DNA of 64,000 nucleotides from Lactiplantibacillus nangangensis (GTDB lineage Bacteria > Bacillota > Bacilli > Lactobacillales > Lactobacillaceae). A program made the translations under genes and the position numbers. Numbering within the stretch: the stretch's first letter is position 1; every line of letters starts with the position of its first letter. The stretch lies in NCBI RefSeq assembly GCF_005405065.1, contig NZ_BJDI01000017.1, forward strand, positions 1 through 64,000, read 5' to 3'. Positions 1 through 64,000 of this stretch are shown here, piece by piece. The notes below the pieces were generated by a model. That model saw nothing but the letters and a program-made list of their open reading frames with translations. It was not told the DNA's origin and ran no database searches.

Positions 1-66
1 GCATAATAAAATCCCCTTAAGATTGATAGATGAATTATAGTTTTTCATCTGTCAACCTTAAGGGGA
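1..66 (-). terminator. Rho-independent terminator of the oligo-1,6-glucosidase gene
   Basis: Arms at 12-34 and 44-66 form a 23-position stem with only two non-Watson-Crick positions, around a 9-nt loop. Read on the minus strand the stem is followed by TTTTATTAT, as expected for a terminator just downstream of the minus-strand gene that ends at 116. Confidence 0.85.
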
Positions 67-115
67 CTATAGCATTGATTAGATAGGGGCCTTATTTAGT
101 GCTATTCGGTTTAAA

Positions 116-1792
116 TTATAACCCATAAACCTTGGCTTCGTATGGTCGCAACTTATTCCCAGCATCATCGTCATAGTTACTGATGATTAATTCTGGTTGG
201 GCTGTTAAAACTGACGTTAAATCCCGTTCAATCGTAGTCGCCGTGAAGTTACAGATCACTAACCAGGTTTTATTTTGCCAACGACGTTCATACATAAAGA
301 CGGCCTCATCCGCTGGCAACAATAGCTTGAAGTCTCCCAGTGTAACCAATGGATAGTCGTGCCGTAGCGCAATCAATTTTTGGTAATAATACCAGACTGA
401 CTGATGATCCGCTAACGCCGCTTCAACGTTGACCGTTGGATAGTTGGCGTTCACGTTCAGCCAAGGCTGAGCATCACTAAAACCAGCATTAGCTGTCTGA
501 TTCCATTGCATCGGTGTCCGAGAATTATCTCGTGAGTTTGCTTCAATTCTCGCCATCATATCTGCTGAGGAAAGTCGGTGCTGATCAGTCACGATTTCTT
601 GATAAGCATTCAGCGTCTCAATATCACGATAGTCTGATAACTGTTTGAAATGGGCATTCGTCATCCCAATTTCTTCACCCTGATAAATATAGGGCGTTCC
701 CTGTAACAAATGTAGGCAGGTCGCTAACATTTTGGCCGAACGTTCCCGATATTGTGGGGTATCATTGCCGAAGCGTGAAACAGCTCGCGGCGTGTCGTGA
801 TTATTCCAAAACAAACTATTCCAAGCGGCGCCATGCAGCCCCGTTTGCCACTCATTGATCACTTGCTTTAACCCAACTAACGGCGTTTTCCGGGTACTCC
901 ATTTGCCAAAACCATGTTGGCTATTATCCAGTTTTAAATGCTGAAATTCAAAGACCATGTCGAGTTCTTGACTTGTGGTCCCCGCATATTTCAGCGCATC
1001 AGCTGGCGTCACGCCGTGGGTTTCGCCAACCGTCATAATGTCATATTTTGACAAGACTTTTTGATGCATTTCTTTCAAAAATTCATGCACGCGCGGCCCA
1101 TTGGTCACCCGTGAATCGCCGTAGTCGCTATTGGGCTTGGCTGGCCCATCTGGTAGTCCTGGCAACTTCGAGATCTGATTGATAACATCCATCCGAAACC
1201 CATCAATCCCCTTGTCCAGCCACCAAGTCATCATGTCATAGATACTTTGACGCAAACGCGGATTTTCCCAGTTTAAATCAGGCTGTTTTTTTGAAAAAAT
1301 GTGCAAATAGTATTCTTGGGTCTTATCATCATACTGCCAAGCCGAGCCACCAAAGGCTGAATCCCAATTATTAGGAGCCTTTTCGCCATTACCGGCCCGC
1401 CAGAAATAAAAATCACGATAAGCATTGTCGCGACTCGCCCGGCTTTGTTTAAACCATGCATGTTCATCTGAAGTATGGTTGACTACCAAATCCATAATAA
1501 TCCGCAAGTCACGGTCATGTGCCGCCGCTAACAGCCGGTCAAAGTCTGCCATCGTCCCAAACTCACTCGCAATTTTTTGATAGTCACTAATGTCGTAACC
1601 ATTGTCGTCATTCGGTGATTGATAAATTGGATTCAACCAAATGACATCGATCCCTAATTGTTTTAAATAATCCAGATGGTCGATAATCCCTTGAATATCA
1701 CCGATACCATCGTGATTCGTATCCTGAAAACTTCGCGGATAAACTTGATAGACAACGGCTTGTTGCCACCACTTGATTGTTGTTTCTGCCAC
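116..1792 (-). CDS. agl2: GH13 oligo-1,6-glucosidase (dextran glucosidase type)
   Basis: Intracellular GH13 glucosidase, 558 aa, with no signal peptide. The N-terminal region has the NHDGIGD segment. Catalytic residues are visible as nucleophile D202 (GFRMDV), acid/base E257 (VGET) and D333 (NNHD). The residue after the nucleophile is Val, which in this subfamily is associated with alpha-1,6 specificity (isomaltose, isomaltulose, panose), whereas the paralogue at 20278-21948 has Ala. The start is GTG at 1792: an upstream in-frame TTG lies inside the GGAGG ribosome site, which sits 8 nt before the GTG. It lies downstream of sacR-sacA on the same strand, separated by about 700 bp of repeats, so it may have its own promoter. 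Family assignment is secure; substrate preference is inferred. Confidence 0.93.
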   Translation of the reverse strand: MAETTIKWWQQAVVYQVYPRSFQDTNHDGIGDIQGIIDHLDYLKQLGIDVIWLNPIYQSPNDDNGYDISDYQKIASEFGTMADFDRLLAAAHDRDLRIIMDLVVNHTSDEHAWFKQSRASRDNAYRDFYFWRAGNGEKAPNNWDSAFGGSAWQYDDKTQEYYLHIFSKKQPDLNWENPRLRQSIYDMMTWWLDKGIDGFRMDVINQISKLPGLPDGPAKPNSDYGDSRVTNGPRVHEFLKEMHQKVLSKYDIMTVGETHGVTPADALKYAGTTSQELDMVFEFQHLKLDNSQHGFGKWSTRKTPLVGLKQVINEWQTGLHGAAWNSLFWNNHDTPRAVSRFGNDTPQYRERSAKMLATCLHLLQGTPYIYQGEEIGMTNAHFKQLSDYRDIETLNAYQEIVTDQHRLSSADMMARIEANSRDNSRTPMQWNQTANAGFSDAQPWLNVNANYPTVNVEAALADHQSVWYYYQKLIALRHDYPLVTLGDFKLLLPADEAVFMYERRWQNKTWLVICNFTATTIERDLTSVLTAQPELIISNYDDDAGNKLRPYEAKVYGL

Positions 1793-1841
1793 GTCAAATT
1801 CCTCCAATTTTTAATTGTTAGTTCATTGCCGCCTCCGAGCC

Positions 1842-2005
1842 TCGCTGATAACATGCGGTCGCGGGACCGGGCTAAGCCTGAGAAACGTCTTGCCCCTCGC
1901 CCGGAACAGTTGCCAAGCCCGCAATTGTCCCGGCCGGTCCGTGGCGTAAGACCGGCAAGAAGAACGCCGGCCAAACGCCACCTTCACGACCGATGCTATC
2001 AGCGA
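1842..2005 (+). repeat. Family B structured intergenic repeat, copy 1
   Basis: Outer arms TCGCTGATA (1842-1850) and TATCAGCGA (1997-2005) are perfectly complementary. Inside are CGGTCG/CGACCG (1856-1861 and 1987-1992), CCGGGC/GCCCGG (1867-1872 and 1899-1904) and GTGGCGT/ACGCCAC (1941-1947 and 1975-1981). The same architecture recurs at 47543-47710 with different outer arms. High GC relative to its surroundings. Orientation is assigned arbitrarily to match copy 2. Confidence 0.75.
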
Positions 2006-2141
2006 CGCCCTCCGGCTAGTTAACGTTAAAAAAAGCGATGTGCTTGCTTTTTAACTTGTTCACGCCACTCAAAACGCAAACAAATCCAGACATAACTAGT
2101 ATGTTTGGTGCCAGTTGGTTTAAATTACCATTCTGGTTGGT

Positions 2142-2263
2142 CCAGAATTGGCTAGAACGTGGTACCTGCGTTTGGAAACCAAGTGCGGTCTACCACAAGA
2201 CGGGGGTTATCTAAGTCTGAAAATCACCGACCAAGATAACCGACACCACTGAGCCAATTCTGG
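2142..2263 (-). repeat. Family A structured repeat, copy 1 (reverse)
   Basis: The outer 12-nt arms at 2142-2153 and 2252-2263 are perfectly complementary. An inner hairpin pairs GTTATCT (2206-2212) with AGATAAC. The conserved AGACCGC...TTGG hairpin and the GTTCYAGC motif are present when read on the minus strand. It is most like the copy at 10372-10498 but diverged in the third hairpin. Confidence 0.75.
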
Positions 2264-2330
2264 CCCGCCCAACGCTAATTAACGAAAATTAACGTTTATC
2301 TATTGTCGATCACAAATTTTAGCCGAGAGG

Positions 2331-2464
2331 TTGGTTGCTAAAATGCTCAGCCGTGTCGTTGGCCTTAGTGCGAGTGGTCTGCTCGGACTTACGCCAAGGC
2401 CAGTTTTGAAGACCGCTTTTTGGCTTCAAAATGGCCCACGGCGTTCCAGCATTTTAGTAACCAA
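2331..2464 (+). repeat. Family A structured repeat, copy 2
   Basis: Outer arms of 17 nt (2331-2347 and 2448-2464) match at 16 positions, and the exception is a G-U pair in plus-strand RNA. Hairpin P3 pairs TTTTGAAG (2404-2411) with CTTCAAAA (2424-2431) around the conserved ACCGC...TTTGG loop. The flanks (CCGAGAGG before, CCGGCAGGCGGCAATTT after) are shared with the copies near 39.3 and 39.6 kb. Confidence 0.8.
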
Positions 2465-2524
2465 CCGGCAGGCGGCAATTTCAACTAGCACCAAGCATCA
2501 CTATCACTGACAACCGGAAGCAAG

Positions 2525-3505
2525 TTAAGCTGTCGTCCCTTTAATCAATTTCACTGGTAAGGTGTATTTTGCTTCCAACTTGCAATTGGCATCCGCAATC
2601 CGTTGTAGCAATAGTGAGACTAACAATGTGCTAATATCCGCCAGCGGTTGTTCAATCGTCGTTAAATTCGGGTGATAATTGCGTATTAACGCCGTGCCGT
2701 CGTAACCAACTAAGCGTAGCTCGGTTGGAATCGTCAGCTTTAATTGTTGCGCCACATTCGCAGTCAATAACGCCGTCAAATCGTCACTACAGAAAACACC
2801 ATTGTAGTCGTGATTCTCTAAAATCGTGCGAATTTCCATAGTTTTTAATGCTGGCGATAATTCGAAAGGTAATTCGTGCACATGTGGTGTCAGACCGTGT
2901 TGCGTTAAATAGGCTTCGTAGCCTTCCCGCCGACCATTTGTAGGTGATCCCGCATGACTTTTACCCGTAAAAATGGCAATCTTATCCGCACCAGCTTGTT
3001 GTAACGTCTGAGCTGCCAGCCAACCACCATTAAAGTTGTCAGAACTGACGATTGGGACGTTATCAGACAAGTATCGATCAAACGAAATAATCGGTAACCC
3101 ATACTGCTTATACTCTTCAATGCCGAGGTTATGGGCCCCAGCGATGATGCCATCCACTTGGTTAGCCATCAACATTTGCAGGTAATCGCGCTCTTTTTGC
3201 GGATCATCCGCACTATTACACAAAATCACTTTATAATTTTTCGCAAACAAAATTTTTTCAATGCGCGACACGAGTTCAGCGAAAAAAGGATTACTAATAT
3301 CCGAAAAGATTAAGCCGACTAATTGCGTATTTTTACCTTGTAAAGAACGCGCCATATTATTTGGTTGATAATGTAACTCGCGCATCGCCGCAAAGACTTT
3401 CTGTTTCGTCCTTTCACTCAGATAGCCGTGGTCATTGATGACCCGTGAGACGGTCGTCACCGACACCCCAGCGAGTTGTGCGACATCATTTAATTTTGGC
3501 TTCAT
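2525..3505 (-). CDS. sacR: LacI-family sucrose operon repressor
   Basis: A 326-aa LacI/GalR regulator. Residues 1-60 form the LacI DNA-binding domain (LNDVAQLAGVSVTTVSRV, then hinge region), followed by a periplasmic-binding-like effector domain. It starts 21 bp after sacA on the same strand with a GGAG site upstream, so sacA-sacR form one transcript and the repressor is likely autoregulated. Its probable operators are the CG-centred sites in the sacA/PTS divergent region (5019-5187). The fructose or sucrose phosphate effector is inferred from location only. Confidence 0.9.
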   Translation of the reverse strand: MKPKLNDVAQLAGVSVTTVSRVINDHGYLSERTKQKVFAAMRELHYQPNNMARSLQGKNTQLVGLIFSDISNPFFAELVSRIEKILFAKNYKVILCNSADDPQKERDYLQMLMANQVDGIIAGAHNLGIEEYKQYGLPIISFDRYLSDNVPIVSSDNFNGGWLAAQTLQQAGADKIAIFTGKSHAGSPTNGRREGYEAYLTQHGLTPHVHELPFELSPALKTMEIRTILENHDYNGVFCSDDLTALLTANVAQQLKLTIPTELRLVGYDGTALIRNYHPNLTTIEQPLADISTLLVSLLLQRIADANCKLEAKYTLPVKLIKGTTA

Positions 3506-3526
3506 TCAAACCACTCCAATAACACC

Positions 3527-4975
3527 TTATTTAAGCCAATTCCAGACCGTTCCGGTGACTGCCGCAACGTTCCCAGCTAATTGTAGCTGAGTTGGGGCAT
3601 CGTCTAAGAAAAAGCGCCCCGTCATCGTTGTATACCCATTATTAATATAGCATTCAAACACTGAGACATCTATGATGAGTCGCAGTTTGAGTTCAGCGTG
3701 TGGTTGGACTTGTGCGCGACGGATTTGGCCGTATTTTTCACCAAATGGTCGTCCAGTATGACTACGATCAATCGTCACGGTGCCGGCTTGGGCATCCAAA
3801 TCAACTAACAAGTAATGATCAGCGTCGGCTGTCATGACCTTTAAACGGATCTGTTCATCCGCCGCTAAGGTGAATTCAGTCTCAAACGCCCCCGTTAAAT
3901 CATTAACTTTAGCTTGAACTGGCTGGGGGGTCGCCCGTAATTGTGCCGTTTCCGCCACTGGATTCTGATATAAGTGATTGTCTTTTAAAGTCAATTCCTT
4001 CACTAAACTTAAACCATGCGCCCAGTTTTCGGCGTCAGTTGGGTAAGCAATTTCTGGCAAACCAATCCAACTCACTGCTAAGGCCCGGCCATCTGGCGCA
4101 TTGAAGGCTTCGGTCGCATAAACATCAAAACCCGCATCGAGCTGAGTTGGCGCACCGGCTGGGGTGAAGTTCACTTGATCTAAGTCAAACGACTGACCAA
4201 CTAAAGAAACGTTCGGATAAATATTTTCATAAGCTAAGGTTGCTTGTGGTAAGCCTTGGGGGCAGAAAATCAAAACCGGTTGCCCGTCAATCTCAACCAC
4301 GTTAGGACATTCCACCATAAAGCCGCGTAAACTGGCTGGCAGATTAAGCTCCCCTTGGAAGTCCCACTGCTGCAAATCGGCACTGTGATACAGCAACACT
4401 GCCCCCACTTCAGTCGTCGTTTGCGCACCAATTAAGGCATAATACTGACCATCGCGCTCAAAAAGATAAGGGTCGCGAAACGAGGTCGTATAGCCCGCTG
4501 GCGCAGCGTCAATCACTGGCGGCGTGACTTTCTCAACCTGATTATCTGGACCCATCCAGGCCCCAATTTGATAGGAGTGCCGGTTCCAGTCGGCATCGCG
4601 AACGTTACCGGTATACATGATAAATAGGCGGTCACCAACTGGCAAAGCTGTCCCAGTATAGGCGCCATGTGAGTCATATTTGGAATCCGGTTGGATCGCC
4701 AAACCTTCGTCGTGCCAGTGGATCAAATCTTTAGACGTTACATGCTGCCAAGCCTTCAAACCGTGTACTGGGCCATATGGGAAAACCTGATAAAATAAGT
4801 GCCATTGATGGTTAAAATACGAAAAGCCATTTGGATCATTCAAAAGACCAGAAGTTGGTTGAAGATGATGTTGCATGCGCCATTTAGACTGTGCCACTTG
4901 GGCTTCTAAAGTTGGCAAAGTTGACTTGGGCCAAGCATTATATGGGGTATATCTCGTTTCACGATTCCAAATCAT
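3527..4975 (-). CDS. sacA: Sucrose-6-phosphate hydrolase (GH32)
   Basis: A 482-aa GH32 enzyme that would split sucrose-6-phosphate made by the adjacent PTS into glucose-6-phosphate and fructose. It has the beta-propeller motifs NDPNG (46-50, nucleophile D47), RDP (167-169) and ECP (222-224, acid/base E222), followed by a C-terminal beta-sandwich domain with the usual FECYIN strand. No signal peptide, so cytoplasmic. Length is typical of bacterial sucrose-6-phosphate hydrolases. It is the first gene of a minus-strand transcript with sacR, divergent from the EIIBCA gene. Raffinose-derived sugars could also be handled if the PTS takes them up. No fructokinase gene lies beside it. Confidence 0.95.
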   Translation of the reverse strand: MIWNRETRYTPYNAWPKSTLPTLEAQVAQSKWRMQHHLQPTSGLLNDPNGFSYFNHQWHLFYQVFPYGPVHGLKAWQHVTSKDLIHWHDEGLAIQPDSKYDSHGAYTGTALPVGDRLFIMYTGNVRDADWNRHSYQIGAWMGPDNQVEKVTPPVIDAAPAGYTTSFRDPYLFERDGQYYALIGAQTTTEVGAVLLYHSADLQQWDFQGELNLPASLRGFMVECPNVVEIDGQPVLIFCPQGLPQATLAYENIYPNVSLVGQSFDLDQVNFTPAGAPTQLDAGFDVYATEAFNAPDGRALAVSWIGLPEIAYPTDAENWAHGLSLVKELTLKDNHLYQNPVAETAQLRATPQPVQAKVNDLTGAFETEFTLAADEQIRLKVMTADADHYLLVDLDAQAGTVTIDRSHTGRPFGEKYGQIRRAQVQPHAELKLRLIIDVSVFECYINNGYTTMTGRFFLDDAPTQLQLAGNVAAVTGTVWNWLK

Positions 4976-5014
4976 TAGTTAAAACTCCTCTGACTGTTAA
5001 TTTAAGTTGACCCC

Positions 5015-5044
5015 ATTATAAAACCGCTTACAGTTGTATGTCAA
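5015..5044 (-). promoter_or_regulatory. sacA promoter with LacI-type operators
   Basis: On the minus strand TTGACA (5039-5044), an 18-bp spacer and TATAAT (5015-5020) make a near-consensus promoter. Its spacer contains CTGTAAGCGG, and AAACGTTTGACA overlaps the -35 box; both are CG-centred half-sites of LacI-family operators, so SacR or CcpA would block it directly. Confidence 0.8.
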
Positions 5045-5085
5045 ACGTTTATCATTTTTATACTAATTTTCTGCTATTTTCTGAC

Positions 5086-5187
5086 AAAACACGCTTACCA
5101 GTATCTTTTTGGTTCAAAATATTTTTGTGGTAAACGCTTGACATAAATTCAAAACTTGTTATGATTGGTTTTGTAAAGCGCTTGCAA
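5086..5187 (+). promoter_or_regulatory. EIIBCA promoter with operator array and cre-like site
   Basis: TTGACA (5138-5143), a 16-bp spacer and TATGAT (5160-5165) form a strong promoter. GGTAAACGCTTGACA overlaps the -35 box, and a palindrome centred on AAGCGCTT (5172-5187) lies over the expected transcription start. A further ACACGCTTACC site lies at about 5087. The layout suggests SacR repression plus CcpA control. Confidence 0.8.
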
Positions 5188-5231
5188 AACGATTTTTTGA
5201 AATTAGCAAAACTCAAAAGGAGTGGTCTTAA

Positions 5232-7190
5232 ATGAACCATCAAGCAGTTGCGAACCGCGTTTTAGCCGCGATTGGTAAAAACAATATCCAAGCCGCCGCC
5301 CATTGTGCGACCCGTTTACGATTAGTCATCAAGGATGAGTCGAAAATCAATCAGCAGGCTTTAGATGACGATCCCGATGTTAAAGGGACCTTTGAAACTA
5401 ATGGTCAGTATCAAATCATTATCGGCCCTGGCGACGTTGACCACGTCTACGATGCCCTCATCGCTGAAACCGGTTTAAAAGAAGCAACCCCCGACGATAT
5501 CAAAGCCGTCGCGAGTGCTGGTCAAAAACGCAATCCATTAATGGACTTTCTTAAAGTGCTATCAGATATTTTTATTCCTATTATTCCAGCATTGGTCGCT
5601 GGTGGGCTATTAATGGCTTTGAACAACGTTTTAACCGCGGAACACTTATTCATGGCAAAATCAGTCGTTGAAGTTTATCCCGGTGTCAAAGGGATCGCTG
5701 AAATGATCAACGCCATGGCGAGCGCGCCCTTCACCTTCTTACCAATTCTGTTAGGCTTCTCAGCCACAAAACGTTTCGGTGGGAATCCTTATTTGGGGGC
5801 TGCCATGGGGATGATCATGGTCTTACCAGACTTGGTCAACGGTTACAGTGTCGCTGCAACCATGGCCGCTGGCAAAATGCCTTATTGGAACGTCTTTGGG
5901 TTGCATATTTCCCAAGCCGGCTACCAAGGTCAAGTGTTACCAGTCTTAGCCGTGGCCTTTATCTTAGCCACGTTGGAAAAATTCTTCCACAAACACATCA
6001 AAGGGGCTTTCGACTTTACGTTTACCCCCATGTTCTCAATCGTCATTACCGGTTTCTTAACTTTCACGATCGTTGGTCCAGTGCTACGGACAGTCAGTGA
6101 CGCCTTAACAAACGGTTTAGTCGGCCTTTACAACACAACTGGCTGGATTGGCATGGGGATCTTCGGTCTCTTATATTCCGCAATTGTCATTACTGGGCTG
6201 CATCAAACGTTCCCGGCAATTGAAACGCAATTACTTGCAAACGTTGCCACAACTGGTGGCTCATTCATCTTCCCAGTTGCTTCCATGGCTAATATTGGTC
6301 AAGGGGCCGCAACGTTAGCCATCTTCTTTGCCACTAAGAGTCAAAAACAAAAGGCTTTGACTTCATCCGCCGGCCTATCAGCGTTACTTGGGATTACTGA
6401 GCCTGCCATCTTCGGGGTCAACTTGAAAATGAAATTTCCATTCGTCTTTGGGGCGATTGCTTCTGGGATTGCCTGTGTCTTCTTAGGCTTATTCCACGTC
6501 TTAGCTGTTGCCATGGGACCCGCTTCGGTGATTGGGTTCATCTCAATTGCGTCCAAATCAATCCCAGCTTTCATGTTGAGCGCTTTGGTTTCATTCATCG
6601 TTGCCTTCGTCCCAACTTTCGTTTATGCTAAACGGACTTTAGGTGACGATCGTGATCAAGCTACAACCACCCCTACAGCAGCCACACCAGCTGTTAGCCT
6701 TGTGAGTGATGAAGTTTTAGCCGCTCCCGTGAGTGGAACTGTTGAAAGTCTTCGCGACGTCAATGATCAAGTTTTCTCCGCTGAAATTATGGGTAAAGGG
6801 GCCGCTTTCGTCCCAACCGCCGATCAAGTTTTAGCCCCAGCCGATGGGACTATCACCGTCACTTATGACAGCAAACACGCTTATGGTCTCAAAACCACTG
6901 ATGGCGCCGAAGTCCTGATTCATTTAGGCCTCGATACCGTCAACTTGAATGGTGAACACTTTACTAGCAATGTTAAAAAAGGCGATACCGTCCACCAAGG
7001 TGACTTATTAGGGACTTTCGATATTAAAGCGTTAAAAGCCGCTAACTATGATCCAACCGTGATGCTCGTCATCACCAATACCGCTGATTATGCAACTGTT
7101 GAACGACTTAAAGCACAACAAGTGACCGCTGGCGACCAAATCGTCGCTTTAACCGAACCAGCTCAAACTGGCGTAGCGGCCGTAATCTAA
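5232..7190 (+). CDS. pts1BCA: Sucrose-type PTS permease EIIBCA
   Basis: A 652-aa single-chain PTS transporter that imports and phosphorylates sucrose or a related glucoside. The order is EIIB (about 1-85, phospho-Cys C25 in HCATRLR), EIIC membrane domain (about 100-460, many hydrophobic segments) and EIIA (about 500-640, phospho-His H564 in VLIHLGLD). A GGAG site precedes the ATG. It is divergent from sacA and followed 20 bp later by an alpha-galactosidase gene. That arrangement suggests galactosylated sucrose (raffinose, melibiose-type) may also use this operon. Substrate by context and family; transport not proven. Confidence 0.93.
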
Positions 7191-7210
7191 TACACTAAGG
7201 AAGGCTGATC

Positions 7211-9379
7211 ATGCCAGTTAAAGTTGATCCAGAAACGGGTTTGATCAACCTTTTTAATGATCAAATCAGTTATGTCATTCAAATTCTAAAGAACCGTTAT
7301 CCAGTCCATCGTTACTTTGGCGCCGTTTTGACCGATGCTACAGAACTAGCGCCACTACCGAGCGGCAATCATGCGTTTGCCGCCGATACGCAGCCAGATT
7401 TCCCTTATTCCGTCACCTCACTCCCCTTGGAATATTCAACGATTGGGAGTGGTGATTATCGGCAACCCGGCTACCTGATTGAAACGCCCGCAAACCAACT
7501 GTTGCCAATTTTGACTTACGTTGGCATGCGGGTGACCGATCAGCCCATTAACCCTGACCAGCTGCCCCCAACAGTTGCAGCTGGCACGGACGTGACGACC
7601 CTCGTGTTACACCTCGCCGACACGGTTACTGGCCTTAAACTAGCTTTAAATTACACGCTTTTCGACCATTCGCCACTGATCTTGCGAAGTACGACGTTAA
7701 CTAACACCGGTCAGCAGCCATTGACCGTTCAGACACTCAATAGTCTGCAACTAGATCTCGCCGATGATCACTATGACGCTTTAACGTTTAGTGGCACGCA
7801 TGCGCATGAAGCAAACCCCACCCTGGCACCTTTGCGTCCCGGAATCCAGTGTCAGCGGAGTCTTCGCGGCACCAGTGGTCCCCAGCAACAACCATTCATG
7901 GGGCTTGCCCGACCACATGCTACCGAATTTAGCGGTGAGGTCTTGGGGACGGCCTTAGTTTGGAGTGGTAATTTCCAGGCGGCCGTCGAAGTTGATCAGT
8001 ACGCCCACTCACGGCTCACACTCGGGCTCGAGCCAACCACGTTTCAATGGCAACTGGCTGCTGGGACTAGTTTCCAATCACCAGAGGCCGTGTTAGCTTG
8101 GTCAGATGCGGGCTTCAATGGCTTGTCCCAAGTCTTTCATGACTTTGGCAACCAGCTTCAACCGACACTTGCTACCAGTCCAATTGCCATCAACACTTGG
8201 GAAAGTAACTTTTTTGACGTGAACGCCACCAAAGTGAGCCAACTGATTCAGCAAGCCGCCGACCTTGATCTCGAAATGGTCGTGGTCGATGACGGCTGGT
8301 TCTTTAATCGAAATGGCGAAAATGGGCAATTAGGCGACTGGCAAGTGGATCCGGTCAAGTTTCCACAGGGCTTACGACCACTTGCTGATCAGGCTCACCA
8401 ACAAGGACTCAAATTTGGCTTATGGCTTGAGCCAGAGATGATCACGACCAACAGTGCCTTGTACCGTGAGCACCCGGATTGGGTCTTACATTATCAACAG
8501 CGCGCCCCAATCACTGCACGGCATCAACTGGTCTTAGATCTATTTCAAACCGCTGTCCGGCAACATCTGCTCACGACGATTACGGGGTTGATTGAGACCA
8601 ATCAACTTGACTATCTAAAGTGGGATATGAATCGCCATTTAACGCAAGTTGGCAACGATTGGCTTCCTAGCAGCCAACAAGGTGAACTGTACACACGTTA
8701 TGTGTTAGGGCTCTACACCTTGCTCAACCAACTACGCGCCCGTTTTCCAGAATTGATTATCGAAAACTGTTCGGCCGGCGGTGGTCGCCTTGATTTCGGC
8801 ATGCTCGCTTATACAAACCAAACTTGGTTGAGCGACCTCACCGACCCAGTCGACCGCGCAAAAATCGAGAATGGCTTTAGTTATCTCTTTCCGCCGTCGT
8901 GTTTCAGTACGCACGTCTCCGCGTCACCGAATGGTCAAAATGGTCGATTCACGCCGTTGCAGACGCGCCTAAACTTGGCAACAATCGGCAACCTTGGTTT
9001 TGAAATGGCCTTAGACACGTTAACCCCCGCCGAGCGTCAAGTCGTGATGACGCAGATCAAGCAAGCTAAAGTCTGGCAACCACGCTTCAATAACGCCCGG
9101 TTTTACCGGCTTACCGATTGGCGCGACCAGCCTGATTGTCAGGCCTGGCTACTGGTCACACGTGACCAACGACAAGCGCTATGCTTCTATACCACTGGCT
9201 TAAGTTCAGCGGTTAAAGTGCCAACCCAGCTGCCACTGCACTATTTGGCTGACCAACGTCACTATTTGGTTCACGGGCACTCGTTTAGCGGACAAACCTT
9301 GAACCACGTTGGCTTGACGATGCCGCCAGCAAAGCAGGATTTTGAAAGTCAGTTGCTTTGGTTACAACCAGCTGAATAA
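7211..9379 (+). CDS. Alpha-galactosidase (GH36)
   Basis: A 722-aa GH36 alpha-galactosidase of the long bacterial type (N-terminal beta-sandwich, TIM barrel, C-terminal beta domain). The nucleophile is D472 in KWDMN. The acid/base is probably D542 in the SDLTD segment after the conserved CSAGGGR motif. No signal peptide, so it acts on intracellular raffinose, melibiose or stachyose, perhaps in phosphorylated form after PTS uptake. It lies 20 bp after EIIBCA with its own AAGGAAGG site and ends in a strong terminator, so it is operonic with the PTS. Sucrose-PTS plus alpha-galactosidase resembles raffinose/sucrose clusters described in pediococci. Trimeric or tetrameric assembly is usual for the family. 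Confidence 0.94.
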   Translation: MPVKVDPETGLINLFNDQISYVIQILKNRYPVHRYFGAVLTDATELAPLPSGNHAFAADTQPDFPYSVTSLPLEYSTIGSGDYRQPGYLIETPANQLLPILTYVGMRVTDQPINPDQLPPTVAAGTDVTTLVLHLADTVTGLKLALNYTLFDHSPLILRSTTLTNTGQQPLTVQTLNSLQLDLADDHYDALTFSGTHAHEANPTLAPLRPGIQCQRSLRGTSGPQQQPFMGLARPHATEFSGEVLGTALVWSGNFQAAVEVDQYAHSRLTLGLEPTTFQWQLAAGTSFQSPEAVLAWSDAGFNGLSQVFHDFGNQLQPTLATSPIAINTWESNFFDVNATKVSQLIQQAADLDLEMVVVDDGWFFNRNGENGQLGDWQVDPVKFPQGLRPLADQAHQQGLKFGLWLEPEMITTNSALYREHPDWVLHYQQRAPITARHQLVLDLFQTAVRQHLLTTITGLIETNQLDYLKWDMNRHLTQVGNDWLPSSQQGELYTRYVLGLYTLLNQLRARFPELIIENCSAGGGRLDFGMLAYTNQTWLSDLTDPVDRAKIENGFSYLFPPSCFSTHVSASPNGQNGRFTPLQTRLNLATIGNLGFEMALDTLTPAERQVVMTQIKQAKVWQPRFNNARFYRLTDWRDQPDCQAWLLVTRDQRQALCFYTTGLSSAVKVPTQLPLHYLADQRHYLVHGHSFSGQTLNHVGLTMPPAKQDFESQLLWLQPAE

Positions 9380-9397
9380 GCATCACATTAAAACGTT

Positions 9398-9425
9398 AAA
9401 AAGCGAGCCTAGTGCTCGCTTTTTT
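9398..9425 (+). terminator. Terminator after alpha-galactosidase
   Basis: The stem AAAAAGCGAGC/GCTCGCTTTTTT with a 5-nt loop ends in a T run directly after the alpha-galactosidase gene. Confidence 0.9.
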
Positions 9426-9637
9426 GTCACTTGCTTTAGCCAGCTGCCATGTAAGGATCAACGCTGATTTTCACACGGCACACCTTATCTAGCAGGATTC
9501 ATTCAAAATGCCTAAATCTTTACAGTTTTCATACACAAGCTACATCATAACTATGTATACCCTGCGTATATTAAAAGGTGAAACAAACGTATCACCCCCT
9601 GAGGTATTTTTAGAACTTAACTTGCGAGTTCGTAACC

Positions 9638-9683
9638 CACAAAAGCCGCCAAGACTTTCGACAGTCTTGACGGCGCTTTTGTG
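9638..9683. terminator. Long hairpin between convergent genes
   Basis: Arms beginning CACAAAAGC and ending GCTTTTGTG enclose CAAGACT/AGTCTTG, giving a stem of about 19 bp with a small bulge. It lies 11 bp after the Nudix gene (minus strand) and after the plus-strand sugar operon, so it may terminate either. T runs are short, so efficiency is uncertain. The rest of 9426-9637 shows no supportable gene. Confidence 0.6.
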
Positions 9684-9693
9684 TTTTAGCCAC

Positions 9694-10194
9694 TTAGAAT
9701 ACAGGTTTAGTTAATACTGACCAGGTTTCAAAATACTGATCACAGGGATCAAAATGACGCTGGTTTTTAAGATATTCGATTGCTTTTAAAACCAATGGCG
9801 AGGCGTTGTCCAGCGTCAATTGATCAAGGCTCATTGCCACCGCCCCTAACGCATCTTGTCCGACAAATTGTGGCACCACCGTTGCAAGACTTCCCGTATA
9901 TTGCGTAATCTCGTAAAACACACAAATATGCTGATTAAACGTCCAATGTTGATAACACCACGGATAACGAAAACTGGTCGTACCAAGCTGGACAGCCCGT
10001 TCAACGGTCAGCTGGGTTTCTTCATGAATCTCACGACCAATCGCACGGTTCAATGGCTCACCATCATCCAAACTGCCGCCGGGTAAATCATAACGATTTA
10101 GATACGGACCACCCGTCTTCTTGATCACCACTAATTGACTATTGATCGTGATGATGCCGTAAACCCCAAAAGCATGATGAAATTTTTTACTCAT
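9694..10194 (-). CDS. Nudix hydrolase
   Basis: A 166-aa Nudix-fold hydrolase for nucleoside diphosphate-linked substrates; the exact substrate cannot be read from sequence. The Nudix box is visible as GGSLDDGEPLNRAIGREIHEE followed by TQL. The position normally occupied by Gly after the EE pair is Gln, a deviation from the consensus. A strong AAAGGAGG site precedes the ATG. It is a single-gene unit between the sugar operon and a repeat island. It could be a house-cleaning or a regulatory Nudix enzyme. Confidence 0.88.
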   Translation of the reverse strand: MSKKFHHAFGVYGIITINSQLVVIKKTGGPYLNRYDLPGGSLDDGEPLNRAIGREIHEETQLTVERAVQLGTTSFRYPWCYQHWTFNQHICVFYEITQYTGSLATVVPQFVGQDALGAVAMSLDQLTLDNASPLVLKAIEYLKNQRHFDPCDQYFETWSVLTKPVF

Positions 10195-10371
10195 ACGAAC
10201 CCCCTCCTTTAGTCACTGATGCACCAAATCAAATAACACCATTTGTCTCAAAACAGTTAACTAGCTATGCTTAGTGCTAGTTGAAATTGCCGCCTGCCGG
10301 TTGGTTGCTAAATGACTGAACTAAAAATAATTAATCGTTAATTTTTTAATAGCTGTTAATTAACGTCGGGC

Positions 10372-10498
10372 GGGCCAGAATTGGCTCAGTGGTGTCGTTT
10401 ATCTTGGTCGGTGATTTTCCGACTTAGATAAAGCCCGGCTTGGAAGACCGCTCTTTGGCTTCCAAACGTGGCCACCACGTTCCAGCCAATTCTGGCCC
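10372..10498 (+). repeat. Family A structured repeat, copy 5
   Basis: Perfect 15-bp arms lie at 10372-10386 and 10484-10498 (GGGCCAGAATTGGCT and complement). Inner pairings are GTGGTG/CACCAC, TTTATCT/AGATAAA (10398-10404 and 10426-10432) and TTGGAAG/CTTCCAA (10440-10446 and 10459-10465) with the conserved ACCGC...TTTGG loop. It is the cleanest three-way-junction copy. Confidence 0.85.
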
Positions 10499-10541
10499 AA
10501 CCAGAGTGGCAATTTAAATTAACTAGCAACGACCGGAGCGG

Positions 10542-10617
10542 CAACTAATTCTAACCGCCTAAAAAGGCCTGCACCAGTTAATGAGTGCAGGTCCTATTTA
10601 GGAGTAGGTTAGAATGA
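10542..10617. other. Long hairpin downstream of maltose phosphorylase
   Basis: Outer arms ATTCTAACC/GGTTAGAAT enclose CCTAAA..CCTGCAC/GTGCAGG..TTTAGG, giving an extended imperfect stem. No clear T run follows on the minus strand, so it may be an mRNA 3-prime end stabiliser rather than a classical terminator. A second hairpin (CTTGATTTC/GAAATCAAG) overlaps the gene end at about 10646-10680. Confidence 0.55.
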
Positions 10618-10675
10618 AAGTTAGGTCATTCTAGGTTTTAGGGCTTGATTTCAACAAGTTTCGGACACGTCGAAA

Positions 10676-12955
10676 TCAAGCTTTGGTCGTCGCTGTAACC
10701 TTGTCTTTCAAGATCACATCTTCGCCATTTAGTTCAATTGTTAAAGCATCGCCACTAACCAACTCAACCGTCGTCTGTTTTTGATCAACATCGACTTTTA
10801 ACAACCGTCCCCGGAAGTTAACGTGGAATTGATAATGTGACCATTCTTTTGGTGCAAATGGGGCAAAGGACAATTTGCCGTCCCGGACGCGCATGCCAGC
10901 GAAACCTTGGACAATCGCTAACCATGAACCAGTCATGGACGTAATGTGTAAGCCATCGACCGTATCATTGTTGTAGTTATCCAAGTCTAAACGAGCAGTC
11001 CGTTGATACATTTCAACGGCTTTGTCTTCATAATGGAGATCAGCCGCTAAAATTGCATGCACAGCGGGTGACAAACTTGATTCGTGAACCGTTAATGGTT
11101 CGTAGAAATCAAAGTTAGCCTTCTTTTGCGCCGTCGTAAAGTGATCCATGAAGTAGTAGATACCTTGTAGCACATCGGCTTGCTTGATATATGGTGACCG
11201 CAAAATGTGATCCCATGACCAGTGTTGGTTGATTGGCCGTTGATCCGCTGGAATTGATGAAGCTGGCTTCAAATCTTTATCCAAGAACGTATCATTTTGA
11301 ACAAAGATGCCTAACTTATCATCATGTGGGAAGTACATCCGATCAACAATATCTTGCCACTTGGCTAATTCGTCGGCACTCACATTCAAAGCGTCGCGTT
11401 TGGCATCGTCGACCTTCTTCAAGCTTGCCAACGTGTATTGCAACGTCCAGCGAGCCAAGAAGTTCGTGTACCAGTTATTGTTAACGTTATTTTCGTATTC
11501 ATTAGGCCCAGTGACCCCGTGAATCATATATTGTTGCTTACGTTCAGAGAAGTGTACCCGATCAGCCCAGAACCGTGAAATGGCGGTTAAGACATCGATA
11601 CCCTTTTCCTTCAAGTAAGTTTCATCGCCGGTGTAACGAGTGTAGTTATAGATGGCATAAGCGATTGAGCCATTCCGATGAATTTCTTCAAAGGTGATTT
11701 CCCATTCGTTATGGCATTCGATCCCGTTAAAGGTCACCATTGGGAAGAGTGCCCCATCAAGGCCTTGCATCTTCGCGTTATGGAACGCACCGTCCAATTG
11801 ATTGTAACGGTATTCCAACAAGTTTTCGGTCACTTTTGGTTTGGCTAATGAGAGATAGAACGGTACCCCGAAGGCTTCAGTGTCCCAATAAGTGGCACCA
11901 CCGTACTTTTCACCCGTGAACCCTTTAGGCCCAAGGTTCAAGCGCTTGTCTTCACCATAATAAGTGGAGAATAACTGGAATAAGTTAAAGCGAATTCCTT
12001 GTTGTGCCGCATCGTCGCCGTCGATTTCAACATCGGCTAATTGCCAACGTTTCTCCCAAACAGCGACGTGCGCCTTGAGCAAGTCTTCATAACTTTGCGT
12101 ATGGACCATTTCAGCCAACTTCGCCATTCCGGCACGTAAGGCACGCATGTCTGAGTAATCCCGCGAGGTCACCACAATGACCCGTTTTTCAAAGTTCTTA
12201 GTCTCATCAGGCGCTAAGGTCCCCCGGAAAATATTGGTGACCGCTTTTTCCGTATCTGGCGCATTGGAGCCACGGAAGTCCGTGAGATGCATCATTTGCA
12301 TGCCTAAGGTAAAGCGTGGCGTCCCAAAGTCATTCGGCTTCGTTTCAGCGACCATACTACCACCAGTCACCGCATGACTCTTGTCGAGCACTTGCCAGAA
12401 TTGCTCGTCATAGTTGGCATCTTCATTGAAGACATCCGCATCAATCTGTGAAATGAAGCCGATTTGGACGGGCTCATCGCTCAAATTATGCACACTATAG
12501 TGCACATCGAATAATTCCTTTTGGGCGACACTGACAAACCGATCAATCATGAATTGTACGCGCTTCTCACCCTTGGTCACGATAAATGACCGCCGTAAAA
12601 CGCCGGTGTGCATATCCAAATCAATCGTAAAGTCACTGATTGCGTCTTTCGCTAAGTCAACTTGGTCGCCATCAATCGTTAAATTGACTTTGATGAAGTT
12701 GACGGCATTGATGACTTTCCCGAAATAATCCGGATAGCCATTCTTCCACCAGCCAACGCGAGTCTTGTCTGGATACCAGACCCCGCCGATGTAGATGCCT
12801 TTCAAGGTGTCATTGGAATAATGTTCCTCAAACATCCCACGCATCCCCATATAACCGTTCCCGATACTGGTCATACTTTCTTGTAACCGTTTATCCGTTG
12901 GCACTAATTCATGACTAATGACGTGCCACGGGTCAACCTCAAAAATACGTTTCAT
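10676..12955 (-). CDS. mapA: Maltose phosphorylase (GH65)
   Basis: A 759-aa GH65 phosphorylase that splits maltose with phosphate into glucose and beta-glucose-1-phosphate. The catalytic acid is E486 in GPNEYENN, and the family (alpha/alpha)6 barrel motifs WDTE and CHNEWEI are visible. Length matches characterised lactobacillar maltose phosphorylases. GGAGG lies upstream of the ATG, 31 bp after msmK. It is the last gene of the malEFG-malA-amylase-msmK-mapA run, all on the minus strand. The beta-phosphoglucomutase needed to use its product is not next to it and must be elsewhere. Confidence 0.95.
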   Translation of the reverse strand: MKRIFEVDPWHVISHELVPTDKRLQESMTSIGNGYMGMRGMFEEHYSNDTLKGIYIGGVWYPDKTRVGWWKNGYPDYFGKVINAVNFIKVNLTIDGDQVDLAKDAISDFTIDLDMHTGVLRRSFIVTKGEKRVQFMIDRFVSVAQKELFDVHYSVHNLSDEPVQIGFISQIDADVFNEDANYDEQFWQVLDKSHAVTGGSMVAETKPNDFGTPRFTLGMQMMHLTDFRGSNAPDTEKAVTNIFRGTLAPDETKNFEKRVIVVTSRDYSDMRALRAGMAKLAEMVHTQSYEDLLKAHVAVWEKRWQLADVEIDGDDAAQQGIRFNLFQLFSTYYGEDKRLNLGPKGFTGEKYGGATYWDTEAFGVPFYLSLAKPKVTENLLEYRYNQLDGAFHNAKMQGLDGALFPMVTFNGIECHNEWEITFEEIHRNGSIAYAIYNYTRYTGDETYLKEKGIDVLTAISRFWADRVHFSERKQQYMIHGVTGPNEYENNVNNNWYTNFLARWTLQYTLASLKKVDDAKRDALNVSADELAKWQDIVDRMYFPHDDKLGIFVQNDTFLDKDLKPASSIPADQRPINQHWSWDHILRSPYIKQADVLQGIYYFMDHFTTAQKKANFDFYEPLTVHESSLSPAVHAILAADLHYEDKAVEMYQRTARLDLDNYNNDTVDGLHITSMTGSWLAIVQGFAGMRVRDGKLSFAPFAPKEWSHYQFHVNFRGRLLKVDVDQKQTTVELVSGDALTIELNGEDVILKDKVTATTKA

Positions 12956-12986
12956 TTAGATACGTCCTCCTAAATACCCCGCTTTA

Positions 12987-14087
12987 TTAGCGAATAACAT
13001 CCTGAGTTTCTGGATCAAAGAAGTGAGCCTTGCTCATTTCAAAAGCAACATCGACATTTTCACCTGGATTACGATAATCACGGGCATCAACCCGAGCGGT
13101 AAACTTCGATTGACCAGCCGTGCAATAGAGCATGGTTTCGGCACCTAAGAATTCAGAAACAACCACTTTTGTGTGCACGATTTGATCTGGCATGGCGTCT
13201 AAGGCCACTCTTTCAGCGTGGATATCTTCTGGACGAATCCCAACGGTGATGTGTTTGCCATTGTAAGCGCCTAAAGTCTTTAACCGACCTTCTGGCACCG
13301 CAACATCCAAGCCTTTACCATCACTGACATGCCCATCATGTAAGGTCGCTTCAAAGAAGTTCATCGATGGCGAGCCCATGAACCCAGCAACGAACTTGTT
13401 AACTGGTTCATTGTAAAGTTGATGTGGCGTTCCAACTTGCATGATCTTCCCGTCATTCATGATGACGATCCGATCAGCCATGGTCATCGCTTCAATTTGA
13501 TCATGCGTCACATAGATCATATTCGTCTTTAAACGTTGGTGCATTTGGGCGATCGTCGTCCGCATATCGACCCGCAATTTAGCATCCAAGTTTGATAAAG
13601 GTTCATCAAGCAAGAAGGTTCCGGCATCCCGCACAATCGCACGGCCTAACGCGACCCGTTGCCGTTGCCCACCAGAAAGGTTCGCTGGCCGACGTTGCAA
13701 GAAATCGGTTAGTCCTAATTGTTCAGCGGCATTGTCGACCCGCTTCTTGATTTCTGATTGACTGTAAGTCTTTCGAATTTGTAACCCGAAGGCCATGTTA
13801 TCGAAGACCGTCATATTTGGATACAACGCGTAAGTTTGGAAAACCATGGCGATATCACGGTTCTTAGGTTCAACATCGTTCATGATTTGACCATTCATCT
13901 TCAAATCACCTTTGGTAATATCTTCCAAACCGGCAATCATCCGTAACGTGGTTGATTTACCACAGCCAGATGGTCCGATGAAGAAGACAAATTCACCATC
14001 TTTAATTTCAAGATTCATATCAGTAACAGAATACTTTTCGTTACCTTCGTATTTTTTATAAATGTGTTCGAGATTCATTTCAACCAT
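12987..14087 (-). CDS. msmK: Sugar ABC transporter ATPase
   Basis: A 366-aa MsmK/MalK-type ATPase that powers maltodextrin import by MalEFG. Walker A GPSGCGKST (38-46), Q-loop Q84, signature LSGGQ (137-141) and Walker B LLDEPLSNLD (159-168) are intact. The C-terminal part, from about residue 240, is the OB-fold regulatory domain typical of MalK. It sits between the amylase and maltose phosphorylase genes. As in other Firmicutes, one MsmK may serve several sugar ABC importers; that is inference. Confidence 0.95.
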   Translation of the reverse strand: MVEMNLEHIYKKYEGNEKYSVTDMNLEIKDGEFVFFIGPSGCGKSTTLRMIAGLEDITKGDLKMNGQIMNDVEPKNRDIAMVFQTYALYPNMTVFDNMAFGLQIRKTYSQSEIKKRVDNAAEQLGLTDFLQRRPANLSGGQRQRVALGRAIVRDAGTFLLDEPLSNLDAKLRVDMRTTIAQMHQRLKTNMIYVTHDQIEAMTMADRIVIMNDGKIMQVGTPHQLYNEPVNKFVAGFMGSPSMNFFEATLHDGHVSDGKGLDVAVPEGRLKTLGAYNGKHITVGIRPEDIHAERVALDAMPDQIVHTKVVVSEFLGAETMLYCTAGQSKFTARVDARDYRNPGENVDVAFEMSKAHFFDPETQDVIR

Positions 14088-14187
14088 CGAAAGCCACTCC
14101 CTTGTCTGTCGTTTCTAACTACATCCTAAGCGCAACTCGGCCGCAACCGGTTGCTTTTTACTTTAAAAACAAAGCTGCCTTAACAGC

Positions 14188-15510
14188 TTAGTTTGATTGA
14201 TCGGCAACTTTGCCAGTTGTCGCTTTAATTGTGTGTTTAATCAGAACTGGTTGACCCTTAACGGCTAACTCGCCCGCCGTCACGGTCACGGCTTGATCCG
14301 TCAGCAGATTGTTATAGTCGCCAGCGGCTAAGTCCGTTTTAACCGTGGTAACTTGACCCTTTAACGGTAACCAAGCGACCAATTCTTCACCATTGCCGCG
14401 GTAGGTCACTTTAATGACCCCCTCGTTAGCAACCGCTAATTGATAGTCGTTTGCGGACATAATCGGGTCACGTTTGATGGCCACTAATTTTTGAATTAGC
14501 GCCGTCATATCACCATGCCGATCATCAACGATCACATCTTTATCAAACAAGGACGGTTGATGTTCTGCCAAGAATTCTTGACCCGCATAGAGCTGTGGAA
14601 TGCCCCGTTGGAGGAAGATCCACGTTAAATTATTAATTGCTTCCGCATCACTATGCATCATGCTCATCATCCGCGCATTGTCATGATTTTCAAGGAACCG
14701 CATCTTCAGATAGTTGGCTGGGAACCAAGTATCTTGCCGCTGCAGCAAGTCGATATAACGATCAACGGTCGAACGGCCATTCCAATAATCTTTGAAATCA
14801 CCGAAAACATCGTAATCGTAAGTCATGTCAAAGGCTTGATAAAGTTCACTGTCGGATAAGCCGGTGAACCCTTGTGCCCGTAGTTCTTGAATGAAGCCCG
14901 TGCCAGCTGATTCAGCCAACCAAAGGGTCCCAGGATGTTTGGCGTTTACTTGCTGACGCGCAGCTAACCAAAAATCGAGGGGAACCAATGGGGCCACGTC
15001 GCAACGGAACCCATCCACAAATTGACTCCAGTAGAGCAAGGTATCGATTTGATATTGCCATAAATCATGATGACCATAATCTAAATCTTTAACATCGCTC
15101 CAGTCGCCAACTTTGTTACTCAAATTACCATCAGCGTCATGGTAGAACCATTCAGGATGTTCAGTTGCCAAGACAGAGTCTGGTGAAGTGTGATTATAAA
15201 CGATGTCCAGCATGACCTTTAAGCCTAATTCATGGGCTTTTTCAGTCAACGCTTTGAAATCATCTAACGTCCCATATTCCGGATTGATGCCCCGATAGTC
15301 TTTGATCGCATAAGGCGAGCCTAACGTGCCCTTCCGGTTAACTTCACCAATCGGATTAATTGGTAATAACCACAGAATGTCGGTCCCTAAATCTTTGATC
15401 CGTTGTAAATCAGCAGTGACTGCTGAGAATTTGCCAGATTTAGAATAATTACGAACAAAAACACAATAGATTAGTTTTTGGCGTAAATCCGTATTCGTTT
15501 CAAGTGCCAT
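14188..15510 (-). CDS. Intracellular GH13 maltodextrin amylase-like enzyme
   Basis: A 440-aa GH13 enzyme without signal peptide, so it acts on imported maltodextrins in the cytoplasm. The catalytic triad is D171 (GFRCDV), E200 (LAES) and D277 (ENHDN); the YNHTS motif is at 105-109. It is shorter than neopullulanases and lacks their N-terminal domain, resembling the small GH13 proteins found in lactobacillar mal operons. GAGGAAAT lies upstream of the ATG. Exact activity (amylase, maltogenic or debranching) cannot be decided from sequence. Confidence 0.88.
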   Translation of the reverse strand: MALETNTDLRQKLIYCVFVRNYSKSGKFSAVTADLQRIKDLGTDILWLLPINPIGEVNRKGTLGSPYAIKDYRGINPEYGTLDDFKALTEKAHELGLKVMLDIVYNHTSPDSVLATEHPEWFYHDADGNLSNKVGDWSDVKDLDYGHHDLWQYQIDTLLYWSQFVDGFRCDVAPLVPLDFWLAARQQVNAKHPGTLWLAESAGTGFIQELRAQGFTGLSDSELYQAFDMTYDYDVFGDFKDYWNGRSTVDRYIDLLQRQDTWFPANYLKMRFLENHDNARMMSMMHSDAEAINNLTWIFLQRGIPQLYAGQEFLAEHQPSLFDKDVIVDDRHGDMTALIQKLVAIKRDPIMSANDYQLAVANEGVIKVTYRGNGEELVAWLPLKGQVTTVKTDLAAGDYNNLLTDQAVTVTAGELAVKGQPVLIKHTIKATTGKVADQSN

Positions 15511-15549
15511 TTAATTTCCTCATTTCTAACTGTTAAACTGGTCGACAAC

Positions 15550-16374
15550 TTACATCAACGCTGTTTTATCAACATCTTTAAATTTAGTTTTCATGTAAAC
15601 CCATAAGACCACGAACGCGAGACTCAAAGATTGGACGGTCAATTCAATCGTCACATCAAAGTGAATCAACCCGATGACCATCGCAATTAAACTCCCAATC
15701 CCCATCATCGCTAAGGTCGTATTAACGGCTTCGCGGAAGTTGCGGATATCGGTAATCTTATTGTGACGAGAAAGTAGTAGGAATACTGCCGCCCCGTTCA
15801 CGAGGATCAAGTTGACCCCCACGATGATCATGCCCAAAGTCATCAACATAAAGAGTCCAATCATGACTTTGTTACTCTGATACCAAGAATCCACGAGAAA
15901 CGCATGCGCGTCTTTGTGAACTTGGTGTCGCGTGGCATATTTGGCTTTGAACTGACTACCGACTGACTGAATATCGAAGCCCGTCGCATGCAAGTTGATC
16001 ACATTTTTACGACCGGCACGATCCGCTTTGGTCAAATTGAACCCCGCCACATTCGTTTTAGTCTTAATGATCACGGCATGTTGCACGTCCTTGAATTCAC
16101 GATCTTGATAAGTCATTTTGTTCAAAGCGGTTTGCATCTGATTACTCTTTGCCATGTTGTCAATCTGTGGTAAGAACGGCTGCAGATTAAAATTCGTTTG
16201 ATGATTATAGTAAAACGGAATCGGCATCAACATCACCGCAGTTAAGAAGAGAAACAAAACAATAATTTGTAACCAGTTATAACTATTTCGATTTGTAAAC
16301 ATTCTTCGAGGTGAGAAGAGGCTACCGAAAAACCGAACAGGGAACGAAATGGTTCCTTTAGTTGTTGTCTGCAT
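15550..16374 (-). CDS. malA: MalA-like membrane protein (DUF1189)
   Basis: A 274-aa membrane protein of the DUF1189 / maltodextrin utilisation MalA type. Segments at about 30-52, 170-200, 215-240 and 245-262 are strongly hydrophobic, with a large hydrophilic domain between the first and second. The ATG at 16374 is chosen over the TTG at 16377 because GAGGTG lies 7 nt before it. It lies between malG and the amylase gene, so it presumably assists maltodextrin uptake or use; its role is not established. Confidence 0.82.
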   Translation of the reverse strand: MQTTTKGTISFPVRFFGSLFSPRRMFTNRNSYNWLQIIVLFLFLTAVMLMPIPFYYNHQTNFNLQPFLPQIDNMAKSNQMQTALNKMTYQDREFKDVQHAVIIKTKTNVAGFNLTKADRAGRKNVINLHATGFDIQSVGSQFKAKYATRHQVHKDAHAFLVDSWYQSNKVMIGLFMLMTLGMIIVGVNLILVNGAAVFLLLSRHNKITDIRNFREAVNTTLAMMGIGSLIAMVIGLIHFDVTIELTVQSLSLAFVVLWVYMKTKFKDVDKTALM

Positions 16375-16413
16375 CAAAATTCACCTCTACTAATATTTTC
16401 AACTCACAAAGTC

Positions 16414-16431
16414 GCTGCCCACCGCGTTCCA
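16414..16431 (-). repeat. Family A remnant inside the mal operon
   Basis: GCCCACCGCGTTCCAGCC matches the 3-prime junction and GTTCC bulge of family A copies. Only this end survives, in the 97-bp gap between malG and malA; transcripts of the mal operon would carry its complement. Confidence 0.5.
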
Positions 16432-16471
16432 GCCCGTCTCGGCGGATGGTGTGCGGCAAAGCAGCCACTAA

Positions 16472-17353
16472 CTAACCCTTACTACCACCAGCGAGCAATC
16501 CGGAAACGAAGAAGCGTTGCAGGTAGAAGAACAAGGCCGCAATTGGGAAGGCAACCAGAATGGCCCCTGCCGAGAATAAGACGACTTGTTGGTTCTGGGC
16601 GTTATTAATGAACGTTTGTAACCCCACGGCAACCGTGTAATGCGATTCGGAGGTCAACAAGAACTTCGCCATCAGGTAATCTTGCACTGGTGACATGAAG
16701 GCCCATAACGCTTGAACGGCGATCATTGGTTTAACAAGTGGTAAGACGATTGACCAGAAGATCTTGAAGTTACCGGCACCATCCAACTTAGCAGACTCAT
16801 CCAAGTCGTAAGGGACATTGTCGAAGTAACCTTTCATCAACCAAGTGTTTTGTGGAATCCCACCACCAATGTAAATAGCGGTTAAGAACCAGTAGTGGTC
16901 CAACGCGTTTAACATGTTAGCCAAAACGTAGTAAGCCGTTAAAGCGGCCATTGTTGGGACCATTTGGATGACGATGAAGAAGGTCAAACTGAATTTCTTA
17001 CCGGCAAAACGGTAACGACTGTAAACATAACCAGCCAAAGTAACAACGATAACTTGAATGACCATACATGAAATCGAAATGACCATCGTGTTCAAGTACC
17101 AACTCCCGTACAGGGTTGACGTGAATAACGTCTTAAAGTTGGCTAGAGTCCATTTACCACCAAAGTCTAAAACGAAAGCTTGGACGTTGGCATCTTTAAA
17201 CGCCGTGATAAACGTGATTAAAACGGGATAGATAATAATAATTCCCAAGACAACCATGTAGAAGTAGGTCCAGAATTGCTTCCAGAAACGATGCCGACGC
17301 GCGGTGTTTTGCTTTGAATTGGCATTTTTAGGTGCTACTGCTGTATTATCCAT
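16472..17353 (-). CDS. malG: Maltodextrin ABC permease MalG
   Basis: A 293-aa inner-membrane permease with six hydrophobic segments and the EAA loop variant [11 protein letters not shown] contacting the ATPase. It pairs with MalF. The ATG at 17353 is preferred: it follows TGGAGG by 9 nt and begins 4 bp after the malF stop. The longer reading frame up to 17398 would overlap malF by 41 bp and has no ribosome site. Confidence 0.95.
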
Positions 17354-17357
17354 AACA

Positions 17358-18647
17358 TCAGTCCTCCATTTCAAATGCGTGCGTCTTCTTGAAGACAATC
17401 AACGAAATCCCAATGACTAAGACGGAGATGATCAAGGTAACGGCGGCCGCTAGTGAATACTGTGGCGACGTCCCAGTGGTCAACTTGTAAATCCAAGAAA
17501 TCAGGATATCCGTCCCACCAGCGTTGGCACCGACATCGCCGGGACCACCTTGGTTAAACAGATAGATCATCGAGAAGTTATTGAAGTTGAACGTGTATTG
17601 TGTGACGAAGATTGGCGCTGCAATCGCAAAGATGGTTGGTAACGTAATCTTGCGGAACTTTTGGATAACCGTGGCCCCATCCAAGGTAGCAGCTTCGTAT
17701 AAATCGTCCGGAATAGCTTGTAAGATCCCCGTAATCATCACATAAATGTATGGGAAACCTAACCAGCCTTGAATTAAAATAATGGCAACTTTCGTCCAGA
17801 ACGTATCCGTCATCCAGTGGATTGGTGCAATGTGGGCAAATGGGACTAACGTGTTCCATAAGCCGATGACTTGCACGTTGATCGCACCAGCGGAATCGTT
17901 GAAGATATTTGAAAAACTCATGATGGAAACGAATGCTGGAATCGCCCATGGTAATAGGAAGATAACCCCAAAAATCCGCTTGAACTTGATGAATTTTTGG
18001 TTGGCGATCACCGCCGTGGCGATCCCGATAATAATTTGTAACGTCGTGGCACAAACTGTCCAGATAACCGTCCAACCGAAGACAGCGCTGAAAGTGGCCC
18101 GATAACTACTTAAGAAGAACATTTGCGTAAAGTTCTTGAAGCCGACCCAATCCAACAGCATTGCCGGTGGAATGTGGGCAAAGTCATAGTTGGTGAACGC
18201 CATCAACAACGTAACAACGACTGGGAAGACGATCGTGAAGATCATCAAGAGATAAGCTGGCGTTGTTAGTAAATAAGCAAACCCGCCACCTAATAGGTTT
18301 GAACCAAGTTCTTTAAACGTATGTGAAACTGTTTTCCCGTTATTGATCAATTCCGCAACGTGTTTCGCATCATATAAGTTTGCGATGTAGAACACGATGA
18401 AGACAATGGTTACTAAGATTTGTAACGTCCCATAAATCATCATGAACAGGGAGTTGTCTTCCATTGAAACTGACCCTAAAGTGAACAGGTTAGCGAACGC
18501 ACTAACCCCAACTAAAGCGAATTCGGCGATGAAGAGGGCCAAGATGACCAGCATCATGACACCCTTGATCTTTTGACCATTATAGAATTGCCCTAGACCG
18601 GGAATAATTGACAGGCGTTGCGCTTTTTTAACATCTTTTTTCTGCAT
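17358..18647 (-). CDS. malF: Maltodextrin ABC permease MalF
   Basis: A 429-aa permease. The N-terminal 100 residues have extra membrane segments ahead of the core six, as in MalF proteins. The EAA loop [14 protein letters not shown] is intact. AAGGGG precedes the ATG. It is separated from malE by 116 bp holding a strong intercistronic hairpin, and its stop overlaps the malG ribosome site, so malF and malG are translationally linked. Confidence 0.95.
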
Positions 18648-18706
18648 GTCGCCCGTACCCCTTTCCGAATAAATCCTAAATTAAGTGTACTTTTTTCTTT
18701 TGAAAA

Positions 18707-18738
18707 GGGCTGAGACAAAACGAATTTTGTTTCAGCCC
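18707..18738 (-). terminator. Intercistronic hairpin between malE and malF
   Basis: GGGCTGA..ACAAAA pairs with TTTTGT.TCAGCCC (one mismatch, 4-nt loop). On the minus strand it is followed by TTTTC, a weak T run. It would act as a partial terminator or 3-prime stabiliser giving malE more transcript than malFG, a common arrangement for binding-protein genes. Confidence 0.75.
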
Positions 18739-18763
18739 CCTTCGAACTATTTAAGTTGATTGA

Positions 18764-20020
18764 CTATTTATCGTATTTCTGCGAAATGTTAGTCTTGATG
18801 GTCTTAGTTGCTTTATTAGCAGCTTGCTTTGGTGTCATCTTACCAGCGGCAGCATTGGTCATCATCGTTTGAGCTGGTGTCCAAACTTCAGCCATTTGTG
18901 GCAAGTTGATCAAAGGAACATCTTTGTCATATTGCTTTGATACGGCAGCAGCCATGGCATCGCCACTATCAGAAGCGGTCTTACGTGCAACAGTGTTGGC
19001 AGGAATTTCGCCAGTCTTCTTGTAGAATGACTTTTGGTTAGCATTGTTTGAAATGAAGTCTAACCATTTCTGTGCAGCAGTCTTGTTCTTGCTGTAGTTT
19101 GAGATTGCCCAAGCTTTACCACCGGCAAACGCTTGATAATCCTTACCATTGGTCAAAGTTGGTAATACGGCAACACCGTAGTCAACTTTAGACTTCTTGT
19201 AAGTTGCGGCCATCCAAGGACCGTCAATCACAGCAGCTGTTTTACCAGTTGTGAATTGTTGCGTCACAAAGTTTTCGTTTGATGTAACGTTTTGCATCCC
19301 ACTTGGCCAGTACTTAGTGAACCACTTGGTCATGTATGATAGTCCTTCAACGGCACCAGCATTGTTCAAACCAATCTTCTTGTAATTGGTGTTGTTGTCG
19401 CCGAAGACGTAACCACCGTAGCCTTTAATAACCCCAAATGAGTTATAGAAGTTAGTCCATTGTGTTAAGAAGGCCACGTTCTTAGTCTTATCGTTAGCGT
19501 AAGCATATTTGCTGTTTTGCGCTAATTTTTCTAATTCAGTGAAGTTCTTAGGTGCGTTCTTCAACAATTTCTTGTTGTAGTACAAGACGTCAGATTCAAT
19601 TGTTACAGGTGAAGCGTAAACCTTGCCCTTGTATGTAACGGACTTTTTACCAACTGCATTGTAACGACCAGATGCTAATTTAGCCGTTGTCAATTGGCCT
19701 TGTGACGCCATTTGACCAACCCGGTCGTATGGTGCCATCAAAACGTCAGGCCCTTTCCCAGATGGGCCATCCAACTTCAAAGCATCGTCTTCATCAAGCA
19801 TTGCCTTGTATGAAACCTTAACTTTGACATTGTACTTCTTTTCGAACTTAGGTATTACTGACTTCATATATGACTTATATGAAGGATCAGCAGATACCTT
19901 CAAGGTCTTGCCCATCTTTGATGAACTTGACGATGATGATTTACTATTACCACAACCTACAAGCGTGAGTGCCAAGCCAGTGGCTAAGACACCCATCCCC
20001 AACTTCTTCCAAGTACTCAT
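18764..20020 (-). CDS. malE: Maltodextrin-binding lipoprotein MalE
   Basis: A 418-aa solute-binding lipoprotein. A lipoprotein signal peptide ends in LVGC with C23 lipidated, followed by a Ser-rich linker and the extracellular binding-protein family 1 fold. ATG at 20020 is chosen because GGAGGAA lies 7 nt before it; the upstream extension to 20119 would run through the promoter. It delivers maltodextrins to MalFG. The long Ser run (about 27-33) is a spacer to the membrane anchor. Confidence 0.96.
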   Translation of the reverse strand: MSTWKKLGMGVLATGLALTLVGCGNSKSSSSSSSKMGKTLKVSADPSYKSYMKSVIPKFEKKYNVKVKVSYKAMLDEDDALKLDGPSGKGPDVLMAPYDRVGQMASQGQLTTAKLASGRYNAVGKKSVTYKGKVYASPVTIESDVLYYNKKLLKNAPKNFTELEKLAQNSKYAYANDKTKNVAFLTQWTNFYNSFGVIKGYGGYVFGDNNTNYKKIGLNNAGAVEGLSYMTKWFTKYWPSGMQNVTSNENFVTQQFTTGKTAAVIDGPWMAATYKKSKVDYGVAVLPTLTNGKDYQAFAGGKAWAISNYSKNKTAAQKWLDFISNNANQKSFYKKTGEIPANTVARKTASDSGDAMAAAVSKQYDKDVPLINLPQMAEVWTPAQTMMTNAAAGKMTPKQAANKATKTIKTNISQKYDK

Positions 20021-20063
20021 AGTTCTTCCTCCTTGCGGATAACTTAATTCGTTTACATAAGTT

Positions 20064-20118
20064 ATTATGCAACTGTGCAAACGCTTTCGCAAGCGATTTC
20101 GTAATGTTAACGTTAACA
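20064..20118 (-). promoter_or_regulatory. malE promoter with overlapping operators
   Basis: On the minus strand TTGCGA (20087-20092), a 17-bp spacer and CATAAT (20064-20069) form the promoter. The -35 region lies inside GCTTGCGAAAGCGTTTGC, which contains two overlapping LacI/CcpA-type CG-centred sites. A perfect 14-bp palindrome TGTTAACGTTAACA lies just upstream (20105-20118). MalR and CcpA are the likely readers. Confidence 0.75.
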
Positions 20119-20125
20119 AAATAAA

Positions 20126-20167
20126 CCAAAAAATAACTCTCAGCCGTCAAAAATGCTGAGAGTTATT
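20126..20167 (-). terminator. Terminator of the alpha-glucosidase unit
   Basis: AATAACTCTCAGC (20132-20144) pairs perfectly with GCTGAGAGTTATT (20155-20167), followed by TTTTTTGG on the minus strand. It separates the glucosidase gene from the mal operon promoter. Nothing else is evident up to 20277. Confidence 0.9.
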
Positions 20168-20277
20168 GTCGCTGTAAGGATTAGACCGATTTATCAAAAA
20201 ATCATTCTAATCGTTTATTAATATTAACTCTTTTGTATCTAGACCAATTATGAAACTCGATGCATTTTCTTGCACGC

Positions 20278-21948
20278 CTAGGCCTTAACGACCAAATTGC
20301 TCCAAGCTGGTAACGTGACGGTCCGGTCAGCAACCGTGGCGCCACCTTGACCTAGTAAGACTTGTTTGGCCGCAAATGGCAACGTGTATGTCTGTGCTTT
20401 GCTGGTTAGGTTGCAAACGATTGCGGCTTGATGCTGACCGTTATCGACCAAGTACGTAAATAGTTGGTCATCGCTTGGTAACATCACAAATTTACCCGCT
20501 GCAAATAACGGTTGCCGCTTAAGTCCGAGTAGCGCCCGATAGTAGTTCAGAACACTGTCAGGGTCTTTAGCTTCGTCGGCAGCATTCATGGCATCCGTGT
20601 CACCATGTTTCCATGGCAAATGATTTGAAAAGCCATGATAAGCGGTCTCGTCCCACTGCATGGGGCCACGACCAGCCATTTTGTGCGTCCGATTAAGCAT
20701 TGTCATGATCTCGGCATCCGTCTTGCCCGCCGCTTTAGCACTGGCGGCAAATTCTGGCACGGTTTGGTCTTCGAAGTCGGCCAAGTCGGTATAACGAATA
20801 TTGGTCAAGCCAATTTCTTCGCCGTAATAGATGATGGGAATCCCCGGTTGCAGATAAAGTAAGGTCGCTAAGGATTTCGCACTTTGCTTTGGATAGTTGG
20901 CATCGCCATAGCGCGTTGCCACCCGCGCCATATCATGGTTATTCCAATAAAGCGTCGGTAAGCTGACCCCATTTAAAGCCGCTTGAATCCCGACAGTATG
21001 CTGCTTGTACGTCGTCACGTCCATTGGGCGCGGTTGGAACGTGTCATTGAAACTAGGATCATTCACGGAATCGTCATCCGCAAACGTCTTGAAAGTAATG
21101 ACATTATCGCATTCATCCGTCCCCGGCTTGGTGTAATCGACCATCAAATGAGGATCAGCTGACGACGCTTCCCCCACGACATAGGTCTCTGGGTGCTTAG
21201 CCTTGATTGCGGCCACAAAGTCATGTAAATATTGATGAACTTTTGGTAAATGGGCATAGAACATATCTGAAATAATTGGCGTCTGATCACCGGTTTTGCT
21301 AGGGTATGTTTGCCGAAAATCGGCTTTGGCTAGATGAATAAAGGCATCCAACCGTAAGCCATCAATGCCTTTTTCAACCCAAAATTCCGCAACGTCGCGC
21401 ATGGCTTGTTGCACAGCGGGATTTTGCCAGTTTAAATCGGGCATCCGCTTATCAAACAAATGGAAATAATACTGACCCGTGCCGGCCGGATCTTTCGCCC
21501 AGACGCTGCCGCCAAAGAACGAGCCCCAATTGTTGGGGCGACCACCATCGGCTGCCGGATCTTGCCACAAATAGTAATCTCGGTAAGGGCTCTTGGGGTC
21601 AGCAATCGCCTGCTGGAACCAAGGATGTTGGTCTGAGGTATGATTCAAGACAAAGTCAAAAATGAGATACATGCCGTTTGCATGCACCGTTTTAATCAAC
21701 GTTTCCACTTCAGCCATCGTCCCTAAACTGGGATCAACTTGGTAGTAATCTGAAACGTCATAACCATTATCCACTTGCGGGGACTGATAGATCGGATTGA
21801 GCCACAGTGTCGTGATCCCTAACTTTTTCAAATAAGGCACTTTCGCCGTGATCCCAGGAATATCGCCAATTCCGTCATGATTACTGTCGTTAAAACTCTT
21901 CGGATAAATTTGATAAATCGTCTGTTGGTCATACCAATGCTTGTTCAT
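20278..21948 (-). CDS. agl1: GH13 alpha-glucosidase
   Basis: A 556-aa intracellular GH13 enzyme, similar in build to the one at 116-1792. Catalytic residues are D201 (GLRLDA), E260 (VVGEA) and D339 (NNHDM). Ala rather than Val follows the nucleophile, which fits alpha-1,4 activity on maltose or maltodextrins rather than pure alpha-1,6 activity. AGAGGAG precedes the ATG. The two lacI genes lie directly upstream on the same strand and a strong terminator follows, making a regulator-glucosidase unit. Confidence 0.92.
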   Translation of the reverse strand: MNKHWYDQQTIYQIYPKSFNDSNHDGIGDIPGITAKVPYLKKLGITTLWLNPIYQSPQVDNGYDVSDYYQVDPSLGTMAEVETLIKTVHANGMYLIFDFVLNHTSDQHPWFQQAIADPKSPYRDYYLWQDPAADGGRPNNWGSFFGGSVWAKDPAGTGQYYFHLFDKRMPDLNWQNPAVQQAMRDVAEFWVEKGIDGLRLDAFIHLAKADFRQTYPSKTGDQTPIISDMFYAHLPKVHQYLHDFVAAIKAKHPETYVVGEASSADPHLMVDYTKPGTDECDNVITFKTFADDDSVNDPSFNDTFQPRPMDVTTYKQHTVGIQAALNGVSLPTLYWNNHDMARVATRYGDANYPKQSAKSLATLLYLQPGIPIIYYGEEIGLTNIRYTDLADFEDQTVPEFAASAKAAGKTDAEIMTMLNRTHKMAGRGPMQWDETAYHGFSNHLPWKHGDTDAMNAADEAKDPDSVLNYYRALLGLKRQPLFAAGKFVMLPSDDQLFTYLVDNGQHQAAIVCNLTSKAQTYTLPFAAKQVLLGQGGATVADRTVTLPAWSNLVVKA

Positions 21949-21963
21949 GCTGTAAACTCCTCT

Positions 21964-22911
21964 TTAACGTGTCGATTCTGCAATCGACAATTTTGATTTC
22001 ACAATAACTTTTGTTTGTTCGGGCTGCGGCTGATTAATCTTGGTCAGTAATAGTTTGGCCGCAGCTTGCCCCATGGCTTCTAGCGGCTGCTTCATCGTGG
22101 TTAAGCGTTTTGACGCCACTTGATTCAAGAGCATGCCGTCGAACCCAATCACGCCGAAATCTTCTGGGACGCGTCCGCCATGCAGCAGAATGCCATCCTC
22201 TATCCCGATAGCTAAGCGGTCACTGGCACAAATAAAAGCCGTATTAGGGGTCATCGTCGCCCAATGTTCATCAATATACTTGGTGGCGACATGACCATGA
22301 TTGGCTAAGCGCACCACTTCAGCGGGTAAATGCTTTTCGGCCATCAGCTCGCGAAAGCCCTGTTCACGATCCAGTTCAAACGGCTTATCCGCCGCGATCC
22401 CGATAAAGATCAGGCGCGTGTAGCCACGATGTAGGGCGTACATCGTGCTGTCACGAATCGCTTGATAGTTGTCCGTATCCACATAGTCATAGCCCTTTAA
22501 GTTGCGACCAAAAAAGACTACGGGTTGTTGCAATTGCTTGACCCAAGCGTAATCTTCATCACGAATCCCCGTTAAAATGTACCCATCACACTCGCCAACT
22601 TCATAAGAGTTGCGCGTTGCCAGCTGGAGCGCATACTGATGCCGGTTCAGCTCATTGGCAATGCCGGCTAACAACATCATATAGTAGGGCTCAGTTGTAT
22701 CCATATCCTCGAAAATCGTCAACTTAATCACGCGGGTACACCGGCTCACCAACGCCCGCGCCGCCGCATTCGGCTGATAATTCAAGTCACGCATGACTTG
22801 CGAAATAGCCGATCGTAATTCCGGTCGGACCTGTTCCGGGTGATTAATTGTCCGCGAAACGGTCATTTTGGAAACATTTGCGCGTTGTGCGACGTCATTT
22901 AACGTTGCCAT
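21964..22911 (-). CDS. LacI-family regulator
   Basis: A 315-aa LacI/GalR regulator with an N-terminal helix-turn-helix (LNDVAQRANVSKMTVSRTI) and a sugar-binding domain. The ATG at 22911 follows GGGGGAG by 8 nt; the frame extends two codons to a TTG without ribosome site. It lies 15 bp before the glucosidase gene, so they share a transcript. Target unknown; the glucosidase or mal operon is the obvious candidate. Confidence 0.88.
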   Translation of the reverse strand: MATLNDVAQRANVSKMTVSRTINHPEQVRPELRSAISQVMRDLNYQPNAAARALVSRCTRVIKLTIFEDMDTTEPYYMMLLAGIANELNRHQYALQLATRNSYEVGECDGYILTGIRDEDYAWVKQLQQPVVFFGRNLKGYDYVDTDNYQAIRDSTMYALHRGYTRLIFIGIAADKPFELDREQGFRELMAEKHLPAEVVRLANHGHVATKYIDEHWATMTPNTAFICASDRLAIGIEDGILLHGGRVPEDFGVIGFDGMLLNQVASKRLTTMKQPLEAMGQAAAKLLLTKINQPQPEQTKVIVKSKLSIAESTR

Positions 22912-22979
22912 AACCAAAACTCCCCCTTTAATCGTAAAAGCACCGTAGCCAATGGTGACGCTACAGCGCTAACGGCCCA

Positions 22980-23999
22980 CTACAATAATTTTTTAACTTG
23001 ATGCACAGAATGACGCTTAATAATTTGGTGTGGGACGATGACCGCCGTTGAAAGTTCATCTTTGGGACGATCTGCAATGGCAATCTTCGCGGCTTCTTCA
23101 CCCAAACGTTGCGGAAAGACCGCGATCGACGTTAAAGTCGGGTGCGCCAATTCCGAAAAGATTGAATTATTAAAGCCAATTAGCGAAAACTGCTTAACTT
23201 TCCACTCGGCGTCATTGTGCAAAACTTGCTGCAACTTCAAAGCCATCATATCGTCAACGGCCACAAACGCCGTCACGTCTGGATAATTTTTAAAGAATTT
23301 ATGTAAGGCTTGCACACCCGTTTCATGGCTTTCAAAGCGTTCTGACAAGATAATATTCGGCAACTGATGTTGCATCATCACCCGTTGATACCCCAACATG
23401 CGGTCACCCTGAACCATTTTCGAGAGATCTGAACACAAGAAACAAATCCGGCGATGCCCGTGATCGAGCAAATATTGCGCCGCATCCGTCCCAGCTTGCA
23501 CGTTGTCATTATCAACGTATGAGATCCGGTTAACATCGTGATACGGTTTCCCAATCACGACATAATGCACGTCAAACTGATTTAACCGTTCGACAACGGG
23601 ATCATTCTTCTCCGAATATAATAGAATAAAGTTGCGAATATGTCCCTGCGCAATCATCACATCGATGTTGTGTACGAGCTCATCGCTAGAAATCCCCGTC
23701 GCTAAAGTCGTCATCGACCCATTTTGACTACAAACCTCATTAATGCCACGAATCATTTCCAAGAAGAATGGATTCGAGAAAATTTCATGATGATCGACCG
23801 GCAAAACGACCCCAATCGTATTGCTGGCCTTGGTTGCTAAATTTTGCGCGTTAAAATCCGGTGCGTAATTCAAGGCGCGTGCCGCCTTAACTACTTTTTC
23901 CCGTGTTGGCTGACTAATAATCTTGCTGCCATGCAACGCGCGTGACGCCGTCGATGGCGATACCCCTGCACGCTGGGCAACATCCTTGATTGTTGCCAT
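22980..23999 (-). CDS. malR: LacI-family maltose regulator (MalR-like)
   Basis: A 339-aa LacI/GalR regulator with DNA-binding domain IKDVAQRAGVSPSTASRAL and a C-terminal effector domain. It resembles MalR of lactic acid bacteria and is first in the malR-lacI-agl run. GGAGG precedes the ATG. Its promoter carries a near-palindromic CG-centred operator, so it is probably autoregulated. Assignment as MalR rests on similarity and on the neighbouring mal operon. Confidence 0.85.
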   Translation of the reverse strand: MATIKDVAQRAGVSPSTASRALHGSKIISQPTREKVVKAARALNYAPDFNAQNLATKASNTIGVVLPVDHHEIFSNPFFLEMIRGINEVCSQNGSMTTLATGISSDELVHNIDVMIAQGHIRNFILLYSEKNDPVVERLNQFDVHYVVIGKPYHDVNRISYVDNDNVQAGTDAAQYLLDHGHRRICFLCSDLSKMVQGDRMLGYQRVMMQHQLPNIILSERFESHETGVQALHKFFKNYPDVTAFVAVDDMMALKLQQVLHNDAEWKVKQFSLIGFNNSIFSELAHPTLTSIAVFPQRLGEEAAKIAIADRPKDELSTAVIVPHQIIKRHSVHQVKKLL

Positions 24000-24033
24000 A
24001 TTACTGCCTCCAATCCGAATACATTACTGCTTA

Positions 24034-24071
24034 AATATAAAACGTTTCCACACTTTTTGCAAGCGATTGCA
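24034..24071 (-). promoter_or_regulatory. malR promoter and operator
   Basis: On the minus strand TTGCAA (24057-24062), a 17-bp spacer and TATATT (24034-24039). TGCAAGCGATTGCA (24058-24071) is nearly palindromic and overlaps the -35 box; GGAAACGTTTTA lies in the spacer. These are LacI-family operator-like and probably read by MalR and/or CcpA. Confidence 0.8.
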
Positions 24072-24156
24072 TAAATTTGCGTAGTCCCGTTTCATTAATT
24101 ATATTGTTTTAAAACTTACTGCGGACTAACCCGCTGGCTTAAAGTTCAAATAGTGT

Positions 24157-24187
24157 CCAAAAAAAAGCCCCGTGGTGGCGGCTTTTA
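24157..24187 (-). terminator. Terminator of the GH31 gene
   Basis: AAAAGCC/GGCTTTT stem followed on the minus strand by a run of eight T. It lies immediately downstream of the GH31 gene. Confidence 0.85.
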
Positions 24188-24189
24188 AT

Positions 24190-26415
24190 TTAGCAAGTGA
24201 GTAATTCTGTGAGCATTCCTTGCAAGCTAGGTTGCTTGAGGGTGCTAATGTACGCTAACAACCGATCGTGACTCGGACTCGTCTGAACCATCTGCCAAAT
24301 CTCACGCTTCAAGTCGAACGGTAAATCTGCGAACTGTAACCGTTGCTGAATCAGCGTCATCACGCTAAAGTTATCCCCAACCATCGTCATGGTGGAAAAG
24401 TTGAATTGCGTTTTTGACGAACTGACGACCGTACCCGTTGCTCCCACTAATTCGGGTTGAACCTCACGCTGTGCTGGAATGATCTGACTCGGATCATCCA
24501 CCTTAATTGTGAGACGACGCTCAGCGTCATTCCAACTAAAGGTCGTTGTTGCCGTGGCGCCGTGGGCATGCTCAATTAGCTCATAGGTGCCATCAGCACC
24601 GACAAAAAGCTTGAGCTTTAACTTGGACGGCAACGTGTCAGCTGGTAGCATGACATCCGGATTCAAAGGAATAATACTGCCGACCTTAACAAAAACCGGC
24701 AGCTGCGTCTGTTCACGATACGCTTGAAAGTAACGATCACCTTGATAATGAATACCGGTGAAGAGATCGACCCATTGGCCAGCAGGCAACCAAACGGCGG
24801 TACTAGCTAAATGTCCTTCCGCATCAACGGGGGTCGTGATCGGCGCCACGATCATTGCCGAGCCAAACTGAAATTCATTGGGGACTTGATAGGCCCGATT
24901 CTCATCACCATGCCCGTAATACATTGGCCGAATCAGTGGGACGCCCGTAGTATGCGTCATGGCATTCGCACTCTCTAAATACGGGATCAGTTGCGCCCGT
25001 AATTGCAAAAACTGCCGCATTGACGCCGCAATATTACTCGGATAGCGCCAAGGTTCCTTACTCATAAATGGATTACTTGAACTGTGTAGCCGTAAGATTG
25101 GACTAAACACACCTAGCTGTAGCCAACGTAAGCTTAATTCCGCATCGTAGGCGCCGTGCATATGTCCCCCGATATCATGACTCCACCAAGTGTAGCCAAT
25201 ATTCGTCGCTGTCGCCGTAAAGTACGGTTGAAACTGTAATGAAGCCCATGACGCAACCGTATCGCCAGAAAAACCAATGGGGTAACGGTGACTCCCCGGA
25301 CCGGCATAGCGCGACAATATCAGGCCAGCACCGGGATGTTGTCGCGCATTATCCTGATAGTGAGCGATGTTCAACAACCAGAGTGGATCAACTTTGACGG
25401 CACTCCGCGCACCGCCCTGTTGCCAATCCAGCCACCAAAAATCCACACCCGCGCGTTCTAACGGTCGGTGCGCCAACTTAAAATAGGCTTGTTTGAAGGC
25501 CTTATTCTGCAAGTCAAATTTGGCCGGTTGATCGTGGTCGAGCTTTAAAGCTGTCGCTACTGCTGGATAACAAGCCTCGTTAGCCCGAATTCCGGCCGCT
25601 GGGTGCACATTCAACGTCACTTTTCGGCCTTGTGCGTGTAGCGTTTCTAATAGCGCTTCTGGCTTTGGAAAATAATCTAAATTCCACGTGTAGCCGGTCC
25701 AACCGCTCCCATACTTGGCTGGAATCTGGGTTGGATGCCAATCCATATCCAATACGGCCACGCTAATTGGAATTTTTTCCTGATCAAACTTAGCCATTAA
25801 CTGCAGATACTCTGCTTGCGTATAGCGATAGAAGCGACTCCACCAATTGCCAAGCGCGAATCGCGGAATCAACGGTGGAAAGCCCGTCAATTGATAATAT
25901 GCGGTCAACGTTTGTTGGTAATCATGCCCGTAAGCAAAGTAGTAAAGATCCGTTTCGGCGTGCTGTCGTGGCGCCACCGTCTCACCCATCAAAGTGAACG
26001 ATTGCGAATCGTCCAGCACACTGATCCCATCGCGTGACATTAGGCCATCTGGCAAAGGTGTTGCCCCATCGACCTTATCAAGCGTGCGTATTGTCCCCTT
26101 GAGATTTCGCCCCACGGCATCGCCAAAGAACCAACGATTATCATAGGTGCGACAATTATGGGCCGCATCAATATAGAGATTACCCACAGCGGGATCACCG
26201 CCGTCATAGTACAAGTGAAAGCCGGTCGTCACAACTTCTAGCACATGTTGTGGTGATGGCTGTAATACCGTGACCTCACACGGTTCAAACTCACGATTTT
26301 GAACCAATTGCGTGAATCGGTCTTCAAAGACCCCCGTTGGTGAATATTCAATGCGAACTAATTTCGTCGTCAAAACGGTGACCCGTAATGACTCAACCTC
26401 GATGACCTTACTCAT
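24190..26415 (-). CDS. GH31 alpha-glucosidase/alpha-xylosidase family enzyme
   Basis: A 741-aa GH31 hydrolase, cytoplasmic. The nucleophile is the Asp in WWLDWQQ and the acid/base the Asp in FSGDTVASW. The GNWWSRFYRYT segment and the beta-sandwich domains flanking the barrel are typical. Such enzymes release glucose or xylose from alpha-linked oligosaccharides; specificity cannot be told. The C-terminal 80 residues after the beta domain are unusual for the core family and look helical. It is a single-gene unit (GGAGGG site, own terminator) beside the maltose regulators. Confidence 0.9.
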   Translation of the reverse strand: MSKVIEVESLRVTVLTTKLVRIEYSPTGVFEDRFTQLVQNREFEPCEVTVLQPSPQHVLEVVTTGFHLYYDGGDPAVGNLYIDAAHNCRTYDNRWFFGDAVGRNLKGTIRTLDKVDGATPLPDGLMSRDGISVLDDSQSFTLMGETVAPRQHAETDLYYFAYGHDYQQTLTAYYQLTGFPPLIPRFALGNWWSRFYRYTQAEYLQLMAKFDQEKIPISVAVLDMDWHPTQIPAKYGSGWTGYTWNLDYFPKPEALLETLHAQGRKVTLNVHPAAGIRANEACYPAVATALKLDHDQPAKFDLQNKAFKQAYFKLAHRPLERAGVDFWWLDWQQGGARSAVKVDPLWLLNIAHYQDNARQHPGAGLILSRYAGPGSHRYPIGFSGDTVASWASLQFQPYFTATATNIGYTWWSHDIGGHMHGAYDAELSLRWLQLGVFSPILRLHSSSNPFMSKEPWRYPSNIAASMRQFLQLRAQLIPYLESANAMTHTTGVPLIRPMYYGHGDENRAYQVPNEFQFGSAMIVAPITTPVDAEGHLASTAVWLPAGQWVDLFTGIHYQGDRYFQAYREQTQLPVFVKVGSIIPLNPDVMLPADTLPSKLKLKLFVGADGTYELIEHAHGATATTTFSWNDAERRLTIKVDDPSQIIPAQREVQPELVGATGTVVSSSKTQFNFSTMTMVGDNFSVMTLIQQRLQFADLPFDLKREIWQMVQTSPSHDRLLAYISTLKQPSLQGMLTELLTC

Positions 26416-26692
26416 TTGTCACCCTCCACTAATCATTTAATTAGCTTAACCATAGCGCAATGCGATTTGGTGACTATCATATTTTTGTAAAGGTTCCATA
26501 AAACATCTGTCATCTTTTTACCTGGCTATAAAGTATTCCAAATCTGGCACATCTTAGCTTATGAGATACTTTTGCAAATTCCATATTCATTCAAGATAGT
26601 TTTTAAATCAACTCAAGCTGATTTTTCACTAGCATTACCCATCTTTTTCCAGTACAATACTAAACAAAGCATCAATTCAGGAGGTCCCACTC

Positions 26693-27211
26693 ATGTCTAC
26701 CCATGCATCCGTCAAATCGATTACGTTACTCGGCGTCTTAACCGCCATGCAAATCATGTTGAATAGTCTGTTATCGATCCAATTTCTCACGACCAAGATT
26801 GCGTTTGCCTTTGTCGTCGTCGCCATCACGGCCCGGCTATTTTCACCACTCGTGACTGCCGGTAGCACTGCGCTGGCTTACTTTCTCGGCATGGTCTTGT
26901 TTCCTAAGTTCACTTTTTTCCCTGGCTTTATTTTGACCGCCTTCTTGACCGGCCTCATTTTTGGGATGGCCTTTCAACAACGGACCTCGTTAACGCGCAT
27001 TCTGCTGGCTAACTTTATCGTGCTATTCATTTTGAACCTCTTTCTCAATAGTCTCTGGCTCCACATCATGTATATGACGCCATGGTCAGCGTTACTGACG
27101 ACTCGGTTCATTCAAGAAATCGTCTCTTACCTAGTCTATACAACTGTGCTGGTGGTGCTATTCAAAGTACCCATTATTAACCAATTAACAGCTCAGTTTA
27201 ACGCCAAATAA
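26693..27211 (+). CDS. folT: Folate ECF transporter S component
   Basis: A 172-aa membrane protein with five to six hydrophobic segments and the FolT-type region NSLWLHIMYMTPWSALLTTR. It would capture folate and share the EcfAAT energising module encoded elsewhere, as group II ECF S components do. AGGAGG precedes the ATG. Stands alone, convergent with the flavoprotein gene and sharing a bidirectional terminator with it. No THF riboswitch-like sequence is recognisable in the 277-bp upstream region. Confidence 0.85.
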   Translation: MSTHASVKSITLLGVLTAMQIMLNSLLSIQFLTTKIAFAFVVVAITARLFSPLVTAGSTALAYFLGMVLFPKFTFFPGFILTAFLTGLIFGMAFQQRTSLTRILLANFIVLFILNLFLNSLWLHIMYMTPWSALLTTRFIQEIVSYLVYTTVLVVLFKVPIINQLTAQFNAK

Positions 27212-27252
27212 AAATGATCGATTAGCCAGCGTTTGGTTAATCGATCATTTTT
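27210..27252. terminator. Bidirectional terminator
   Basis: AAAAATGATCGATTA pairs with TAATCGATCATTTTT around a short loop, with A and T runs on both sides. It serves folT and the convergent flavoprotein gene. Confidence 0.92.
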
Positions 27253-27259
27253 GTCTTAC

Positions 27260-28780
27260 CTACTTAACATATTTAGCAACTTGAGTCCCAGCTTGGCGTC
27301 CAAAGATCACGATTTCGGCGACCGAGTTCCCGCCAATTCGATTATCTCCATGGAGGCCACCAGTCACTTCACCTGCCGCATAAAGGCCAGGAATGGCTTG
27401 ACCGGACTTCTTTAAAACTTCTGTCTGTGGATTGATCTTCACGCCACCCATCGTGTAATGGATGCCGGGCGCAATCTTGATGGCATAATACTTCGGTGTG
27501 TTCAACTGATGATCCATCCCAGTTGTCCGCGCGTACTGGGCATCTTTTTTCACTTTAACGTCAGTATTCCAAGCTTGCACCGTCTTTTCCAACGTACTGC
27601 TTGGAACATTTAGCTTCTTCGCTAAATCACCCAGCGTTGCGCCTGATTCGACCATGCCTTTCTTTTCGTACTGATTAATCGCAGTGACCCGTTGCTTAAC
27701 CCCACCATCAAATAAGACATACGCATACTTGTCTGGTTGCTTGTTGATGGCGGCTGAAACGACATCCCGCGTGCCCATTTCATTGGTGAAGCGTTCACCC
27801 TTAGTATTCACTAGGATACCGCCTTCACCACGAACCGCTTCACCAACTAAGTATGGTGGCTTTTGATAGACCGTTGGATGAATTTGAATCTTACTCATAT
27901 CGACCGTATAACCACCCAAATCAGTGATCATCTTAATTCCGTCACCAGTGCTCCCGGCTTGATTAGTCGTGACGTACTTTGAAAGGTCTGGCCGGTATTT
28001 CTTAATCATCGCTTTGCTGGCGCCAAAACCACCCGTTGTTACGATAACGGCTTTTGAACTGATTGTCTTCGTCTTATCTTGGTCAAAAGTCACTTTGACC
28101 CCAGCAACTTTTCCGTCAGTTTCGTTGATCTTTTTTACATCCGCATTAACATAAATTGGAATTGCCTGCTTCTTCACATTCTTGAGTAAGCCGTTTACCA
28201 AATAGCCACCGACTGCGGACCCATCTGCTGGTCGATGAGTTCGTTTAACACTCATCCCACCAGTAATCGTCAAGTTAGTCAACTTGATTCCCATGCCATC
28301 TAACCAATCAACGGCACTGGCTGAATGATCCACAAAAAACCGCAGCATCTTTTTATCATTAGTGCCATGACCGCCAGCTAAGGTTTCTTGATAAAATTTA
28401 TCGTTAGTATCCTTGATACCGGCTTTTTTCTGCACTTTCGTTTCCGAAGCGTTCATCCCAGAAGAAGCTTTCAAGGTGTTCCCACCAGCAACTGGCATTT
28501 TTTCTAAGATAACCGGCTTCAAGCCCTTCTCTTTGGCGGCTAAAGCGGCCGACATCCCGGCACCACCGCCCCCGACGATAACCACATCATATTTTGACTT
28601 GAGATCTTTCATCGATGAATATTGGGTCTTCGAAGCACCCGAAGTCACTTCGGTTTTCTTAGAACTACTTTTACTACTGGAGCTTGATTTCGAACTCGTT
28701 GAACTGGTACTCCCGCAACCAGCCAAACTTGCGACAATCATGGTCAAACTGGCAACTAGCGCCAAGCCACGTGTCTTCAT
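27260..28780 (-). CDS. Fumarate reductase-like flavoprotein lipoprotein
   Basis: A 506-aa FAD protein of the fumarate reductase/succinate dehydrogenase flavoprotein family. The N-terminal lipoprotein signal ends in LAGC with C22 lipidated, followed by a Ser/Lys linker (24-42). The dinucleotide motif GGGGAGMSAA spans about 70-79, and HRPADG and RIGGNS active-site-region motifs are present. It lacks an FMN-binding domain, unlike extracellular Listeria-type fumarate reductases, so its electron source is unclear. The ATG at 28780 follows GGAGGGG. The substrate could be fumarate, urocanate, acrylate-type or hydroxycinnamate-type alkenes; undetermined. Acts at the outer face of the membrane. Confidence 0.88.
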   Translation of the reverse strand: MKTRGLALVASLTMIVASLAGCGSTSSTSSKSSSSSKSSSKKTEVTSGASKTQYSSMKDLKSKYDVVIVGGGGAGMSAALAAKEKGLKPVILEKMPVAGGNTLKASSGMNASETKVQKKAGIKDTNDKFYQETLAGGHGTNDKKMLRFFVDHSASAVDWLDGMGIKLTNLTITGGMSVKRTHRPADGSAVGGYLVNGLLKNVKKQAIPIYVNADVKKINETDGKVAGVKVTFDQDKTKTISSKAVIVTTGGFGASKAMIKKYRPDLSKYVTTNQAGSTGDGIKMITDLGGYTVDMSKIQIHPTVYQKPPYLVGEAVRGEGGILVNTKGERFTNEMGTRDVVSAAINKQPDKYAYVLFDGGVKQRVTAINQYEKKGMVESGATLGDLAKKLNVPSSTLEKTVQAWNTDVKVKKDAQYARTTGMDHQLNTPKYYAIKIAPGIHYTMGGVKINPQTEVLKKSGQAIPGLYAAGEVTGGLHGDNRIGGNSVAEIVIFGRQAGTQVAKYVK

Positions 28781-28894
28781 AGCGATCCCCTCCAAAATGA
28801 ATTTAACTAATATTGTGAAATGATGAATTAATTGTAACATGAGTTAACTAACCAACGGAACCCCTTTTAGATAACTATTTAGGCACTGATGAGA

Positions 28895-28930
28895 CTAAAA
28901 AAGAGCTAACCATTTAAAACAGTTAGCTCA
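28895..28930 (-). terminator. Terminator of the dehydrogenase/ETF fusion gene
   Basis: GAGCTAAC pairs with GTTAGCTC around a loop, followed on the minus strand by TTTTTT. It separates the fusion gene from the downstream flavoprotein gene. Confidence 0.9.
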
Positions 28931-28949
28931 TCATTCACAATATTAACGT

Positions 28950-30554
28950 TTAATTCAATGCTGCAATCATGCCAGTTAAGAAGTCCGTTGCGGTACCGAC
29001 AAAGGCTTGTTGAGAAACTTTAAAGATCGGTGCCTTTTCATCTGGATTGACTGATAAAATATGTTGGGCCCCGGCCATACCTAACACGTATTGTTCCGCG
29101 CCAGAGATGCCGATATTGATGATCACTTCTGGCGTGACCGTAGCGCCATCGATGCCAATTAACTGTTCCAAACTAAATTGTTCCAACTTAGTCAGTGGTT
29201 GGGTTACCGCAATCGCTGCCCCAATCCACTTCGCCAGTTGCTGGGCTTGTAGCAGTGTCGCTGGTTCAAGCGCCCCTTGACCGAGGGCAATAATGCGCTT
29301 TGCATTTTTAATGGACCCGACATTGACGGGGACTTCTTCCGTCAAACGCAAGTCTTTAACCACACGGTGCAAACTGGAAACTTGAATCCGTTTTGCCACC
29401 GCCACTGGCTGGTCCGCCGTCAACGGTTCCGTATGAGTCAAACCGAGCGCCTGCTGCCCAATTTGGCGTTGCAATTGGGTTAATGTCCCCGTCACTAACG
29501 ACAAGGCCTGAGCCTCACCGGCTAATTGCGTCAGTGGCAGTGCCGTCGTCGCCGCAATACCACCCAGTAACTGACTAGCTTGCTGCACAATGGCACCACT
29601 ATGCTCACTTCCTGTCACTGCGGCCATGGTCGCGGCAACTTCAAAATCTTGTTTTTGATCGACTTGTCGGGCGGCATCCCAAGTTAACAATTCATTGACG
29701 CGTAACTTGGTTGCGAGTATACCAGCTTGTTGTTGAATGCTAGTATCGGCATTTAATAGCCCTTTGCCTAACGTCCGTTCACGCGTATAGCGTTTGACGA
29801 TCGCCATGGTTCGTTGACCAATTCCAACACTGATCGCGCCAATGAAGATTCTGGCTAAAGCATTAATATGCCGCGCAATGGTCAGACCTTGCCCTTGATA
29901 GCCTAGTAGTTGGTTTTTTTCTGCTTGGACACCATTCAAACGCAACGTTGCCATCGGCACAGCCGGTAAGCCGGCCAATGAGACTGGCGCCAATAAACGT
30001 AGACCAGTCTGATCAGCTGGAATGACAAACTGTAAACTGTTTTCGCGTAGCGTCTTCGCCAAGACAATATAGGCCGCTGCCTGACCACCATTGAGGACGA
30101 AAGTCTTGTCACCAACGAGCGACCAACGATCATCCGCCTGTTTGGACGCACTACACTGAATGGCATCATGACCACCACCGTCCGGCTCAGTTACTGCCAG
30201 TGCGAGTGGTTGGGCCTTCGCCGCTTGTAGCGTTTCGGCAAATTGAGCGGGCTGGCTATATAGCGTTAATGCCGTTGCCGCAACCCACGTTCCGGCAAGC
30301 GTTAATGCGGCACTCACTGACCCTTGCGCAATTGCCGTAATCGCAATAACTTGTTCGGTCAGACTCGCCCCCAGTCCGAACGGTTTTGCTAAACCCAGTT
30401 CCGGCAAGTCCTCATTGACGAGCAACTGATAAATTTCGGTGCTAGCTTGTTGTCCTTGTGCCAGCTGTGCATCAAAAGGAGCTAACTTTTCTTGACTAAA
30501 TTTAGTTAACTGCTGCCATAATGCTTGCTGTTCTGGCGTCAATTGTAACTTCAT
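28950..30554 (-). CDS. Acyl-CoA dehydrogenase-like protein fused to ETF-alpha domain
   Basis: A 534-aa fusion. Residues about 1-385 follow the acyl-CoA dehydrogenase fold (TEPDGGGHD mid-domain; RYTRERTLGKG in the C-terminal helical domain). Residues about 420-534 match the FAD-binding C-terminal domain of electron-transfer flavoprotein alpha (INIGISGAEQYVLGM, VNPDEKAPIFKV). The family catalytic Glu in EGTSEIQ appears replaced by Thr (LVTGTLTQLQ), so ordinary acyl-CoA oxidation is doubtful. ATG at 30554 follows GAGG by 8 nt; the longer frame reaches into the TetR terminator. Neighbouring gene is the flavolipoprotein. Function unknown; an electron-transfer or reductase role is possible. Confidence 0.82.
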   Translation of the reverse strand: MKLQLTPEQQALWQQLTKFSQEKLAPFDAQLAQGQQASTEIYQLLVNEDLPELGLAKPFGLGASLTEQVIAITAIAQGSVSAALTLAGTWVAATALTLYSQPAQFAETLQAAKAQPLALAVTEPDGGGHDAIQCSASKQADDRWSLVGDKTFVLNGGQAAAYIVLAKTLRENSLQFVIPADQTGLRLLAPVSLAGLPAVPMATLRLNGVQAEKNQLLGYQGQGLTIARHINALARIFIGAISVGIGQRTMAIVKRYTRERTLGKGLLNADTSIQQQAGILATKLRVNELLTWDAARQVDQKQDFEVAATMAAVTGSEHSGAIVQQASQLLGGIAATTALPLTQLAGEAQALSLVTGTLTQLQRQIGQQALGLTHTEPLTADQPVAVAKRIQVSSLHRVVKDLRLTEEVPVNVGSIKNAKRIIALGQGALEPATLLQAQQLAKWIGAAIAVTQPLTKLEQFSLEQLIGIDGATVTPEVIINIGISGAEQYVLGMAGAQHILSVNPDEKAPIFKVSQQAFVGTATDFLTGMIAALN

Positions 30555-30604
30555 CCCCGCGACCTCACTTAATCGATTTACTAGCTCTAATTTAACACAA
30601 TTCA

Positions 30605-30637
30605 ACAAAAAAGGCGGTGACAATCGCCACCACCCTT
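30605..30637 (-). terminator. Terminator of the ABC-TetR operon
   Basis: On the minus strand GGTGG...CCGCC (with one G-U) followed by TTTTTT, between tetR and the fusion gene. Confidence 0.7.
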
Positions 30638-30640
30638 GAC

Positions 30641-31285
30641 CTATTCAGGTTGAATAAACCCATTTTCTAAAATCGTCATATATTTCTTCGCCAAATCGAC
30701 GACCCATTGGGCATCCTGCATCGTTTCGACGTCCGGTGTTGTCTGCATATGCGCTTTAAATTCTGCAAAAATCTGATTATAAACACCCATAATTAAGCTA
30801 ACAACCGTATCGCGATCAACTTCTGGTCGTAACGGTAAGCGGTCCACAATCTGGCCAATCATGACTTGTGAGACCTTCAAACTCTGCGTATACAAGGCCT
30901 GCATTTCGCCTTGAATTTTAGCTGGCAATTTATCAACGTTACCGTACGCGTTAATCATTAGCCGCATTTCATCGGGGTGTTGCCGACCAAATTCACTCTT
31001 ATATTTCGTACTTCGAACGACCAGCGTAACGAGATCGTCTGGAATCTCAAACGCTTTCGGATTAACTTCAGCCTTAATTCGTTCCGTTGCGGCCACGACC
31101 GTCTGAAAGTATAACCGTTGTTTACTCCCATAGTAATGGAAGATCAGTCCCTTGGAAACCTCAGCGTTTTTGGCGATTGCTTCGGTCTTTGCCGCGGTAT
31201 AACCCTGACTCGCAAACTCATGCGTTGCAGCGGCCATGATGCGTTTAACTTTTTCGGGATCTTTGGGGGTATTTTCCCGTACCAT
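30641..31285 (-). CDS. TetR-family regulator
   Basis: A 214-aa TetR regulator. The N-terminal domain holds the helix-turn-helix (TEAIAKNAEVSKGLIFHYYGSK) and the remaining helical domain would bind a ligand. It is the third gene of an ABC exporter operon (ATPase, permease, regulator) with an AAAGGAAG site 7 nt before its ATG. The tandem palindromes in the operon promoter (34046-34076) are its probable operator, giving autoregulation and export induction by a toxic compound. Confidence 0.9.
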   Translation of the reverse strand: MVRENTPKDPEKVKRIMAAATHEFASQGYTAAKTEAIAKNAEVSKGLIFHYYGSKQRLYFQTVVAATERIKAEVNPKAFEIPDDLVTLVVRSTKYKSEFGRQHPDEMRLMINAYGNVDKLPAKIQGEMQALYTQSLKVSQVMIGQIVDRLPLRPEVDRDTVVSLIMGVYNQIFAEFKAHMQTTPDVETMQDAQWVVDLAKKYMTILENGFIQPE

Positions 31286-31303
31286 TGCCCGACTTCCTTT
31301 CTG

Positions 31304-32920
31304 CTACTGCGCCAAATCACGATGACGATAGCCAAGACTTGCTACCACCAATATTAGCACAGTTAGCGCCAGCAACCACCAGTTGGTTGACCAATCAATG
31401 GCGTGCAACGGTACTTTATTGACAAAGCCGAGTGGGGTTAACTTTTTCGCCCAAGTTGGCAACTTGATCAAGGCGCCTAAATATAGTGAGAAGAACCCAT
31501 AGAGTACCCAGACCCAGGCTAAAACCCGCCATTTTGGTAGCCAGCCCGCTAAGAAGCTGGCGAAGGCAATCATGACTAGCATGGCCGGAACATAGGCCAA
31601 TAGCACATGCCAGTATGTGAGCCATTTAATCGGATCACTCATCACAACGGCGCCGGTTAAATACATCCCGCCGAAACCAGCAAAGGCGACTAGGATCGCT
31701 TCGACCAAGGCAAAACCCGTATAACTGCCCCAAACTTGCCAACGCGACGTCGCCGTTGCGTACAGTTGATGCAAATAGCCCTTGTTTTCGTCACTAACAA
31801 GTTTCAGCATCGTTTGCACAGCTGGAATTAAAGCCACGATTACGACGACGATGGCGAGGACGGCGATGAAGTTTTTAACAATCACCCGATTAGCTGCCGC
31901 CAATGCCGTTGCCCCTAAAAGTTGCTTGATCATCGGGTTACTTTTGGCCAAATCACCAATCGTATTAAAGATTGACCCATACGACGCGCCTAAGACAAAG
32001 CTCCCAACCAGCCAAGCAATCACTGTTGTGCGAGAGTTGCGCCACAGCAGACTTAATGGCCCCCGTAATAGTGGTGACGCGGTTGGTCGGCCTTGCCGAG
32101 TCGCTAAGAAACCTGCCCCGAGATCACGTTTCCAATTCAACCCAGCCGCGGCAATCGCCACGACCATGCCTAGTAACAGTATCCAGAGCACTGGTAGCCA
32201 ATCATTATGTTGATAAATACTGAGCTTTTCAATCCAGCCAAATGGGATCCACCAAGTGAGCTTCGGATTGCTGACATCCGTCCCCATCCGGGCAATATAC
32301 ATGATCCCGAAGATGGCATAACTGAGCATGGTGGTCTCGCCGGCATTGTCAGCCAGCTGTGCAACGAGCAAGGTCAACATACCAAACAACCAGCCCATTG
32401 CCGCTAGACCGGCACCAATCAACCAATTTCCGGTCGTGTTAGCCCCCGGCATCCCAGCAACTTGCAACCCTGCGCCGAATAACAGCCCAATCACAACGTT
32501 TAGCCCAGTCAATTCAACGATACCCGCTGTTAACGGCGCCAAGCGACCCACTGAATGTGCGCGGACTAATTCTAATAGACCATCATCTTCTTCACCACGT
32601 GTCGTAGCGACGGCCAACATAATATTCATGATAATCATGACCATTGCCATGAAAACAACCATTTCGGTAGCAAAAATCTTAGCCGTCGTATACGGTGCTT
32701 TGGCCGTGAACGCCCCAAATAAGGAGATCATTGCGGGCGTTTTCAGGGTGACAACAACCGAATCGATGGCCTTTTGTGTGCTGTAAATACCATCAAATTT
32801 AGCCGCAATCGCGGTAAATAAGCCGGCCAAAGCCAGCGTCCAAATGAGGATTTTCGTCCAATCGCGTTTTAAATTTAGCCGGATCAGTAATCCGGTCCGT
32901 GTCAATAATTGTTCTGACAT
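31304..32920 (-). CDS. ABC-2 type exporter permease
   Basis: A 538-aa permease with about twelve hydrophobic segments, of the large polyketide-antibiotic exporter type (tetronasin-like, two permease halves in one chain). It partners with the ATPase encoded upstream. ATG at 32920 is chosen: it lies 7 bp after the ATPase stop with GGGAAGTGAG in front. Upstream in-frame starts would overlap the ATPase gene. Exported compound unknown; drug or antimicrobial efflux is likely. Confidence 0.87.
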   Translation of the reverse strand: MSEQLLTRTGLLIRLNLKRDWTKILIWTLALAGLFTAIAAKFDGIYSTQKAIDSVVVTLKTPAMISLFGAFTAKAPYTTAKIFATEMVVFMAMVMIIMNIMLAVATTRGEEDDGLLELVRAHSVGRLAPLTAGIVELTGLNVVIGLLFGAGLQVAGMPGANTTGNWLIGAGLAAMGWLFGMLTLLVAQLADNAGETTMLSYAIFGIMYIARMGTDVSNPKLTWWIPFGWIEKLSIYQHNDWLPVLWILLLGMVVAIAAAGLNWKRDLGAGFLATRQGRPTASPLLRGPLSLLWRNSRTTVIAWLVGSFVLGASYGSIFNTIGDLAKSNPMIKQLLGATALAAANRVIVKNFIAVLAIVVVIVALIPAVQTMLKLVSDENKGYLHQLYATATSRWQVWGSYTGFALVEAILVAFAGFGGMYLTGAVVMSDPIKWLTYWHVLLAYVPAMLVMIAFASFLAGWLPKWRVLAWVWVLYGFFSLYLGALIKLPTWAKKLTPLGFVNKVPLHAIDWSTNWWLLALTVLILVVASLGYRHRDLAQ

Positions 32921-32927
32921 CGTCGAC

Positions 32928-33854
32928 TCACTTCCCATCGTTGGCCCGCGCATCGTTTGGTGATTCATAATAACGCATGAACAGGTCTTCCAAAGTTGGT
33001 GGGGTACTCGTCAAAGTGACTAATTGTTGCGCCGTCAAGTAGCTCATCACTGCCGATAACTGGTCCGCGTCAACCGCCAAACTCATGTGATTTTCACCGT
33101 GCTTACTCGTTAGCCCATGCACCCCCGGTAAACTTGCCAATTTCGTCAACGGTTGGACCGTTTGCACCTCAATCGTCGTCCGTGTCAAATGACGCATCTC
33201 AGCTAAGGTCCCCGTTTCCACGATCGTCCCTTCACGAATGATGCCAATTCGATCACACATTTTTTCAACTTCCGATAAAATGTGACTCGATAGAAGAACG
33301 CTCTTGCCTTGCGCTTTAAGTTGCAGCACATGTTCTTGGAACGTTTGCTCGTTCAACGGATCCAGTCCGGAAGTGGGTTCGTCAAAAATGTAAAAATCAG
33401 CTGGCGTGGAAAAAGCCGCAATCAACGCGACTTTTTGCCGATTACCTTTCGAATACGTCCGTGCCTTCTTACGAGGATCTAACCCAAATTCTTTGATCAA
33501 CGCATCCGTCGTCGCAGAATGTTTAGCCCCGTTCATTTTTAAGAAGAGGTCAATAATTTCACCACCGCTTAAATTCGGCCACAAATAAACGTCCCCCGGC
33601 ACATACGCAATGCGTCGATGAATCGCGACACTCTTTTGCCAGACATCTTGACCAAAAATCGTCGCGGACCCGCCACTGGCTTTAAGAATACCAAGTAGCA
33701 CCCGAATCGTCGTCGATTTACCCGCGCCATTCGGACCAATAAACCCAAACACTTCGCCCGGATAAATTTCAAAATCAATATTTTTCAACGCTTGGAACTT
33801 GCCAAAGCGTTTTTGTAAATGTGAGATCTTTAGTAGTGGTGCTGTCGTTGCCAT
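32928..33854 (-). CDS. ABC exporter ATPase
   Basis: A 308-aa ABC-2 exporter ATPase. Walker A GPNGAGKST, signature YSKGNRQKV (a usual variant for this class) and Walker B YIFDEPTSGLDP are intact. The C-terminal part has the extra domain seen in CcmA-type drug exporters. Strong AGGAGG site. First gene of the ATPase-permease-tetR operon, with a structured 5-prime leader of about 170 nt. Confidence 0.92.
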   Translation of the reverse strand: MATTAPLLKISHLQKRFGKFQALKNIDFEIYPGEVFGFIGPNGAGKSTTIRVLLGILKASGGSATIFGQDVWQKSVAIHRRIAYVPGDVYLWPNLSGGEIIDLFLKMNGAKHSATTDALIKEFGLDPRKKARTYSKGNRQKVALIAAFSTPADFYIFDEPTSGLDPLNEQTFQEHVLQLKAQGKSVLLSSHILSEVEKMCDRIGIIREGTIVETGTLAEMRHLTRTTIEVQTVQPLTKLASLPGVHGLTSKHGENHMSLAVDADQLSAVMSYLTAQQLVTLTSTPPTLEDLFMRYYESPNDARANDGK

Positions 33855-33873
33855 TTTAAATTCCTCCTAGAGT

Positions 33874-33978
33874 GTGAGCCAAAGCGGGTTGCTGACGAGC
33901 ATTGCCTAGCTATCACCGAATGCGTTTTTGGCATTTGGTGATAGCGTAGCAAGCGGAACCAGCAGCTTTGGCGAACAC
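33874..33978 (-). other. Long structured hairpin in the exporter leader
   Basis: GCCAAAGC (33878-33885) pairs with GCTTTGGC (33965-33972), and inside it GCTATCACC (33909-33917) pairs with GGTGATAGC (33937-33945) and ATGC with GCAT. GTGT/ACAC extends the base. The roughly 100-nt element lies between the operon promoter and the ATPase ribosome site, so it would be in the mRNA leader. Unlike families A and B in sequence; seen only once here. Confidence 0.7.
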
Positions 33979-34032
33979 GTTTCAACCATAAAAACTCACC
34001 CGCGCACACTCAGATTTTCTAATGTAAGAGCA

Positions 34033-34076
34033 ATCATAGTCTCTGTTGACTCATAAGTCAATGACTGGCGAGTCAA
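34033..34076 (-). promoter_or_regulatory. Exporter operon promoter with tandem TetR operators
   Basis: On the minus strand TTGACT (34056-34061), 17-bp spacer, TATGAT (34033-34038). Two adjacent palindromes of the form TTGACTnnnnAGTCA (34046-34061 and 34062-34076) cover the -35 box. They are the probable sites of the TetR protein encoded in the operon. Confidence 0.85.
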
Positions 34077-34154
34077 TAAAACAACAAAACTTATCAACAC
34101 CTTTAAAACGTAACATCATCGGCCCTTCAAGCAAGCATAAGTCACTTTAAAAAC

Positions 34155-34185
34155 GCAAAAAAAGCAACGCAATCATCACGCTGCT
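34155..34185 (-). terminator. Terminator of the SDR gene
   Basis: AGCAGCG pairs with CGTTGCT (one G-U) and is followed on the minus strand by seven T. Confidence 0.75.
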
Positions 34186-34196
34186 CCTAAACTACT

Positions 34197-34991
34197 TTAA
34201 AAAATCGTTGGGACCAAGCCACCATCGGCCCGCAACGCTTCACCGGAAAAGCTGCTGGCGAATGGACTTGCCACAAAGACTGCTAAGCGACCAATCTCCT
34301 CAGGCCGAATCAAGCGTTGAATCTGTGAGAGCGGCCGATGATTGATCATAAAGTCGTGTTCCCACTGGTCGGCTGGCAAATCAGAATCGGCGTACATTTC
34401 ATCCAGCATATGTTGCACGCCTTCTGTCAGCGTTGACCCCGGCATGACGGTATTGACCGTTACGTGCGTCCCAACCGTGAGCTTCGACAAGCTCTTAGCC
34501 AACGACAAGTTCATCGACTTCGTCATCGAATATTGTGGCATTTCACCAGACGGCATCACAGCCTCTTCACTAGCGATAAAAATAATCCGGCCAAAATCAG
34601 TCGCTAACATCCCCGGTAAATAGTGCCGTGCCAAGCGGTTACCCGACAAAACATTCACTTTAAAGAACCGTTCCCAAGTGGCATCGTCAATCGCATCATA
34701 AGCCATTGGCGCAAAGATTCCCATGTTATTCACCAGCACATCCACGGTCGGAACCAGTTCGAAAAGCTGCTTGGCAGCCGTTGGATCACTCACATCAAAT
34801 GGCGCTGCCACCGGCCGGGTTTCTGAATAAGCCGCAGCGAACTCGGCGACCACCGCGTTGACCGTTTCAGCTCGCCGACCATTAATGACCACATCGGCCC
34901 CTTCTTTCGCAAAAGCTGCCGCAATCGCGCGTCCAATCCCTTTAGTCGACCCCGTAACAAGAACTCGTTTATGTGCTAAACCCATTTCCAT
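34197..34991 (-). CDS. Short-chain dehydrogenase/reductase
   Basis: A 264-aa classical SDR using NAD(P)H. Cofactor motif TGSTKGIG near the N-terminus, NNMG structural motif (variant of NNAG), and the catalytic Ser with YSMTK (Tyr and Lys). The C-terminal region RADGGLV is typical. The ATG at 34991 follows GGAGG by 8 nt; the frame extends to 35006 where the ATG itself overlaps the ribosome site. Single-gene unit; substrate unknown. Confidence 0.9.
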   Translation of the reverse strand: MEMGLAHKRVLVTGSTKGIGRAIAAAFAKEGADVVINGRRAETVNAVVAEFAAAYSETRPVAAPFDVSDPTAAKQLFELVPTVDVLVNNMGIFAPMAYDAIDDATWERFFKVNVLSGNRLARHYLPGMLATDFGRIIFIASEEAVMPSGEMPQYSMTKSMNLSLAKSLSKLTVGTHVTVNTVMPGSTLTEGVQHMLDEMYADSDLPADQWEHDFMINHRPLSQIQRLIRPEEIGRLAVFVASPFASSFSGEALRADGGLVPTIF

Positions 34992-35124
34992 GCTAAAATC
35001 CTCCATTCAACTCAATTAGTTGCCTAAGCGTAGCGGTTATCGCTTTAAAACACAACCAAAGTGGCCTAAAAAAACAAGCCTAAGCAGCGTTTGCCTAGAC
35101 TTGTGATTATTGTATGTACGCGTT

Positions 35125-35616
35125 TTATTCCGCGCTTGTTTTCGCATATTCCGCCAAAACGGGTTTAACGTAACGTTCTTCGGCTTGTCGCCGTGCTAAA
35201 ATCGCATCATCCATGTCAGCAAACTGCTGATTTAAAACCAAGTGCCCACGATACATCAACCGTGCGACCCATTTCTGTGAGCAACGATCAAATGAAACCC
35301 CAATCACACCACTACGGTTACGACTGTTTGGTTTCAAACGATCCACGGAAGTGCCTTGGTATAGTGGCAAATTGTCGCTTCGACCCATGTTCTGTCGGGT
35401 CTTAGGATTCTCGAAGATATTCTTACGACTGACGTCTGCACGCAAGCAGCCACAGCTCTTCGTAATCCCTTTACGTAGTCGATAACTATCGACAACCACC
35501 TTACGGCCACATGAACATTGACACAACCAACGGGCATTCCCGTTTGGCGCGCTTTCAGCACGTTCAATGACTGTTAATCGGCTAAATGTCTCGCCAGTTA
35601 AATCTTTTAGTCGCAT
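35125..35616 (-). CDS. Zinc-ribbon and AP2-like DNA-binding protein
   Basis: A 163-aa protein. Residues about 25-65 have a C-x-C-x-CG...SCGCL cysteine cluster. The C-terminal half (RNRSGVIGVSFDRCSQKWVA onward) matches the AP2-like domain found in phage and mobile HNH endonucleases. No HNH catalytic segment is present. The ATG at 35616 follows GAGGTGA by 5 nt. It lies in an AT-rich stretch with no operon partner, suggesting a mobile-element origin. DNA binding is inferred from the fold; no function is established. Confidence 0.75.
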   Translation of the reverse strand: MRLKDLTGETFSRLTVIERAESAPNGNARWLCQCSCGRKVVVDSYRLRKGITKSCGCLRADVSRKNIFENPKTRQNMGRSDNLPLYQGTSVDRLKPNSRNRSGVIGVSFDRCSQKWVARLMYRGHLVLNQQFADMDDAILARRQAEERYVKPVLAEYAKTSAE

Positions 35617-35655
35617 CAAAATCACCTCGATATTTTCTAGTATTCGGTCCCGCAC

Positions 35656-35987
35656 CCGTTACTAATTGAACCTAATTATAATTTATACTGATTTTATGAA
35701 AAAAATATGACGAATACAAAAACATTCATAGTATTATTTATTGATATTTTAATTTAGCGTCAGAATTTAATAAACACTCAACCCATACCGGCTTTGGTCA
35801 TACAATAGAATACTACTATTTTTATTTAATGTCACTTAATATTATTTATATAATAATTATTTAAGAATTATCCTAGCGCCTACAACGCAAAAAGGCGTTC
35901 CCGATAATGCCACGGTCACGCCTACTCATTTTATTAATATTTTTATGATAAAAGTCACAACCAATTCCACATAGCGCTATAGAAACG
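35656..35987. other. AT-rich gap with terminator
   Basis: About 330 bp, markedly AT-rich (runs of ATTATTTATATAATAATTATTT). No gene supported. It ends with a hairpin AGGCGT (35893-35898)/ACGCCT (35918-35923) followed on the minus strand by TTTTTG, a terminator for the DUF2812 genes. Confidence 0.7.
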
Positions 35988-36785
35988 CTATATAAACCAT
36001 CCCAACGGTGCTAATCCCAACCAACTAAGCACATTGACCGTCGTGCCTGCTGGAACTATGGGTTGTAACACTTGCTTAATCTCACTTTCAGAAGCCAAAG
36101 TTTCAAGATCATACCAATATACGCCCTTACGGCTATGTCCCACTAAATGCCAGCGTCCCAATGACTTCAACGCTTCAGTATCTATTTCGGCTTTTAATGG
36201 ACTAATATAGACGTGCATTGTTGGCATCCAAGCGCCATCATATTGTTCTGTCTCACGACGTAAAGTCACGATCTGTTTTTGCAAATTCTTAGCCGTCCAC
36301 GCAAACCGTGCCCCAACAAATAAACCAATTATGGCATACACGCCAATTAGATCAACTTGACGTGAGCTATTAATTGTAAAAACTAAAACACCTAGGAAAA
36401 TAACTCCCAAGAAGAGCGCCAAATTCATCGTATTCATCGCTTTGTCCCGCATTCCCAGCGCAACGTTCAGCCGCATCTGCGGGTCGCCAGGAGACACTTG
36501 CGCTTGTAAGACCGTAGACTGATCACTGCCGGTATAAATCACTTGAACATCTGGTTGCTTGACTCGTACAGTCGCTAACACTTTAAATATTTGTGTTGTA
36601 GCCGTTACTTCTGCCACTAAATCCGTGGGAACATATTCACTGAAGATTCGAAAGTGAGTCTTAACATGTTTAAAATGGTACCAATTTCCCCGAATTTTGC
36701 TCAGTAACCACCCATGCTTAGCCAACCGATTTAACCAATTTAATTCTTGCACAGACCCCTTAATCAAAAATCGATAACGCCACAT
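35988..36785 (-). CDS. DUF2812 membrane protein, copy 2
   Basis: A 265-aa protein of the DUF2812 type. The N-terminal cytosolic part carries the repeated pattern W-L-N-R-L-A-K-H-G-W; two hydrophobic segments lie at about 115-160; the C-terminal part contains LGRWHLVGHSRKGVYWYDLETLAS. It is a tandem paralogue of the gene at 36823-37617 and follows it by 37 bp with a GAGGAAG site. The family is often encoded with PadR regulators, as here. Function unknown. Confidence 0.8.
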   Translation of the reverse strand: MWRYRFLIKGSVQELNWLNRLAKHGWLLSKIRGNWYHFKHVKTHFRIFSEYVPTDLVAEVTATTQIFKVLATVRVKQPDVQVIYTGSDQSTVLQAQVSPGDPQMRLNVALGMRDKAMNTMNLALFLGVIFLGVLVFTINSSRQVDLIGVYAIIGLFVGARFAWTAKNLQKQIVTLRRETEQYDGAWMPTMHVYISPLKAEIDTEALKSLGRWHLVGHSRKGVYWYDLETLASESEIKQVLQPIVPAGTTVNVLSWLGLAPLGWFI

Positions 36786-36822
36786 CTTACCGCTTCCTCA
36801 TAACTTAATTCATTAATTTTAC

Positions 36823-37617
36823 TTAGAAATAACCAATTGGTGCTAGTCCTAATGATGTCATGACCGTTACCGTGACATCGGCTGGCACAATCTTTTTAAC
36901 TGATTGGCGAACTTCCTCATCGCTCGCTAGCGTCTCTAAATCATACCAATAGACATTTTTACCGTGACCCACCAAGTGCCAGTGACCTAGGCTTGCGAGT
37001 TTGTCGGTATCCAAGTCACTCAAAAATGGTTTTAAGAAGACATGCATCGTCGGCCGCCAAGCGCCGTCATAGTTTTGGGTTTCTTGTCGCAATTGACGCG
37101 CAATTCGATGACTATGTGACGACCGCAGCGCTAAGACTGCCGTAATTGTGAGCCAAATTGTGCCGATCCAACTTTGAATTTCATTTGGAATCGCACCATG
37201 CGTGATCAATAGCGCGATAATAATGAATGCTAAACCAACGAAAAAGAACGTATTCATCACATTTAACTGATGACTACGCATCGCTAGAGCAATTTTCAAT
37301 TCCAACGGCGCATTATGTTGCTCGACCCGCGTCTGAGCAACCTCGTCCCGCGTACTGCCGCTATAAACCACTTGGACCGGTGCGACTGCTAATGGCACAC
37401 TAGCCAACACCTGAAAAATTTGGTCATGAGCCGTAGCCATATCGGTCGCAATTTCATTTGGCACGTATTCACTAAAAATCCGATAATGCGCATTGGTCCT
37501 TTTAAAGTCATACCAATTGCCATGGACCTTGGTGATCACCCAGCCCTTTTGCGCCAGGCGATTTAACCAGATCAGTTCCGAAGCCGATCCCTTAATTAAC
37601 GTTCGATAACGTCGCAT
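36823..37617 (-). CDS. DUF2812 membrane protein, copy 1
   Basis: A 264-aa DUF2812 protein paralogous to the downstream gene, with the same N-terminal LNRLAQKGW pattern, two central hydrophobic segments and a conserved C-terminal LGHWHLVGHGKNVYWYDLE. The ATG at 37617 is used: GGGGAG lies 8 nt before it, whereas the GTG three codons upstream is too close to that site. Middle gene of a padR-DUF2812-DUF2812 unit. Function unknown. Confidence 0.8.
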   Translation of the reverse strand: MRRYRTLIKGSASELIWLNRLAQKGWVITKVHGNWYDFKRTNAHYRIFSEYVPNEIATDMATAHDQIFQVLASVPLAVAPVQVVYSGSTRDEVAQTRVEQHNAPLELKIALAMRSHQLNVMNTFFFVGLAFIIIALLITHGAIPNEIQSWIGTIWLTITAVLALRSSHSHRIARQLRQETQNYDGAWRPTMHVFLKPFLSDLDTDKLASLGHWHLVGHGKNVYWYDLETLASDEEVRQSVKKIVPADVTVTVMTSLGLAPIGYF

Positions 37618-37665
37618 TCCAAACACTCCCCATCAAATCGAACTAGTCTCCCCCTAGTTCGATCA

Positions 37666-38004
37666 CTAGTCAGCTTTTAAATCTTCATTTTCAATAATAT
37701 CCACCAACAATTTGAGCCGCTCACGTTCAGCAGTTAGCAAGGCTTCGCCGCTCCCCGTAATCTCATAAATATGCACCTCATCTGCATCGACACGCTCCGT
37801 CATTAAATAGTCCTTGGTCATCGCATGCAAATTCGTGAATAGCGTCCCTAAACCCAATTGTAGTTTGTTATGAGTCAAATCCGCGATTTTTTGCGGGATA
37901 TCATCACTTTTAATCGGTTTTCGAACACTGACTAACGTTAAAAACGCCGCCTCTGTCATCGGCTCATACTTATCGATCAACCGTTGATAAAAATTTCCAG
38001 CCAT
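37666..38004 (-). CDS. PadR-family regulator
   Basis: A 112-aa winged-helix regulator of the PadR type, with the N-terminal TEAAFLTLVSV helix, the GLGTLFTNLHAM recognition region and a YEITGSGEALL wing followed by a dimerising C-terminal helix. GGGGG precedes the ATG. It begins the unit with the two DUF2812 genes, which it presumably regulates. The inducing signal is unknown; envelope stress is a common theme for small PadR/membrane-protein pairs but is inference. Confidence 0.85.
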   Translation of the reverse strand: MAGNFYQRLIDKYEPMTEAAFLTLVSVRKPIKSDDIPQKIADLTHNKLQLGLGTLFTNLHAMTKDYLMTERVDADEVHIYEITGSGEALLTAERERLKLLVDIIENEDLKAD

Positions 38005-38027
38005 CGTTTAAGCCCCCTTTTTTTAAA

Positions 38028-38041
38028 AGAAAACGCTTTCT
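38028..38041. promoter_or_regulatory. cre-like palindrome upstream of padR
   Basis: AGAAAACGCTTTCT is an almost perfect CG-centred palindrome 24 bp before padR, resembling LacI/CcpA sites. It could alternatively be a PadR operator. Confidence 0.5.
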
Positions 38042-38116
38042 TTATGACGTAAATTATGCACCTCTTATTTCACGAATGCAAACCCGTCCGCAGACCAGTC
38101 TTCCCAAGAATCTTCG

Positions 38117-38145
38117 TTAAAAAAAGACTCTTTAACGAGTCTTTT
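38117..38145 (-). terminator. Terminator of the GntR gene
   Basis: AAAAGACTC pairs with GAGTCTTTT around a 6-nt loop and is followed on the minus strand by a T run. Confidence 0.88.
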
Positions 38146-38155
38146 ACAATCGTCA

Positions 38156-38881
38156 TTAATGAACTTGAACGTCCGCGACGACGGTACTACTATCATAAGG
38201 AAAATGTGATTCAGAAACTTCAAACGGTTGGCCATCATCCGTATAACTGACCTGATTAATGACTAAGACTGGATCGTCGAGTTTGGCATTCATGGCTTCT
38301 ACATCTTCTTCAGTCGCTTTGGCTGCAGAAATCAAACGGTGAGTGCCCGCAATCGACATGCCGCGTTCTTTTTCCAAATAACCATAAATTGAGCCTTCCA
38401 AAACCTGCTTCGTCAAGGTGACGATACTGGTTGGCATGATGGTGTGTTCGTAGGCCCAAACCTTACCCTCAACGTACCGTGTCCGCCGAATCACGTAAAC
38501 AGGATCCATCGTATCGATCATTAATTGTTCCGCTTCGCGTTTTGAGGGTAAACGGGCTTCTAATTCCAAAACTTTACTGGTTACTTTTTTACCTTCGTTC
38601 GTACGCGTGGTCCCCAATGGGCGATCGACTTGCGTTTCTTGCCGAGTATCCGTTAAACCGAAATCTTTACGCACAAAAGTCCCCGCACCCCGCTTCGAGT
38701 AAACCATCCCTTCAATAATCAACAATTGGATGGCTTTGTGAATCGTAATCCGGGTCGTATCAAACGTCGCTGCCAGTTTATTCTGATCAGGCATGAGCTC
38801 CCCAGGGGCATATTTACCAGTTTTAATGTCCTGACGTAAGCTTTCAGCGATTGCTTCATACTTATAAGCCAAATTAGTCAC
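38156..38881 (-). CDS. GntR-family (UTRA) regulator
   Basis: A 241-aa GntR/HutC-type regulator. Winged helix at about 5-70 (LAATFDTTRITIHKAIQLL, then the GAGTFV wing) and a UTRA ligand domain at about 95-235. The start is a GTG at 38881 with only a weak AGAAAG site, so its exact position is less sure. Related regulators control beta-glucoside PTS operons in lactobacilli, and such an operon lies 5 kb away at 43.8-47.5 kb; the link is inference. A GTATATAC palindrome lies upstream at about 38946. Confidence 0.83.
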   Translation of the reverse strand: MTNLAYKYEAIAESLRQDIKTGKYAPGELMPDQNKLAATFDTTRITIHKAIQLLIIEGMVYSKRGAGTFVRKDFGLTDTRQETQVDRPLGTTRTNEGKKVTSKVLELEARLPSKREAEQLMIDTMDPVYVIRRTRYVEGKVWAYEHTIMPTSIVTLTKQVLEGSIYGYLEKERGMSIAGTHRLISAAKATEEDVEAMNAKLDDPVLVINQVSYTDDGQPFEVSESHFPYDSSTVVADVQVH

Positions 38882-39328
38882 ATTCTTTCTTTGTTAACTT
38901 CTTGTCAAATAGTTTACCCCATTTCATACCCAAAGGGAAACATTTGTATATACTTTTTAGCCAAACTATCATTTTTGCTTGATTAGAACTTAAAGTGACC
39001 GCCACAACTGCTAAATCGCTATAATAATTAAATAACGGTTTTGGTCGTTCATTGCCGCCTGCCGGTCGAGCCAGATGAGGCTAAATTCGTTAAAACTATG
39101 ATTTAAATTATGACCGTTTCTACTATATGTCTTACCAACTTAAACGACTAAATTAGAAACAACCCATTAAGCCTCTGTCAATAAACGAATTGATGTCAGC
39201 CTTAAGCATAAACGTTACGCTCGGTGCTAGTTAGCTTAAGTTGGCACTTTGATTGGGCCAGAACCGCCCGGCGTTGATTAACGAAAATTAACGCTTACCT
39301 ATTGTCGACCACAAATTGAGCCGAGAGG

Positions 39329-39462
39329 TTGGTTTCTAAAATGCTCAGCCGTGTCGTTGGCCTTAGTGCGAGTGGTGTACTCGGACTTAGACCAACGACA
39401 GTTTTGAAGACCGCTTTTTGGCTTCAAAATGACCTACGGCGTTCCAGCGTTTTAGGAACCAA
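39329..39462 (+). repeat. Family A structured repeat, copy 3
   Basis: Seventeen-nt arms at 39329-39345 and 39446-39462; the two departures from perfect pairing are both G-U in plus-strand RNA. CCGTG pairs with TACGG (one G-U), CGTTGG with CCAACG, and TTTTGAAG with CTTCAAAA. Closely related to the copy at 2331-2464, including about 75 bp of leading flank and 30 bp of trailing flank. Confidence 0.82.
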
Positions 39463-39599
39463 CCGGTAGGCGGCAATTTTAACTAGCACCAAGTGTCTAA
39501 ACGTCATGTAATTTTACTACTTGCGCACTGACTAGTAGCTTAATTCCCAATCAAGCTTTAAACTAAGCATAACAACAGAACACTGCACTAGCCGAGAGG

Positions 39600-39738
39600 T
39601 TGGCAGCGATGAGGCTCAGTGGTGAAATTTTACTTAGTCAGCGGCGGGTTTGGCCGGTGGCTTAGTAAAAGGCCGGCTTACGAGACCGCCCTTTGGCTCG
39701 TAACCGTGCCCACCACGTTCCAGCCTCATCGTTGCCAA
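39600..39738 (+). repeat. Family A structured repeat, copy 4
   Basis: Seventeen-nt arms at 39600-39616 and 39722-39738 with one G-U. Inner stems are GTGGTG/CACCAC, TTTTACT/AGTAAAA (39628-39634 and 39664-39670) and TTACGAG/CTCGTAA (39678-39684 and 39697-39703). Almost every arm differs in sequence from copy 3 while keeping complementarity. Confidence 0.85.
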
Positions 39739-39802
39739 CCGGCAGGCGGCAACGAACCGCAATTCGCACTTAAAGCCCAAATACTAAACTGAGGTGACCC
39801 AC

Positions 39803-40072
39803 ATGGAAGTCCATACATTAAAACTCGATCAAGATGCCGTAATCTATTCAGCCGCTATCAAAGCATTGTCAGGATTCAAGCCAGAAATCGACGTTGATTT
39901 CTCAAAAACGACTAATCAAGAAGAGGCCCGCATTCTGGCTAAAGAAACCACCGCGCAATTTTTACCCGTTTTCGAACAATTATTAGAACAAGGCTATGCC
40001 AAAGCTATCTCCAAAGGCCAATTAGCCGAATGGGGCGCCTATTATATGGCCCATAAAGTTCATAAAAAATAA
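39803..40072 (+). CDS. Small hypothetical protein
   Basis: An 89-aa soluble protein with no recognised domain, acidic and helical-looking, with a short basic tail (HKVHKK). ATG at 39803 follows GAGGTGA by 5 nt; the upstream in-frame GTG lies within that site. It lies alone between the repeat island and the T-box leader. It looks like a real gene because of its ribosome site and amino-acid composition, but I cannot name a function. Confidence 0.7.
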   Translation: MEVHTLKLDQDAVIYSAAIKALSGFKPEIDVDFSKTTNQEEARILAKETTAQFLPVFEQLLEQGYAKAISKGQLAEWGAYYMAHKVHKK

Positions 40073-40120
40073 ATTATCCGGCCAATCTTGATGTAACCGG
40101 CTTCATTCGTTCGGATTTAC

Positions 40121-40154
40121 TTGCACCCGCGCGTCGTTTGGCGTATGCTATGAT
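40121..40154 (+). promoter_or_regulatory. Promoter of the T-box leader
   Basis: TTGCAC (40121-40126), 17-bp spacer, TATGCT (40144-40149). An alternative extended -10 TGCTATGAT overlaps it (40146-40154). Confidence 0.65.
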
Positions 40155-40169
40155 AAGTTAAATTCAGAT

Positions 40170-40393
40170 GAGAAAAAGCTGTGACAAGATGAGTAAACGT
40201 GCTGTTGTCCCTAGAGAGTCGCTGTTGGTGCAAAGCGATGACAACTCACGTTGAAGATGGTCTTGAAGAAGCTGCTAGGTCCAGCCTAGCCGGAGCGATC
40301 CGTTACCATCAAGAGAAGTCCGAGTCATCGGAAAAACTAGGTGGTACCGCGCTAACGCGTCCTTGAAAGCAATTGCTTTCGGGCGCGTTTTTT
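40170..40393 (+). ncRNA. T-box leader, predicted tRNA-Met specific
   Basis: The T-box sequence AGGTGGTACCGCG is at 40339-40351, followed by a terminator hairpin (ACGCG...CGCGT, about 40354-40393) with a T run. Stem I has CAAGA/TCTTG below and ACGTG/CACGT above a specifier loop with AGTA on one side and GAAGATGG on the other. The likely specifier is ATG (40257-40259). The TGGT bulge of the T-box would pair with ACCA, fitting the A discriminator of tRNA-Met rather than the G of tRNA-Asp or tRNA-Trp. It would allow transport gene expression when methionine is short. Confidence 0.88.
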
Positions 40394-40470
40394 GTTGGCT
40401 TTTGTTCGCTGAATTAACCTGCCATTATTTTTTGTTACTACTACTATCTATTTAAGGAGTTGTCTTAATT

Positions 40471-41031
40471 ATGCAAAACAAACAATCTAATTCCATTCGC
40501 ACCGTCGTCGCCACCGGGATTGGCGCCGCTGTGATCTTCGTCCTGATGAAGTTCGTCGCAATTCCAACCGGGATTCCTAATACCCAAGTCAACGTGGCTA
40601 TCGGCTTTCTTGCGTTACTAGGCGCCATCTTTGGTCCCGTTGCCGCTGGTCTGGCTGTCTTTATCGGGCATGCCTTGAACGACTTTGTCACTTATGGTTC
40701 ACCTTGGTGGACGTGGGTCATCGTTGATGGTTTAATTGGGGTCGCCTTTGGTTTAGCCAAGAATCACCTTAAAATTGAAAATGGTGTCCTTGGCAAAGCC
40801 AAATTGATCTGGTTCAACATTTATCAAATCATCGTTAACTTCATTGGTTGGGTGCTTTTAGCCCCAACCGGTGATATCATTATTTATCATGAACCAGCTA
40901 ACAAAGTTTACATCCAAGGTGTGACGACTTGGATCGTGGATTCAATCTCAGTTGCCGTGATTGGGACGATTTTACTTGTTTTATACGCCAAAACTCGAAC
41001 TAAACGCGGGAGCTTAACAAAGGAACGTTAA
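40471..41031 (+). CDS. UPF0397 ECF S component (probable methionine uptake)
   Basis: A 186-aa membrane protein of the UPF0397 family with five to six hydrophobic segments, the substrate-binding part of an ECF transporter. Conserved segments include AIPTGIPNTQVN and GHALNDFVTYGSPWWTWVI. An AAGGAG site precedes the ATG. It is the first gene after the T-box leader and is followed by its own ATPase and transmembrane genes, so a dedicated (group I) ECF system. The leader points to methionine or a precursor as substrate; this is inference. Confidence 0.85.
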   Translation: MQNKQSNSIRTVVATGIGAAVIFVLMKFVAIPTGIPNTQVNVAIGFLALLGAIFGPVAAGLAVFIGHALNDFVTYGSPWWTWVIVDGLIGVAFGLAKNHLKIENGVLGKAKLIWFNIYQIIVNFIGWVLLAPTGDIIIYHEPANKVYIQGVTTWIVDSISVAVIGTILLVLYAKTRTKRGSLTKER

Positions 41032-41034
41032 CCT

Positions 41035-42735
41035 ATGACTGCACCGATTATCAGCTTTAAAGATTTTTCATTTCAATATAATAGCCAAACTGAGCCCACC
41101 TTACGACACTTGAACTTGGACATTTATCCAGGGGAAAAGGTCCTGATCGCGGGCCCTTCTGGTTCGGGTAAGTCAACGCTCGGTCGCTGTTTGAACGGGC
41201 TGATTCCACAATCTTATCCCGGCCAGATCAGTGGTCAGGTCTTGATCAACGGCCACGAGATTCAAGCCAGCTCAATTTTCGACTTATCGATGCAGGTCGG
41301 GACGGTGCTGCAAGATCCCGACAGCCAATTTGTTGGCTTGACGGTCGTGGAAGACATGGCTTTTTCGCTTGAAAATGATCAGCAAACCCAAGCAACCATG
41401 CAAACTGCGACGGCTAAATGGGCCCAGACACTGGACTTGCAAGACTTGCTCACCCATCGTCCGCAAGAATTATCTGGCGGACAGAAACAACGCGTGGCAA
41501 TGGCGGGCGTGCTCATCGATAATAGCAAGATCTTACTATTTGATGAGCCGTTAGCCAGCTTAGATCCCGCGTCCGGCAAGGCTTCGATGGCTTTAATCGA
41601 CAAGCTGACCCACGCTGAAGACTTAACCGTTGTCATCATTGAACATCGAATTGAAGATGTACTCCAACAACCGATCGACCGCTTAGTCGTGATGCAAGAA
41701 GGCCAAATTGTCGCCAATGACCGGCCCGAACCAATCCTGCGCCAATCTTTGATGGCACAATTAGGGTTACGTGAACCTTTGTATCTCTCGGCACTATTAC
41801 ACGCCGGCGTAGACTTGGCTGACTGCCAACACCTCGACAGTCTCGACAAATTGACGGTTCCAAATTTAAAAGCCACGCTACAACAGTGGACCGCTGGGGT
41901 TACCTTAAATCCGCCAGTGACCCATTCTGAACCGTTGCTCAACATTGACCACTTACAGTTTGGTTATGACCCCCATCATAAGATCATTGACGACTTGTCG
42001 GTGACCTTGCATCGGGGCGAAATGATCAGCCTCGTTGGGCAAAACGGAACGGGTAAATCGACGCTCAGCAACTTGATTACCGGCTTTTTGACGCCGCAAG
42101 CTGGCAAGATGACCTTTGACGGCCAAAATTTAGCTGACCTGTCCGTGAAAGAACGGGCGGATCACATTGGCTATATTCTGCAAGACCCCAATCAAATGTT
42201 ATCGAAAACATTGATTTTTGACGAAGTCGCAGCCGGGTTAGTCTTACGTAGCTTGGATCAAGCCACGATCGAGAAACGGGTTCTCGCCACGTTGAAAGTC
42301 TGTGGGCTATATGAATTTCGGCACTGGCCAATCTCAGCGCTCAGCTTTGGGCAAAAGAAACGGGTCACGATTGCTGCCATCTTAGTCCTCGAACCCGCCA
42401 TGTTGATTCTCGATGAACCAACTGCCGGGCAGGACTTACAGCATTATACGGAAATGATGGCCTTTTTAACTAAGATTAACCACGAACAAGGGATGACCAT
42501 TATGCTGATCACCCACGACATGCACTTGATGCTGGAATACACCGACCGGACCATTGTCCTCGGTAACGGCCAGATTTTGATGGACGCTGCCCCCGCGGAC
42601 GTCTTAACAAATGAAGCCATTATTGAACAAGCGTCATTGGCTAAAACGAGTCTCTACACCTTAGCTGAACAAAATCAGCTAGATCCACGAGAATTCGTGG
42701 CTAAATTCGTCCAAGCAGAACGGGAGGCTCGCTAA
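41035..42735 (+). CDS. ECF transporter double ATPase
   Basis: A 566-aa protein with two ABC domains in one chain. First: Walker A GPSGSGKST (40-48), signature LSGGQKQRV, Walker B LLFDEPLASLDP. Second (from about 305): GQNGTGKST, LSFGQKKRV (signature variant), LILDEPTAGQD. It replaces the usual EcfA/EcfA-prime heterodimer. Starts 3 bp after the S component and its stop overlaps the next start (TAATG). Confidence 0.92.
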   Translation: MTAPIISFKDFSFQYNSQTEPTLRHLNLDIYPGEKVLIAGPSGSGKSTLGRCLNGLIPQSYPGQISGQVLINGHEIQASSIFDLSMQVGTVLQDPDSQFVGLTVVEDMAFSLENDQQTQATMQTATAKWAQTLDLQDLLTHRPQELSGGQKQRVAMAGVLIDNSKILLFDEPLASLDPASGKASMALIDKLTHAEDLTVVIIEHRIEDVLQQPIDRLVVMQEGQIVANDRPEPILRQSLMAQLGLREPLYLSALLHAGVDLADCQHLDSLDKLTVPNLKATLQQWTAGVTLNPPVTHSEPLLNIDHLQFGYDPHHKIIDDLSVTLHRGEMISLVGQNGTGKSTLSNLITGFLTPQAGKMTFDGQNLADLSVKERADHIGYILQDPNQMLSKTLIFDEVAAGLVLRSLDQATIEKRVLATLKVCGLYEFRHWPISALSFGQKKRVTIAAILVLEPAMLILDEPTAGQDLQHYTEMMAFLTKINHEQGMTIMLITHDMHLMLEYTDRTIVLGNGQILMDAAPADVLTNEAIIEQASLAKTSLYTLAEQNQLDPREFVAKFVQAEREAR

Positions 42736-43571
42736 TGCAACACCAACTTTTAATTGGCTATGCGGATCGACACACGTTCCTAAACCGCTTGAGCGGCAGT
42801 ACCAAGCTGCTCTGCTTCGTCGGCTTGTCCATTATCGGGATGATGACCTATGACACCCGTTATTTGATTGGCATCATGTTATTCTCATTAGTGATCTTCC
42901 ACTTTTCAAAGATTAAGTATCGTGAAATTTCTTTCGTTGTCAGCGTTATTATTGGCTTTTCCGTCTTGAACCTCGTAATGGTCTACGTCTTTGCGCCCCA
43001 TTACGGCGTTTCAATTTATGGCACGGAACATCTGCTACTTGGTAACAATCAGCACTATTTCAACCTGACAACGGAACAGCTCTTTTATGAATTCAACTTG
43101 TTATTGAAATACACTTTTGCAGTGCCGCTGGCGTTGATTTTCTTAATGACGACGAACCCTAGCGAGTTTGCCGCCAGCTTAAATAAAATCGGGATCTCTT
43201 ATCGCGTCAGCTACTCGGTCGCCATCGCCCTACGTTACATTCCAGATGTGCAAAGCGATTACCGCACGATTAGTCTGGCGCAACAAGCCCGTGGTTTTGA
43301 AATTTCTAAAAAAGCAAAATTCATGACCCGGGTACGGGGCGGCATTCAAATTCTATTGCCATTAATCTTTTCCAGCTTGGATCGGATCGAAATCATCAGC
43401 CAAGCCATGGAACTGCGGCGTTTCGGTAAGGGTAAGCACCGCAGTTGGTATATGGCCCAAAAGTTCCGCGCTAACGACTACTTAGCCTTAATTATCGTTG
43501 CCTTACTGATTCTTTTAGGCGGCTTACTCTTCCATGTGAATGGCGGCCGTTTCTGGAATCCGTTCAAATAG
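42735..43571 (+). CDS. ECF transporter transmembrane protein (EcfT-like)
   Basis: A 278-aa integral membrane protein, EcfT/CbiQ family, with about six hydrophobic segments. The two Ala-Arg-Gly-type coupling motifs are visible as ARGFEIS and ELRRFGKG (variant of the second). It joins the S component to the ATPase. Start overlaps the ATPase stop by one base, so translation is coupled. Confidence 0.9.
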   Translation: MQHQLLIGYADRHTFLNRLSGSTKLLCFVGLSIIGMMTYDTRYLIGIMLFSLVIFHFSKIKYREISFVVSVIIGFSVLNLVMVYVFAPHYGVSIYGTEHLLLGNNQHYFNLTTEQLFYEFNLLLKYTFAVPLALIFLMTTNPSEFAASLNKIGISYRVSYSVAIALRYIPDVQSDYRTISLAQQARGFEISKKAKFMTRVRGGIQILLPLIFSSLDRIEIISQAMELRRFGKGKHRSWYMAQKFRANDYLALIIVALLILLGGLLFHVNGGRFWNPFK

Positions 43572-43603
43572 TGACCTACACCACTGGGTCTTAATTTAGA
43601 ACT

Positions 43604-43638
43604 AACGTGTCGACTTTGACAGTCGACACGTTTTTTTT
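43604..43638 (+). terminator. Terminator of the ECF operon
   Basis: AACGTGTCGACT and AGTCGACACGTT form a perfect 12-bp stem followed by eight T. Confidence 0.95.
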
Positions 43639-43686
43639 AGACTTTCTTAAATTTTTTTATTTTTTCAAACGGCGTCAAGTCAGCTC

Positions 43687-43800
43687 TGAAAGCGATTACA
43701 TGCGCTTATATTTATAAAAGACTATACAAATTGCGATAAAAGGATTGTTTTTAATACCAATTCAGTTTATACTATCAAATGTTAAGGAAAGCGCTTCCTG
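43687..43800 (+). promoter_or_regulatory. Beta-glucoside operon promoter, cre and operator
   Basis: TGAAAGCGATTACA (43687-43700) fits the cre consensus exactly. TTGTTT (43745-43750), 17-bp spacer and TATACT (43768-43773) make the promoter. AGGAAAGCGCTTCCT (43785-43799), a second palindrome, lies just after the expected start of transcription. CcpA control is likely. Confidence 0.78.
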
Positions 43801-43823
43801 TAACTCTCAGATTGGAGGAGAAT

Positions 43824-45206
43824 ATGTCAGTTTCACGTAAAATGCCTAAAGATTTTTTCTGGGGCAATTCAGTTTCAAGTATGCAGACCGAAGGCGCCTG
43901 GAATATTGACGGTAAAGGGTTGTCCGTTTACGACGTCCGCCCCGCAACCGACAAGACTTCCGATTGGCACGACGCCATCGACGAATATCATCGTTACGAT
44001 GAAGATCTTGATTTAATGAAGTCGATGCACATGAACATGTATCGGATTCAAGTTTCTTGGTCACGGGTCGTTCCCGATGGTGATGGCGAGTTCAACGAAG
44101 CCGGTTTAGCTTTTTACGACCGACTCGTCAACGCCATGCTCAAACGCGGCATTACCCCGATGATCTGTCTCTATCACTTTGACATGCCATTAGCGTTAGC
44201 TAAAAAAGAAAACGGATTCATGTCCCGTCACACGGTCGACGCCTTCGTCCGTTTTGGTAAAAAAGTGATCGACCACTTCGCCGACCGCGTTCACTACTGG
44301 ATTACGTTCAACGAACATAATCTTTACTTCAGTGATGAAGTTTTCAATATTTCTGGCTATACCAAGGGTGATCGTTCCCTCAACGATATGTATACGATTT
44401 TCCATCACACGATGCTCGCCCATGCGCAATTAGATGCGTACGTTCACGTCCATTATGCTGATTTAAAATTCGGCGGAATGTTAGCGGATACACCGGTTTA
44501 TCCGGCCACCGCTAAACCGAATGACGTCTTTGCTGCTCGGCAATTGGATCAATTTTCAAACCAAAACTTGAACGAAGCGTTCGTTTACGGTCACTATGAC
44601 CACGAAGTTTTAACCTATATCAAGAATCATGATATCGATTATGATTTACAGCCTGGCGATAACGAAATTCTCGCCAAGATGCACGCCGACTTTATTTCAT
44701 TTAGCTATTATCGTACAACCACGATCAATGCCGATAAGATTCCAGCAGGAACAGCGCCTAACCGCTATTTAAATTACGGGATGGAAAGTAACCGCTTCCT
44801 CGATGCCAATGAGTGGGATTGGACAATCGATCCACTTGGTTTTCGAACATTGATTACCGACTTATACAATCGCTACCAAGTGCCCGTTTTCCCAATTGAA
44901 AATGGGATCGGCATTAGCGAGCACTGGGACGGTCAGCACATGATTGAAGATGACCTGCGCATTAAGTATCACGCAGAACACATCAAAGCCATGAAAGATG
45001 CCATGTTTATCGATGGTGCCAAAGTCTTAGGCTACCTTGGCTGGGGCTTGATCGACATTCCAAGTTCACATGCCGACATCGAAAAACGCTACGGCGTTGT
45101 TTACGTCAACCGCAGTAACCACGATTTGAAAGACTTGAAGCGCGTTCCGAAGAAGTCGTTCTATTGGTTACAAGCACTACTAGAAAAAAACGGAGATGAA
45201 TTGTAA
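43824..45206 (+). CDS. 6-phospho-beta-glucosidase (GH1)
   Basis: A 460-aa GH1 enzyme that would cleave phosphorylated cellobiose-type or aryl beta-glucosides after PTS uptake. The acid/base Glu is in TFNEHN and the nucleophile Glu in PIENGIG. ATG at 43824 is used because GGAGGAG lies 5 nt before it; the frame extends upstream through the operator. Its stop overlaps the next gene's start (TAATG), so it is translationally coupled to EIIC. Confidence 0.94.
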   Translation: MSVSRKMPKDFFWGNSVSSMQTEGAWNIDGKGLSVYDVRPATDKTSDWHDAIDEYHRYDEDLDLMKSMHMNMYRIQVSWSRVVPDGDGEFNEAGLAFYDRLVNAMLKRGITPMICLYHFDMPLALAKKENGFMSRHTVDAFVRFGKKVIDHFADRVHYWITFNEHNLYFSDEVFNISGYTKGDRSLNDMYTIFHHTMLAHAQLDAYVHVHYADLKFGGMLADTPVYPATAKPNDVFAARQLDQFSNQNLNEAFVYGHYDHEVLTYIKNHDIDYDLQPGDNEILAKMHADFISFSYYRTTTINADKIPAGTAPNRYLNYGMESNRFLDANEWDWTIDPLGFRTLITDLYNRYQVPVFPIENGIGISEHWDGQHMIEDDLRIKYHAEHIKAMKDAMFIDGAKVLGYLGWGLIDIPSSHADIEKRYGVVYVNRSNHDLKDLKRVPKKSFYWLQALLEKNGDEL

Positions 45207-46678
45207 TGGATAATACGCAAAGTAAAAGTGCGTTTAGTAATTTCATTAACAACAAAATTTTGCCACCGGTGATGAAGTTCGTTAACACCAAACCGGTGAA
45301 AGCTTTACAAGATGGGATGGTTTACGCCTTACCATTTATCATTATTGGGTCAGTCTTCTTGATCTTGTCTAATATTCCAATTCCAGCTGTCGCTGCAGCA
45401 ATGAAGGCTTCTGGCTGGGCTGCTTTCTTCAACCAAGCCTACACCGTTACCTTCGGGATCATGGCGCTCTGGGCCGCTGTTGGGATCGCGTATGTCTATG
45501 TTCGTAACGAAGGCTATGAAGCTTTGCCAGCCGGATTAACTTCCATGGCAACCTTCTTACTCCTTCAAACTTTGAACATCGCCAACCCACTTGTTGGTGC
45601 GATGGGCAAAGCCGGTACCGGGATTACCAACGCCGCTGGTAAAACAGTGATGTCTGGGACTGCCGTTGCTGCCAACATCGACAAATTACCACATGCTTTA
45701 CAAGGTTTCTTAACCTCACCTGTTACCGGTGTTATTAACATTACTTGGCTTGGTGGCCAAGGGATGATTGCCGCAATCCTTTGTGGGATCTTAGTTGGTT
45801 GGGCTTACTCCGCTATGATTCGTAAAGGCTGGAAGATTACCTTACCAGAACAAGTGCCATCAAGTGTTGCTAACCAATTTACTGCTATGATTCCTGCCGG
45901 CGTCATTTTGATCGTCGCAATGTTAATCTACGCCGCTTTCTCTGCTTTTGGGAACACCGACGTTTTGCAATTAATCTACAAATTACTTCAAACACCACTC
46001 CAAGGGTTATCTGATTCCTTTGGTGGTGCGGTCATCATCGCCTTCTTAGTCCCATTCTTCTGGTTCTTCGGGGTCCATGGTGGTTTGATCATGGGTGGTA
46101 TTACTAGTGGGATCTTAATTCCTAACACTTTTGATAACGCCGCTTTATATAAAGCTGGTAAATTGACCATTGCACAAGGTGCTCACGTTGTTACCAACGA
46201 ATTCTACAATAACTTCATTAACTTAACTGGTTCTGGGATTACCTTAGGGTTGGTTGTCTTCACCTTAGTCGCAGCTCACTCAGTTCAATTTAAGACTATT
46301 GGTAAAATTGAATTCGTTCCAGCTCTATTCAACATTAACGAACCATTCCTGTTTGGTTTGCCAATCGTTATGAACCCATTCTTGGCAATTCCATTCTTCT
46401 TGACACCAGTGATCGTTGCGGCTTCCACTTACTTGGTTATCCGCTTCGGGATTGTGCCACCATTAAATGGTTTCGCTGCGCCTTGGACGACACCAGCCAT
46501 TATTTCCGGTTTCTTAATCGGTGGCTGGAAGATGGCCATCTGGCAAACCATCACCTTGTTGATGTCTGTCGGAATCTACTTCCCATTTGCTAAGAAGTAC
46601 GATGCTATCTTGACGAAACAAGAACATGACAAAGCTGTTGCTGAAGCTGCTGCCGGTAACGCCGAAGCTGCTAAGTAA
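45206..46678 (+). CDS. Lactose/cellobiose-family PTS EIIC
   Basis: A 490-aa membrane permease of the Lac-family EIIC group, with about ten hydrophobic segments and the conserved FFGVHGG and NEPFLFGLPIV regions. It takes up cellobiose or related beta-glucosides with a separate EIIB. Start coupled to the upstream 6-phospho-beta-glucosidase. Partner EIIA is not encoded in the operon. Confidence 0.92.
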   Translation: MDNTQSKSAFSNFINNKILPPVMKFVNTKPVKALQDGMVYALPFIIIGSVFLILSNIPIPAVAAAMKASGWAAFFNQAYTVTFGIMALWAAVGIAYVYVRNEGYEALPAGLTSMATFLLLQTLNIANPLVGAMGKAGTGITNAAGKTVMSGTAVAANIDKLPHALQGFLTSPVTGVINITWLGGQGMIAAILCGILVGWAYSAMIRKGWKITLPEQVPSSVANQFTAMIPAGVILIVAMLIYAAFSAFGNTDVLQLIYKLLQTPLQGLSDSFGGAVIIAFLVPFFWFFGVHGGLIMGGITSGILIPNTFDNAALYKAGKLTIAQGAHVVTNEFYNNFINLTGSGITLGLVVFTLVAAHSVQFKTIGKIEFVPALFNINEPFLFGLPIVMNPFLAIPFFLTPVIVAASTYLVIRFGIVPPLNGFAAPWTTPAIISGFLIGGWKMAIWQTITLLMSVGIYFPFAKKYDAILTKQEHDKAVAEAAAGNAEAAK

Positions 46679-46708
46679 CATTTCGGATTTTGAAAGGATT
46701 TAATCATT

Positions 46709-47035
46709 ATGGCTGAAAAAACAATTATGTTGGCTTGCTCAGCCGGCATGTCAACTTCACTCTTAGTTTCCAAAATGCAAGCGGCCGCTAAAGCTGATGG
46801 CGTTGATTATAAGATTTTCGCCACGGCCTCATCTGATATCGATCATCAATTAAATGGTGAAAGCAAACCAGATGTCTTGCTACTTGGACCACAAATTGGC
46901 TACATGGCTAATGACATTAAGAAGAAGACTGATAAAGTTGGTATTCCAATGGCCATGATTAATATGCAAGATTACGGCATGATGAACGGTGAAGCTGTTC
47001 TGACTAATGCTGAAAAACTACTTGGTGACAAGTAA
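46709..47035 (+). CDS. Cellobiose-family PTS EIIB, copy 1
   Basis: A 108-aa soluble EIIB with phospho-cysteine C10 in MLACSAGMSTS. It transfers phosphate to sugar bound by the EIIC encoded 30 bp upstream. GAAAGGA precedes the ATG. It is followed by a terminator, so it closes the main operon. Confidence 0.92.
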   Translation: MAEKTIMLACSAGMSTSLLVSKMQAAAKADGVDYKIFATASSDIDHQLNGESKPDVLLLGPQIGYMANDIKKKTDKVGIPMAMINMQDYGMMNGEAVLTNAEKLLGDK

Positions 47036-47053
47036 CACATAACCAGATTCAAC

Positions 47054-47100
47054 CCAAAGAACGTCCGACAACTATCATTGTTGCCAGACGTTCTTTTTGG
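47054..47100 (+). terminator. Terminator after EIIB copy 1
   Basis: CCAAAGAACGTC pairs with GACGTTCTTTTTGG, with GACAAC/GTTG above, and a T run inside the 3-prime arm. Confidence 0.85.
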
Positions 47101-47207
47101 CTTGAATACAGGTTGCGTCCAACCCGTGTCCACATGGTCCTGACTTTCCATTTGCGCAAAATTATGCTACCGTTATTTATCGATAACCTTATATGGAGGC
47201 CTTTTAA

Positions 47208-47528
47208 ATGACTAAAAAAATCATTATGCTTGCCTGTGCTGGTGGGATGTCCACTTCCTTGCTAGTCACCAAAATGAAGGCAGCCGCCAAAGCCAACGGC
47301 GCTGACTACGACATTTTCGCTACGGCTGCTGCTGAGATTCCTGATCGCCTAACGGGGGATCATCGGCCCGACGTCTTATTACTCGGTCCACAGATCCGTT
47401 ATATTGCCGAAAAAGCGCAAGTCATTGCTGATCAGGCCGGTATTCCAATGACCGTCATCAATATGCATGATTACGGCACCATGAACGGAGTCAATGTCTT
47501 GAAGACGGCGGAAGACTTGTTAGATTAG
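47208..47528 (+). CDS. Cellobiose-family PTS EIIB, copy 2
   Basis: A 106-aa EIIB with phospho-cysteine C10 (MLACAGGMSTS), clearly paralogous to copy 1. GGAGG precedes the ATG. It lies beyond the operon terminator, so may be separately expressed or read through. Its residues around 35-55 differ most from copy 1, hinting at partnership with another EIIC. No EIIA is adjacent. Confidence 0.9.
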   Translation: MTKKIIMLACAGGMSTSLLVTKMKAAAKANGADYDIFATAAAEIPDRLTGDHRPDVLLLGPQIRYIAEKAQVIADQAGIPMTVINMHDYGTMNGVNVLKTAEDLLD

Positions 47529-47542
47529 GATTGCCGCTTCCG

Positions 47543-47710
47543 GTTGTGGTTGCGTACATGCGGGCGAGGGACCGGGCCAAGCCATAGGATCGTCTTGCCC
47601 CTCGCCCGGAAGCCTTGCCTAAACCACAAGTCTCCCAGCCGGTCCGTGGCGTAAGGCCGGAAAATCACCGGTCAAACGCCACCCACACGCCCGATGCACA
47701 CAACCACAAC
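47543..47710 (+). repeat. Family B structured intergenic repeat, copy 2
   Basis: Perfect outer arms GTTGTGGTTG (47543-47552) and CAACCACAAC (47701-47710). Inner pairs CGGGCG/CGCCCG (47561-47566 and 47688-47693), CCGGGC/GCCCGG and GTGGCGT/ACGCCAC (47646-47652 and 47676-47682). Shares about 170 bp of architecture and several identical blocks with copy 1 at 1842-2005. Confidence 0.78.
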
Positions 47711-47834
47711 CCCCAGCTAGTCAACTATTTTAAATGGTTAGTCAGCTATTTTAGTGGAATGATAAGTCACATACGGCCATTCTAGACGTAACGAACATCA
47801 GTATTGCTGGATTCAAAATAATTTTGGTATTTTT

Positions 47835-47890
47835 CAAAAAGAACAGGTAGGCCATCACTCATTTTGAGCGTCATGGCCTACCTGTTTTTT
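47835..47890. terminator. Bidirectional terminator
   Basis: AACAGGTAGGCCAT pairs perfectly with ATGGCCTACCTGTT, with CTCA/TGAG above it. T runs follow on both strands; it serves the minus-strand gene ending at 47943. Confidence 0.9.
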
Positions 47891-47942
47891 GACTTATTTT
47901 TATCGCTATGACAGTTGTCTAAAACTCACCCAAAGGTAACCG

Positions 47943-49460
47943 TTAGTCCGTTAAGAGCATCTTCAACTGTGCTAAAGCAGCTTGGTGATCACCAACACTG
48001 TGCTTTGCAATGTAGTAATACGCCAACGTTTCTTGCGTTAAGGCCTGTTTGGGTGCCGATAGCTGATAAGCTTGATCAAACCGCTGGATAAACGTCGTCA
48101 TATCTGGACTGGCTGCTAATTCACGGTGACAAAATTCACGCAACTCCGACCGTTTGAGTCGTGTCCGCGCAATACCGGTCAATTGTGGTCGCTCAGCTAA
48201 GCGCTTGGTCAGCTGTTTTAATAGCTCCGGCTCAGCGTGGCCCTTTAACCACGCCTCAATCGTGGCCGGCGTCGTTAGTTGTGCCGCTTGTTGAAACCAC
48301 GCTAACGTTAACTTGGCCGCCCAACGCGTCCCTAATAACCGTTGCCAGTCGGCCAATTGATCGGCACTGTGATGATAGTTCCAACCCCAACAACTGTTGT
48401 AAACATCATCATAGAAACGGGTCGTCTGTCGCTGATCGAGCTGGCGCGTCAATTGATTTAAATCAGTAACAAATTTCCGGTCAAGCATGGCTAAACGTCG
48501 AACTTGAATTTGGCCCGTTTGCGCATATTCAATCACCATCAAGCTAAACTGGTAAGAATTGACTAGTGGTCGCTTCAAGCTAGGCGCTTTCACTTGATCA
48601 AACGTCTGCTTAGCCACTACTCGCGTTGGGCGCTGGACAATGATGCCCGCGAGTTGCCGCAAATATTGCCGATACGCTTGACTCTGCCGTAAATCCTGTT
48701 CATCCGCCTGAGCCACTTGCTGGGCCGTTGCGCGAGCGTGTTGTTGCGCCACAATGACTTTCTCAGCCTCAGCCACTTCCTCAGCCTTAATCGTGTCAGC
48801 TTCTAGTTGTACCAAGTCGTCATAGGTCTTCAACGTTGGCTTTAAAGCTGTCAGTGGTAAAATCTTCGTGCGATGTTTTAAATAAGTCGTCACCGTTTGG
48901 CTCGTAGTTTGCCGAACAGCTCTTGCCTGTGCTTGATGTGTTTCAGGCAGCTTCGGTAGCCAAGGTTGCTTGAACATAATCGCTGGCACCACCGGCACTT
49001 GCGCGGTCAAATCCTGATATTGTGCGACGGCGTAAAAGTTATCTTCCGTCGTAATGACCATCAAATAACGCGTTTCAGCGTTCATAAATTTCTTAACACA
49101 TTCGGAACCGACGATTAATTCGCGCTGATCATGCTTATTTTGCACGTGATATTCATAGCGCACCGGCTTATGGCATAGTTCACAATGCTGCCATTGGCGC
49201 CGATTATTGCTCGGGTTAATCACATAGGGCAAACTTGCCAACAGCTGCCACTCGTGGCTACAAGCAGTCAACCAAGCCGCATGATCGTGCATGATGAGAT
49301 TGCGGACCGTATCTAATAAGAAGTCACTATCCACTTTGACCGTCACGTGCTCACGCAATAACCCGCTGATCTGCTGCAAAGTCGTGCTCCGCCGGGCTTG
49401 TTCGCTCAGTCGAAAAAAACGATTTTCCGCAGGCGTAATTAAAGTTGTGATTGCAGGCAT
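47943..49460 (-). CDS. Hypothetical zinc-ribbon protein with helical core
   Basis: A 505-aa protein of unknown function. A metal-site cluster is visible at C93-x2-C96 and GSEC (C121), with H97, H105 and H110 between. Residues about 225-275 are Ala/Glu/Gln-rich and predicted coiled-coil. The rest is Gln- and Leu-rich and helical. ATG at 49460 follows AAAGGGG; upstream frame begins at a poor TTG. No signal or membrane segment. It is a single-gene unit with its own terminator. The CxxC...GSxC pattern resembles zinc-binding segments in phage or plasmid proteins; I do not assign a role. Confidence 0.72.
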   Translation of the reverse strand: MPAITTLITPAENRFFRLSEQARRSTTLQQISGLLREHVTVKVDSDFLLDTVRNLIMHDHAAWLTACSHEWQLLASLPYVINPSNNRRQWQHCELCHKPVRYEYHVQNKHDQRELIVGSECVKKFMNAETRYLMVITTEDNFYAVAQYQDLTAQVPVVPAIMFKQPWLPKLPETHQAQARAVRQTTSQTVTTYLKHRTKILPLTALKPTLKTYDDLVQLEADTIKAEEVAEAEKVIVAQQHARATAQQVAQADEQDLRQSQAYRQYLRQLAGIIVQRPTRVVAKQTFDQVKAPSLKRPLVNSYQFSLMVIEYAQTGQIQVRRLAMLDRKFVTDLNQLTRQLDQRQTTRFYDDVYNSCWGWNYHHSADQLADWQRLLGTRWAAKLTLAWFQQAAQLTTPATIEAWLKGHAEPELLKQLTKRLAERPQLTGIARTRLKRSELREFCHRELAASPDMTTFIQRFDQAYQLSAPKQALTQETLAYYYIAKHSVGDHQAALAQLKMLLTD

Positions 49461-49674
49461 CTGGCCCACCCCTTTCAAAAAAATCCTTTATTAGCATAGC
49501 ATAATCACCGGTATTTCTTGACTTGTACGTTTCAATTTTATCAAGGTGTAATGTATAGTCCTGAAAAGCACGAGTTTATACATGGCCACAATTAACGTCA
49601 AATAGCAACTTCAAAATTCGGTATAAAGTCGTTAATTATAATAACTACGCCAACCTGATATTTTAAAACAATTA

Positions 49675-49701
49675 TTGATAATAATATTGTAAAAATATAA
49701 T
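49675..49701 (+). promoter_or_regulatory. Putative promoter of the Lys/Ala-rich surface protein
   Basis: TTGATA (49675-49680) and TATAAT (49696-49701) with a 15-bp spacer in an AT-rich region. The spacer is short, so this is moderate support. The remainder of 49461-49758 shows nothing else. Confidence 0.5.
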
Positions 49702-49758
49702 TAAGGCACTAGACTGTCCCTGTAACAAAGAAAGAGTTATCCAAGGGGGATTCTAGAT

Positions 49759-50646
49759 ATGAAAAAAATTAAAACTTTACTTGCAACCGTTGCTTTAGCT
49801 TTACCCATGGCAGTTACACCGCTGGCACCAGCCGCAACTTTAATTGCCAACGCTTCAACGACTAAAGCCGCTAAAGGAACAACTTACACGCTAGTTAAAG
49901 CCCCAACTTTAAAAAAGACCAATTATCACGTCACCAAGTCAGGTTTGACGCTCGAAAAGGCCGTTTTCGGCGCCGATAAGTCGACGGCCACCTTGACCCC
50001 AACTAAGACGAAATTAGCCGCTAAAACCACGTATACGACCACTAAGGCCATCGAGCTTTCCACTGGTAAGAAAGGCGCTAAACCGACGACTTACTACTTG
50101 CTCAAAACGAGTAAGGGCACCACACTTGGCTGGGTCAAAGGAACTAGTTTAGCCGCTGGGGCTTATGCGACACCTAAAACAAAAGCAGCCGCTAAATCAA
50201 CTAAAAAGGTTGCTAAAAAGGCAACTACTCCAGCTAAAGCCAAGAAAGCGACCGCTAAAAAAGCACCGGCCAAGACTAAAAAAGTTGCCACTAAGAAAGC
50301 AACTAAAAAGGTGACTACTAAGAAAGTCACCAAAAAGATCGCACCCAAGAAAGCAACCGTAAAGAAGACCACGGCTAAGGCCACAACTTTACAGTTGACT
50401 AAAGAAGCCACAGCAACTAAAAAAGGCCTTACCGCAGTCAAAGCAGCCACCTACTACAAGGCAGCCTTCGCCGCTGACCGCCCAACTGTTACCCTAACTA
50501 AAGCCGGCAGCCTCAAAGCTGGTAAGACTTACCATGTAACTAAAGCATTCTACGCTAAGACCAGTCCTAAAGCCGCTGCCCATGAATACGTCTTCTTAAC
50601 TGGCGCCGGCTGGACTGCCACCGCTGGTTTAAAAACCGCTAAATAG
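49759..50646 (+). CDS. Secreted Lys/Ala/Thr-rich cell-surface protein
   Basis: A 295-aa secreted protein. Signal peptide at about 1-32 (MKKIKTLLATVALALPMAV, cleavage near ANAST). Two similar SH3-like modules, one before and one after a very basic low-complexity linker (about 134-213) rich in AKK, TKK and PAK repeats resembling histone H1 tails. No LPxTG anchor. The linker would bind teichoic acids or other polyanions; modules (GTTLGWVKG and GAGWTATAGL) recall GW-type wall-binding repeats. Strong AAGGGGG site and terminator; monocistronic. Function inferred only as wall-associated. Confidence 0.82.
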   Translation: MKKIKTLLATVALALPMAVTPLAPAATLIANASTTKAAKGTTYTLVKAPTLKKTNYHVTKSGLTLEKAVFGADKSTATLTPTKTKLAAKTTYTTTKAIELSTGKKGAKPTTYYLLKTSKGTTLGWVKGTSLAAGAYATPKTKAAAKSTKKVAKKATTPAKAKKATAKKAPAKTKKVATKKATKKVTTKKVTKKIAPKKATVKKTTAKATTLQLTKEATATKKGLTAVKAATYYKAAFAADRPTVTLTKAGSLKAGKTYHVTKAFYAKTSPKAAAHEYVFLTGAGWTATAGLKTAK

Positions 50647-50673
50647 GCTCTTTTAATCTTGATCGGCATAAGT

Positions 50674-50713
50674 AAAACGACCCCGTTTATTAGCAACGGG
50701 GTCGTTTTATAGC
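50674..50713 (+). terminator. Terminator after the surface protein gene
   Basis: AAAACGACCCCGT pairs with ACGGGGTCGTTTT around a short loop. Confidence 0.92.
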
Positions 50714-50897
50714 GGTTATACTTTAATAAAACAACTTTTTATTAACCCACCAAATCATTATAATACTGAAATACTCGAAGAGCTTTAACCGAAATCAACA
50801 AGCATATTGAAACCATAAAATAAGTTATTATGTTTATATAAAAGTACCAATATACGATTAAAAAAATTAGTAATGTGATATAACTAACAAAGTCAAG

Positions 50898-50918
50898 AAA
50901 AAGCGCTTACACTATGAT
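50898..50918 (+). promoter_or_regulatory. Promoter with cre-like site for the papain-like protein
   Basis: A cre-like AAAAAGCGCTTACA (50898-50911) directly precedes a -10 element TATGAT (50913-50918). No good -35 is seen. The AT-rich gap 50714-50967 otherwise shows nothing. Confidence 0.55.
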
Positions 50919-50967
50919 AGAATTAATTTGTGAGGGATTATAAAAACATTTCAGGGGGGAAACACAA

Positions 50968-51819
50968 ATGACTATACATTATCATCGCACACTAGTTTAT
51001 GCCACAAGTTTGATGGCGTTTTTTTTAGCTATCTTTTTTGTTGATGCGAGTGCAAATTCAATAACGGAGGAGAATATCGATAGCGCCTATGAACAAGGAA
51101 TCTTATCCGGGAAGATAAATCCAAGCACATATAGTAAAAGCGCTTTTCAATACACGTATGAACAAGGATTAGGTCTATATACACAACAAAGAGATAGTCT
51201 GGTTAACATCAGTTATGATGATTGGTTGAACAATGTCAACTATGGCGCTATGCCAGATGGATCAGGGGTTGATCCTAATTCGGTCAAAATTGAGCCACGA
51301 TCTGCTACCGGAAACATCGAAAGATTTGTAAAAGATATTCGTAAAGGAGATATTATAATCGTAAATAGTGCTGGATTTGGGCATGCTGCGATTGCCACCA
51401 CTAACAATTGGATTATAGAAATGAGTGGTGGTGGGAATATTATTAATTGGACTAAAACTGGTATCCCCGATAACAATCATCAATTTAGGACTCGAGATTG
51501 GGCAAAGAACCACATCAAAAATTGGATAGAAATCTGGCGTCCACGCAATGGTATCGGAAGCAGCGCGGCAACATATGCTGACGCTACATTTTGGAGCAGT
51601 ACTCATGGTACCAAGAAGAATAGGCATATCACTTATGGAATTGTTGCTGGGCCACGAACCACGAATCCAAATTATTGTTCTAAGATGGTTTGGCAATCAT
51701 TTTGGTTTGGAACTGGCAATAAAAACGTTGCAACAGGGACACCTGCATTTATCACACCAAAAGCTCTTCCAACATACTTTTATAAATCTTATGCTCCTTA
51801 CAAGGTTGGAAGGTACTAA
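50968..51819 (+). CDS. Secreted permuted papain-like (YiiX/NlpC-P60-like) enzyme
   Basis: A 283-aa secreted protein with an N-terminal hydrophobic signal (about 8-27). The catalytic order is that of circularly permuted papain-fold amidases: a GDIIIVNSAGFGHAAIAT segment carrying the His, and a C-terminal NYCSKMVWQSFW segment carrying the Cys. Such proteins cleave peptide, amide or lipid bonds in the cell envelope. AGGGGGG site. AT-rich codon usage compared with neighbours. Followed 2 bp later by a membrane protein gene. Activity and target unknown. Confidence 0.78.
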   Translation: MTIHYHRTLVYATSLMAFFLAIFFVDASANSITEENIDSAYEQGILSGKINPSTYSKSAFQYTYEQGLGLYTQQRDSLVNISYDDWLNNVNYGAMPDGSGVDPNSVKIEPRSATGNIERFVKDIRKGDIIIVNSAGFGHAAIATTNNWIIEMSGGGNIINWTKTGIPDNNHQFRTRDWAKNHIKNWIEIWRPRNGIGSSAATYADATFWSSTHGTKKNRHITYGIVAGPRTTNPNYCSKMVWQSFWFGTGNKNVATGTPAFITPKALPTYFYKSYAPYKVGRY

Positions 51820-51821
51820 TC

Positions 51822-52307
51822 ATGAGAGTCATCATCCGACGGCATAAATTAATCAGCATATCAGTTATTATCGCTTTGTTACTTGTCGGAGCTATTTCTG
51901 GGATCTGGGCAACTAGTGCCTATAAACGCTATCAAGCCCAGCGAGTCATGGAAAAAGTTTTAAAGCAACAAGGTTATCCCGCTGACACTCGTTATGAACG
52001 TGTTAGTTTCAAGTTAACTGGCAATGAATTATTCAGTGGTGTTGGCTACTATGAATATGGCTTTTCTAATCAAAAGACATTGACCGTAAGCCATAAGTAT
52101 TTTAACTATTTACACAAAACCAGCAACCACCTAACCGTCAAGAACTCGCCAATTATTTATCGCGTGGCCGTTTTTCCACCAACTGCTAAAGTGAACAAGT
52201 GGACGGCCAGATTATATCTGGATTCAATAGACAGTCCAAATGGTATTGATCACTATATCGAAAAATTGAATGCTTCTTCTGATCAGGAAATTCAATCGAT
52301 TCGTTGA
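51822..52307 (+). CDS. Membrane-anchored hypothetical protein
   Basis: A 161-aa protein with a basic N-terminus and one membrane segment at about 11-31, the rest predicted outside. No recognised domain. It starts 2 bp after the papain-like enzyme gene and no other partner exists, so the two are very likely co-expressed and may act together, for instance as enzyme with anchor, inhibitor or immunity partner. That role is speculation. Confidence 0.72.
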   Translation: MRVIIRRHKLISISVIIALLLVGAISGIWATSAYKRYQAQRVMEKVLKQQGYPADTRYERVSFKLTGNELFSGVGYYEYGFSNQKTLTVSHKYFNYLHKTSNHLTVKNSPIIYRVAVFPPTAKVNKWTARLYLDSIDSPNGIDHYIEKLNASSDQEIQSIR

Positions 52308-52394
52308 TCTCAGTCACCAAAATTTATAGATTCAAGTTAATTATGATGCCATTTTCCCTCACCTATCAAATCATTTTACAAAATAGTACCAAAG

Positions 52395-52663
52395 ACATAC
52401 TAAGATTAGCTTCGTAAGATCAAACGGTCTTACGGAGCTTTTTTGAGTTACAGTGAAGATGAAGCTAAAGTCGCACATAGACTCTTGGATTTCGAATCCG
52501 TAATATAAAACGATTTCCGTTATTTTCATTTCTAATTCAGTTCTAAGTATGTTGTTCTTCGAGACCGTGTTTAGGAAATTAGATTCGAGAAAATGAAAAT
52601 TACGCTTGCCTGTATTTAGGAGGTTATAATTTGAATCAAATCGATGTTATTGGTATTGATGTT
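52395..52663 (+). repeat. Left inverted copy of IS110 leader
   Basis: A 269-bp sequence that is nearly identical to the reverse complement of 53992-54258 (two substitutions and one 2-nt indel seen by eye). It contains a terminator, about 180 nt of non-coding sequence, AGGAGG and the first codons of an IS110-type transposase (TTGAATCAAATCGATG), after which homology stops. Confidence 0.9.
52408..52444 (+). terminator. Terminator within the left repeat
   Basis: CGTAAGA pairs with TCTTACG within AGCT..AGCT, followed by TTTTTT. It would end transcription of the 51822-52307 gene. Confidence 0.85.
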
Positions 52664-52690
52664 CCTACCTCCAGTCAAGGGTCAATCGCC

Positions 52691-52808
52691 AAGAATTTGA
52701 ACTGGTGGCAATGTTGATTTTGAACTTGGCATTGGGGTTTAGTTTTTATAAACGGTTACCTTATTTCAGGGTGCAACTGTTAGAATGTAAACATAAGATA
52801 GTGATATC
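52691..52808 (+). pseudogene. Possible transposase tail fragment
   Basis: An open stretch reading EFELVAMLILNLALGFSF then YKRLPYFRVQLLE. It has no start and looks like the end of a foreign reading frame joined to the truncated IS110 leader. I cannot name the family. Confidence 0.3.
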
Positions 52809-54022
52809 TTATTGGACCTCGAGTCCGTGGTATGAGTAATCATACTTTTGGTTAGCTTTCACCATGGTTAAAAGACATTTGAGCGTCTTATTCATGCAGG
52901 CTACCCGTGCGACCTTATCCGGTTTTGGATGAGGTCCTTTTTTTAATCGGTAATAATAGTTAACAATGTGATTGGGCGCAGCCGCTTGTTGTTTGATCAT
53001 ACTGTCTACCACAACATAACGAACAGCTCGTGCTTTGGCATCACCCCGCTTATTGATATGGTCTTGACGAGTATATGTGCCGGATTGATAACGATTGAGG
53101 TCTACGCCTACATACGCGTTCAGCTTACGATTATTAGTAAATCGCCGCATGTCACCGACTTCACCAATCCGTTCGGAAGCAGACAATGGACCAATTCCAG
53201 GCATACTGGTCATCACATCGAATTCAGGCAAAACTTTAGCTTCAGCCACCAATTGTTTGTTAGTTTTTTCGGCTTGGACTGTCAGCTCATATAATAACTT
53301 TGCGTAGTAACGAACTTCATTCACTTGGATACTGTCAGCATTGTATGCTGGATAGCTGATATGTGCATAGTGTATTAACTCTTTAGCGCGTCGCAGTGCT
53401 TTGACATTTGAGATTTTTTTGTGGTGCTTTTCAACAGAATATTCTTAATCTTTGTCTGAGAAAGCCCAATGACTAAATCAGGATGTGGAAATAGGCCAAC
53501 AACGTTGAGTGCAAGTTTAGAGAGCCGATTAGAGAATAGGTGTTTTAACTCAGGGAAGGTTTGTTGGAGAACCGCATGAAGTAATGTACGCTGGTATTTG
53601 ATATTCTTCTGTATGTGTAAATAAAAACGGGTTAACTCACGAATTCGTTGATAAGTCATCAGTAAATTGATGAGAATGTGATTGTGGGTATTGAATACCG
53701 TACTGGGCAATCTTTTTGGCATCAGTACGATCTGTTTTTAATCGTCTCAGGGTACTGATTTGAAAGTGTAAGCTTAGTGGATTCAATTCCACGTAAGCTA
53801 GTTGATTAGCCTCACAAAAGGCTTTGACGGGCCGTGAGTAGACACCAGTTGATTCAAAATAAATTACAAGACTAGTTTAACGAGGAAACAGTATCATGTA
53901 ATGTACAAAATCCTGTTTGTGTGTGAGAAGATACAAAATTACGAATACATTTGTCGTCGTGAGAAGCGGCACAGTGACTTTTTCCCATCGAAACATCAAT
54001 CAATAACATCAATTTGATTCAA
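52809..54022 (-). pseudogene. IS110-family transposase (decayed)
   Basis: Fragments of an IS110-type DEDD transposase in at least four frames. N-terminal: IDVSMGKSH, VIYFESTGVYSRPV and LKTDRTDAKKIA (the D, E and D residues of the RuvC-like domain). C-terminal: MPGIGPLSASERIGEVGD, then YVGVDLNRYQSG with the Ser of the Tnp domain and a KRGDAKARAVRYV segment. The start TTG (54022) follows AGGAGG by 7 nt, but a 2-nt deletion relative to the left copy shifts the frame by codon 8, and further stops and shifts occur near 53880, 53700 and 53400. It cannot make a full protein. Confidence 0.9.
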
Positions 54023-54029
54023 ATTATAA

Positions 54030-54205
54030 CCTCCTAAATACAGGTAAGCGTAATTTTCATTTTCTCGAATCTAATTTCCTAAACACGGTCTCGAAGAACA
54101 ACATACTTAGAACTGAATTAGAAATGAAAATAACGGAAATCGTTTTATATTACGGATTCGAAATCCAAGAGTCTATGTGCGACTTTAGCTTCATCTTCAC
54201 TGTAA
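54030..54205 (-). ncRNA. Candidate IS110 bridge RNA region
   Basis: Non-coding leader between the terminator and the transposase start. It folds well: GGATT/AATCC small hairpin, and ATTTTCATTT pairs with AAATGAAAAT about 65 nt apart, leaving a large internal loop. IS110-family elements carry a structured bridge RNA in the end next to the gene start. Assignment rests on position and folding only. The same sequence is duplicated at about 52446-52622. Confidence 0.4.
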
Positions 54206-54208
54206 CTC

Positions 54209-54245
54209 AAAAAAGCTCCGTAAGACCGTTTGATCTTACGAAGCT
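54209..54245 (-). terminator. Terminator of the oleate hydratase gene
   Basis: Same hairpin as at 52408-52444 in inverted orientation: CGTAAGA/TCTTACG within AGCT arms, then TTTTTT on the minus strand, 30 bp after the oleate hydratase stop. Confidence 0.88.
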
Positions 54246-54274
54246 AATCTTAGTATGTTTCTAAAACTCAATTT

Positions 54275-55969
54275 TTAATCAAATAACTTCTTAGTAGCTT
54301 TCATCAAGGTCTTAGGATCCTTGTCGTAACGTGGTGTCTTGACCAAGTTCTCCATTGGAACCCCTGCAAAGTGATAAGCCGCAATTTCACCAGAACGAAC
54401 CGCACTTTGTTCAGTGAAGATCATTTGGTAAGGTTGTTCAGCAAATTCACCTGTGAAGGCTAAGTTTGTTGAATGCTTTGGCAATACTTCTGGCCGGTCA
54501 GTCTTGGCACGGTTGTTGAAGAGTGCGGAAGCATATGGCATGTAAACTGGAATGTTGTTGATGATACTGTCCATGATTTCCTTTTCCTTATCCTTGATGT
54601 TGCCAGGACCAGGATCAACCTTGGAGAGTTGACCAATTAATTCTTGTGCCATTTCCTTACCAGTCATCTTAATGTATGGCTTATGAACGAATTCACCTTG
54701 CCGCCGTGGATAGAGGAAGTAGCCCCAAAGCACAGTTTCATTAGGATTTTGAGTGGTAAAGTGTGGTTGATGATGAACCACGATCGACATGTTGACATCC
54801 TTTTGGTTCAACGGCGTGATTGGCGTAGTTGATAAGAAGGAGTTCAATGCGTTCCCTGGTTCCTGAGTCGTAATCCGCACAATTTCGTTTAAGAACAAAT
54901 GGTTCTTAGTCGTCAAAGTGAAGCTGACCCATTCACTGGCACTCCGATCGTTGAAGAACTTGTCCGGCGTCCCTAAGTTGTAGAAGCGTTCCGTGGCTTT
55001 CTTCCAAAGTGCGGCACTGATCCCATATTCCATGTTTTCAGGTGCTGGCGTATTGAAATCACCCATGGTTGCGGAGTCGGTAATTGAGCCGTTGGTAAAG
55101 ATAACCGCCGTGTCGTCGTCAACTTCAACGTCTTCGACTTCACCGGATTTAACATCCTTCACTTTTAGCCCAGTGACCGTGATCTCGTCTTGCATGTCAG
55201 TGTCTTTAAATTGCCAGTCTTCCACGATCTTGTTGTCGATGAAAGTGACATCTTGGCCTTGTAAGTACTTGATCAATGGTTCGATCATACTTTCAAATTG
55301 GTTGTAACGGGTCCGGTTAACCCCAACTAAATGTTCAATTTGTGTAAATTCATAAATCATTTGATGCATGTAACGACGTAGTTCTTGTGCTGAACTTTGG
55401 GTTCTGAACGCAAAAGTCGTTTCCCACATATACCAGAAGTTAGTCTGGAACATATGTGGATCATCCTTGAAGTAGTCGGCAATTGAAACATTGTCGAGCT
55501 TTTCTTCTTCGTTATCCGGCATCAAAATCAACTTCGTCAGCAATTCGCGGTCTTTATTGTTAAAGCCCATCTTGCTGGCATTGATAATCCCTTTGCCACC
55601 TTGTAATAAGCGGGCTTTGTCAAAGGTGCGGTGCTTCGAATCGAAGTCACGCGTATCTTCGGCTGCCGTCATTCCTGGTTCCGTCACTGATGGAATCCGG
55701 TCCAAGACGTCCATGAGGTCAACATAAGTCCGGTAATTTAACATCCGGCCACCACGGGCAACATACCCAGTTGTGTTTTCCATTGGATGTTCCTTGTTCC
55801 AATATTCATTCGTGAAATCAGTTGTAATCCCACCATCATTGGCACCATGCATATCAACACCGTAGAAGGTAATATCTTTACCATCCCAGTGGCCATCTTG
55901 AATCAGATAAACCGCTGCGGCCATGTTTGATAGCCCTGAACCAATCATAATTGCTTTACTTTTAACCAT
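54275..55969 (-). CDS. ohyA: Oleate hydratase (MCRA family)
   Basis: A 564-aa FAD enzyme that adds water to the cis-9 double bond of oleate and linoleate to give 10-hydroxy fatty acids, a detoxification step at the membrane. The FAD motif is GSGLSNMAA (10-18), then DGGITTDF and ARGGRMLNYRTY, typical of the family. ATG at 55969 follows GGGGGCG by 6 nt; the frame reaches a TTG within that site. Monocistronic with a near-consensus promoter and a cre-like site in the leader, so glucose repression is likely. Confidence 0.95.
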   Translation of the reverse strand: MVKSKAIMIGSGLSNMAAAVYLIQDGHWDGKDITFYGVDMHGANDGGITTDFTNEYWNKEHPMENTTGYVARGGRMLNYRTYVDLMDVLDRIPSVTEPGMTAAEDTRDFDSKHRTFDKARLLQGGKGIINASKMGFNNKDRELLTKLILMPDNEEEKLDNVSIADYFKDDPHMFQTNFWYMWETTFAFRTQSSAQELRRYMHQMIYEFTQIEHLVGVNRTRYNQFESMIEPLIKYLQGQDVTFIDNKIVEDWQFKDTDMQDEITVTGLKVKDVKSGEVEDVEVDDDTAVIFTNGSITDSATMGDFNTPAPENMEYGISAALWKKATERFYNLGTPDKFFNDRSASEWVSFTLTTKNHLFLNEIVRITTQEPGNALNSFLSTTPITPLNQKDVNMSIVVHHQPHFTTQNPNETVLWGYFLYPRRQGEFVHKPYIKMTGKEMAQELIGQLSKVDPGPGNIKDKEKEIMDSIINNIPVYMPYASALFNNRAKTDRPEVLPKHSTNLAFTGEFAEQPYQMIFTEQSAVRSGEIAAYHFAGVPMENLVKTPRYDKDPKTLMKATKKLFD

Positions 55970-55994
55970 AAATAACGCCCCCAAATTCGGTTTT

Positions 55995-56041
55995 TGTTAA
56001 CGCTTACAGGTCCATTATACAACTTGGATATCAATTGTCTA
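55995..56041 (-). promoter_or_regulatory. ohyA promoter and cre
   Basis: On the minus strand TAGACA (56036-56041), 16-bp spacer, TATAAT (56014-56019). TGTTAACGCTTACA (55995-56008) matches the cre consensus at all but one position and covers the expected transcription start. Confidence 0.75.
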
Positions 56042-56176
56042 GTTTGAACTGAAAATTTTTAATTATTTTCATAAAAATGCCGTCAGACCGGACTTTTGTC
56101 CCAATCATAAATTTAATAATAAAACGATTTGCACGCAATCAGGTCTAGTATAATGAAGATGACTAGGAGGAATTTC

Positions 56177-56989
56177 ATGCAGACTTACTTAATTTTTTCT
56201 GATGTCGACGGCACCTTGATGATCGATCATACCCGTCTGACAACGACAACCAAACAAACGCTCCATCAAGTGATGTCGCTTGGCCATCACTTTTATATTG
56301 CTAGCGGCCGAATGTTACCGTTGGCTCGCCAAGCAGCTGAACAAATCGGTGGTCCCGTCAAAATCATTGCCGCTAACGGGGCCACTTTCGAACAAAACGA
56401 CTCATTAGTCACCAGCTTTCTCACTGCCGACCAACTCGACAAAATTTACGAGATCGTGCTCGGCTATAACTGTAAAGTCTTCTTCTTTGAAACGAACCGC
56501 CTCTATTATACGGGCGACGAAGAACCGTATGCCCGTGACGCGGCCAAGGCCAACGTCGTCGACATGCCAAACTTACACGCCATGCCATTAATCGGCCCGG
56601 AAATGTTACCTAACTTGGCGGGACACATTACCAACGCCATTGCTTATGGACTTCCGGCCGATCTAGCCTTGGTTCGAATCGCACTCGCCCAACAGACTAA
56701 CTTAAACATTGCTAGTTCGAGCCCCCACAATTTAGAACTGATTCCACACGGGATCGACAAAGCGACCGCCATTACTGCCATTCAAGCGGCAACGGGCATT
56801 GACCGTGACCACACGATTGTTTTTGGTGACAACTTAAATGATCTCGGCATGTTCAAAGTCGCTAAACACAGTGTGGCAATGGGCAACGCAGCGGACATAC
56901 TCAAAGAAGCCGCCAGCGATATTACCCTGCCTAACACACAGGACGGGGTCGCCGTTTACTTGCAAGACTTCTTTAACTTAACGAAGTAA
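56177..56989 (+). CDS. Cof-type HAD phosphatase
   Basis: A 270-aa HAD-superfamily phosphatase of the Cof type (IIB cap). Motif I FSDVDGTL carries both nucleophile aspartates. Motif II Ser is in YIASGR, Lys is in HGIDKATAI and motif IV is FGDNLNDLGMF. Acts on sugar phosphates or similar metabolites; substrate unknown. ATG at 56177 follows TAGGAGG by 5 nt. Single gene, with TATAAT upstream at 56149-56154. Confidence 0.92.
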   Translation: MQTYLIFSDVDGTLMIDHTRLTTTTKQTLHQVMSLGHHFYIASGRMLPLARQAAEQIGGPVKIIAANGATFEQNDSLVTSFLTADQLDKIYEIVLGYNCKVFFFETNRLYYTGDEEPYARDAAKANVVDMPNLHAMPLIGPEMLPNLAGHITNAIAYGLPADLALVRIALAQQTNLNIASSSPHNLELIPHGIDKATAITAIQAATGIDRDHTIVFGDNLNDLGMFKVAKHSVAMGNAADILKEAASDITLPNTQDGVAVYLQDFFNLTK

Positions 56990-57148
56990 CTCCCAAAACA
57001 CCACCAATATCGCCGCTAAAATGCCAAGCTTAGGCTGCGCTTAAGAATCGTTGCCACTTATTAAAAATTATGTGACCAGTGACTAAGCCTGTTATTCGAC
57101 CATTCGGCGCGGTATGATAATCCTTGTGACTTTTTAGGAGGATTTATT

Positions 57149-57829
57149 TTGACTCATGACCAACCAACTGCTGGTAATTCGTTAACCGCACGAATTGCCG
57201 CCTTAATTTTCAGTTTAGTTTTAAACGCTTGCGGTAACGCCCTCTGTATCACTTCCAACGTTGGGAGTGGGATTTGGACTGCCTCAGCCGTAAATATGAA
57301 CGAAGCCTTTGGTTTAGACGTTGGCTTGCTTTTATTTCTAATTGGCCTGATCAATGCCATTACCAATCAGCTACTCATTCGTCGTTTAGATCTCAAACGG
57401 TTTGTCGGTGAAATCATCTTCGTCTTGTGCTTTAGCTATTTTGTTGACCTATTTACGGCCGCCTTTACCACGCTTGGCATCCCAAGTCTGCCCTGGCTAG
57501 TGCGCATGTTCATTTCAATTTTAGGTGTTTCAACTTTTTGCGTGGCCATCTCAATTTACCAACGGGCGAATCTATTCATGCATCCAAACGATGACACGAC
57601 TAATATTTTGCGCTTTATGTATTTAAAAGGTAATGCGACTGCCTCACAATTAATCGACTTTGTGCCACCAATCGTGATCATGGCAATCACCTTTACAATT
57701 ACTCACCGTGTTGACGCCGTGAACGTCGGGACCTTTTATTCATTCTTAATGAATGGCTTCCTCATCGCAACGGCCGACCGCTTGGTTTTTCCAAAGTTGG
57801 TCCACAATTTTAAGATCAAACGTGACTAA
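57149..57829 (+). CDS. YczE/YyaS-type membrane protein
   Basis: A 226-aa membrane protein with five hydrophobic segments, of the YczE/YitT-like group. The conserved region LNACGNALCITSNVGSGIWTA is near the N-terminus. The start is TTG at 57149, supported by AGGAGG 7 nt upstream and no in-frame ATG nearby. Monocistronic with a strong terminator. Role unknown. Confidence 0.82.
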   Translation: MTHDQPTAGNSLTARIAALIFSLVLNACGNALCITSNVGSGIWTASAVNMNEAFGLDVGLLLFLIGLINAITNQLLIRRLDLKRFVGEIIFVLCFSYFVDLFTAAFTTLGIPSLPWLVRMFISILGVSTFCVAISIYQRANLFMHPNDDTTNILRFMYLKGNATASQLIDFVPPIVIMAITFTITHRVDAVNVGTFYSFLMNGFLIATADRLVFPKLVHNFKIKRD

Positions 57830-57842
57830 CCATTAAGACTCA

Positions 57843-57889
57843 AATAGGGCTTCAGAAATTTAGTTAAAATTTCTGAAGCCCTATTTTTT
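57843..57889. terminator. Bidirectional terminator
   Basis: AATAGGGCTTCAGAAATTT pairs perfectly with its inverted copy around a short loop; T runs on both sides. Shared by the convergent YczE-like and deoxyribosyltransferase genes. Confidence 0.95.
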
Positions 57890-57910
57890 ATTTTGACCAA
57901 TCATTCAATT

Positions 57911-58366
57911 TTAACGAATGGCGCCGGTATATTGAAAGGCATTCGAGGTCGGATCTTGTAGAAAGGCTTTTAAGTCAGCCATATTTTCAATCGTTGCTTT
58001 GCCAGACTTGGCTAACATCACATTAAAGGTCCCACCAGCCAGTGTTTCAGCGTAATAGGCAACGGGAATATCTAAGCCAAACGCCGTCCCAGTTTCCCAG
58101 ATTGTCCCGGTATCAAAATCATCGATCACCGCAACGACCAACTGTGCCTGCTTTAAATGCGCCACATTATCTGCAAAAACCGCATTACGATCGGCTTCCG
58201 TTGCATCTGGTGTTAAATCAATGCCATCTAAACGTGGACTATAATAAGTCAATTCCAACTCATTCATGAGTTGCTCAATTTTGGCGAGTCGTTCTGGCTC
58301 ACCCGCCGTAAACCAAGGTCCCGCTAAATAAATCGCCGGCTGATCACTTTTAAGTCGTGGTTTCAT
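57911..58366 (-). CDS. Nucleoside 2-deoxyribosyltransferase
   Basis: A 151-aa enzyme that moves deoxyribose between purine and pyrimidine bases in nucleoside salvage. The family motif IYLAGPWF opens the fold. The catalytic Glu lies in DTGTIWETGTAFG. The usual DSGT pattern is DTGT here. ATG at 58366 follows GAGAGG by 9 nt; the frame extends to a TTG inside the site. Hexamers are usual. Single gene. Confidence 0.9.
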   Translation of the reverse strand: MKPRLKSDQPAIYLAGPWFTAGEPERLAKIEQLMNELELTYYSPRLDGIDLTPDATEADRNAVFADNVAHLKQAQLVVAVIDDFDTGTIWETGTAFGLDIPVAYYAETLAGGTFNVMLAKSGKATIENMADLKAFLQDPTSNAFQYTGAIR

Positions 58367-58459
58367 TTTATCCAACCTCTCTTACACAATATCTTCCCAT
58401 TCTAGTCGTTATCACTTGATAAACACAAGCTTTACTTCACTTGGCACTGCTACAAATCC

Positions 58460-59017
58460 TTAGCTCGGATAGCGCACTGCACCAAGCGCTAGTAACGCGT
58501 TCAACCGTTGCTCGTTGTCCGCATCAAGGATAATGCCGTTTTTTTGCATGCACTTGCTGACACCTAAATAGAGCCGTCTCAAAACGGCTAAATTAGAGCC
58601 AGAGCGCTGATTGATCAATTCAGTATAATAAGATGCTAAGAGCTCACGTAATGGTCGGTCTTTTTCCGGATCCAGATTTGCCACAATTTCAACAATTAAC
58701 CCTGTTGCCACGCGGGCTTTGGATTGACCACTTGTGTCCCATTTGATTTCTGTCATCTTGTTAGAACTCCTCTTGTGAAACAGCCAACTGAACACTGGCT
58801 TTTTCGGCGTAGCCGGTTTTAAGTCCAACAACTCATCCGTCGAGACTTGGAACAATTGACTTAACCGGACTAAATTTTCGATATCCGGATAGCTTCGTCC
58901 CAATTCCCACTTGGAAATTGTTTGCCGTGAGAGTTGTAACTGACTTGCCAAGTCTTGCTGCGACCAGCCGTGTTCGTCACGCTGTGCTTTGATATTTTTA
59001 CCAACTGCTATTTTCAC
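58460..59017 (-). CDS. XRE-family helix-turn-helix regulator
   Basis: A 185-aa protein. Residues about 5-60 form the Cro/CI-type helix-turn-helix (GWSQQDLASQLQLSRQTISKWE). The C-terminal 110 residues are helical and unassigned. The start GTG at 59017 follows GGAGA by 9 nt; the reading frame continues 41 codons further with no ribosome site and poor composition. Monocistronic; target unknown. Confidence 0.82.
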   Translation of the reverse strand: MKIAVGKNIKAQRDEHGWSQQDLASQLQLSRQTISKWELGRSYPDIENLVRLSQLFQVSTDELLDLKPATPKKPVFSWLFHKRSSNKMTEIKWDTSGQSKARVATGLIVEIVANLDPEKDRPLRELLASYYTELINQRSGSNLAVLRRLYLGVSKCMQKNGIILDADNEQRLNALLALGAVRYPS

Positions 59018-59163
59018 AATAACCGTTCTCCATTCCGATTGAAATCCTAAATCGTGCACTAATTCGTTGCGTCCCGCTAAATGTGCCCGCAACGCTACAT
59101 TGCGCCTTGACCTGACGCCTATTTTAAAGTATCTTCTCAAATAAGTATACGCGTCTATCGGTC

Positions 59164-59199
59164 AAAAAAAGCGAGCTAAGTCAGCAAACTTAGCTCGTC
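59164..59199 (-). terminator. Terminator of the aldo/keto reductase gene
   Basis: CGAGCTAAGT pairs with ACTTAGCTCG followed on the minus strand by seven T. Confidence 0.92.
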
Positions 59200-59206
59200 G
59201 AAAGGT

Positions 59207-60079
59207 TTATTTAGAACTCAATTGACTTAATTCATTGAAATCAGCATCCGAAAGCACCACATTCGCAGCAGCGACATTGTCTGCCAAATGGTCAACTGAA
59301 CTCGTTCCTGGAATTGGCAAAATTGCCTTAGAACGCTTCAATAACCACGCAAGTGCAATCTGAGCCGGACTAACTTCATATTTTTGTGCCATCGTGGTCA
59401 ATGGACTGCCAGCCTCAGCTAATTGCCCAGTTGCCAGTGGGAACCATGGTAAGAACGCCATGTGTTGTGATTCGGCATAGGCTAACACGTCATCATCGCG
59501 ATGATCAGCGACATTGTACAGGTTTTCGACCGCATCGATTTTGGCAACCTTTTGCGCTGCTTTAATCTGCTCAACCGTCACTTGGCTTAAACCAATGTGC
59601 TTGATCTTACCTTCGTCTTGTAACTTTTTCAGCTCGCCAACTTGGTCAGCCACCGAAAAATGGGTATCGATCCGATGTAAGAAAACCAGATCTTCATGAT
59701 CCAAACCGAGCGTCATCATTGACACTTCAACTTGTTGACGTAAATAGTTAGGTTCACCATGTGGCGTCCAAATGTTTGGCCCTTGCCGGGTTTGACCGAC
59801 CTTATCTGAAATGAAAATTTGGTCCCGGTTAGCGGCCCCTTTTAAGCCCGCTGCCAAATAGCGGTCGGCGAACCAAGGCCCGTATGAATCGGCCGTATCA
59901 AAAAAGTTGATGCCATAGTCCAACGCCTTTTTGATCACTTTGATCCCAGCTTCAGGGTCCTTGTATGGACCCCAAGTCCCAGGTCCAGTTAATTGCATCG
60001 TCCCATAACCTAAACGATTAATTTTAAACGTGTCGTCAAATGCATAAGTTCCTGCATTCGCTGCATTAAGTGTTGTCAT
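59207..60079 (-). CDS. Aldo/keto reductase
   Basis: A 290-aa NADPH-dependent aldo/keto reductase. The catalytic tetrad is visible as Asp (FFDTADSYG, with Tyr), Lys (ISDKVG) and His (VFLHRID). The C-terminal cofactor region is IPGTSSVDHLADN. GGGAG precedes the ATG. Single gene with a strong terminator. Carbonyl substrate unknown. Confidence 0.92.
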   Translation of the reverse strand: MTTLNAANAGTYAFDDTFKINRLGYGTMQLTGPGTWGPYKDPEAGIKVIKKALDYGINFFDTADSYGPWFADRYLAAGLKGAANRDQIFISDKVGQTRQGPNIWTPHGEPNYLRQQVEVSMMTLGLDHEDLVFLHRIDTHFSVADQVGELKKLQDEGKIKHIGLSQVTVEQIKAAQKVAKIDAVENLYNVADHRDDDVLAYAESQHMAFLPWFPLATGQLAEAGSPLTTMAQKYEVSPAQIALAWLLKRSKAILPIPGTSSVDHLADNVAAANVVLSDADFNELSQLSSK

Positions 60080-60154
60080 CGAATCGCTCCCATCATTTTT
60101 ATGAACACCCTCAATTTAGCTGCTAAACTAACGATCAGTCAATTATTCTGTTCA

Positions 60155-60274
60155 TTACTTTGATTTTAGTTTAATAGATGCCGTTGGCCGCGACTTAGAT
60201 TGGGTTGGATCGCCAACCAAGGTCAATAGCCCTGTTGCGACTAAAACAACTGCGATAATTTGTAAGATTGCCAT
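60155..60274 (-). CDS. Small hydrophobic membrane peptide (39 aa)
   Basis: A 39-aa open frame starting at ATG 60274, 8 nt after GGAGG, with residues 3-20 (ILQIIAVVLVATGLLTLV) forming one membrane segment and a polar basic tail ending KLKSK. A -10 element TATACT lies upstream at about 60312-60317. The ribosome site and membrane pattern support a real gene. No family recognised; it could be a regulatory or Fst-like small membrane peptide. Fills the 312-bp gap between the aldo/keto reductase and the quinone oxidoreductase. Confidence 0.6.
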   Translation of the reverse strand: MAILQIIAVVLVATGLLTLVGDPTQSKSRPTASIKLKSK

Positions 60275-60391
60275 GCTAAATCCCTCCGCTTTAAAATTGA
60301 TAAAACAGAGTATACAAGGTTCTAGTTACTCGAAGGCAAGCAATTAGCGGCTAAAAAGCCATTTTTTTAATTTTAAACTAAAAACCGTTGT

Positions 60392-61366
60392 CTAGTCAGG
60401 GATTAGAACAATTTTAGCTTTCGTTTGACCCTTTTCCAACAACTGATGCGCACGAGCTGCTTGTGAAAATGGCAATACTTCCAGTTGATCATCGAGGAGT
60501 TTCCCTTGAGCCATCAGCTGATTGAGTACCTTACCCGCAGCCTGGAGTTGGGCTAAGGTCGCATGACTAATCACGAAACCACGAATCGCTTGCTGCTGCG
60601 TATAAAATTGACGCACATCAAACGTAAATTGATTTGCGACTGGCGCCGTAATCAACCCAATTCGACCACCTAGTCCTAACAAGGCTAAATTCGTCGCTAA
60701 AAGCACTTTTCCTGAGGTATCGACAATGGCAGCGACCCCGGCTGGCCGAGCTTGCGCGACTAGACTAGCAAAATCAGCATGATAGTCAAAACACTTAATG
60801 CCGCCAATCGCCCGTAACCGATCAAAATCACGTGGATTAGCGGTCGTTAGCACTTGGGATTGCATCGCTGCCGCCACTTGCACCAGTTTAGTCCCCACAT
60901 GACCGGCGGCACCTTCAATCAAAACTGTTTCATCAGGTTGGACCTGTAAAATTGATTGCAACAAGATTACCGCCGTTGCCGCTGAGTGCACCGCACCAAC
61001 CAACTGTTTTGGCTCAACGCCAGCCGGAACGTGAAACAGGCGTGCCGCTGGAATCGCAGCGAAAGCACTGGTAATTCCTGGCCGACCGGCATAGCCCATA
61101 CTATTAGTCCACACGAGCTGGCCAACCTGAAACTGATTAACTTGAGCGCCAACGGCCACAATCGTACCGACTGCATCCCGACCGATGACCGCGGGATAAT
61201 TCAGCTCAGTTTTAAATCCGCCACTGCGCACAAATGTATCAACATGATTGACGGCAACTGCCTGAACTTTAATTAGGACTTCAGTGTCACTAATTTGTGG
61301 CACTGGTAACTCTCCAATTTGGATCTCATCAAATGACCCAGTCTTTCGAATATACGCTGCTTGCAT
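60392..61366 (-). CDS. Quinone oxidoreductase-like MDR protein
   Basis: A 324-aa medium-chain reductase of the zinc-free quinone oxidoreductase group, using NADPH. The cofactor motif is GAAGHVG mid-sequence, and NHVDTFVRSG and IGRDAVGTI lie in the catalytic domain. No structural zinc cysteines are seen. GGAGGG precedes the ATG. It is 18 bp after the MFS transporter gene on the same strand, the last gene of an arsR-MFS-reductase unit. Substrate unknown. Confidence 0.9.
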   Translation of the reverse strand: MQAAYIRKTGSFDEIQIGELPVPQISDTEVLIKVQAVAVNHVDTFVRSGGFKTELNYPAVIGRDAVGTIVAVGAQVNQFQVGQLVWTNSMGYAGRPGITSAFAAIPAARLFHVPAGVEPKQLVGAVHSAATAVILLQSILQVQPDETVLIEGAAGHVGTKLVQVAAAMQSQVLTTANPRDFDRLRAIGGIKCFDYHADFASLVAQARPAGVAAIVDTSGKVLLATNLALLGLGGRIGLITAPVANQFTFDVRQFYTQQQAIRGFVISHATLAQLQAAGKVLNQLMAQGKLLDDQLEVLPFSQAARAHQLLEKGQTKAKIVLIPD

Positions 61367-61383
61367 CTAACTTAGCCCTCCAT

Positions 61384-62568
61384 TTAATCGTAAATTGAAA
61401 CGTGCCGTTGTAAAATCACGCCACATAACGTTAACAACCCTGAGAAGATAATGGCTAACCATAACACCAAAGTCCAACCGACATGACTGCCCAACCAACC
61501 AAATGCTACTGGTCCGAAAGCCGCGAGTAAATACCCCGCCGACTGCGCCATTCCTGACAAATCGGCCGTTTCAAAACCATTAGTCGTCTTTTGCGTAAAG
61601 AAAACCACTGCTAAACTGAACGCTGCGCCAGAGCCTAAGCCAATTAAAATACATAAAACAACCGCCAAGCTCAAATTTAACCCGGGCAATAATATTCCAG
61701 CCGTACCAGCCATAAAACCGACACCAATTACCGTGATCATGGTAATAACCCCAGATTTTTTACCAGAAGTGACAGGAACTAAAAACGACATTGGCAACCC
61801 ACTGAGTTGCATGAGCGTCACTAAATTGCCAGCAGCAACCAAGCTAAAGCCCCGTGCGACAAAAATCGTTGGCAACCAAGTTAGTAATGAGTAGTACACT
61901 AGCGCCTGCAACCCGAAGAACGCGGTCACAATCCAAGCTAATGGGAGCCGCCAGACACTTGGCCGTGGCGTGGACTGCGCTTGACGATTTGGTGTCACCG
62001 GCGCCCGGTGATTATATTTCAAATTAGGTGTCCAAACGACGAGGTTTAAAAGTCCGATGACCGAAAGTACCGCCATGGTGATGGGCAAAGACCAATGTGC
62101 GGCCATAATGCCCGACAAGCCAGTTCCTAATGACCCCACAAAGACCATCGACAACGTATAACTGCTCGTTGCTAATTCAATTCGCTGTGGAAAGTTATCC
62201 TTAATAATCGCTGGGATCAAAACATTGCCACCATCGACCCCAATGCCGACCAATAGCGTCCCAATCAACAACAACGGAATTGCAGGGAGAACCCGCAAGT
62301 AACTTCCGACTGCCAACACGATCAGCATGATATAAATTGTCCACTCATTGCCAAAGCGATGTCCCCAGCGGGCAATCAACGGTGACATAATGGCAAAAGT
62401 GAGTAAAGGAATCGTGGTAATCAGCCCAGCCATGGAACTGGGTAAGCCTAACTCTTGTTTCATTGCACTGATCAAGCCTGGCATCATAGTGATCGGTAAC
62501 CGCATGTTGGTTGCGGCTAAGACCATGCCTAAAGCAAGATAGCGACTATGTTGGTGCGTTTTCGTCAT
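61384..62568 (-). CDS. MFS transporter (CynX/NimT-like)
   Basis: A 394-aa major facilitator with about twelve hydrophobic segments, closest in pattern to the CynX/NimT group. ATG at 62568 is preferred: the frame also includes a GTG four codons upstream that overlaps the AAAGGTG ribosome site. It lies 61 bp after arsR with a large palindrome in between, so the ArsR protein probably controls it together with the downstream reductase. Transport substrate unknown. Confidence 0.87.
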   Translation of the reverse strand: MTKTHQHSRYLALGMVLAATNMRLPITMMPGLISAMKQELGLPSSMAGLITTIPLLTFAIMSPLIARWGHRFGNEWTIYIMLIVLAVGSYLRVLPAIPLLLIGTLLVGIGVDGGNVLIPAIIKDNFPQRIELATSSYTLSMVFVGSLGTGLSGIMAAHWSLPITMAVLSVIGLLNLVVWTPNLKYNHRAPVTPNRQAQSTPRPSVWRLPLAWIVTAFFGLQALVYYSLLTWLPTIFVARGFSLVAAGNLVTLMQLSGLPMSFLVPVTSGKKSGVITMITVIGVGFMAGTAGILLPGLNLSLAVVLCILIGLGSGAAFSLAVVFFTQKTTNGFETADLSGMAQSAGYLLAAFGPVAFGWLGSHVGWTLVLWLAIIFSGLLTLCGVILQRHVSIYD

Positions 62569-62591
62569 TGATAATATCACCTTTCTACATT

Positions 62592-62619
62592 TTTTAGTTC
62601 GATAACTATCGAACTAAAA
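62592..62619. promoter_or_regulatory. ArsR-type operator
   Basis: TTTTAGTTCGAT (62592-62603) and ATCGAACTAAAA (62608-62619) form a perfect 12-bp inverted repeat with a 4-nt spacer, between arsR and the transporter gene. No T run follows on the minus strand, so it fits an operator better than a terminator. Confidence 0.72.
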
Positions 62620-62628
62620 GCTTAAAAA

Positions 62629-62928
62629 TTACAGGGTTGCCAAGAACCCTGGTAAGTAACGGTCAAAAGTCGCTAGCTGTAGCGATAAGTATTTGGTTTG
62701 GGCAACTTGGCGCGTATTGGTTAAACCGACTAATCGAAGTGCTTTAAAATGATAAGACACCGTAGACTTGCTAATATTTAACTGTTCCCCCACTTCATTG
62801 CAAGTCATTTCACGCGATGTTTGATAAAGTACCCGGATAATCCGTAACCGATTTTGCTCAGCTAATGCCTTGAAAATTGCCACGCGTCGCTGATCCTCAG
62901 CGGCTGAATTTGCTTGTTCGATATTCAT
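62629..62928 (-). CDS. ArsR-family regulator, probably leaderless
   Basis: A 99-aa ArsR/SmtB winged-helix regulator with IFKALAEQNRLRIIRVLYQ, then the recognition helix in NISKSTVSYHFKALRLVGL. No metal-binding CxC in the recognition helix, so a non-metal sensor is likely. No ribosome site lies before the ATG, and the -10 box is only 7 bp away, so the transcript would begin at or just before the ATG (leaderless). First gene of the arsR-MFS-reductase unit. Confidence 0.86.
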   Translation of the reverse strand: MNIEQANSAAEDQRRVAIFKALAEQNRLRIIRVLYQTSREMTCNEVGEQLNISKSTVSYHFKALRLVGLTNTRQVAQTKYLSLQLATFDRYLPGFLATL

Positions 62929-62935
62929 GAAACTA

Positions 62936-62964
62936 AGTATACCCGTCTACCCCAAAATCGGCAA
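62936..62964 (-). promoter_or_regulatory. arsR promoter
   Basis: On the minus strand TTGCCG (62959-62964), 17-bp spacer, TATACT (62936-62941). Transcription would start about at 62929-62930, one or two bases before the ATG. Confidence 0.72.
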
Positions 62965-62999
62965 TAAAAAAATGATCAGTCGATAATTTGACTGACCAT
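62965..62999 (-). terminator. Terminator of the upstream MFS gene
   Basis: ATGGTCAGTC pairs with GACTGATCAT (one mismatch) and is followed by seven T on the minus strand. Confidence 0.88.
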
Positions 63000-63007
63000 C
63001 TTCAGCG

Positions 63008-64000
63008 TCATTGAACTGCCTGACGATTGTTTTTCCAAATCCCTGGCACCAGCCAGAGAATCAATAACAAGTTAATTAATAGCACAACTGCAGTTAGAAT
63101 AAAGACGGAATTATAGTCGAAAATCCCCGCAATCACGCCGCCAGCAAACGCGCCAACCATATTCCCAATTGCTTGGAAAGACTGATTATAACTAAAAATC
63201 GTTGACGTTAAATGTACGGGTGTATTCTTAGTCAGCATCGTTTGTATCTCTGGAAACAATGCGCCATCAGAAATCCCGATAGCGAACCGTAAAAAGCCCA
63301 AAATAACGACACTCGACACTAACCCCTGTGGGAAATACATCACCACGGCAAAGATATAACCGAAGAGTAAGACTCGACCAGAGCCGTGTTGATCACCGTA
63401 TTTGCCTAACCTTGGCGCCGCGATAATATTTGAGATCCCCGGTAAGGCGGCGATAATCCCGGCAACCACCGTAATTGGCCCAACATTATGCATCAACTGC
63501 TTCACATATAGACTGATAATTGGTGCAATTGACGCATTCCCCATTTGAACGATCATCGTTGAACACAACATCATAATGATTAGCGTTGGGTTCTTGAAAG
63601 CCGCTAGCGGGTTACGACTCTCGCCCGGTTGCCGATGATGTTCGACCGGCTTGAAATGCTCTTGCACAAAGACCAGACTCAATAGGAACGCCACCATCAA
63701 TAGGCCAGCGGTAATGAAGAACGTATTTCGAATTGAAAAGAGTTGTGCCAACACGCCACCAATTACCGGACCAAAAAGCTGTCCACTAACCGCACCCGTA
63801 ATAAGGGTACTCAACGCATGACCACTGTATTTCCGTGGTGCCTGTGAGGCAACCAGCGCTTGGGCATTCGAAATAAAGCCAGCGAAGACCCCTTGTAGTG
63901 CTCGTAAGGCAACTAATTGCCACACACTGGTCACAAAGCCCATCAACCCCATTGCAATCGCCATTCCTAGCGATGCGCGCAGTAACATGATCTTACGGCC
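63008..64000 (-). CDS. MFS multidrug transporter (partial)
   Basis: The reading frame runs off the right window edge (codons for GRKI precede the first in-window Met), so the N-terminus is missing; 330 residues are visible. The pattern RALQGVFAGFISNAQALVA with TGAVSGQLFGPVIGGVLA is that of the DHA1-type drug exporters (motif C region). Eight to nine membrane segments are visible. Ends in a strong terminator. Confidence 0.85.
   Translation of the reverse strand, partial: GRKIMLLRASLGMAIAMGLMGFVTSVWQLVALRALQGVFAGFISNAQALVASQAPRKYSGHALSTLITGAVSGQLFGPVIGGVLAQLFSIRNTFFITAGLLMVAFLLSLVFVQEHFKPVEHHRQPGESRNPLAAFKNPTLIIMMLCSTMIVQMGNASIAPIISLYVKQLMHNVGPITVVAGIIAALPGISNIIAAPRLGKYGDQHGSGRVLLFGYIFAVVMYFPQGLVSSVVILGFLRFAIGISDGALFPEIQTMLTKNTPVHLTSTIFSYNQSFQAIGNMVGAFAGGVIAGIFDYNSVFILTAVVLLINLLLILWLVPGIWKNNRQAVQ

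Follow-up and report, generated by a model that had tools for sequence, protein, structure and literature searches.

Within the window, as we call the whole 64,000-nucleotide stretch of DNA that was analysed, an initial annotation had described a covarying three-way-junction repeat in five places, among them positions 39600-39738. The locus raises the question of what such a repeat is, a motif standing on its own or a piece of a larger unit, and of why its pairing should be kept.

Fold and covariation of the repeat

Direct reading and alignment of the five copies, located at 2142-2263 (minus strand), 2331-2464, 10372-10498, 39329-39462 and 39600-39738, confirmed that all share the single fold described for them. 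Each copy, hereafter an arm, comprises an outer stem P1a, an internal loop CA/GTTCC, a stem P1b, and the hairpins P2 and P3 (5/5 copies). The P3 loop is of the ACCGC..TTTGG type. The minus-strand copy at 2142-2263 carries GTTCT instead of GTTCC in the internal loop, and its P3 loop is one base shorter. RNAalifold on these five copies alone predicted 52 pairs, 23 of which have both sides changed with pairing kept. Compared with 200 dinucleotide shuffles, the stretch 39590-39760, whose folding energy is -97.1 kcal/mol, has z = -8.2, and its complement has z = -6.3.

The alignment was extended to 23 copies, consisting of 19 chosen via exact anchor motifs from 30 loci and four window copies. Here 97.3% of 1184 pair cells are paired, versus 77.6% in shuffled data (raw values that ignore kinship), and double changes occur at 34 of the 52 pairs, kinship again being ignored. 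None of 500 shuffles reached the 23-copy values on any of five measures, and sliding the partner columns by 1-3 positions lowered pairing to 29-47%. These data bear out the covariation claimed for the arms, as well as the conservation of the P3 loop, which is near-invariant in this alignment. No further helix was found outside P1a, the duplex energy being -11.87 for own partners and -11.81 for shuffled partners over 81 copies.

Copy number, host range and database coverage

The count of at least five copies was true and far too low. The initial annotation had suggested building a covariance model from the five copies; the model used here was built from the 23 aligned copies. In the own genome (2.9 Mb), it returned at least 92 matches at E≤1 and at least 88 at E≤0.001 when 150 of 789 candidates were scored. 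Of 20 further genomes of the genus Lactiplantibacillus, 18 gave matches, as did, across the family, at least 83 of 301 genomes in at least 13 of 40 genera when up to 10 candidates were scored in each genome. An exact pattern search, which detects just part of the arms, recovered at least 26 stretches, with hosts that include Lactiplantibacillus songbeiensis, L. dongliensis and L. daoliensis as well as Levilactobacillus humaensis and L. paucivorans.

The repeat had been thought possibly to be one of the Lactobacillales motifs of Rfam, which the searches did not support: at gathering cut-offs no family in the window falls on the arms, and lax thresholds gave three sub-threshold hits on them (E 0.26 to 9.6). 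The sole gathering-level match in the window lies elsewhere and is a T-box leader (RF00230, 40172-40367, plus strand, 95.9 bits) preceding an ORF at 40471. The covariance model therefore marks many intergenic stretches that are without Rfam coverage. A blastn search of plasmids and phages with one copy, the 39600-39738 arm, gave no match, and our literature search recognised no description of the present repeat.

Two arms, head to head, form the unit

Close pairs of arms in the own genome face outward in 25 cases and inward in none; when 94 arms were grouped by distance (gaps under 900), they formed 67 groups, namely 25 outward pairs, 2 same-direction pairs, 40 single arms and no inward pair. 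The relative G020 has 24 outward pairs, 1 same-direction pair and no inward pair within 1 kb. The arms at 10372, 39329 and 39600 entered this grouping as single or same-direction arms with truncated partners ignored, and by eye each of the three has a truncated opposite-strand partner upstream. From the outward pairs and the truncated upstream partners, it follows that the unit is a head-to-head arm pair. The element that contains it is non-coding and, in the youngest subfamily at least, mobile. A single copy acting as the unit, as in a stand-alone RNA motif, is not supported by this layout (25:0 and 24:0 outward).

In the full element, a spacer separates two arms of about 140-175 nt, both of which face outward, and terminal repeats lie beyond them. 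Some arms are of a longer type (163-177 nt), several members of which have an additional hairpin; six of eight inspected sit head to head with an ordinary arm. The two arms of the same element resemble each other only in the inner P1a, and weakly so (p = 0.013, six regions tried). Two G020 intervals in which outward arms stand at wide gaps (1448 and 4753) contain no transposase-like ORF recognisable by eye.

The fold also leans towards one strand. Over 94 distinct, mutually related arms, and with a constant G-U pair excluded, G-U occurs 152 times and A-C 66 times; by column, G-U leads in 32 and A-C in 7. The one-strand bias proposed for the window copies is thereby upheld, but the stricter statement that every outer-arm departure is a G-U pair fails family-wide, given the 66 A-C cases. 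Single-sided changes between orthologous arms show a slight excess in the same direction, G-U 21 versus A-C 11 over 17 comparisons, and a slight bias of 14 versus 9 with one comparison per arm. The G-U excess over A-C therefore suggests that the outward strand folds as a single strand, a result compatible with RNA or with single-stranded DNA.

The youngest subfamily is linked to an IS982-family transposase

To describe the ends of the element, we compared the tips of 27 aligned elements. The commonest tip in the youngest subfamily is ACGCTTGGTGCTAGTTGA. Direct repeats of at least 8 bases adjoin both tips in 8 of the 27 elements, and all 8 belong to the 15 with youngest-type tips; among the other 19, the element at L193, with a 9-base direct repeat beside different tips, is a possible exception. 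In the own genome, such repeats flank 3 of 5 young pairs versus 0 of 20 mismatched flank pairs, and 1 of 20 older pairs versus 6.8% of 380 mismatched flanks. The lack of an excess in older elements could be an effect of age, and their tips, by eye, are eroded or different.

The own genome contains an IS982-family element of about 960 bp at L245:1019-1979, whose first 18 tip bases are identical to the commonest tip of the young elements. The genome has two whole copies of it and a third that contains stops. The encoded protein, of 289 aa, is identified as an IS982-family transposase by NF033520 (E 7e-66) and has Pfam DDE domains. Two near-identical IS982-family elements lie in direct orientation about 0.3 kb apart at L245:1019-3144. 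The excerpted account in PMC7335449 gives AC(N)6T(N)5TT as the IS982 end pattern and lists several members with direct repeats of 8; the pattern, so given, fits the tips of both the young elements and the L245 element. With up to 3 mismatches, the 20-mer tip occurs 12, 132 and 112 times in three genomes, and the reversed control 1, 2 and 0 times. Among 21 genomes of the genus, 13 have relatives of the transposase; in G009 none was detected, yet young-type elements are present there. A comparison by eye of 12 G020 elements with IS982 elements from the same genome revealed no common tips.

Movement in trans by an IS982-family transposase is probable, and well supported at the level of sequence, for the youngest subfamily only. 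We confine the link in this way because direct repeats are not in excess among the older elements, whose tips look eroded or different.

These features bear on whether the fold serves movement itself. In IS200/IS605 elements and integron attC sites, folds act as single-stranded DNA during movement. If the present fold acted likewise, in the manner of these systems or of REPIN/RAYT, rather than as RNA, the head-to-head doublets, the dispersal and the strand bias would appear identical, and the mover of the older elements is left unaccounted for by the IS982 link; REPIN doublets, too, are mostly inverted pairs in the excerpted account of PMC3116915. We nevertheless consider this explanation unlikely. 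A search for the Y1 transposase domain (PF01797) gave no match in the own genome, G003, G004, G005, G008, G016, G018 and G020, all of which bear the element, and gave matches in G001 and G002, where the model found no element; in the other 11 genomes of the genus that bear the element, both are present. What fits the youngest subfamily is target duplication and a DDE-type partner, and movement as single-stranded DNA leaves unexplained why old copies keep their pairing in place.

Elements within the window

Four elements were delineated in the window, the whole arms being scored with model R1. Element 1 (2101-2498) is a complete young-type element and reads tip, minus arm, spacer, plus arm, tip. 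Its left arm, of type B, lies at 2134-2271 on the minus strand (93.2 bits), and its right arm, of type A, at 2328-2467 on the plus strand (127.2 bits); the right-tip 20-mer matches exactly at 2477-2496, and the tips have no direct repeat of 7 or more bases. Element 2 (10267-10535, the right end being approximate with an eroded tip) has a truncated left arm and a whole right arm of type B at 10367-10503 on the plus strand (134.5 bits), with the left-tip 20-mer at 10269-10288 (1 mismatch).

The copy at 39600-39738 is the right arm of element 3 (39597-39741, plus strand, 147.6 bits), whose left arm survives, by eye, as a remnant of the outer stem only at 39052-39082 on the minus strand. Inside the spacer of element 3 sits element 4 (39217-39496), a young-type element recognised from its sequence and its right tip at 39475-39494 (2 mismatches). 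The right arm of element 4, of type A, lies at 39326-39465 on the plus strand (118.7 bits), and its left arm is, by eye, a mere remnant at about 39238-39262. At the orthologous site in L174, the right arm of element 3 is 94% identical, a similarly truncated stretch is present in place of its left-arm remnant, and the model finds the older arm only, with no second arm. In L173, the model has no match at this site, where a short stretch resembles the 3' end of the arm.

Element 3 has a TATAAT at 39020-39025 on one side and, on the other, a small conserved gene that starts at 39803; it may therefore be in the leader of that gene, also at L174. Arms near the same small gene were seen in further relatives, L175, L176, L179 and L183, some of them elsewhere in the intergenic region; these are apparently separate insertions. 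The window also holds a second repeat pair, at 1825-2024 and 47530-47725, whose members are 73-78% alike and lie mostly outside long ORFs.

Arms persist and compensate at orthologous sites

We compared arms at orthologous sites in related genomes. Over 15 comparisons, some with arms in common, mean arm identity is 0.89. Flank identity, measured on 60 bases lying 16-75 bases away from the arm, is 0.51 on the spacer side, versus 0.47 for unrelated 60-mers, and 0.68 on the outer side, which sometimes takes in gene starts. The chance-level identity of the spacers could reflect their replacement. Stem pairs were scored with the 39597/L174 pair, which is included in the identity means, left out. Among 11 comparisons, one per own arm, 73 stem pairs changed, comprising 37 double changes still paired, 2 double changes broken, 14 single changes still paired and 20 single changes broken; the corresponding numbers for all 17 comparisons are 62, 3, 21 and 27. 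The changes cluster in mid-P1a, with three neighbouring pairs altered in 11, 7 and 6 of 14 comparisons. Taken together, the ortholog identities and the pair changes demonstrate that arms persist and compensate.

There are three orthologous sites at which the arms differ in type or direction. The types differ between L013:1511 and L186:1783 and between L042:1501 and L213:1371, both outside the ortholog counts, and the direction is opposite between L107:1919 and L207:1815, which is not an ortholog pair and was excluded from the counts. Replacement or independent insertion therefore happens. With these three sites set aside, the alike arms, the 37 of 39 double changes that are paired and the G-U bias make it seem that a one-stranded fold is kept in place.

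The same pairing might instead be maintained, with no function behind it, by hairpin-templated copying of one stem half onto the other or by copies exchanging sequence. Such a process could account for the excess of double over single changes in P1a, where one comparison per arm yields 27 double-paired, 1 double-broken, 7 single-paired and 10 single-broken changes and where changes often come in blocks. It would also be in line with the different arms at the three sites and with the finding that, when just the core is compared, no more than 5 of 14 arms have their ortholog as the best match among 167 arms. When the whole arm is compared, however, 10 of 14 do, and neither the bias of G-U over A-C nor the invariant loop positions would be expected from copying; we thus regard maintenance without function as distinctly improbable.

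Possible function of the arms

An arm kept for its fold could be an independent small-RNA gene or a gene-linked, riboswitch-like cis-regulatory RNA, and the conserved loops and junction with their RNA-like covariation are what one would look for in either. Their surroundings argue otherwise. Sigma-70-like promoters are not enriched before arms (mean scores 7.61 sense, 7.47 antisense, 7.65 shuffled), and a downstream T-run of at least 5 is found in merely 3 of 81 stretches, giving no terminator signal. Relative to neighbouring genes, taken as mechanical ORFs of at least 90 codons, single arms between co-directional genes agree with gene direction in 12 cases and disagree in 11; this split shows no orientation signal and therefore speaks against a cis role in mRNA. 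With dozens of copies in the own genome besides, we hold both forms of this explanation to be very unlikely.

We instead propose, at about an even chance of being right, that the repeat, as an arm of a small mobile element without coding sequence, has a fold that would work as RNA in read-out transcripts and be retained by the host. The fold would act when transcription exits the element in either direction, since the head-to-head layout gives a correctly oriented last arm whichever way the element is read. A protein or another ligand would be bound at the invariant P3 loop and at the CA/GTTCC internal loop, and inserted copies would then be retained by the host for the action of the fold. We favour RNA in read-out transcripts as the use, given that the fold has been retained in old copies and that the layout suits transcription in either direction; the 12-to-11 split of single arms counts against it. 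The proposal is weakest at the RNA step and at the benefit of that step. A more far-reaching version, which we put forward tentatively as possible but less than probable, is an old superfamily of non-coding mobile elements whose arms are outward-facing RNA modules taken over by the host, so that dozens of selected chromosomal copies would be genome-wide binding sites for one factor, with a stem block that is variable between copies and nearly always paired.

Small bacterial mobile repeats are usually regarded as decaying junk or as hairpins for movement alone. In these lactic-acid bacteria, individual copies that related species have in common still keep a strand-biased junction fold paired, largely via compensatory change. 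Because pairing is preserved in individual shared copies, the gain of a host function by such repeats becomes directly testable.

Relation to known repeats

ERIC, Correia/NEMIS and BOX repeats are dispersed and intergenic and have RNA folding potential. The present element is like them in dispersal and folding potential, and the general descriptions of these repeats, with host groups and layouts unlike those found here, set it apart. REPINs and REP doublets, according to the excerpted account in PMC3116915, are similar in being inverted doublets with a less conserved spacer and extragenic dispersal, and in having single copies that resemble remnants. In contrast to REPINs so described, the arms found here are much larger, each with its own junction, and the elements have target duplications in the youngest subfamily and no consistent Y1/RAYT link. 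A REPIN/RAYT link had been considered and was rejected on the distribution of PF01797, which is absent from 8 of 19 element-bearing genomes of the genus, the own one included, and matched in both element-free ones.

The MITEs mobilised by IS982, represented by MITECca01 of Cardinium, are likewise non-coding, multicopy and mostly intergenic, and the ends of MITECca01 resemble those of an IS982-family element in the same genome (PMC9769881, as excerpted). That MITE is about 240 bp long and was reported from one Cardinium strain, according to the same excerpts, whereas the present element has two large covarying junction arms and occurs in at least 13 of 40 genera of the family; the excerpted description of MITECca01 (PMC9769881) makes no mention of such arms. 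Judged by its tips and flanking repeats, the youngest subfamily behaves like an IS982-driven MITE.
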